Below, one piece after another: positions 1 to 28,687 of a stretch of 28,687 nt of DNA (its first letter is position 1; each line of letters starts with the position of its first letter). Source of the DNA: a virus. Below the pieces are notes generated by a model. It saw only the letters and a program-made list of their open reading frames with translations, had not been told where the DNA came from and ran no database searches. The stretch is from IMG/VR virus record IMGVR_UViG_3300007722_000079, positions 1 to 28,687 of that record; one strand, 5' to 3'. A program made the position numbers and the translations under genes.

Positions 1-46
1 ATACCAAGAGAAATTAATTTTTAAACAAACAAATAAATAAACAAAC
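1..46 (+). other. upstream edge and A-rich leader
   Basis: Frame 1 stays open for seven codons and then stops with TAA at 22-24, so this could be the last codons of an upstream gene, but it is too short to prove that. Bases 25-46 are almost only A and C with AAAC/AAAT repeats directly before the first ATG. There is no Shine-Dalgarno-like sequence; A-rich leaders like this recur before most genes in the window. Confidence 0.3.
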
Positions 47-304
47 ATGGAAACAAAAACAACATCATTTGATTTTAAGAAAATGGAAGAACAACGTTTT
101 GAATTTATCTTATATATCAATAATCACATTATTTGTCAAAGATTCTTTCATATAAGAGACTTTAATGAAGCGTCACCTAAATCACTTGAAATAAAACATT
201 TAATGGATTCTATTTGTGGGACAAATATAAACGAATTCGGACAAATGGGTATCATTCCAAACCACTTAAAAAAGAAATCAGTAGATTACGTGTGGGATAC
301 TTAA
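47..304 (+). CDS. small hypothetical protein, probably truncated by an in-frame stop
   Basis: An 85-residue product of no recognised family. It has no signal peptide or membrane segment and is a mixed charged/aromatic soluble protein (start METKTTSFDF, end SVDYVWDT). The ATG follows an A-rich leader. The same reading frame continues after the TAA at 302-304 without another stop until 536-538, so the natural gene was probably 163 codons. A single base change at the stop (TAT or AAA to TAA, for example) would explain this. It could be a real nonsense mutation, a readthrough site, or a sequencing error. Other genes here use TAA as a normal stop, so TAA is not reassigned. It is the first complete reading frame in the window and lies upstream of the helicase gene, from which a terminator separates it. 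Confidence 0.6.
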   Translation: METKTTSFDFKKMEEQRFEFILYINNHIICQRFFHIRDFNEASPKSLEIKHLMDSICGTNINEFGQMGIIPNHLKKKSVDYVWDT

Positions 305-538
305 AACCCATATGCTGAGGGTGAAGACCGTATACAAAGAAATGGAGGCGATAAAATTGATAACTTTCAATTTGAGTTAAGAATTGATAAGAAAATGGTT
401 GGTAAATCAATCTTCTCTGGAAATTTATTTCCACCAAAGGTTAGGTACGCTGTGGATATCAAGGAAATTATTCCTTCTATAATGAGCGAAATTAGAGCTT
501 ATTTAAGTCAAAAAAATTATACAAATGTGGTCGCTTAA
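305..538 (+). pseudogene. in-frame continuation of the first gene beyond TAA
   Basis: In the same frame as the preceding 85-codon gene, 77 sense codons follow the TAA (start NPYAEGEDRIQ, end KNYTNVVA) and finish at TAA 536-538. No ATG occurs before codon 395-397, so independent translation would drop the first 30 residues. The stretch has ordinary coding character (charged and hydrophobic residues alternate, no low complexity). The simplest reading is the 3' part of one 163-codon gene broken by a nonsense change. Its final stop lies in the loop of the terminator hairpin, which supports 538 as the true gene end. Confidence 0.55.
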
Positions 539-552
539 GCGACCATTTTTTT
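529..552 (+). terminator. intrinsic terminator overlapping a stop codon
   Basis: A perfect 6-bp GC-rich stem GGTCGC/GCGACC with a TTAA loop is followed by A and seven T. The TAA stop of the first reading frame (536-538) forms part of the loop. This separates the first gene from the helicase-RNR operon. Confidence 0.85.
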
Positions 553-580
553 AGTGTTAAAATAACATTTTTTAAAAATG

Positions 581-599
581 ACGAGGTAAAAATTGAATG
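581..599 (+). promoter_or_regulatory. Shine-Dalgarno-like GAGG before the helicase start
   Basis: GAGGT at 583-587 lies about 10 bases before ATG 597. It is one of the few purine-rich SD-like sites in the window and supports 597 as the start. An earlier ATG at 579 reads only two codons before TAA. Confidence 0.4.
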
Positions 600-2033
600 G
601 CAAAAATAAATAAAGATACATTAGAATACCTTGGGAATGATTATCAATATAGGTTGATAGCTCAAATATTATCGGATTCAAAATTTGGTAACTCTATAAT
701 TGATATTGTAGACCCAAATTATTTTCAAGAACCATATTTAAGGGTTGTTGCCGCTATAATAAAAGAAGCTAAGGAAAAAGATGATATCATTCCAGACATT
801 GGTGGTCTTAGAATTCGTATTCTTGATGATGTGTCAAATGACATGCAACAAAAGTATGCTATTAGAGAATTAGAGAAGATAAGTCAAGCTAGTTTACAAG
901 ATACTTTCAAAGTTCAAGATATTGCTATGAAATTTTGTAAGCAACAAGAATTAAAAAAATCTATCAAAGAAATCCAAAGTATTATTGATAAGGGTGATAT
1001 TAATGACTATGATGAATGTGAAGCTATTTTAAAGAAAGCACTTGAATACGGCCACGTAAAAGACGAGGGTATGGATATCTTTGATAATATCAAAGATGTG
1101 TTACGTGAAGATTTTAGAAACCCAATTAGAACAGGTATTAATGGTTTAGATGAATACATGGATGGTGGTTTATCTAAAGGTGAGTTAGCTGTTATCTTAG
1201 CACCTTTTGGTACTGGTAAAACCACGATGATAACCAAAATAGCTAACACAGCTATGAACGATGGTTATAAAGTACTTCAAATATTTTTCGAAGATAACCC
1301 AAAAGTTATTCAACGAAAACACTTGGCTTGTTGGAGTGGTATTGAATTGAATTCTTTATCGCAACACCAAGCAGAAGTTTTCGAGTTATGTCAAGAAAAA
1401 ATGTCATTACCTAAAGAAGGTAAAGGTATTCTTAAGCTTAAAAAATTCCCAAGTGATGGTACTACAATACCAATGATTCGACAATATATTAGAAAACTAA
1501 TAGCACAAGGTTTTAAACCAGATATTGTTTTATTAGATTATATTGATTGTGTACAACCATCAAAAACTTTTGCTGATGCAAACATTGGTGAAGGAAGTGT
1601 TATGAGACAATTTGAATCGATGTTGGATGAGCTGGATATGGCTGGTTGGACTGCGATTCAAGGTAATAGAAGTTCGATAGGTGCAGCGGTTGTTGAAGCC
1701 AATCAAATTGGAGGTTCTATTAAAAAGGGTCAAATTGGCCACTTTATTGTTTCAATAGCAAAAACGTTAGACCAAAAAGAAGATGGAACCGCTACCATGG
1801 CAATTCTTAAATCAAGATTTGGTAAAGATGGGGTTATTTTTGAAGATATAACTTTTGATAACGCTAAAATACAAATAGATATGGGTCAAAGTAGAGGTCC
1901 TAGAACAAGAGGTGAATTTAAACAAGACATTAAAGAATCAAATCAAGCAAGAGTTAATTCGGTTCTAGATGCAATGAAAAATAGAAAAGAAACTTTAATT
2001 TCCGAAGTTCCTAAAGAAACTGATAATCTCTAA
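597..2033 (+). CDS. replicative DNA helicase, DnaB/T4 gp41-like
   Basis: A 478-residue hexameric-helicase protein, close in length to T4 gp41. It would unwind the phage fork 5'-3' using ATP and work with a primase. The RecA-like core starts near residue 178 ([14 protein letters not shown]). Walker A is APFGTGKTT at 202-210 (Lys208, Thr209). The catalytic Glu is Glu232 in FFEDNP, Walker B is VLLDYID with Asp314, motif H4 has Gln355 in QGNRSS, and the arginine-finger motif is KSRFG with Arg407. Residues 1-155 are a helical N-terminal domain as in DnaB/gp41. It has no intein, although gp41-type helicases are a known split-intein target. It ends 22 bases before nrdB and probably shares its transcript. 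Family confidence is high; DnaB versus gp41 naming is less sure. Confidence 0.93.
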
Positions 2034-2055
2034 TAATTATATTAAACAATTAAAA

Positions 2056-3009
2056 ATGTACGAACCAATTTTAACACCAAATGAAGACAGATTTGTTATA
2101 TTTCCGATTCAACACCAAGATTTATGGGCCTATTATGACCTAGTTAAAGAGGCTATGTGGACAGAAAAAGAAATTGACTTATCTAAAGATTTAGACCACT
2201 GGAATAATAAGCTAACTGATAACGAAAGGTTTTTTATTAAAAACGTTTTAGCATTCTTTGCGGCTTCTGATGGAATTGTAAACGAAAACTTAGCTGAAAA
2301 TTTTTTAAAAGAAGTTCAATATACTGAAGCAAAATTTTTCTATGGTTTCCAAATTATGATGGAAAACATACATAGTCATATGTACTCATTGTTAATTGAC
2401 ACATATATCAAAGATACCAAAGAAAGAAATGAGTGTTTTAAAGCTATTGAGTTTATGGCACCAGTAAAGAAAAAAGCTGAGTGGGCCTTGAAATGGATTG
2501 AATCTGAATCTTTTGCTGAAAGACTAGTTGCTTTTGCTGCTGTTGAGGGTATATTTTTCTCTGGGTCTTTTTGTAGTATTTTTTATCTTAAGTCAAGAGG
2601 TTTAATGCCTGGACTTTGTGATAGTAATGCCTTTATTTCTAGGGACGAAGCTTTACATTGTGATTTTGCTATTCATTTATTGAACAACCATATTGTTCAT
2701 AAACCATCATCAGAAAGAATTAGAGAAATTCTTTTATCGGCTTTAGAAATTGAAAAAGAATTCATCACTGAATCTTTACCTGTTTCACTTATTGGGATGA
2801 ATTCAGAATTAATGAAACAATATCTGGAATTTGTTGTTGACGGTTTATTACATCAATTAGAATGTGAAAAAGAATTCAACACTAAAAACCCGTTTGATTT
2901 TATGAATCAAATCGCTTTAAAAACAAAACAAAACTTTTTTGAGGGTCGTTCAACAGAATATAAATCAGCTGATTTAAGTGGTGCGATATCGTTCGATGAG
3001 GAAATTTAA
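2056..3009 (+). CDS. nrdB: ribonucleoside-diphosphate reductase, small (beta) subunit
   Basis: A 317-residue class I RNR R2 protein. It carries the metal cofactor and radical used by NrdA to reduce ribonucleoside diphosphates to deoxyribonucleotides. All six expected metal ligands are visible: Asp72 (ASDGIV), Glu103 and His106 (ENIH), Glu164 (AAVEG), Glu198 and His201 (SRDEALHCD). The radical tyrosine position is Tyr110 (HSHMY). The sequence resembles the eukaryotic-type R2 ([15 protein letters not shown]) more than E. coli NrdB. The C-terminal tail is acidic (SFDEEI), as needed for docking to the large subunit. The gene is uninterrupted, in contrast with nrdA, and precedes nrdA by 13 bases; nrdB-before-nrdA is the reverse of T4. 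Confidence 0.97.
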
Positions 3010-3022
3010 TAAAATATAAAAT

Positions 3023-5167
3023 ATGAAAATAACGAAAAGAAACGGTAGTAAAATTGATTTCAACCCAAATAAAATTTTAACTAGAATAAAAAAACAATCC
3101 GAAGGGTTAAAAGTAAATGCGGATGAGGTGTTCATTAAAGTAACACAAGGTATAGCTGATGAAATGACAACGAATGAATTAGATGATTTGATTTCAGTGG
3201 TTTCCGAATCGTTGGCGATGAATCATCCAGATTATTCAAAATTAGCTGCGAATATATCAATTTCAAAACTTCATAAAGAAACAGAGGATTCTTTCATGAA
3301 AGCAACTAAAAAATTATACAACGCTGGGTTGTTAAACAATTTTTATTATAATAAGGTAAAAGAGAATATTGAATTGATTGAATCAGTGATTAATTATAAG
3401 AGAGATTTTCATTTTGATTATTTTGGTTGGTCTTCATTGAAAAATATTTACTTGTTAAAACTAAAAGATGGTGTTATAATTGAAAGACCTCAACATATGT
3501 ATGTTAGGGTCGCGCTTATGGTGACAAATACACCAGAAGATTTTATTGAAAAATACAATGATTTGAGTTTCCAGAGAGAAAGCCCAGCAACACCACTTAA
3601 AATGAATGTTGGGACAAATATAGGTCAAATCGCTTCATGTAATTTATCCATAGTTACCGATGATTCAACAGAAGGGTTACTAGATATTTTAGGAAGAATA
3701 GCTATTTCTTCATCAAAGGCTGAGGGTATTGGATTAGCTGTATCTAATATTCGTTCAAAAGAAAATAACGTAGGGAATTCAGATGGTAAAGCTGGTGGCG
3801 TTTTAAAATATCTTAAGGTTGTTAACGAAACACTTAGATTTTGGAACCAACGAGGTAAAAGACCAGGTTCAGCCGCTGTCTACATCGAACCATGGCACAA
3901 AGATATTTTTGATGTCCTAGATATGAGGAAAAAAACAGGTGATGAAACACTTAGAGCTCGTGATTTATTTTCAGCTCTTTGGATTTCTGATAATTTCATG
4001 AAAGCTGTAGAAACGAATGGTGATTGGTATCTATTTTGCCCTCACGACATCAAATCAGCTGGTTTAAAGCCTTTTTACGAGATTTATGGTGCTGAGTTCG
4101 AAAAAGAATATAATTTGGCCGTAGAAATGGGTTTAGGGGTTAAAATAAAAGCACATGACTTGTGGATAAAAATTATTGAATCACAAATTGAAACAGGTAT
4201 GCCTTACATGTGTTTTAAGGACCACAGTAATAGTAAATCAAACCAAAAAAACATGGGTATGATTCATTCTAGTAATTTGTGTGCTGAAATTATGGAAGTA
4301 ACTGATTATGAAACTACTGCGATATGTACTCTTACTAGTATTCCAGTTCAAAAATTTGTAATAGATAAAAAATATAGTTTCTTTGAGTTAGGTAGGGTAA
4401 CCCGTTCAATAACAAAGTCATTAAATATTGCTATTGAAATTAACGATTACTCAACACCAGAAGGTAGGAAAGGTGGGTTAGAGCAAAGAGCTTTAGGAAT
4501 AGGCATTCAAGGTTTGGCTGATGTGTTTGCTATGTTAAGACTTCCATTTGTTTCAGAAGAAGCTAGAACTCTTAACAGAAATATTTTTGAGACGATATAT
4601 TATAATGCTTTAAGACAGTCATGTGATTTGGCTAAAGAATCTGGTGAAACATATTCTGGTTATGAAGGTTCTCCTATATCTCAAGGTATCTTCCAGTGGG
4701 AAATGTGGGGGATAACAGAAGATAAGTTATCTGGTATGTATGATTGGAATGAATTACGAGAAGATATATTAAAATATGGTGTTAGAAATTCATTAACAAC
4801 ATGTTGTCCCCCAACAGCGAGTTGTCAAGTTATTGACACTAGGATTCACACTGAAAATGGTGTGAAATCATTTAAAGATATGCTAAAAGAAAATGATATT
4901 AATTGGGAATCATTAGAGGGTACTAACATACAACAATGGATAACCCTAAAACCATTTAATGTAAAAACAACTGATGGTTATGAAGAAGTTAATAAGATAA
5001 AATATAATGGATATTCTACAGTATATCAAATTGAAATGGAAGATGGTTCTATTTTTGAAGCAACATCAAACCATAAATTCAAAGTAAAAAGAAATGATAA
5101 AGAAATATGGGTTGAGGTTAGTGATTTAACCACCACGGACGATATATTAAATATTTTTGAAAAATAG
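3023..5167 (+). CDS. nrdA: ribonucleotide reductase large subunit, N-terminal part fused to N-intein
   Basis: A 714-residue product: residues 1-600 are the N-extein of class I NrdA and 601-714 an intein fragment. An ATP-cone-like domain opens the protein (KRNGSKIDFNPNKI). Catalytic residues are present: Cys206 (ASCNLSI), Asn418, Cys420 and Glu422 (SNLCAEI), and Cys435 (AICTL). The NrdA sequence runs up to the active-site loop CCPPTAS (594-600) and then changes abruptly to CQVIDTRIHTENG, a typical intein block A. This half lacks the C-terminal barrel strand, the radical-transfer tyrosines and the tail cysteines, so it cannot work alone. It needs the product of 6271-6879, joined by trans-splicing. 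The gene ends with TAG, 45 bases before the endonuclease gene. Confidence in both identity and split is high. Confidence 0.96.
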   Translation: MKITKRNGSKIDFNPNKILTRIKKQSEGLKVNADEVFIKVTQGIADEMTTNELDDLISVVSESLAMNHPDYSKLAANISISKLHKETEDSFMKATKKLYNAGLLNNFYYNKVKENIELIESVINYKRDFHFDYFGWSSLKNIYLLKLKDGVIIERPQHMYVRVALMVTNTPEDFIEKYNDLSFQRESPATPLKMNVGTNIGQIASCNLSIVTDDSTEGLLDILGRIAISSSKAEGIGLAVSNIRSKENNVGNSDGKAGGVLKYLKVVNETLRFWNQRGKRPGSAAVYIEPWHKDIFDVLDMRKKTGDETLRARDLFSALWISDNFMKAVETNGDWYLFCPHDIKSAGLKPFYEIYGAEFEKEYNLAVEMGLGVKIKAHDLWIKIIESQIETGMPYMCFKDHSNSKSNQKNMGMIHSSNLCAEIMEVTDYETTAICTLTSIPVQKFVIDKKYSFFELGRVTRSITKSLNIAIEINDYSTPEGRKGGLEQRALGIGIQGLADVFAMLRLPFVSEEARTLNRNIFETIYYNALRQSCDLAKESGETYSGYEGSPISQGIFQWEMWGITEDKLSGMYDWNELREDILKYGVRNSLTTCCPPTASCQVIDTRIHTENGVKSFKDMLKENDINWESLEGTNIQQWITLKPFNVKTTDGYEEVNKIKYNGYSTVYQIEMEDGSIFEATSNHKFKVKRNDKEIWVEVSDLTTTDDILNIFEK
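4823..5164 (+). other. N-terminal half of a split intein (114 residues)
   Basis: The first residue is Cys601 of the preceding product, the splicing nucleophile, in CQVIDTRIHTENG (block A). Block B is near intein residues 79-88, with the TxxH motif in EATSNHKF (Thr81, His84). The fragment ends after VSDLTTTDDILNIFEK, about where Hint domains are cut in natural split inteins. It has no endonuclease domain and no blocks F/G; those are encoded at 6271-6375. Confidence 0.93.
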
Positions 5168-5212
5168 TTGGTGGTTTATCGGTTTGGTTGGTATTTATAG
5201 CTAAAGAAAATT
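5168..5212 (+). other. spacer between nrdA-N and endonuclease gene
   Basis: A 45-base gap with several GGTTTGGTTGG-like T/G repeats and an A-rich run before ATG 5213. No intron-like structure, terminator or clear SD is visible, so transcription from nrdA-N probably continues into the endonuclease gene. Confidence 0.4.
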
Positions 5213-6274
5213 ATGAAAAATTTACCAACCAAACCATCACCATTCAAAATTGAGTATTGGTTAAAAAAAGGTTTTAGTAACGATGAATCTATTGAAAAAG
5301 TCAGGATACATAGGTTAAAATGTATTAGAACTTTAGAGTCATTTATTTATAACCATGGAGAGATAAACGGGTTATTAAAATTTAAAGAATTTTGTGATAA
5401 AAGTAAACATACGTTAGAAAGTTTTATGAAAAAATATGGTAAGGAAGATGGTAAATTAAAGTGGGATGCTTATTTAAAAACTAAAGATTCGAATAGTGAA
5501 AAATGGGCCTTAAAGAAATCAAATGGTGATGTTTATAAAGCTAATGAAATTTTAAAAGAACGTAAAAAAAATGTTATTGTGACGTTAGATAAATTAATAA
5601 TAAAATATAATGATATTGAATTAGCTAAAGAAAAATTAAAAGATATAAATAAAAGAAAAGATAGTTCATCTCTAAAATATTTTATAAAAAAAACAAACGG
5701 GGATTTAAAATTAGCTACTATATTATATAAAGAACGCTCATTAAAAAAAGATTGTATGAGTATTAATTTTTTCCTTAAAAAGACAAACGGGGATTTAAAA
5801 TTAGCTAAAGACTTACAAGTTAGTGAGTTAAACAGAAGAAATATTAGTTTTTGTATAGCATCTAAAGAATCTTTAGTTTATTTTATACCACTATATAAAT
5901 ATTTACGTAAAAATGGTTTTAAGCGAAGTGACATATTTTTAGGTGTTAATGGTTCATATGAATATAAGTTACACGATGTTGATAAAAATATAACGTTCTC
6001 TTATGATTTTACAGTCCCATCATTAGGTTTAATTATCGAATATCATGGTGAAAAATTTCATCCAAATATCAAAAAATATGGTGTTAATAAATTAAGGGAA
6101 AATAGATGGGGTAAACACTTTAGATTAGATTTAGATAAAAGCATCTTAAAAGACAAAACTAAAAAAGAATTAGCTATAACAAATAACTTTGAATATATTG
6201 AGTTATGGTCATCTGATTCAGAAGAAATAAATAAAGAGAAAATAATTAAATTTTTAAAAATAAATAAGTTATGA
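5213..6274 (+). CDS. free-standing homing endonuclease, Vsr/DUF559-like, inside split nrdA
   Basis: A 353-residue Lys-rich protein. Residues 10-32 (FKIEYWLKKGFSNDESIEKV) look like the small N-terminal DNA-binding module seen in phage homing endonucleases. Residues 40-210 are about six imperfect ~30-residue repeats (TLESFIYNHGEINGLLKF, TLESFMKKYGKEDGKLKW, KKTNGDLKLA twice), probably DNA-contacting. The C-terminal 215-349 part has the nuclease core: Asp265 in YDFTVP, then LGLIIEYHGEKFH with Glu276, His278 and His283, the Vsr/DUF559 style of PD-(D/E)xK fold. Such enzymes (EDxHD family) are known within split-intein fractured phage genes. It should cut intein-free nrdA alleles and spread itself. 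Its stop overlaps the start of nrdA-C (ATGA). The nuclease family is inferred from motif shape; the homing role comes mainly from position. Confidence 0.85.
   Translation: MKNLPTKPSPFKIEYWLKKGFSNDESIEKVRIHRLKCIRTLESFIYNHGEINGLLKFKEFCDKSKHTLESFMKKYGKEDGKLKWDAYLKTKDSNSEKWALKKSNGDVYKANEILKERKKNVIVTLDKLIIKYNDIELAKEKLKDINKRKDSSSLKYFIKKTNGDLKLATILYKERSLKKDCMSINFFLKKTNGDLKLAKDLQVSELNRRNISFCIASKESLVYFIPLYKYLRKNGFKRSDIFLGVNGSYEYKLHDVDKNITFSYDFTVPSLGLIIEYHGEKFHPNIKKYGVNKLRENRWGKHFRLDLDKSILKDKTKKELAITNNFEYIELWSSDSEEINKEKIIKFLKINKL
5693..5807 (+). repeat. 25-bp direct repeat within endonuclease gene
   Basis: A 25-base stretch encoding TNGDLKLA is identical at 5693-5717 and 5783-5807, exactly 90 bases (30 codons) apart. 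It marks a recent duplication of one DNA-binding repeat unit. Confidence 0.85.
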
Positions 6275-6375
6275 AAATAAAAACTATAATTAAGGGTGAT
6301 ATAAAACCTACTTGGGATATTGAGGTTCCTAATGTTAATCATTATATCATGGAAAATGGGTGTGTAAGTCATAAT
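6271..6375 (+). other. C-terminal half of a split intein (35 residues)
   Basis: Block F is DIEVPNVNHYIMENG and block G is NGCVSHN followed by Ser. The penultimate His34, terminal Asn35 and +1 Ser36 nucleophile are all present, as expected for an active Hint splicing domain. The 35-residue length is usual for natural split C-inteins. Confidence 0.94.
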
Positions 6376-6879
6376 TCAGCTCGTGTTATTGGTTCAAACG
6401 AAGCTTTTGAACCGTTCACATCTAATTTATATGTTAGAAGAGTAACTGGTGGTGAATTTGCTATGGTAAACAAACATTTAGTTAGGGAATTGGAAAACGA
6501 GGGGTTATGGAATAGAGAGATGTTAAATGAATTAATTAAAAACGATGGTAGTGTTCAAAATATTCCATCAATAAGTCAAGAATTAAAAGATATTTTTAAA
6601 ACAGTTTGGGAAATATCACAAAAATCTCTTATTGAAATGTCTGCTGAAAGAGGTCCGTTCATCGACCAATCACAGAGTCTAAATATTTTCTTTCAAACAC
6701 CAACTGTCGGTAAATTAACAACATCACATATGTTGGGGTGGAAATTAGGTTTAAAAACAGGTCAATATTATTTGAGAAGTCAACCAGTTGAAATGAAGTC
6801 TAAACACTTGGCTATTGATTTAACAACAAAACAAAAATCGATAGATAGTCAATTCGAATGTTTCGGTTGTTCTTCGTAG
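6271..6879 (+). CDS. nrdA: ribonucleotide reductase large subunit, C-intein fused to C-terminal part
   Basis: A 202-residue product: residues 1-35 are a C-intein and 36-202 the last part of NrdA (SARVIGSNEAFEPFTSNLYV). After splicing, residue n becomes n+565 in a 767-residue enzyme, within the normal class I size range. Tyr166/Tyr167 in QYYLRSQP become Tyr731/732, equivalent to the E. coli radical-transfer pair 730/731. The C-terminal tail ends CFGCSS with Cys197 and Cys200, the pair that re-reduces the active site. The ATG overlaps the endonuclease stop by four bases (ATGA), so its translation is probably coupled to the endonuclease. It could not function alone. A strong terminator follows 44 bases downstream. 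Confidence 0.96.
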   Translation: MKIKTIIKGDIKPTWDIEVPNVNHYIMENGCVSHNSARVIGSNEAFEPFTSNLYVRRVTGGEFAMVNKHLVRELENEGLWNREMLNELIKNDGSVQNIPSISQELKDIFKTVWEISQKSLIEMSAERGPFIDQSQSLNIFFQTPTVGKLTTSHMLGWKLGLKTGQYYLRSQPVEMKSKHLAIDLTTKQKSIDSQFECFGCSS

Positions 6880-6923
6880 TCACAACTGAGATTACACCAC
6901 GTTATAGTATAAGTTAAATATTC

Positions 6924-6947
6924 AAAGGCCCTAATAGGGCCTTTTTT
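6924..6947 (+). terminator. intrinsic terminator after nrdA
   Basis: A nine-pair stem AAAGGCCCT/AGGGCCTTT with loop AAT leads into a T run ending at 6947. It closes the helicase-nrdB-nrdA unit and separates it from the virion gene block. Confidence 0.9.
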
Positions 6948-7041
6948 ATTTGCGTATTTACTTACAAAAATAGTTTAGTACCATATTTATGTAAAAATAA
7001 AGAATATAAAACTTTTATATTCAAAACTAAAACAGAAAACT
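6948..7041 (+). promoter_or_regulatory. AT-rich leader of the virion gene block
   Basis: Non-coding and strongly AT-rich, between the terminator and the gp25-like gene, ending in an A-rich run before ATG 7042. A promoter for the baseplate genes is expected here by position, but I see no sequence I can name as one with confidence. Confidence 0.35.
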
Positions 7042-7428
7042 ATGGCTAATGGTCGTTTTATAAACATAAACTACCCCTTCAAAGATAGTAAACAAGGTTT
7101 TTTTATCGATTTAAACGCTGATGATAAATCAGCGATAAAAGCTGACCTCATGCATTTAATCCTAACTATTAAAGGTCAAAGATTGTATAACCCAGATTTT
7201 GGTACAAATTTAATGAGGTTTATTTTTGAACCAAGTGACGGTTTCACATTTGAAAAAATAAAAGAAGAAATAACTACTCAAGTAAAAAAATACTTACCAA
7301 ACCTAGATATAACAGTTATATCTGTTGAGCAATCAACGGAAAATGATTATGCTGCGGTTTTAAGACTTGATTATACAATAACAGATGATGTGTTTACGAC
7401 ATCAGATTTCGTAATAATAAACATTTAA
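7042..7428 (+). CDS. baseplate wedge protein, gp25-like
   Basis: A 128-residue protein of the GPW/gp25 family (T4 gp25 is 132 residues), the inner-wedge protein that starts sheath attachment and assembles with gp6-type proteins. Family signature: a central KADLMHLILTIKGQRLYNPDFGTNLMRF segment around residues 33-60, where the loop ending in PDFGTNL is the conserved hallmark, then amphipathic helix FEKIKEEITTQVKKYLP and a C-terminal beta hairpin (DYAAVLRLDYTI). It is the first gene after the nrdA terminator, with only one base between its stop and the next ATG, and is followed by its usual assembly partner. Confidence 0.9.
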   Translation: MANGRFININYPFKDSKQGFFIDLNADDKSAIKADLMHLILTIKGQRLYNPDFGTNLMRFIFEPSDGFTFEKIKEEITTQVKKYLPNLDITVISVEQSTENDYAAVLRLDYTITDDVFTTSDFVIINI

Positions 7429-7429
7429 T

Positions 7430-9250
7430 ATGGCAAATACAGGTATAAACTACACGTCACGTAATTTCGCAGATATAAGAACTGACTTAATAAATATGGT
7501 TAAGAAATATTATCCAGATATTTTTAACGACTATAATGATGCATCTGTTGGTATGATGCTTTTAGAATTAAATGCTGGTGTTGGAGATATGTTGTCACTC
7601 AATACAGATAGAATGTTTCAAGAAACACAAATAGATTATGCTCAAGAAAGAAGTTCTATATTATCTATGGCTAGAACATTTGGTTTAAAAATCCCAGGAA
7701 AAAGACCAAGTGTAAGCATCGTAGATTTTTCGGTAATAATACCACCACTAGGTGATACTTTCGATATTTCTTATTGCCCAATTATAAGAGCTGGTTCTCA
7801 AGTAACTGGTGCTGGAAAAGTTTTTGAAACATCAAACGATATCGATTTCAGTGACCCATTTACAACAGGTGGGATACCAAATAGATTAGTTATACCTAAC
7901 TTTAACGCCAATAGTATACTATTAAACTATACAATAACAAAAAGAGAAATCGTTATTAACGGATTTACAAAGATATTCAAAAGAGTTATTACTTCAAGTG
8001 ACATAAAACCATTTTTAGAAATAATATTACCAGATAATAACGTTATATCGGTTGATTCTATCATTAGTTTAGAAGGAACCAACTTTACACAAATACCCTC
8101 AGCTGATAATTTTATTAATTCATCAATAAGATGGTATGAAATGGATGCTTTGGCTGAAAGCCAAGTTTTTATCCAAGATAATTTTACCATTAGTGACAAT
8201 GCTGGTATAAAACCAGGAAAATGGATAACAACAACTAAAAAATTCATTAGAGAATATACAGATTTAGGTTTTACCAAATTAATTTTAGGTGGTGGTAGTC
8301 AAGACATAAGCAGTTTATGTGATTTCGGCTCTAATAAAGCATTGGTTAATCAAATAGGTGATTTTATTAATAACATGTCACTAGGTGAAACACCAACAGC
8401 AAATACATCCATGTTTATTAAATATAGAGTTGGTGGGGGTGCTGATACAAATTTGGGTACTGGTGTATTAACAAATTTAGGTACCGTAGATATGTCGGTT
8501 AATGGATTAAATGTTGCGATAAATAATGCTGTTAAAGCTTCTTTGGTTGTAAACAATAATTTCCCAGCTTTGGGTGGTAGAAATGAACCAAGCGTTGAGG
8601 AAGTTAGGAATTTAGTTCGTTATAATTTCTCATCACAAAATAGATGCGTATTAATTAAGGATTATCAAGCTAGAATTAGTTTGATGCCTGGAGAATTTGG
8701 TGTACCTTTTAGATGTGGGGTGTTTGAAAACCAAAATAAGATTCAAATTTATATTTTAGGGTTAAATGCTGATACAAAACTTGATAACTCATCAACTAGT
8801 ACCCTAAGAGATAATATAGCTAATTATTTATCTGATTATAGAATGTTAAATGACTATGTTTTTGTCACAAACGGAAAGGTTATTAACCTTGCTTTTGAAA
8901 TTGATGTGTATATCGATAAGAAAAGCCCTAAGTCACAAATAATAAGTCAAATAATTACTGATGTTCAGACTTATATGAACATAAATAAATTTCAAATGGG
9001 TGAAAATGTTTATTTATCACCATTGGTTGAAACAATAAATAATGTTGGTGGTGTTTTAAACGTAATCGATGTGAGAATCTTCAATAAAGTAGGAGATGGT
9101 TATAGTTTAAATGAAATATCTCAACCATATTTAGATGCGACAACTAGACAAGTAGATATTTCTTTTGACTACACACTTTACGGTGACCCGATAAGTATGT
9201 TTGAAATCAAATTCCCTAATGTGGATATCAAGGTTAGAGTTAAAGGGTAA
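7430..9250 (+). CDS. baseplate wedge protein, gp6 / baseplate J-like
   Basis: A 606-residue protein of the gp6/J class that forms the ring around the central hub of contractile tails. The N-terminus (NYTSRNFADIRTDLINMVKK, then NDASVGMMLLELNAGVGDML) has the J-like pattern of an initial helix, an acidic turn and a long helix with LLELNA. A mid-region beta-rich stretch is followed near residues 383-425 by PSVEEVRNLVRYNF...VLIKDYQARI, the conserved EVR/DY core of the family, and the C-terminal part has repeated alpha/beta units (INLAFEIDVYIDKKSP). It lies one base downstream of the gp25-like gene, which supports the call. Exact equivalence to T4 gp6 is inferred. Confidence 0.86.
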   Translation: MANTGINYTSRNFADIRTDLINMVKKYYPDIFNDYNDASVGMMLLELNAGVGDMLSLNTDRMFQETQIDYAQERSSILSMARTFGLKIPGKRPSVSIVDFSVIIPPLGDTFDISYCPIIRAGSQVTGAGKVFETSNDIDFSDPFTTGGIPNRLVIPNFNANSILLNYTITKREIVINGFTKIFKRVITSSDIKPFLEIILPDNNVISVDSIISLEGTNFTQIPSADNFINSSIRWYEMDALAESQVFIQDNFTISDNAGIKPGKWITTTKKFIREYTDLGFTKLILGGGSQDISSLCDFGSNKALVNQIGDFINNMSLGETPTANTSMFIKYRVGGGADTNLGTGVLTNLGTVDMSVNGLNVAINNAVKASLVVNNNFPALGGRNEPSVEEVRNLVRYNFSSQNRCVLIKDYQARISLMPGEFGVPFRCGVFENQNKIQIYILGLNADTKLDNSSTSTLRDNIANYLSDYRMLNDYVFVTNGKVINLAFEIDVYIDKKSPKSQIISQIITDVQTYMNINKFQMGENVYLSPLVETINNVGGVLNVIDVRIFNKVGDGYSLNEISQPYLDATTRQVDISFDYTLYGDPISMFEIKFPNVDIKVRVKG

Positions 9251-9276
9251 GGTTTCCTTATACCGTTAAAACCTTA
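9248..9276 (+). repeat. inverted repeat between gp6-like and next gene
   Basis: TAAGGTTT and AAACCTTA form an eight-pair AT-rich stem around a 13-base loop, starting at the TAA stop. No T run follows directly, so it is at best a weak terminator or an mRNA processing/stability element. Confidence 0.35.
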
Positions 9277-9296
9277 TATTTAATAAAAATTTTAAT

Positions 9297-9599
9297 ATGA
9301 GCTGCGATTGTAAAAACGAAACTGTTAATAAAACAGAAATCAAGTCAACAAAGACAATAAGTAATTATATATTGAAAACAATAATTTTCTTATTGTTTTT
9401 GGTTATTTTACCAATAGTTGTTGTTGCGATAATATGGATAGTATTTAAAATGTTAGTTTTAAGTGAATCAATTGATATAAAATCTATTTTGATGTCTCTA
9501 TATGGTAAAATAAAAAAGACGCAAGACGATGATGATGAAGTATCTGAAGACGACTTATATATGGTGGATGTTGAGGATATAACAAATAAGAAATTTTAA
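9297..9599 (+). CDS. small single-pass membrane protein of unknown function
   Basis: A 100-residue protein with three parts. The short N-terminus has two cysteines (MSCDCKNE). One very hydrophobic segment lies at about residues 25-54 (TIIFLLFLVILPIVVVAIIW and on). The polar C-terminus has an acidic run (TQDDDDEVSEDDLYMVDVED). There is no signal-peptidase or lipobox site. It lies in the baseplate block, 46 bases after the gp6-like gene and 3 bases before the next, so it is expressed with virion genes. Holin, spanin part, or a membrane-contacting virion protein are possible. Nothing distinguishes these, and the middle of a baseplate operon would be unusual for lysis genes. Confidence 0.8.
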   Translation: MSCDCKNETVNKTEIKSTKTISNYILKTIIFLLFLVILPIVVVAIIWIVFKMLVLSESIDIKSILMSLYGKIKKTQDDDDEVSEDDLYMVDVEDITNKKF

Positions 9600-9602
9600 G
9601 AA

Positions 9603-12600
9603 ATGTCAAATACAATAAGAATAAGAACAACACCTAACGGAAATGACAAATATTTAAAAGTTAATTTAGAACAAGATTTTGATTTTATTGAAATTCTTTC
9701 TTTAAATATTTCTCAGGAAGACGCATATCGACAATTCTGTTCAGATTATGGTGTTGTTGTTGGTAGGGTTCTAGTTAATAGCGGATTTGGTGTCCCAAAC
9801 GCCAAGGTTAGTGTATTTATCCCTATTGATGAAGTTGATAAACAAAACCCAACAATTAGAGGGTTGTATCCTTACGAATTAATCACAGATAAAGATTATC
9901 GAGGGATTCGTTATAATTTATTACCAAATCAATCTGAAACAAATAATAATTGTTTTACACCAGTAGGTACATTCCCAACAAAAAGGGGAGTCCTTGATAA
10001 TGACATAGTAACAAATATTTATTGTAAGTATTATAAATTTACAACAACAACAAATTATGCTGGTGATTTTATGATTTTTGGTGTTCCAATTGGGACATAT
10101 ACAATTCATGTTGATGCTGATATATCAGATATTGGTATCGTTTCACAACGACCATATGATTTGGTTAGACAGGGCACACCAGAGAAATTATTCGATAGTC
10201 CGACTAAATTTATGGGTGGGACGAACATAGATAAATTACCCCAAATTAAAACAGCTAATATTGGTGTAAACGTACAACCGTTTTGGGGTGATTTAGAGAA
10301 TTGTCAAGTAGGTATCACCCGTGTGGATGTTGACTTAAATTATTCAATCCAACCATCAGCTATTTTTTTCGGAAGTATCTTTGGAGACCAAGACAAGAAT
10401 AGTGTGAGTAAAAACTGTAGGCCAAGAAAAGGTTTAGGTGAATTATGTGAACAAGTAACTAGTGAGGGTTCTGTTGAAATGATTAGATATTCTTTCGATG
10501 GTGAAATTGAAGATTTTTCAGTTCAAGGTGGTAGAGTTATTGATGAAGATGGTACTTGGGCTTATCAAATACCTATGAACTTAGATTATTTTGTTACAGC
10601 TGAAGATGGTACCTTGATTCCATCAAATGACCCAAATATTGGACTCCCAACTAGGTCTAAAGTAAGATTTAGAATAGGTATGGATGAAACTGGTGGTGAA
10701 GGTAGGCTTAGAACTAGGGCGAAGTATTTGGTACCGAATAACCCAAAAATTGTTAGTGAGATTGATTATAATTTTAATGAAAAAACCAAAGATTCAAGTT
10801 TCAAAAATTTATATTGGAATAAAATCTATAGTATTTCAAGTTTCATTCCTAGATATCAACCAAATAAAAGTGTTGGTAATAGAAATATAACTGCAATTAA
10901 AAATGTTGATGGGTGTGTCGGTGATAAGAATCCGTTTCCTTACAACAGAGTTGATACAGATGTGAACCCTATATTCTCATATTTTTGTATTATAATATCA
11001 ATAATAAACTATATAGTTTTTATTATAAACGCTGTTATTATAGGAGCAATCAATGGTATAATTGGTGCGCTAAATCTTATTATAAATTTTGTTGGTGGAA
11101 CACCTGTACCTTTGGTTCCTTGTGTTACGGTACCGTGTCCTACGGATAACGGTGTGGTGCAATTTGCACCTGGGTGTGGTGTAGAATCCACAGCGTATTT
11201 TAGGGAAGGGTTGTCCGATTGTATAGCTTTTAGTATGGCCAAATCTTTAAACATGTATAAATTTGATTTTTATAATGATTGGGTAAACGGTACATTGTAT
11301 TCGTTTTTATTAAAATATAAAAAGAGAAAAAAGGGTAATGAAAAATTTTGTGAATATGATTGTGGAGACTTTTTAGGTTACCCTGATTATAGTGGGGTTG
11401 ACGAAAATGAAAATAACATCCCAGATAATGATTGTAACAATCAATACTTGTTAGACACTATGTACCCAGTAGGTAGTAATAACAATCAAAATGAAGCTAC
11501 TGTCACAGGTATAATTAGAGAGGGTTTAATAAAGAAATTAGATGATGAGTTTTATTATGCTTCAACAAATCACAAGGTAACACAAAAATTATTTGCAACT
11601 GATATTATTTGTCTTGGTTCAGTTTTTGAATGTGATTGGCAAGGCTTCCCTAATTTATACAAATTTTTAACACCTACAAGTTATAATTTACCGCCAGATA
11701 TACAACAAATGAGTTCTGATGGTACTCAAATATTAGAAACTGGTATTGTAGATGTTGGTGACGCTCCTGGTTTATTATTTTCAGTTAATTGTTTAGGTCT
11801 TCATGTTGATAACACACAAGCGTTAAATTTCAGACATATTTGTGAAATTTTAGTCGATTCAGACGCAGCGACTGAAGCACCTGACGGTACGATTATCTCC
11901 CAAGCAGATGGTGTTATTAGTTCTGATGAAATAAGTGTTGATGGAAAGTTTTTTAGAAATTCTTTTCTATATCTTAATAGTGACTCAACACCTGATAACG
12001 AATACATTCCACTAACAACATTAAATAGTGATTTTAACACATTCAATCTACCATTTTATGACTTTACATCGTTACAAAATAACCCACAAGATTACATAGA
12101 TTTTAGAGGTTATCCTGAGTATGGTGGAAACTACACTTTTTATGACCAACCAGAACATTCATTTTTTATGTATTTTGGTTCTGTACCAGGAAAAAGTTCA
12201 GTTGAAAAACTTTTACAACGTTATTTTGGTACTTGTAAATTGGTTAAAAAACAAACACTATTTTTAGATTTAATAGTAACTCCAGATTCAAACAATGATT
12301 CAAGTGGTGGTATTATATTCGAAATAATTGGTGGCCATGGGCCTTACACATATACAGTTTTTTCATCTAATGGTTATTCTTTTGATGGAACTGTAGATAC
12401 AACACCACCTATAGTTGAACTAACAGGGTTAGCTGTTGGTACGTATATCATTACTATTGTTGATTTTTTCGGGTTCACAACGACTCAAACTGTTGTGGTT
12501 GCTGGTCCACCACCATTATTTTGTAATGTTTTTGTATCAAACAACTCTACATCATTGGTTTCATTTGATGGTCAAATAACAGCTAATATTGGTGGTGGTT

Positions 12601-13559
12601 TACAACCTTATTCTTATTCTCTTTTAAATTCTTTAGGTGGGCAAATTAGTTCTGGTATTATTAATTCAGCTCCGTTGATAATAGATGGTTTAGGTGTTGA
12701 TTTAATTGGTTATACTCTAACAATAACAGATGTAGAAATGAATTCTTGTTCAACAACAGGGTTATCGATTGTAGGTCAAGAGTCTTTAGTTGTACTATCT
12801 TCAAAAATAGATACCGATTGTTATAACCAAGGGAATGGTCAGATATCTTTAAGTGTTTATGGTGGTGTAACACCATATACAATAACAACAACTGGACCTA
12901 ATGGTTATTTTAGTGGTTTGTTAAATATGTTCAGTTTAGGCGGTGGTAATTACGTTACAACAGTTGTTGACAATGCTGGTTCTTCAGTATCAATAACAAC
13001 AACAGTTAATTCATCAAACCCACAACTGACTATAGTTCCAGCACCTTTAGAAGTTTTAAATAGGCAATGTCTTACCAATACACATAGAATCTCGTTTAAT
13101 ATTACGGCTGGTTTATCTTATGGTGATAATGCTTATATTTCATATAAATTAGATAATGATGCTTGGGAAAACGTTACTTTATTTTTTCCTGGGTCATCAA
13201 ATGATATGGTTTTATCGATACCTAATGTAATGTTGTCTACAGATATTAAAATTAGATTTAGTAACACTCCAACATACGATTGTTATAGTAATACAATAAC
13301 AATTACTAAACCTCAAGTAGCGTTACCAACACAAGCGTTAAATGGTAGTATTTTAACCGAAGTTTTCAGCGGTGTATATAATCACACTATCACGGTAACT
13401 GGTGGAATTGGAGTTGTAACTAATAATCCGCTTACAATACCGTTTACATATAATCAACCAACACAAACTTCGGTTGCTACTATAACAAATTCTCCATCAC
13501 CAATAATAACAACAACAATAACAGATAGCGTTGGCTGTCAAATAGTAATAACAGGTTAA
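9603..13559 (+). CDS. large virion protein with carboxypeptidase-regulatory-like fold, hydrophobic segment and SprB-like repeats
   Basis: A 1318-residue protein. Residues 1-45 are a short N-terminal module (IRIRTTPNG...DFIEILSL). Residues 50-74 (VVVGRVLVNSGFGVPNAKVS) and 151-172 (GDFMIFGVPIGTYTIHV) form a carboxypeptidase-regulatory-like Ig fold. Residues 458-499 are a continuous hydrophobic, Ile-rich stretch long enough for two membrane helices. From about 886 on come at least three Ig-like repeats with GG.GPYTYT...L.GL..GTY.ITI.D, the pattern of SprB repeats found in Bacteroidota gliding adhesins, followed by two weaker Ig-like units. It sits directly after baseplate genes, so a baseplate or tail-fibre-network role is likely. 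The overall family is not one I can name. The start follows three bases after the previous stop. Confidence 0.85.
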   Translation: MSNTIRIRTTPNGNDKYLKVNLEQDFDFIEILSLNISQEDAYRQFCSDYGVVVGRVLVNSGFGVPNAKVSVFIPIDEVDKQNPTIRGLYPYELITDKDYRGIRYNLLPNQSETNNNCFTPVGTFPTKRGVLDNDIVTNIYCKYYKFTTTTNYAGDFMIFGVPIGTYTIHVDADISDIGIVSQRPYDLVRQGTPEKLFDSPTKFMGGTNIDKLPQIKTANIGVNVQPFWGDLENCQVGITRVDVDLNYSIQPSAIFFGSIFGDQDKNSVSKNCRPRKGLGELCEQVTSEGSVEMIRYSFDGEIEDFSVQGGRVIDEDGTWAYQIPMNLDYFVTAEDGTLIPSNDPNIGLPTRSKVRFRIGMDETGGEGRLRTRAKYLVPNNPKIVSEIDYNFNEKTKDSSFKNLYWNKIYSISSFIPRYQPNKSVGNRNITAIKNVDGCVGDKNPFPYNRVDTDVNPIFSYFCIIISIINYIVFIINAVIIGAINGIIGALNLIINFVGGTPVPLVPCVTVPCPTDNGVVQFAPGCGVESTAYFREGLSDCIAFSMAKSLNMYKFDFYNDWVNGTLYSFLLKYKKRKKGNEKFCEYDCGDFLGYPDYSGVDENENNIPDNDCNNQYLLDTMYPVGSNNNQNEATVTGIIREGLIKKLDDEFYYASTNHKVTQKLFATDIICLGSVFECDWQGFPNLYKFLTPTSYNLPPDIQQMSSDGTQILETGIVDVGDAPGLLFSVNCLGLHVDNTQALNFRHICEILVDSDAATEAPDGTIISQADGVISSDEISVDGKFFRNSFLYLNSDSTPDNEYIPLTTLNSDFNTFNLPFYDFTSLQNNPQDYIDFRGYPEYGGNYTFYDQPEHSFFMYFGSVPGKSSVEKLLQRYFGTCKLVKKQTLFLDLIVTPDSNNDSSGGIIFEIIGGHGPYTYTVFSSNGYSFDGTVDTTPPIVELTGLAVGTYIITIVDFFGFTTTQTVVVAGPPPLFCNVFVSNNSTSLVSFDGQITANIGGGLQPYSYSLLNSLGGQISSGIINSAPLIIDGLGVDLIGYTLTITDVEMNSCSTTGLSIVGQESLVVLSSKIDTDCYNQGNGQISLSVYGGVTPYTITTTGPNGYFSGLLNMFSLGGGNYVTTVVDNAGSSVSITTTVNSSNPQLTIVPAPLEVLNRQCLTNTHRISFNITAGLSYGDNAYISYKLDNDAWENVTLFFPGSSNDMVLSIPNVMLSTDIKIRFSNTPTYDCYSNTITITKPQVALPTQALNGSILTEVFSGVYNHTITVTGGIGVVTNNPLTIPFTYNQPTQTSVATITNSPSPIITTTITDSVGCQIVITG

Positions 13560-13560
13560 A

Positions 13561-15333
13561 ATGGAGAGATTTATACAAAGATTAAACGCTGAAACGTCTA
13601 AGAAATTAGTTAATGTAGATACTTTTTTAAAATTAAATTTAGATGCTAAACAAAGATTGCTTCCACCGAGCTCAATAAATAAAGTGGTAAATGCTGATGA
13701 AAGATTTAATGAAGAAAGACAAAAGGGTAGTTTTTATAGAATACTAGGTACTATAAACTCAACATCAACAAACGCTTTGTTTAATCTTGCTGACGGTCAA
13801 ATGGCTGATGAATTTACTTGGGCTGGATTTAATTATAGCAATGCTGAAAATGAATTTAGATTTTTAAACTCTATCTACCCAAATGTTGTTTCAAAATATT
13901 TAAAGGAAAAAGATGGTTGGTTCGGTTACTTTGAACCAGACGTTAATAAAGCTGATTTTTGCAATTTTTATGATATGGAACCAAAAAGAGAGCGTTTTTC
14001 ATTTATTTCAGATATATCTCCTTTTCATGCGTTAGACAATTTACCAATTAAAAATTGGGAACTTACAATAACTTACCCAGTAAGTGTTGATAGTGGACAT
14101 ACTATGGTTAATAATGGTCTTATGATAATTGATTCATCTCAAGCTGATGTTTCAAATAGACCTATGACAGCAATCGGAATGGGTTGTTTTCACAACTTAA
14201 ATATTGGTGATATTGTTAATATAAGTGGAACGAATGGTTACGATGGTGAACACGTAGTTATTAGAACTGGTTTGGATAATGGTGATTTAAAAGCGTATTA
14301 TTTTGTGATAGATGTCCCTCCAATGGGTTCCGTTTCTTTTAATTCAAGGATGAAAAGAACATTTGGTGGTATTGAATCAATTTATTATTTTAGGAAATTT
14401 AGAAAAATAAAAACCAGAAACTCTCAATTCATAAAAGAAGGTGATTATGAATCTTACAAACTTGCTTTTAGTGAAAATTATTTTTCAGATGTTATTTCAC
14501 AGTTTTCGTTTAATGAGGATATAGATATTAGTGAGTTAGTTGATAACTTAGGCCGACCTTTAAGTGAATTATATTTAACCATTATAAAGACTGATAGTAA
14601 TAATCTTTTCAGTAATGTTTCTTCTGGAATAGAAACTCCTTTTATCCCAATATTAAACACTAGTGATTTTAATATTTACTTAGTAGATATACCAGTTATA
14701 AATAGAATCCATAATGGTGGTGCTTCACCATTTCAATCACACAACCCGTTAGAAAATGATGTTACGATTTCTGGTGGGATTACAAATAGTAATGAATTTT
14801 ACGGGGATTTGGTTGAATACAATTCAAATGAAGTAAAAGAAACTATTTTAGCAGATGTCTCTCATAGATTTAACACCGTTAACAGGGAAACACCTTCTCA
14901 AGTTATTACATACAACGTAACGAACGGAACCAACGGAGTTGCCCCAACACTTCAAACAATCAATTTGGGACCAAGACAAGAAGGTTATATATATAAACCA
15001 CATCATTTAATAAAGATAAGGGAACTTTCTAGTTATGTTGAACAAGGTGACCAATTTACCGTTGGCATACCAAATTATGCTATTGATTTAAACGATGGTA
15101 GATTCCTGTGGCGAGATATGTTAGATATTGGGTTTAATCAAACGGATGAATTTCCTTTGGATTATCCTTTTTTAAATGGTTGTCATTATATGTATGATAA
15201 TTATTGTTTTACAGTTAGAAGACAAGACCCGTTTAATAATTGGGATTTGTACTATTCGAAATTTCCAGCAGACCCAATAGGGGAAAGAACAACAAACAAA
15301 TTTGATTTTAATTCAGCAGAAGATGTTTGTTAA
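13561..15333 (+). CDS. hypothetical virion protein (590 residues)
   Basis: I do not recognise a named family. The protein is soluble, with no membrane segment, rich in Asn, Phe, Tyr and Gly like phage structural proteins. A charged helical start (MERFIQRLNAETSKKLVNVD) is followed by beta-rich sequence; NISGTNGYDGEHVVIRT near residues 222-238 looks like a small beta-barrel/Ig segment. The C-terminus ends in a lone cysteine (SAEDVC). One base separates it from the stop of the preceding 1318-residue gene, so the two are probably translated together. Position in the block and composition suggest a baseplate or tail-tip component. Confidence 0.85.
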   Translation: MERFIQRLNAETSKKLVNVDTFLKLNLDAKQRLLPPSSINKVVNADERFNEERQKGSFYRILGTINSTSTNALFNLADGQMADEFTWAGFNYSNAENEFRFLNSIYPNVVSKYLKEKDGWFGYFEPDVNKADFCNFYDMEPKRERFSFISDISPFHALDNLPIKNWELTITYPVSVDSGHTMVNNGLMIIDSSQADVSNRPMTAIGMGCFHNLNIGDIVNISGTNGYDGEHVVIRTGLDNGDLKAYYFVIDVPPMGSVSFNSRMKRTFGGIESIYYFRKFRKIKTRNSQFIKEGDYESYKLAFSENYFSDVISQFSFNEDIDISELVDNLGRPLSELYLTIIKTDSNNLFSNVSSGIETPFIPILNTSDFNIYLVDIPVINRIHNGGASPFQSHNPLENDVTISGGITNSNEFYGDLVEYNSNEVKETILADVSHRFNTVNRETPSQVITYNVTNGTNGVAPTLQTINLGPRQEGYIYKPHHLIKIRELSSYVEQGDQFTVGIPNYAIDLNDGRFLWRDMLDIGFNQTDEFPLDYPFLNGCHYMYDNYCFTVRRQDPFNNWDLYYSKFPADPIGERTTNKFDFNSAEDVC

Positions 15334-15363
15334 ATACTTATAATAAATTAAAAACATTAAACG

Positions 15364-16215
15364 ATGGTTCTTAACAGATATCAAATAAATTTAAACACAT
15401 TTCCTAGCGGTTCAACTACTACGTATTTTACTATACCTATAAATCTTGAATACCAACTAGTGGACCAGAATGATATTGTTAAAAGAATTTTTGTTGACGT
15501 TGAAACTGAAAAAGCTATAAACCCAATAATTGATTACGAAAAAATAAGATTTTCACCTTCTGGGTTAACTGATAATATAATTGACAAAATAGTTTACAAC
15601 GTTATTTTAACTGGTGGAACAACTTATGCTGATATAGGGTTTGATAATGATGATATAAAGTTTCAAAAAGAAACATTTAAACAAACGTTTTTAAAATTAA
15701 ATTTCTATGATTCAGACAACCCACTTAATCAAAATTTGGTTTCTAATGTTACATTATTTTCGGAATTAAAACCAGCTGATTTACATCAAATAAATAGTTC
15801 AATTGGTTTTATAGGCCAAACACTCCCAGCGTCTCAAATACCTTTATCGTTTGTTTTAGGTAGTTCAATTTATAACCCGAATTCATTTGCACAAGGTTTT
15901 TTTCTTTATGATTATAAAGATGAAATAAATGTAGGTGATTCTAAATATCTATACATGAGAGCTAGTTTTAAAAACGCCAAAAATGGTGTGAGTACAAACT
16001 TAATGGTTAAATTAAACGCACAACCTATAGATACCCTAATCCATGAATTGTATACTAGGTATGTAATGGTTAGGACTGATAATGGGTATTTTTATCAAAT
16101 AGATGACACATACCAAGGTAATTTGGGTACTACGGGGTCAAATAACATAACCTATGACTATAATTCGATACTGAATTCAGTTACAGTCAACCTTTATCAA
16201 ATATTAGCATTATAA
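15364..16215 (+). CDS. hypothetical virion protein (283 residues)
   Basis: No recognised family. A beta-rich, Asn/Thr/Ile-rich soluble protein with no signal peptide or membrane helix. Near residues 101-125 KFQKETFKQTFLKLNFYDSDNP and the following SNVTLFSELKP look like an exposed-loop Ig or jelly-roll segment. The ATG lies behind an A-rich 30-base leader. The last base of its TAA is the first base of the next ATG, so the next gene is probably coupled. By context it is a tail or baseplate structural protein. Confidence 0.82.
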   Translation: MVLNRYQINLNTFPSGSTTTYFTIPINLEYQLVDQNDIVKRIFVDVETEKAINPIIDYEKIRFSPSGLTDNIIDKIVYNVILTGGTTYADIGFDNDDIKFQKETFKQTFLKLNFYDSDNPLNQNLVSNVTLFSELKPADLHQINSSIGFIGQTLPASQIPLSFVLGSSIYNPNSFAQGFFLYDYKDEINVGDSKYLYMRASFKNAKNGVSTNLMVKLNAQPIDTLIHELYTRYVMVRTDNGYFYQIDDTYQGNLGTTGSNNITYDYNSILNSVTVNLYQILAL

Positions 16216-17090
16216 TGGAAGTAATTAAACGTAAAATTTTACTAGAAAATAGTATTGATAGAACCAATAGTAAGACATGGGGTGCTTTAACAGCGGATAC
16301 ATTTTACATTAATGTTTTTTTAACACAAACTATGGATGATGGAGGTATTTTTACCGACATTGAATACATTGATGCCGATATTTCTAACTCAACTTTAATA
16401 GATTATACAATTTTAACCGATAAATTAACCTCTAGTGGTCTAACTTTTCCGTTTATGTATACACAAACACCATATTTAACATCTTCGGCTAATATGTTTG
16501 AAGATATAACACTTAGATTCCCTTCAAATAATGAAATAGATTATTATAATTCATTAAATTTAGTAATTACTGGGTTAACGGATAGTAAAATTGAAGATGT
16601 TAAATCATATGATGAAAATGAAAGGTATAAAATAGGTTTTGACATGCAAACCGAAGACTATATTAACTATAATAATATTAATGTCTCTAGTGTAAGTCGA
16701 GTTATATCAACAACTGAACCTATGTTGTATGTTTTCGACACATCAAACGATATAAACATGGGGTTAGACACTCAAATACATGGGTTACAATACAAAGATT
16801 ATTCGGGTAACACTATGGTTATTGGTATAGATGGAGTAAATAATGGTATACCCCTAACTACTCTTAGGTATATAGGTGAAGGTCAAAATGAAACAAACAC
16901 TTCTTTATCAGCTTTAACCAAAGAAGAATACTTCTTTGGTATTATTTCCCCACCAGAAATTAAAAACGATGTATTTATAGAAAGAGGGGTTATTTCAGTA
17001 TTGGAACCTCATTTAAGGTTATCAGAAATAAAGAACTTAGGTGAATTAAGTAGATATGGTAACGGGTATTATAATTTAATAAAACAATAG
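16215..17090 (+). CDS. hypothetical virion protein (291 residues)
   Basis: No recognised family. The length is close to that of the preceding protein, and both open with a short charged strand and then a beta-rich region, but I see no clear sequence identity, so paralogy is only a suggestion. The C-terminus carries SKIEDVKSYDENERYKIGFD and later LSEIKNLGELSRYGNGYYNL, which recalls the end of phage baseplate appendage proteins. The start overlaps the preceding TAA by one base (TAATG). It probably forms a complex with its neighbour. Confidence 0.8.
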   Translation: MEVIKRKILLENSIDRTNSKTWGALTADTFYINVFLTQTMDDGGIFTDIEYIDADISNSTLIDYTILTDKLTSSGLTFPFMYTQTPYLTSSANMFEDITLRFPSNNEIDYYNSLNLVITGLTDSKIEDVKSYDENERYKIGFDMQTEDYINYNNINVSSVSRVISTTEPMLYVFDTSNDINMGLDTQIHGLQYKDYSGNTMVIGIDGVNNGIPLTTLRYIGEGQNETNTSLSALTKEEYFFGIISPPEIKNDVFIERGVISVLEPHLRLSEIKNLGELSRYGNGYYNLIKQ

Positions 17091-17129
17091 ACTTTGGTTA
17101 AATCAAGGTTACATTAATAAATAAAAAAC

Positions 17130-18053
17130 ATGGCAACAGGAACATACGGAATAATTAGACCAGCGGATATAACACCAGAAGATGTGGAAATTTTTTATCA
17201 TTTCACACCTTCTAGAGATAAAATAGGAAATACTTCGTTGATTAAATTAAATTCAAATGAAGTATTATTCAAAATGGATAACCCCAATAAAACACAGTCT
17301 AATATAACTGGACCAGAATTATTTGGTGGGATGTATACTTTAAAATTACCAGTGGCCAATTTTGGGACAAAAGGGTTTTATACGATAATAATAAAACCAA
17401 TAGAGATTAGAACCAAGATTGTTGATGTTGGTGTTTTATCGGCATTTCCAGATACAAACGGGCTTTTATTTGATTTAACTTTAATTCCTCAAAACCTTTT
17501 ATCAAGATTTGAAAATAATGGTTTAGTTGGTTATAGAGTTGAATATTTAAATACAACATCATCAGCACCAGATGCCAAGATAAACAATTTTTTCAGGGTT
17601 ATAACATCAAATAATAGGGCCGAACCAGTGAATCAGAATTTAACAAATAGTAATCAAAAAGCTATTCGTTACAGGTTCAATGATAACTCATCGCTATCTT
17701 TTTGTACTGTTTCTCCGTCTTCAGCGTCAAACGTAAAACCTAACGCTTTACCGTTTATTGGCCAACCAAATCAAGAAGTGATAATAACAAACACATTCTT
17801 CAATCCTTTCATGTTAGAGGTGGAGATGGTTCAACACGATATAGAAACTTTAGCTTTTGCTATGTTCGGAAACCAAACAAAAAGTCTTGAAGATGGGATT
17901 TATACAATTTATAATTTCAACAACGATATTTATAAACAATACGATTTATACGAAATAAAAGATAGATTCAGCGGAAAACCTTTATTTGAAGTAAGACAAC
18001 AAAGAACAGCAATTGATTTTAATAAAACATTTACAGCAGTAACAACAGTATAA
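17130..18053 (+). CDS. hypothetical virion protein (307 residues)
   Basis: No recognised family. The start is unambiguous (ATG after an A-rich leader, MATGTYGIIRPADITPEDVE). The protein is beta-rich with no membrane segment. The N-terminal half (VEIFYHFTPSRDK, GGMYTLKLPVANF, GFYTIIIKP) reads as a beta sandwich. The C-terminal part (DGIYTIYNFNNDIYKQYDLY) ends in a polar tail. Six bases separate it from the next long gene, so it is co-translated with the gpI-like protein and probably belongs to the same baseplate/tail-tip assembly. Confidence 0.82.
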   Translation: MATGTYGIIRPADITPEDVEIFYHFTPSRDKIGNTSLIKLNSNEVLFKMDNPNKTQSNITGPELFGGMYTLKLPVANFGTKGFYTIIIKPIEIRTKIVDVGVLSAFPDTNGLLFDLTLIPQNLLSRFENNGLVGYRVEYLNTTSSAPDAKINNFFRVITSNNRAEPVNQNLTNSNQKAIRYRFNDNSSLSFCTVSPSSASNVKPNALPFIGQPNQEVIITNTFFNPFMLEVEMVQHDIETLAFAMFGNQTKSLEDGIYTIYNFNNDIYKQYDLYEIKDRFSGKPLFEVRQQRTAIDFNKTFTAVTTV

Positions 18054-18059
18054 CATACA

Positions 18060-20735
18060 ATGAGTAGCAACAATAAGGTAAAGGTAGTAGGGTACGCACA
18101 AAAACTTTCTTTTAATAATGGTATAGAATATTCAAATTTCTCACCAGATTTAGTGGGGTTACAATTAGCGAGTAATGGTGGCACACCATTATTTACTATG
18201 GGTAGTTTTTCTATTACAACCAACTTGGACCCTAAGTTGGATAAATACTACAATGTATCTAAGTTTTCAAATTTTATTACCTTATCTGATTTAAACGTAA
18301 GTTTAAATGAAACAGCTACGTTGTTATCAGATAATGCTGGGGTTTATTTAAATTTAGATAAGCGAAAACTTGATTATTATGCTTTATTTGGTTCTTTGAG
18401 CGAATATATAAGAGTTGCTTTGGAGGAAATAATAATAAATTGGCCAGCATCTTTATATATAACACCAAATGCTCAAACAGCTGCTGGTCAAACATTCAAT
18501 GGATATACAGTACGAGATTATACACATGATATTTTAACCAATACTTCTAAATTTAATCTAAATACCAATTTTATATTAAATAAATTCGGGATAAACTATA
18601 CAACGACTGGAAGTTTATTAAATACTTTTAATGAATCAAATCCTCTAAGGAATTTAACACAAAATTACGAATCTTATGTTATTTTACATAACGGAACTGA
18701 ATTCCCTATTGTTGGTTTTACTGCATCTACAAATAATATAAATGATTTTATTTATTTACAAGTAGATGGAGACCCATTTTCTGGTACTCAAGTAGATTTA
18801 TATGTTAATTACCATATTAAACCAAACAAACTTAAAGAAGAACAGTTTTTTAATACATTACCAGATTTTCAAGCTTACTTATTGAATAGGCAAATAATAC
18901 CTAGATATACAGCTACGTTTAATTATCCGATTAAATCAGATAGTGGTATTATTTTATATATTTCAACTAATTTAACTTGGCCAGTATCTGATGGTTATAA
19001 TATAGACTTCGACACTACAGAATACATTGATTATGCTTTTTCATTATCTGAACTTGCTGATTCAAACGACAATAATTCAAGTAAATTAATGAATAGATTC
19101 TTGGTTTCTGAATCAATATCGTCATTTGATACAATTCCAATACATTTATCTGATTTACATCAAGATACCTCTGGTGGTAAAGTTAATAAAACACTACAAA
19201 TTTATGGTGTTGAATTTGATGAGATTAATCGATATATAACAGGTATTAAATTTGCCAACACAGTAACTTACAATAAACAAGATAACACCCCAGATATCTA
19301 TTTAAAAAATATTGCTAGGGTGATGGGTTGGGAGTTAGTTTCATCAGTTTTAGAGAACGATTTATTAGCTAATTACGTTACTTCAGCTCCATCCACATAT
19401 TCTGGCTACACAGTAGGGTTAACACCTGTTGAAGCAGATGTTGAACTATGGAGACGAATAATACTTAACAGTCCTTGGTTATGGAAATCAAAAGGTGCTA
19501 GAAAATCTATTGAGTTTTTACTTAAATTTATAGGTGCCCCTCAAGGTCTTGTTAATTTTAATGAATATATTTATAAAGCTGAAGCACCTATTGATATTGA
19601 GTTATTTAAACAAATATTGGTGTTAAATGGTTTAGAAGATGATATTTCAATTTACCCAATTGATGAAGAAGGTTATCCAAGACCTTTACCGAATACACCA
19701 GATATGTATTTCCAAAACAACGGTTTATGGTATCGTGAAACTGGTGGTTCTGGTTCTACTGTAGATATTTTAGTTGGAAACAACCCACATGTTGGTCCTT
19801 ACGATAAAGGATTTAAATATATTAATCAGTTTAATAAACTTATCCCGAATTTCTCAGCGGTTACAGTTAGTTCAATAACTACAACCATCAACACGACTAA
19901 TTTATATACGAATTATGATTTAGGTAGTTTTAATGAAGGGGTATCGACTGAAACAATAGTTGATACTGTTGAAATTTTAAGTGATAGTGGTGAAAATTTT
20001 AGTGATTGTGTGGTGTTTATACCATCAATTGAATTGGACCCTAACCCATCTCTAGTTTTAAATGATTGTGGTTGTGAAACACCAACCAGTGATAATATTT
20101 TAAGTCTTTGTGTTCAAACAAATTCTGGTCAAAATATACCAGAACCACAACAATGTGATGATTTAGCGATACCCCCCACACCAAACACTTTTGATAGTGG
20201 AATGTACACTTTTAGTTATTTTCAATATAACCAAGATGGTTCTATTTTTACAGCCTCAAATTCATCACCTATGATAAATAAAACAATATATGGAAATCCA
20301 GAATGTTGTAAATTGGTTAACGGAATACCTTTTCTTTATGATGATATAGAAGATGGTGTTCTAATAAATTCAGGTTATATTTGTTGTGATACAACAGCTA
20401 ATCGATGTGGGTGTGTAATTGCTTGTAATTGGGTAAATTCACTAAACCCGATTTACTTACCAGAATTATCAGATACATTTAGTGGACCACAAGAACAATA
20501 TTTACAATTTACCAAAGAAAATGGTTCAATGGCTGTTGTAACACCAGATGGTTGTAACTGTGTTAGTGATTACACAGTTTCAGTTCCTAACGTTCTTGAC
20601 CCGTTTACAGGTCAAATAGGTGTAGGTTGTCAGTTAACACAGTTAGGTATTCTTGCGTTGATAAATGGTAATGGAAATGCGTTATCAACAATCTATACGA
20701 ATAGAAGTCTTGGTATATTATCATGTTTTGATTAA
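18060..20735 (+). CDS. large tail protein with gpI-like segment and cysteine-rich C-terminus
   Basis: An 891-residue protein. Residues about 415-495 (IARVMGWELV, later ELWRRIILNSPWLWKSKGAR and SIEFLLKFIGAP) resemble the P2 gpI-type tail protein core, in which a Lys-Gly-x-Arg-x-x-(I/L)-E helix and a following GAP/GV turn are usual. The N-terminal 400 residues are beta-rich and unassigned. All 16 cysteines lie in the last 240 residues (CGC, CC, CC, CGC, CNC), giving a metal-binding or disulfide-rich tail module with cysteine pairs like those in the next protein. It is followed after 29 bases by the 1350-residue gene. The gpI link is a weak inference; the CDS itself is secure. Confidence 0.8.
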   Translation: MSSNNKVKVVGYAQKLSFNNGIEYSNFSPDLVGLQLASNGGTPLFTMGSFSITTNLDPKLDKYYNVSKFSNFITLSDLNVSLNETATLLSDNAGVYLNLDKRKLDYYALFGSLSEYIRVALEEIIINWPASLYITPNAQTAAGQTFNGYTVRDYTHDILTNTSKFNLNTNFILNKFGINYTTTGSLLNTFNESNPLRNLTQNYESYVILHNGTEFPIVGFTASTNNINDFIYLQVDGDPFSGTQVDLYVNYHIKPNKLKEEQFFNTLPDFQAYLLNRQIIPRYTATFNYPIKSDSGIILYISTNLTWPVSDGYNIDFDTTEYIDYAFSLSELADSNDNNSSKLMNRFLVSESISSFDTIPIHLSDLHQDTSGGKVNKTLQIYGVEFDEINRYITGIKFANTVTYNKQDNTPDIYLKNIARVMGWELVSSVLENDLLANYVTSAPSTYSGYTVGLTPVEADVELWRRIILNSPWLWKSKGARKSIEFLLKFIGAPQGLVNFNEYIYKAEAPIDIELFKQILVLNGLEDDISIYPIDEEGYPRPLPNTPDMYFQNNGLWYRETGGSGSTVDILVGNNPHVGPYDKGFKYINQFNKLIPNFSAVTVSSITTTINTTNLYTNYDLGSFNEGVSTETIVDTVEILSDSGENFSDCVVFIPSIELDPNPSLVLNDCGCETPTSDNILSLCVQTNSGQNIPEPQQCDDLAIPPTPNTFDSGMYTFSYFQYNQDGSIFTASNSSPMINKTIYGNPECCKLVNGIPFLYDDIEDGVLINSGYICCDTTANRCGCVIACNWVNSLNPIYLPELSDTFSGPQEQYLQFTKENGSMAVVTPDGCNCVSDYTVSVPNVLDPFTGQIGVGCQLTQLGILALINGNGNALSTIYTNRSLGILSCFD

Positions 20736-20764
20736 AAAAAGAATAAAAAAGATATTTAATAAAA

Positions 20765-23700
20765 ATGGCAACAGTAAATCAATGTTATAGTAGCTCAGAT
20801 ATTTCTACACTTGGTGGGGTGATAAACCAAAATCAAGATGGTAGTGTGTCTGTTTTCATACCAAATAATCAAGGTAATTTAATCCCCGTTATTTTAACAA
20901 AACCTTGCTGTTTAGGGTTAAATAGTAGCTATACTTTTGATGTATTCAATCAGAAATGCCGTTGGTCAACATCAACAACGAATTGTGGGCTCGATGATGT
21001 GTTTAAAATTATTTTAAACCCAGAGGGTAATGACGGAACAATATTTAATTTTAATAGTGATAAAGATTGTGTTTTAAATGTTGAATTTGATTTTCTTTTT
21101 AAAATAAAATGTGAAACACTAAACCAAATATTAATAGATGGTGCTAATTTAGATTATTCTAATATAGCACCAGAATTAGTTAGTCAAATATCTGATTTAC
21201 AAATAACTATAGAACAAAAAAATGTCGAGTGTCAAGGTATATCTAATCAAATAGTTTTATTGAACGAACAGATACTAAATTCAAGTTATTCAATAGCTTG
21301 TGATTTAGAGGATGAAACTAGTACACCACCAACTAGTGGTAAAGTAATTTCTTTTGGTGAAACTGGTTTTGGACTTACAACAGACTTAGGAAGTGGTAAA
21401 TTAGGTTCCAACACTACAGGTCGTTCTTCTGGTCTTATAACAAACGCTGGTTTATCAACAATATATTGTATTCAAGAACCAGATGGTTTATTAGCTTGGG
21501 CGAATATATTAGGACCTATAAATTATCAAAATTTTTTGAACGGTGACTTAGATTCATATAGTTGTTCTCAAGTACAAGAATTAGTATTGTTAAACACATC
21601 GGTTATAAATAACGGTGGTCAACCATTATTAATAATTTGTGAAACACCTTTAGGTGGTAAAACTAATTTAATTTCTCAATTGGATATTTTGTTAATTTCA
21701 CAAATAAATTGTCAAACACAATTAGATGTTTTGATTTTTAATCTGGGTGTGTTACAAGATAATTTAAGTACTGAATTATCAAATTCATGTATAAGACCTA
21801 TCGACATGTTTGAATCATTGAATGTTTCAATGATTGTAGAAGTTTTAAGTGGGGCAACTTATGAAACAGTATATGAGGATGTAGACTTTTTTCCAGTGAT
21901 AGGTTTTGGTTTATTATATAATTATTTATTCCAAAATGAGCCTAGTGGTTTTTATGTATGTGGTGATTCAAATTGTGTTCCCATGTTTTTAAATGCTGAA
22001 GGTCAAGAGCAAAGCAATACAAATATTTGTAATAATGTTGTAAATAGTCTTTATAATAGTTTATATGAAGAATCTAATTTAAGTGGTGTGACAAATGGTT
22101 CCGCAATTTTCCCAACAACTATATCAAATAGTGCTTTCACCTCTACATGGTTACAATATCAAACAACGATAGAGGATGAATCAATATTATCGTTATTAAA
22201 TGATAATAAGATAAAAATAGGGTTAAAAATAAACAATACTTGTGGTGATATTTGTATTTTATTAGATAACATAAAACTAAATAAAATTTGCACTACGGTA
22301 AAAGAACGAAAACTATTTGTAACATCATCACCTGGGTTTGAGTTAGATAAAATAAGAGATAATAAAAAATCTTGGGTTAGAAATGATACTTTGGTTAATA
22401 GAAATTTTGAAATTTTGAATGCTAATTCTTTTAACCCTATTAGACAAACAAATTATAACGTTGAAGACGATAGGTTAGTAATAAACACAAAAGAAATTGA
22501 TTTAGATATTAGTTTAGCTTCAGCTATAGTTACAGATGTTTGGTGTTATTTAGTAGATAACCCTTGTTTATTAACTGGTTATACTTATTGTGACCCATGT
22601 TATCAATGTTCATATAAACAATTCCAAGATTTTGAATGTGTTGAGTTCCAAGATGACATACCTTATGAATTCCAAGATGGGGATACAAATTTTGGTGGTG
22701 GTAATTTAGTTGTTTTTCAAAACTCAAATATTTGTCAATATATTAACACAATAAGCGCAACAACTTACGGTTCTTTTGATACAGCATACACAGGGTCTAT
22801 TTCTTCTTCATATGGTATTTTAGGTACTTTATTTTATAAAAGCGGTTTAACTGGAAATCTACCATACACACAATACTCTAGTGGTATCTCGGACTCAACT
22901 AATGTTATTGTTTCTGAAAATATTTTAGTTAATACAGGTACCCTTTGGGGTAATGGTAGGTTAAATAACGCTGGTATTTGGGCGACAGCTGGGGCTGCAA
23001 ACCCTAATTTACCAACAAATGAGTGGATTGGTTTTTCTAAATGTATTGAATTACCAACATCAGGTGTTTATTCAATTGGTCTTGCAGCTGATAACAGGGT
23101 TAAGCTTAAGATTAATGGGGAGTTATTTTATTTTGCTAATGATGGTTTAATATCAACAAACTTTACTCACTGGAGAATATTTGAAGTAACACTTAGCGGT
23201 GGAACAAACGTAATTGAAATGGAAGGTTATAATGATAACTCAAACGCATCGTTCGCTGCCGAGATTTATCAAGCAGATATTAATACTTTAGCTGCTATGA
23301 CTGGAACGACTCAATTATCAGGTGTTACGATATTTACAACAAGAGATTTCAGATATGAAACAAACGGAAATATACCTATTGAATTTGATTTGGGTGAAAC
23401 TTCTGGTTATTCATGTCCAACAGGGTATTTCTTGAACACATGTGTTTTACCATATACTTGCGACCAAATAATATATTCTGCTTGCCCACCAACAGTTTCA
23501 GTTAGTTGTTGTGGTGATAATCAAATAAAATTTGATAATCTATTATCTCAACCATTATCTGGTATAACAGTAATTGAAGATTTCGAATATTATATTTCTT
23601 CAGAATTAATCGATGCTAAAAATAGACAAACAATATCTTCTTACCCAACGCTTAGAGCACTGTATGAAAGATATATGAACAGTTCAGCTTATTGCGGTAC

Positions 23701-24817
23701 ACAAAGCTCAGGATTTGACTATTTTTCAATGGATAAATTTGCTAATTTAGTTGGTGATTATTGGGTTGATATTATTGAACAAGTTATTCCATCTACAACA
23801 ATTTGGGGTAGTGTTAAAATATATTCAAACAATATATTCGACCAACAAAAATTCAAATATAAAACTCACTCAACTTTATTGTGTGAAAACCCTTTCTTGG
23901 GTGTTTTAGTACCAAGCCCAATTAATTGGACCATTGGTCAAACACAATTTGTTGATGTTTCAATAACAAAACTACAAACACCTTTTGAAAACAATGTAAA
24001 AATTGTTTACGAATCACCAACAATATGTAACGAATTACATGTTGTACAAATGAACTTTGGTTCTGAATTTATTGGGACTGTTAATGTTGTAGATTCAAAC
24101 ACTTATTTATGTGAAACACAAACATCAGTAATAACTGAGTGTTTCTTAACTGCATCAATATCATTAACTGGTTTTAGTGCGTCAGCAATTGTTATCGGAG
24201 CTAATGGCCCGATAAATTATCTTTGGAGCAACGGAGATACCAACCCAACAACTACATTTAGTAGTTTAGGTGTTTATTCTTTAGAGGTTACAGACGATAG
24301 TTGTTGTTCTTACATAGTGTCGTTTGAAATTCCAACACTTAAAGCTTGTTGGTATTCATTACCTGATACTATTAGTTGGTTAGAAAATGGTTTCAATGTG
24401 TTTGGTGTACCAAGCTATATCTATACATTAGAGTCTATGGTTATTAACGGTACTGAACAAATGATTGGTACCCCACCAAGTTATACGTTAACTAGTGATA
24501 TTTTAAACACCTTCTCAACTCCAACTGGCCCATCATATACCAACTTTGTTGAGTTTTTAAACAACGCATTTGTTGAGTTAGGTTTGATAAATTACAGGGC
24601 CCAAATTTCATTATATAATACTGAAAACCCTTTTGATGACAACGAGTATAAAGGTTTCTATATAGTTAGACCAGAAGTAGATATCTTTAATTTGTATATT
24701 GGTGAAATTGGTAATGTCGATACTATATTTACTGAAAGTGGTTTAGGGAATTTCCCAGCTTATAGGTTTAGTAATTGTGCTGGAATAAGATTAACAAATG
24801 GAATCGTTAATGAATAA
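20765..24817 (+). CDS. very large cysteine-rich multidomain virion protein
   Basis: A 1350-residue protein with about 40 cysteines, many in pairs (PCC, YCDPCYQC, SCCGD, SCCSY). The N-terminal 120 residues repeat the CC...C.W style seen at the end of the previous protein. Two coiled-coil-like segments lie near residues 142-172 (ISDLQITIEQKNVEC) and 302-338. A triple FQD motif is at 619-639. Residues 718-848 look like a PA14/carbohydrate-binding-type beta domain (SKCIELPTSGVYSIGLAADN, HWRIFEVTLSGGTNVIEMEG). Residues about 998-1039 (DYWVDIIEQVIPSTTIWGSV) and an Ig/PKD-like unit near 1117-1190 follow. It probably forms a receptor-contacting tail or baseplate appendage. The next gene starts in its stop codon. 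Confidence 0.82.
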   Translation: MATVNQCYSSSDISTLGGVINQNQDGSVSVFIPNNQGNLIPVILTKPCCLGLNSSYTFDVFNQKCRWSTSTTNCGLDDVFKIILNPEGNDGTIFNFNSDKDCVLNVEFDFLFKIKCETLNQILIDGANLDYSNIAPELVSQISDLQITIEQKNVECQGISNQIVLLNEQILNSSYSIACDLEDETSTPPTSGKVISFGETGFGLTTDLGSGKLGSNTTGRSSGLITNAGLSTIYCIQEPDGLLAWANILGPINYQNFLNGDLDSYSCSQVQELVLLNTSVINNGGQPLLIICETPLGGKTNLISQLDILLISQINCQTQLDVLIFNLGVLQDNLSTELSNSCIRPIDMFESLNVSMIVEVLSGATYETVYEDVDFFPVIGFGLLYNYLFQNEPSGFYVCGDSNCVPMFLNAEGQEQSNTNICNNVVNSLYNSLYEESNLSGVTNGSAIFPTTISNSAFTSTWLQYQTTIEDESILSLLNDNKIKIGLKINNTCGDICILLDNIKLNKICTTVKERKLFVTSSPGFELDKIRDNKKSWVRNDTLVNRNFEILNANSFNPIRQTNYNVEDDRLVINTKEIDLDISLASAIVTDVWCYLVDNPCLLTGYTYCDPCYQCSYKQFQDFECVEFQDDIPYEFQDGDTNFGGGNLVVFQNSNICQYINTISATTYGSFDTAYTGSISSSYGILGTLFYKSGLTGNLPYTQYSSGISDSTNVIVSENILVNTGTLWGNGRLNNAGIWATAGAANPNLPTNEWIGFSKCIELPTSGVYSIGLAADNRVKLKINGELFYFANDGLISTNFTHWRIFEVTLSGGTNVIEMEGYNDNSNASFAAEIYQADINTLAAMTGTTQLSGVTIFTTRDFRYETNGNIPIEFDLGETSGYSCPTGYFLNTCVLPYTCDQIIYSACPPTVSVSCCGDNQIKFDNLLSQPLSGITVIEDFEYYISSELIDAKNRQTISSYPTLRALYERYMNSSAYCGTQSSGFDYFSMDKFANLVGDYWVDIIEQVIPSTTIWGSVKIYSNNIFDQQKFKYKTHSTLLCENPFLGVLVPSPINWTIGQTQFVDVSITKLQTPFENNVKIVYESPTICNELHVVQMNFGSEFIGTVNVVDSNTYLCETQTSVITECFLTASISLTGFSASAIVIGANGPINYLWSNGDTNPTTTFSSLGVYSLEVTDDSCCSYIVSFEIPTLKACWYSLPDTISWLENGFNVFGVPSYIYTLESMVINGTEQMIGTPPSYTLTSDILNTFSTPTGPSYTNFVEFLNNAFVELGLINYRAQISLYNTENPFDDNEYKGFYIVRPEVDIFNLYIGEIGNVDTIFTESGLGNFPAYRFSNCAGIRLTNGIVNE

Positions 24818-25161
24818 TGGAAAAGATAATTAGAAAAAACAGAGAACGAGAGAATAGAGGTGTTTTAAAAGATTTTTTTGATTTACCGATTTCAATACAA
24901 AACGATTTTTTTGTCATCAAAAAAACTTTTCAGGAAGAATTTGGTGATAGCTTAAATCTATGTGTTTTTGGTAGTTTTTATTGGGGCTTTTGGGATGATT
25001 TATCAGATTATGATTTAAAAATTGATTACGTATTCAACAATTTTAAACCAGATTCAAGAATTGAAAAAATAAAAGAAATAAAAGAAAAACTAGCTGAAAT
25101 ACTAAATAAAAAAATTGATGTGTTAATAATGCGTGGTGATAACGGAATTTTAATTCCTTAG
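24817..25161 (+). CDS. minimal nucleotidyltransferase (MNT) domain protein
   Basis: A 114-residue protein. It has the exact GS-x10-DxD nucleotidyltransferase signature (Gly52, Ser53, Asp64, Asp66 in GSFYWGFWDDLSDYD) and a third acidic residue at Asp101 (KKIDVLIMR), the catalytic triad of the Pol-beta/MNT superfamily. Residues 1-40 are a helical lead-in. Such small proteins transfer a nucleotide to a protein or small molecule; in bacteria they often neutralise HEPN RNase toxins. No HEPN partner is visible here. The ATG overlaps the stop of the 1350-residue virion gene (TAATG) and a putative promoter follows. It could be an accessory (anti-defence) gene or modify a virion or host protein; the real substrate is unknown. 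Confidence 0.85.
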   Translation: MEKIIRKNRERENRGVLKDFFDLPISIQNDFFVIKKTFQEEFGDSLNLCVFGSFYWGFWDDLSDYDLKIDYVFNNFKPDSRIEKIKEIKEKLAEILNKKIDVLIMRGDNGILIP

Positions 25162-25168
25162 CTATATT

Positions 25169-25176
25169 TATAAATA
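25169..25176 (+). promoter_or_regulatory. TATAAATA, T4-late-promoter-like box
   Basis: An exact TATAAATA lies 9 bases before the fibre-gene ATG, in a short intergenic gap. This is the T4 late-promoter -10 consensus. The same octamer also occurs by chance inside coding sequence (14697-14704), so it is only suggestive, and here the start of transcription would fall at or inside the start codon. Confidence 0.2.
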
Positions 25177-25184
25177 AAAAGAAA

Positions 25185-28100
25185 ATGATTTTAACTAGCA
25201 GAGAAATTTATTCAGGTGCAAGTCGTTACGACTTAATTCATATTGTTGTAACTGGAGATACAACTCAAAACCCAAGCGGTAGTTCTTTTGCTATCCCTAT
25301 TGGTTTTATTATAGATTTAATACCACCAAACACTGGAACTACACTCCCAGATACTTATTGGGTATCAGGTTCTACTGGTGTTAATTCACTAAAAACAATA
25401 AATGATACATCGATAGATGCCACGGGTGATTATTCATTAGCCGAAGGTAGTAACACAACAGCGATTGGTATGTCAAGTCATGCTGAAGGTAATAGCACAA
25501 CAGCGGGTGGTATCAACAGCCACGCTGAGGGTGATAGAACAACAGCTAGTGGTAACTCAAGTCATGCTGAAGGTAATTTATCGGTAGCGATTGGTGATGC
25601 AAGCCATGCTGAAGGTTTTGCAACAAGAGCAAGCGGTGTTGGTAGCCATGCTCAAGGTTTTTCAACAATAGCTTCAGGTTCATCAAGTCATGCTGAAGGT
25701 ACGAACACAAGAGCAATTGGAATTGCTAGTCATGCTGAAGGTAACCATACAATAGCGAGTGGTGACAATAGTCATGCTGAAGGTGATAGAACAATAGCTA
25801 GTGGTGATTACAGTCACTCTGAAGGTAGTAATACAGATGCTTTAGGTAGGGCAAGTCATACTGAAGGTGCCAACACAATAGCTGGTGGTGATTATAGTCA
25901 TGCTGGTGGTATTAGTTCTATTGCAAGTGGTAACACTAGTTTTGTACACGGTAGTGGTAGTACAGCTGTTGGTAATGGAACTATTGTTTTGGGTGATAAC
26001 ATAATAGGAAACACCCCAAATACAACTTATGTTAATTTATTAAATATAAAGGAATTGGCTAGTGGTTCTAGTATAATTAATTTGGGGTTAGATATAAATG
26101 GATATGTGGTAGTTGGCTCAAGTGGTGGTACCTCAACTGGTAGTACAACATTTAGTGGTGGTACTATTAATGGCCCAACTATTTTCACAAATGGTCTAAC
26201 TGCAAACACATTTAGCGCGACAACATACTTAGGTTTGCCTCTGGATATAATGGTTACAGGTGGTACATATTCGGCTGGAACAGCCGTGTTTACTAACAAT
26301 ACAGGTGGTACCTTTGACGTTGCTGGATTTAGTACTGGTGGAACCTCATATTGGACATCTGGTTCAACTGGTAATTTCTCTTTGAAAACAATAAATGATA
26401 CATCGGTAGATGCTACAGGTAATTATGCGTTAGCTGAAGGTCGCGCTACGTTAGCTTCTGGTCCTATTAGTCATGCTGAAGGTAATAGTACACTAGCTTC
26501 TGGTCAATCAAGTCATGCTGAAGGTCAAGAAACAACAGCTAGTGGTTTAGCAAGTCACGCTGAAGGTGGTAACACAACAGCTATTGGTGTTACAAGTCAC
26601 GCTGAAGGTCAGCTAACTATAGCCCAAGGTGATGGAAGTCATGCTGAAGGTAGTGGTACAACAGCGAGTGGTAATTTTAGTCATGCTGAAGGTAATTTTA
26701 CAGTAGCCTCTGGGACAAGTAGTCATGCTGAAGGTCTTAACACAAGAGCTGGTGGTATAAGAAGCCATGCTGAAGGTAATAGTACAACAGCTAGTGGTAT
26801 TAATAGCCACGCAGAAGGTGGTGGTTCAATAGCCTCTAATTTTAACTCCCACGCTGAAGGTGGCGACACGACAGCGAGTGGTATAGCAAGTCATACCGAA
26901 GGTGTTTTTACAGTAGCGTCTGGGATAAATAGTCATGCTGAAGGTTCGGGTACAACAGCTAGTAGTTTTCAATCACATGCTGGTGGTTGGGGGTCAATTG
27001 CTTCAGGGACAAATAGTTTCGTCCATGGAAGTGGTTCAACGGCTAGTGGTGATAATAGTTTTGCGGAAGGTAATACTACAACAGCTAGCGGTATTAATAG
27101 TCATGCAGAAGGTCAACTAACTATAGCGACTGGCACCACAAGTCATGCGGAAGGGCTTTTAACACTAGCAACTAATCAAGCAAGCCACGCTGAAGGTACA
27201 GCAACAACATCTAGTGGGCAATCAAGCCACTCTGAAGGTCAATCTACAACAGCAAGTGGTAATTTTTCACACGCTGAAGGTAATTTGAGTATAGCTAGTG
27301 GTACGTCAAGCCATGCAGAAGGTAATAGAACAGTAGCTTCTGGGTTAAGAAGTCACTCTGAGGGACAACAATCAACAGCGAGTGGTTTAATAGCCCACGC
27401 TGAAGGTTTTACAACAACAGCAAGTGGTGATTACAGTCACTCTGAAGGTGGTTTTACATTAGCTTTTGGTCCTTTTAGTCATGCTGAAGGTAGTAGCACA
27501 ACAGCAAGTGGTGACAATAGTCACGCTGAAGGTGATGGTACTATAGCTAGTGGTAATTACAGTCATACTGAAGGTTTTTCAACAATAGCGAGTGGTAATA
27601 CATCTCATGCTGAAGGTAATACTACAACAGCGGGTGGTGATTTTAGTCATGCTGAAGGTAATTTTACAGTAGCTTCAGGTGCGTCAAGTCATGCTGAAGG
27701 TCAAGAATCAACAGCTAGTGGTCCTTTCAGCCATGCTGAAGGTGCTAACACAACAGCAAATGCTCAAGCAAGTCATGCTGAAGGTCAAGTCACGGTAGCT
27801 AGTGGCGATTACAGTCATGCTGAAGGTAATTTTACAGTAGCCTCTGGGACAAGTAGTCATGCTGAAGGTCTTAATACAATAGCAGGTGGTATAAGAAGTC
27901 ATGCTGAAGGTACTAGTACAACAGCTAGTGGTACTAATAGCCACACAGAAGGTAGTGGTACAACAGCTAGTGGTATATCAAGTCATGCCCAAGGTAACCA
28001 TACAATAGCTTCTGGTAATTTTAGTCACGCTGAAGGTCAATCTACTATAGCAAATGGTGATTTTACCCACGCTGAAGGTAATGCTACAATAGCTAGTGGT

Positions 28101-28687
28101 AACTTTAGTCATGCTGAAGGTAGTGGTACAACAGCGAGTGGTAACTCAAGTCATGCTGAAGGTAATTTATCGGTAGCTATTGGTGATGGAAGCCACGCTG
28201 AAGGTGATTTTTCGACAGCGATTGGTGAATTTAGTCACGCTGAAGGTGGTAGAACAACAGCGAGTGGTATCAGAAGTCATGCCGAAGGTAGTAGTACAAC
28301 AGCGGTTGGTGATAGAAGTCATGCTGAAGGTAATAGAACGACAGCTATTGGTTTTGTTAGTCACGCTGAAGGTGGTAACACGATAGCGATTGGAGATGCT
28401 AGTCACGCTGAAGGTAGTCAAACGATAGCGAGTGGAGAATCTAGCCATGCTGAAGGTTTTTCAACAGTAGCAAATGGTCCTGCAAGTCATGCTGAAGGTG
28501 ATAGTACAACAGCGATTGGTGATAATAGCCACGCTGAAGGTAGTAACACAACAGCGAGTGGTGTGTCAAGTCACGCTGAAGGGCAATTAACAGTAGCAAA
28601 TGGTGATTTTACCCACGCTGAAGGTAATGCTACAATAGCTAGTGGTAACTTTAGTCATGCTGAAGGTAGTGGTACAACAGCGAGTGG
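25185..28687 (+). CDS. giant tail fibre/adhesin with SHAEG beta-roll repeats (5' part, open at window edge)
   Basis: The gene is open for at least 1167 codons and runs off the window. Residues 1-83 are an N-terminal attachment region (start MILTSREIYSGASRYDL) with a cap, YWVSGSTGVNSLKTINDTSI. Residues 84-265 are 13 units of a 14-residue repeat SHAEGxxTxASGxx, the YadA-head/Hep_Hag left-handed beta-roll type known from trimeric adhesins and phage fibres. Residues 266-414 are a non-repeat linker (LGLPLDIMVTGGTYSAGTAV) that ends in a second copy of the cap. From residue 415 repeats resume for 53 complete units without any phase change. The product is probably a long trimeric fibre that contacts the host. 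The 3' end, with receptor tip or autoprotease, is outside the window. Confidence 0.88.
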   Translation, partial: MILTSREIYSGASRYDLIHIVVTGDTTQNPSGSSFAIPIGFIIDLIPPNTGTTLPDTYWVSGSTGVNSLKTINDTSIDATGDYSLAEGSNTTAIGMSSHAEGNSTTAGGINSHAEGDRTTASGNSSHAEGNLSVAIGDASHAEGFATRASGVGSHAQGFSTIASGSSSHAEGTNTRAIGIASHAEGNHTIASGDNSHAEGDRTIASGDYSHSEGSNTDALGRASHTEGANTIAGGDYSHAGGISSIASGNTSFVHGSGSTAVGNGTIVLGDNIIGNTPNTTYVNLLNIKELASGSSIINLGLDINGYVVVGSSGGTSTGSTTFSGGTINGPTIFTNGLTANTFSATTYLGLPLDIMVTGGTYSAGTAVFTNNTGGTFDVAGFSTGGTSYWTSGSTGNFSLKTINDTSVDATGNYALAEGRATLASGPISHAEGNSTLASGQSSHAEGQETTASGLASHAEGGNTTAIGVTSHAEGQLTIAQGDGSHAEGSGTTASGNFSHAEGNFTVASGTSSHAEGLNTRAGGIRSHAEGNSTTASGINSHAEGGGSIASNFNSHAEGGDTTASGIASHTEGVFTVASGINSHAEGSGTTASSFQSHAGGWGSIASGTNSFVHGSGSTASGDNSFAEGNTTTASGINSHAEGQLTIATGTTSHAEGLLTLATNQASHAEGTATTSSGQSSHSEGQSTTASGNFSHAEGNLSIASGTSSHAEGNRTVASGLRSHSEGQQSTASGLIAHAEGFTTTASGDYSHSEGGFTLAFGPFSHAEGSSTTASGDNSHAEGDGTIASGNYSHTEGFSTIASGNTSHAEGNTTTAGGDFSHAEGNFTVASGASSHAEGQESTASGPFSHAEGANTTANAQASHAEGQVTVASGDYSHAEGNFTVASGTSSHAEGLNTIAGGIRSHAEGTSTTASGTNSHTEGSGTTASGISSHAQGNHTIASGNFSHAEGQSTIANGDFTHAEGNATIASGNFSHAEGSGTTASGNSSHAEGNLSVAIGDGSHAEGDFSTAIGEFSHAEGGRTTASGIRSHAEGSSTTAVGDRSHAEGNRTTAIGFVSHAEGGNTIAIGDASHAEGSQTIASGESSHAEGFSTVANGPASHAEGDSTTAIGDNSHAEGSNTTASGVSSHAEGQLTVANGDFTHAEGNATIASGNFSHAEGSGTTAS
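25434..25979 (+). repeat. first SHAEG tandem array, 13 units of 42 bp
   Basis: Thirteen 42-bp units (SLAEG, then SHAEG/SHAQG/SHSEG/SHTEG and so on) encode the first beta-roll. It ends with SHAGGISSIASG and SFVHGSGSTAVG, after which the roll fades into TIVLGDN. Confidence 0.92.
26679..27874 (+). repeat. 62-bp exact duplication within the fibre array, 27 units apart
   Basis: Bases 26679-26740 recur at 27813-27874, 1134 bases (27 x 42) apart. Similarity continues beyond both copies with scattered substitutions. This is an older copy of the unit-multiple duplications seen in the array. Confidence 0.8.
28048..28687 (+). repeat. 94-bp exact duplication within the fibre array
   Basis: Bases 28048-28141 and 28594-28687 are identical over 94 bases and 546 bases (13 units) apart. 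The second copy reaches the window end, so the match may be longer. It shows recent higher-order duplication. Confidence 0.85.

Follow-up and report, generated by a model that had tools for sequence, protein, structure and literature searches.

A candidate mobile split-intein element in a phage nrdA gene, with a predicted hairpin over its endonuclease start and relatives that stay split without the endonuclease

How does a phage obtain a whole NrdA from a gene that is broken in two, with an endonuclease gene between the parts, and what becomes of such a gene in related phages? We asked this of the window, an IMG/VR virus record analysed over its full 28,687 bases. Along it lie a DnaB/gp41-like helicase gene, nrdB, the broken nrdA and T4-type baseplate genes, in that order (Table 1). 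With a probability of about 80%, we read the break in nrdA as a mobile split-intein element, in which the halves would be trans-spliced, a homing endonuclease would have its start timed by a hairpin, and the split would outlast the nuclease.

Table 1. Features of the nrdA region, in window positions
Feature	Positions	Strand	Evidence or remark
DnaB/gp41-like helicase	597..2033	+	Context; unbroken here at GNR/SSIG, where relative L064 is split
nrdB, intact, upstream partner gene	2056..3009	+	Context; PF00268, E=1.2e-103
nrdA N-extein, residues 1-600 (ATP cone, all-alpha and barrel domains)	3023..4822	+	PF03477, PF00317, PF02867
N-intein half, 114 aa from Cys601, then stop TAG	4823..5167	+	TIGR01445, 34.6 bits (cut-off 24.5)
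Predicted hairpin around endonuclease start	5170..5241	+	Inner arms 5181-5193 / 5223-5235; outer arms 5170-5175 / 5236-5241
TATTTATA element, putatively promoter-like, 5' side of hairpin	5192..5199	+	21 nt before endonuclease ATG
Putative Vsr-like / EDxHD-type endonuclease gene, 353 aa	5213..6274	+	AlphaFold model, VIA-align
C-intein half, 35 aa, His-Asn end	6271..6375	+	TIGR01443, 22.7 bits (cut-off 15.6)
nrdA C-extein, residues 601-767, Ser (+1) first, CFGCSS last	6376..6879	+	PF02867, E=3.1e-41

The preliminary description placed a fractured nrdA at 3023-6879. Indeed, three open reading frames (ORFs) lie there (3023-5167, 714 aa; 5213-6274, 353 aa; 6271-6879, 202 aa), with a gap of 45 nt between the N-intein and endonuclease ORFs and with the C-intein ATG overlapping the endonuclease stop (ATGA). 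The junction that it had proposed was also located: NrdA runs to ...PPTAS(600), Cys601 opens the N-intein, and the C-half closes with His34-Asn35, followed by Ser36. A profile search put both intein halves over their TIGR cut-offs; Pfam Intein_splicing (PF14890) gave 22.8 bits, under its gathering score of 35.8, which is possible for a half-intein. In class 1 inteins, Cys1, the block B TxxH motif, a terminal His-Asn and a Cys, Ser or Thr at +1 serve splicing. C1, T81, N83 and H84 of the N-intein are invariant in seven homologues, and the class 1 splicing residues are invariant in all seven aligned N-halves and all eight aligned C-halves. The halves have the class 1 residue pattern and score above the curated cut-offs, and they are not chance matches. 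The N-intein alone gave only weak matches to solved structures by sequence, and a profile scan of the genome contigs with the N-intein alignment gave no confirmed match.

Recomputing the joined protein returned the expected 600 + 167 = 767 residues, with the tyrosine pair at Tyr731/732. The two ORFs with terminal intein halves together encode one NrdA and, with the endonuclease gene between them, form a fractured gene. The two NrdA halves would be made as separate proteins and brought together by the intein halves, and trans-splicing through Cys601, Asn35 of the C-half and Ser at +1, which the conserved residues and purifying selection suggest, would yield the 767-residue class Ia reductase subunit. 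While phage reductase genes commonly carry introns (in passages of PMC3653736), derivation of the split from an intron is barely credible here, given that the frames carry intein halves and that Rfam, at its gathering scores, reported neither an intron nor any other RNA in the window and six loci.

The gene between the halves had been described as encoding a Vsr-like endonuclease, and fold comparison agrees. An AlphaFold model built on 18 sequences (mean pLDDT 79.5, pTM 0.43) predicts about seven two-helix repeats, then a mixed nuclease domain from about residue 217. In VIA-align, where a best Z of 7 to 8 is usual even without a true match, the top two rows for this domain were Vsr (1cw0; Z 9.0, 115 residues, 3.6 A) and the catalytic domain of I-Bth0305I (3r3p; Z 9.0, 95 residues, 2.8 A). 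Because Vsr and a homing endonuclease pair up at the top of the ranking, we assign the domain a probable Vsr-like nuclease fold. Foldseek matches were weak (E 0.18 and 0.86), and a sequence comparison of the endonuclease with solved structures gave nothing of note. Of the 18 aligned endonuclease relatives, six match DUF559 and six match MTES_1575; the window's own endonuclease matches neither. Across the 18 rows, D265 and H283 are invariant and D314 is at least 90% conserved; E250 is invariant in 7 rows and under 90% in 18, and the pairing of all these residues with the EDxHD letters is by our reading.

The same locus recurs in other assemblies, and related elements occupy its site in other phages. 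It occurs in three further IMG/VR contigs: L002/L012 and L003/L013 match at 100%, and for L004 a match of 99-100% spans just the endonuclease and the C-half. It is therefore no assembly accident of a single record. The window's N-extein is 79-88% identical to the N-part of loci L015-L063. Among the first 85 loci gathered, duplicates included, site 600 was unbroken in 59, split in 21 and uninformative in 5. For the NrdA tree, 76 loci were taken, of which 65 had all parts and 47 gave different rows; the six different split rows need 5 changes, and 92 of 500 label shuffles were as low as observed, so that the split label shows no clustering beyond chance. All five rows nearest to the window are unbroken, with a top identity of 89%. 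The distribution of splits on the tree is scatter, not a pattern. The preliminary suggestion that this is an independent example holds only in part, since the element is one of a family that other phages carry at the same site.

Closely related loci also differ by exact insertions. L064 and L065 are 93.7-97.6% identical in aligned stretches (97.6% across 4,392 bases); L064 has a split helicase and a split at site 600, L065 has neither, and the insertion boundaries fall exactly between codons. These exact presence/absence pairs, together with the scattered distribution, suggest that the endonuclease may cleave unbroken nrdA; it would cut the gene of co-infecting phages, and the whole stretch would be copied in. 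Later stages are represented as well. A full endonuclease gene stands at site 600 in the window, L014 and L006 (in L006 to its contig edge), and its middle is deleted in L064, L007 and L008. The gene is still split without any endonuclease at site 600 in L066-L068, L080 and L069-L072, where N-intein and C-intein are 34-56 nt apart, with a stop, a fresh ATG and a shift of frame between them, and also in L106 and L107. Decay or deletion of the endonuclease would leave the gene split and the phage still dependent on trans-splicing. Altogether, the relatives appear to carry signs both of element movement and of nuclease loss with the gene still broken.

Could the halves instead be decayed relics in a phage that relies on another reductase? 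L064 does carry a clearly decayed endonuclease at site 600, but the open frames are intact and dN/dS is low in intein and extein parts alike, with values between the window and L014 of 0.107 (NrdN), 0.233 (IntN), 0.212 (HE), 0.128 (IntC) and 0.122 (NrdC). In L066 and L069, which have no endonuclease at site 600, the intein halves there likewise remain under purifying selection (IntN 0.246, IntC 0.235). In addition, contigs of 68,135 and 51,877 bases from the same phage, perhaps fragments, each hold a single NrdA as one N-part and one C-part. We therefore consider the relic explanation extremely unlikely. An arrangement in which the two NrdA polypeptides assemble non-covalently, without splicing, is highly improbable. 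It has a precedent in Aeromonas phage Aeh1, whose NrdA was divided by mobE insertion (passages of PMC3653736 and PMC2988022). However, the Aeh1 type is split without an intein, whereas the window's NrdA has intein halves, and Cys1, TxxH, His-Asn and Ser+1, needless without splicing, are present and conserved. Trans-splicing thus stays our preferred reading.

Some relatives have a different split intein at a second site, N418-L419-C420 (window numbering). It is present in L064, L065, L066, L069 and L070, and the site was recognised by its flanking motif in L010, L106 and L112. Those split at both sites appear to make NrdA in three pieces, with the second split beside C420, the counterpart of the radical cysteine of E. 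coli NrdA. The gene between the site-420 halves of L064 is a GIY-YIG gene (PF22945, E=3.4e-12), and its counterparts in L065 and L070 share 99% and 74% identity with it. L069 and L070 are 98.8% and 97.3% identical on the two sides of a GIY-YIG gene present at this site in L070 only. Between L064 and L069, the site-420 N-intein has a dS of 0.000, against 0.952 for the NrdA middle, 1.233 for the C part and a range of 0.78-1.68 when these two parts are taken with both intein halves of site 600; this contrast is the clearest sign of recent transfer, although dS values around 1 and higher approach saturation. Between L066 and L069, the same half is much more divergent (dN/dS 0.728) and is not clearly constrained, and the second-site insertion of L066 lies one codon later. 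L064 contains three split inteins (helicase, NrdA 420 and NrdA 600) that share 26-32% identity among their N-halves and 41-55% among their C-halves. L069 contains the same three but no endonuclease gene that reaches 110 aa. Since the split is kept after endonuclease loss, some phages would produce a helicase in two parts and an NrdA in three.

Turning to how the endonuclease start may be controlled, we folded the region around it. Positions 5160-5260 of the window give a minimum free energy of -28.7 kcal/mol (z -4.17), and the predicted hairpin covers the endonuclease start region. The same region of L014 (z -3.19) and L006 (z -2.51) takes a similar fold with other letters, and the decayed copy in L064 has no such fold (z 0.54). 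In a four-row alignment, which holds essentially two intact versions and one decayed one since L014 and L006 share a version, the 13-pair helix is paired in 90.4% of cells compared with 29-44% when slid. Five pairs are changed on both sides, a number reached by 15 of 500 shuffles; none reaches the covariation score.

We then asked whether such folds are common, using a survey of 300 sequences by iterated profiles, which yielded 132 clean split elements; the loci were selected for such elements, and the counts say nothing of natural frequency. An ORF of at least 110 aa lies between the halves of 97 elements, on the host strand in 97 of 97. Grouped at 60% identity, these ORFs fall into 52 clusters, which link up into 9 families; the window endonuclease's family has 27 clusters, and a family containing GIY-YIG members has 14. 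The remaining 35 elements, some of them near-duplicates, have no ORF of that length, and 27 of the 35 have gaps of up to 200 nt. When each cluster is represented by a single endonuclease, the 52 start windows have a mean z of -2.35, with 28 below -2 and 19 below -3, compared with 0 of 51 C-intein starts below -2 (paired p 1e-7); the p-values of this folding survey are optimistic, as clusters are not fully independent. Mid-gene controls fell below -2 in 3 of 52 cases (mid-endonuclease) and 8 of 52 (mid-N-intein). The 24 endonuclease starts that do not reach this level include those of the cultured phages PTm1 (-0.94) and phiKp_21 (-0.40). Because C-intein starts often lie close behind the endonuclease, a second control used genes with 30-80 nt of non-coding upstream sequence: 26 of 41 endonucleases had z below -2, compared with 11 of 77 other genes (p 5e-9), a few of which may themselves be endonucleases, judged from their first residues.

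These folds recall known timing systems. Passages of PMC2988022 describe I-TevI, I-TevII, I-TevIII, segB and Aeh1 mobE, in which a hairpin closes the start in a longer message and late transcripts lack it, and place T4 gene 25 among late genes under such structures. By analogy with I-TevI and Aeh1 mobE, the hairpin may repress translation of the endonuclease, whose start would lie within the hairpin of the nrdA message and be poorly translated from it. The ATGA overlap hints at coupling of the endonuclease and C-intein starts, which is awkward for a silent endonuclease.

The same fold could instead act as DNA, as a palindromic operator or a site bound by a nuclease, or it could be a weak terminator, a reading that we regard as possible but doubtful. 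The folding z is alike on the opposite and sense strands (-2.26 and -2.16), so that folding alone cannot part an RNA hairpin from a DNA palindrome, and an operator overlying the I-TevI promoter is bound by I-TevI itself (in passages of PMC2988022). However, the fold sits at the start codon, and the probability of being unpaired near the start is 0.38 for endonucleases compared with 0.62 for C-intein starts (p 8e-9). A terminator is further opposed by the lack of a U run after the hairpin in the window. Our preferred reading of the hairpin is a putative translation switch.

The window's element, TATTTATA, differs from that of T4, which is TATAAATA. TATTTATA occurs upstream of 16 of 52 endonucleases (shuffle mean 1.3, maximum 5) and 1 of 51 C-inteins, and the core TATTTAT lies near 24 of 52 endonucleases. 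T4's TATAAATA was also considered as the promoter; it occurs in 10 of 52 endonuclease upstreams (shuffle mean 1.3) and not at the window site, and it was set aside. Upstream of other genes, counted over different stretches for each, TATTTAT was found for gp25 (33/37), helicase (26/38), gp6 (10/41), nrdB (0/46) and nrdA (0/83), and it precedes 23 of 41 endonucleases compared with 22 of 77 control genes. Given the helicase and control-gene occurrences, it is not necessarily specific to late genes. Endonucleases mostly have it 21-22 nt before the ATG, and for gp25 the spacing centres on 22 nt. Among window ORFs of at least 120 aa, only the endonuclease and a tail-fibre-like ORF at 25185 have the element 18-26 nt upstream. 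With the transcript start assumed 13 nt after the element start, cutting the RNA there raised start accessibility from 0.31 to 0.63 (20 cases), compared with 0.64 to 0.76 for C-intein controls and 0.39 to 0.56 for endonucleases without the element. From the element inside the hairpin, which also precedes a baseplate gene, a shorter transcript would begin that lacks the 5' arm and so frees the start. By analogy with I-TevI and Aeh1 mobE, this transcript might be a late one, and the hairpin plus element resembles their timing in T4-type phages. The T4-type hairpin-controlled endonucleases are intron-encoded or free-standing, whereas the window's is nested in a split intein.

Dassa et al. reportedly described, in 2009, genes fractured by split inteins in which a Vsr-like endonuclease separates the two halves. 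The window is apparently alike in its nrdA split intein and the free-standing Vsr-like endonuclease gene between the halves; beyond that core, the window may add a phage genome context and the start-codon hairpin, and its relatives may add unbroken, twice-split and endonuclease-less forms. Profile, fold and relatives bear out the preliminary view that the arrangement is known in principle. We regard the core as a further example of an already known arrangement, and the covarying hairpin with the twice-split and endonuclease-less relatives as a variant worth study. Our literature search (mostly titles and abstract openings, few subscription papers, and passages of PMC3653736, PMC2988022, PMC7090010, PMC10448857, PMC3943268, PMC7765530, PMC4031507 and PMC3322345) returned no hairpins in split-intein endonucleases and no naturally twice-split genes. 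More broadly, we lean slightly towards the view that endonucleases of different families in split inteins, Vsr-like and GIY-YIG at least, share start-codon hairpin control, often with a promoter-like element, and that the split outlives the endonuclease, leaving some phages with a two-piece helicase, a three-piece NrdA and three distinct split inteins in one short region. Such loci offer natural before/after pairs for the rise and decay of fractured genes, candidate sets of split inteins obliged to function together within a single cell, and a rule, open to testing, for the quieting of a selfish nuclease inside an important gene.

Several other systems share parts of this arrangement. In ocean data, 7 nrdA and 2 nrdJ genes are interrupted by inteins, according to passages of PMC3653736. 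Tenacibaculum phage PTm1 (AP019524), which is cultured, has a DNA polymerase gene annotated as split and intein-containing and a 'VSR endonuclease' 29% identical over 65% of the window's; it differs in host gene and has no strong start hairpin. In Klebsiella phage phiKp_21 (LC768485), intein halves divide nrdA within the same loop, but its endonuclease is HNH-like by eye, with no Pfam match, and its insertion lies one codon earlier by our reading; its likeness to the window endonuclease in a six-locus search (E=0.012) was not significant. Campylobacter phages PC14, CC_R7 and IBB_35 have an nrdA intein in the same loop, but a contiguous one, and nrdA of CC_R7 and IBB_35 is additionally split at the NLC site; passages of PMC3322345 report inteins in this gene of IBB_35. 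The start-codon hairpin, the second split site of the relatives and the split forms without endonuclease are additions to the preliminary description. The gp41-1 split intein (PDB 6riz), from another host gene, is matched by the helicase N-intein of L064 (E=7e-12), and the window's own intein family is only weakly similar to it (E=0.38).

In the window, the endonuclease stop codon is overlapped by the ATG of the C-intein ORF (ATGA, 6271-6274), which suggests that the two genes are translationally coupled. The nrdA gene of Klebsiella phage phiKp_21 is also split and carries an endonuclease (table below); by eye, this endonuclease appears HNH-like, and its front part may, on weak evidence, be similar to that of the window.

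Three different split inteins occur within one short stretch of the related locus L064, where an intact nrdB is placed between the split helicase and the split NrdA. At the NLC site (N418-L419-C420, window numbering), L064 and a second relative, L066, carry split inteins one codon apart (L064:6258 vs L066:6261; junctions NL/CSEIM vs NLC/SEIM) with 38% identity between their N-intein halves, and these are perhaps separate insertions. The Cys206 position is a third insertion site within the NrdA gene; the intein there is LAGLIDADG-like by eye in L074, and L075 is similar by match. The related locus L106 represents another NrdA lineage, with no endonuclease between the halves at either split site.

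Features of the window and related loci
Feature	Coordinates	Description
L064 multiply split region	L064:991-9346	helicase in two pieces, NrdA in three
phiKp_21 nrdA/endonuclease	L089:4341-5309	nrdA broken in same loop as window's
Contiguous intein	L074:5001-8016	at NrdA Cys206 position
L106 nrdA	L106:1460-4983	one contiguous intein, two split sites
TATTTATA (putative promoter-like element)	window 25165-25185	20 nt upstream of tail-fibre-like ORF

The tail-fibre-like ORF downstream of the promoter-like element contains SHAEG repeats and seemingly continues past the window end. Among the tail genes sits a small ORF (24817-25161) that weakly matches a nucleotidyltransferase in PHROG, at E=0.0085.
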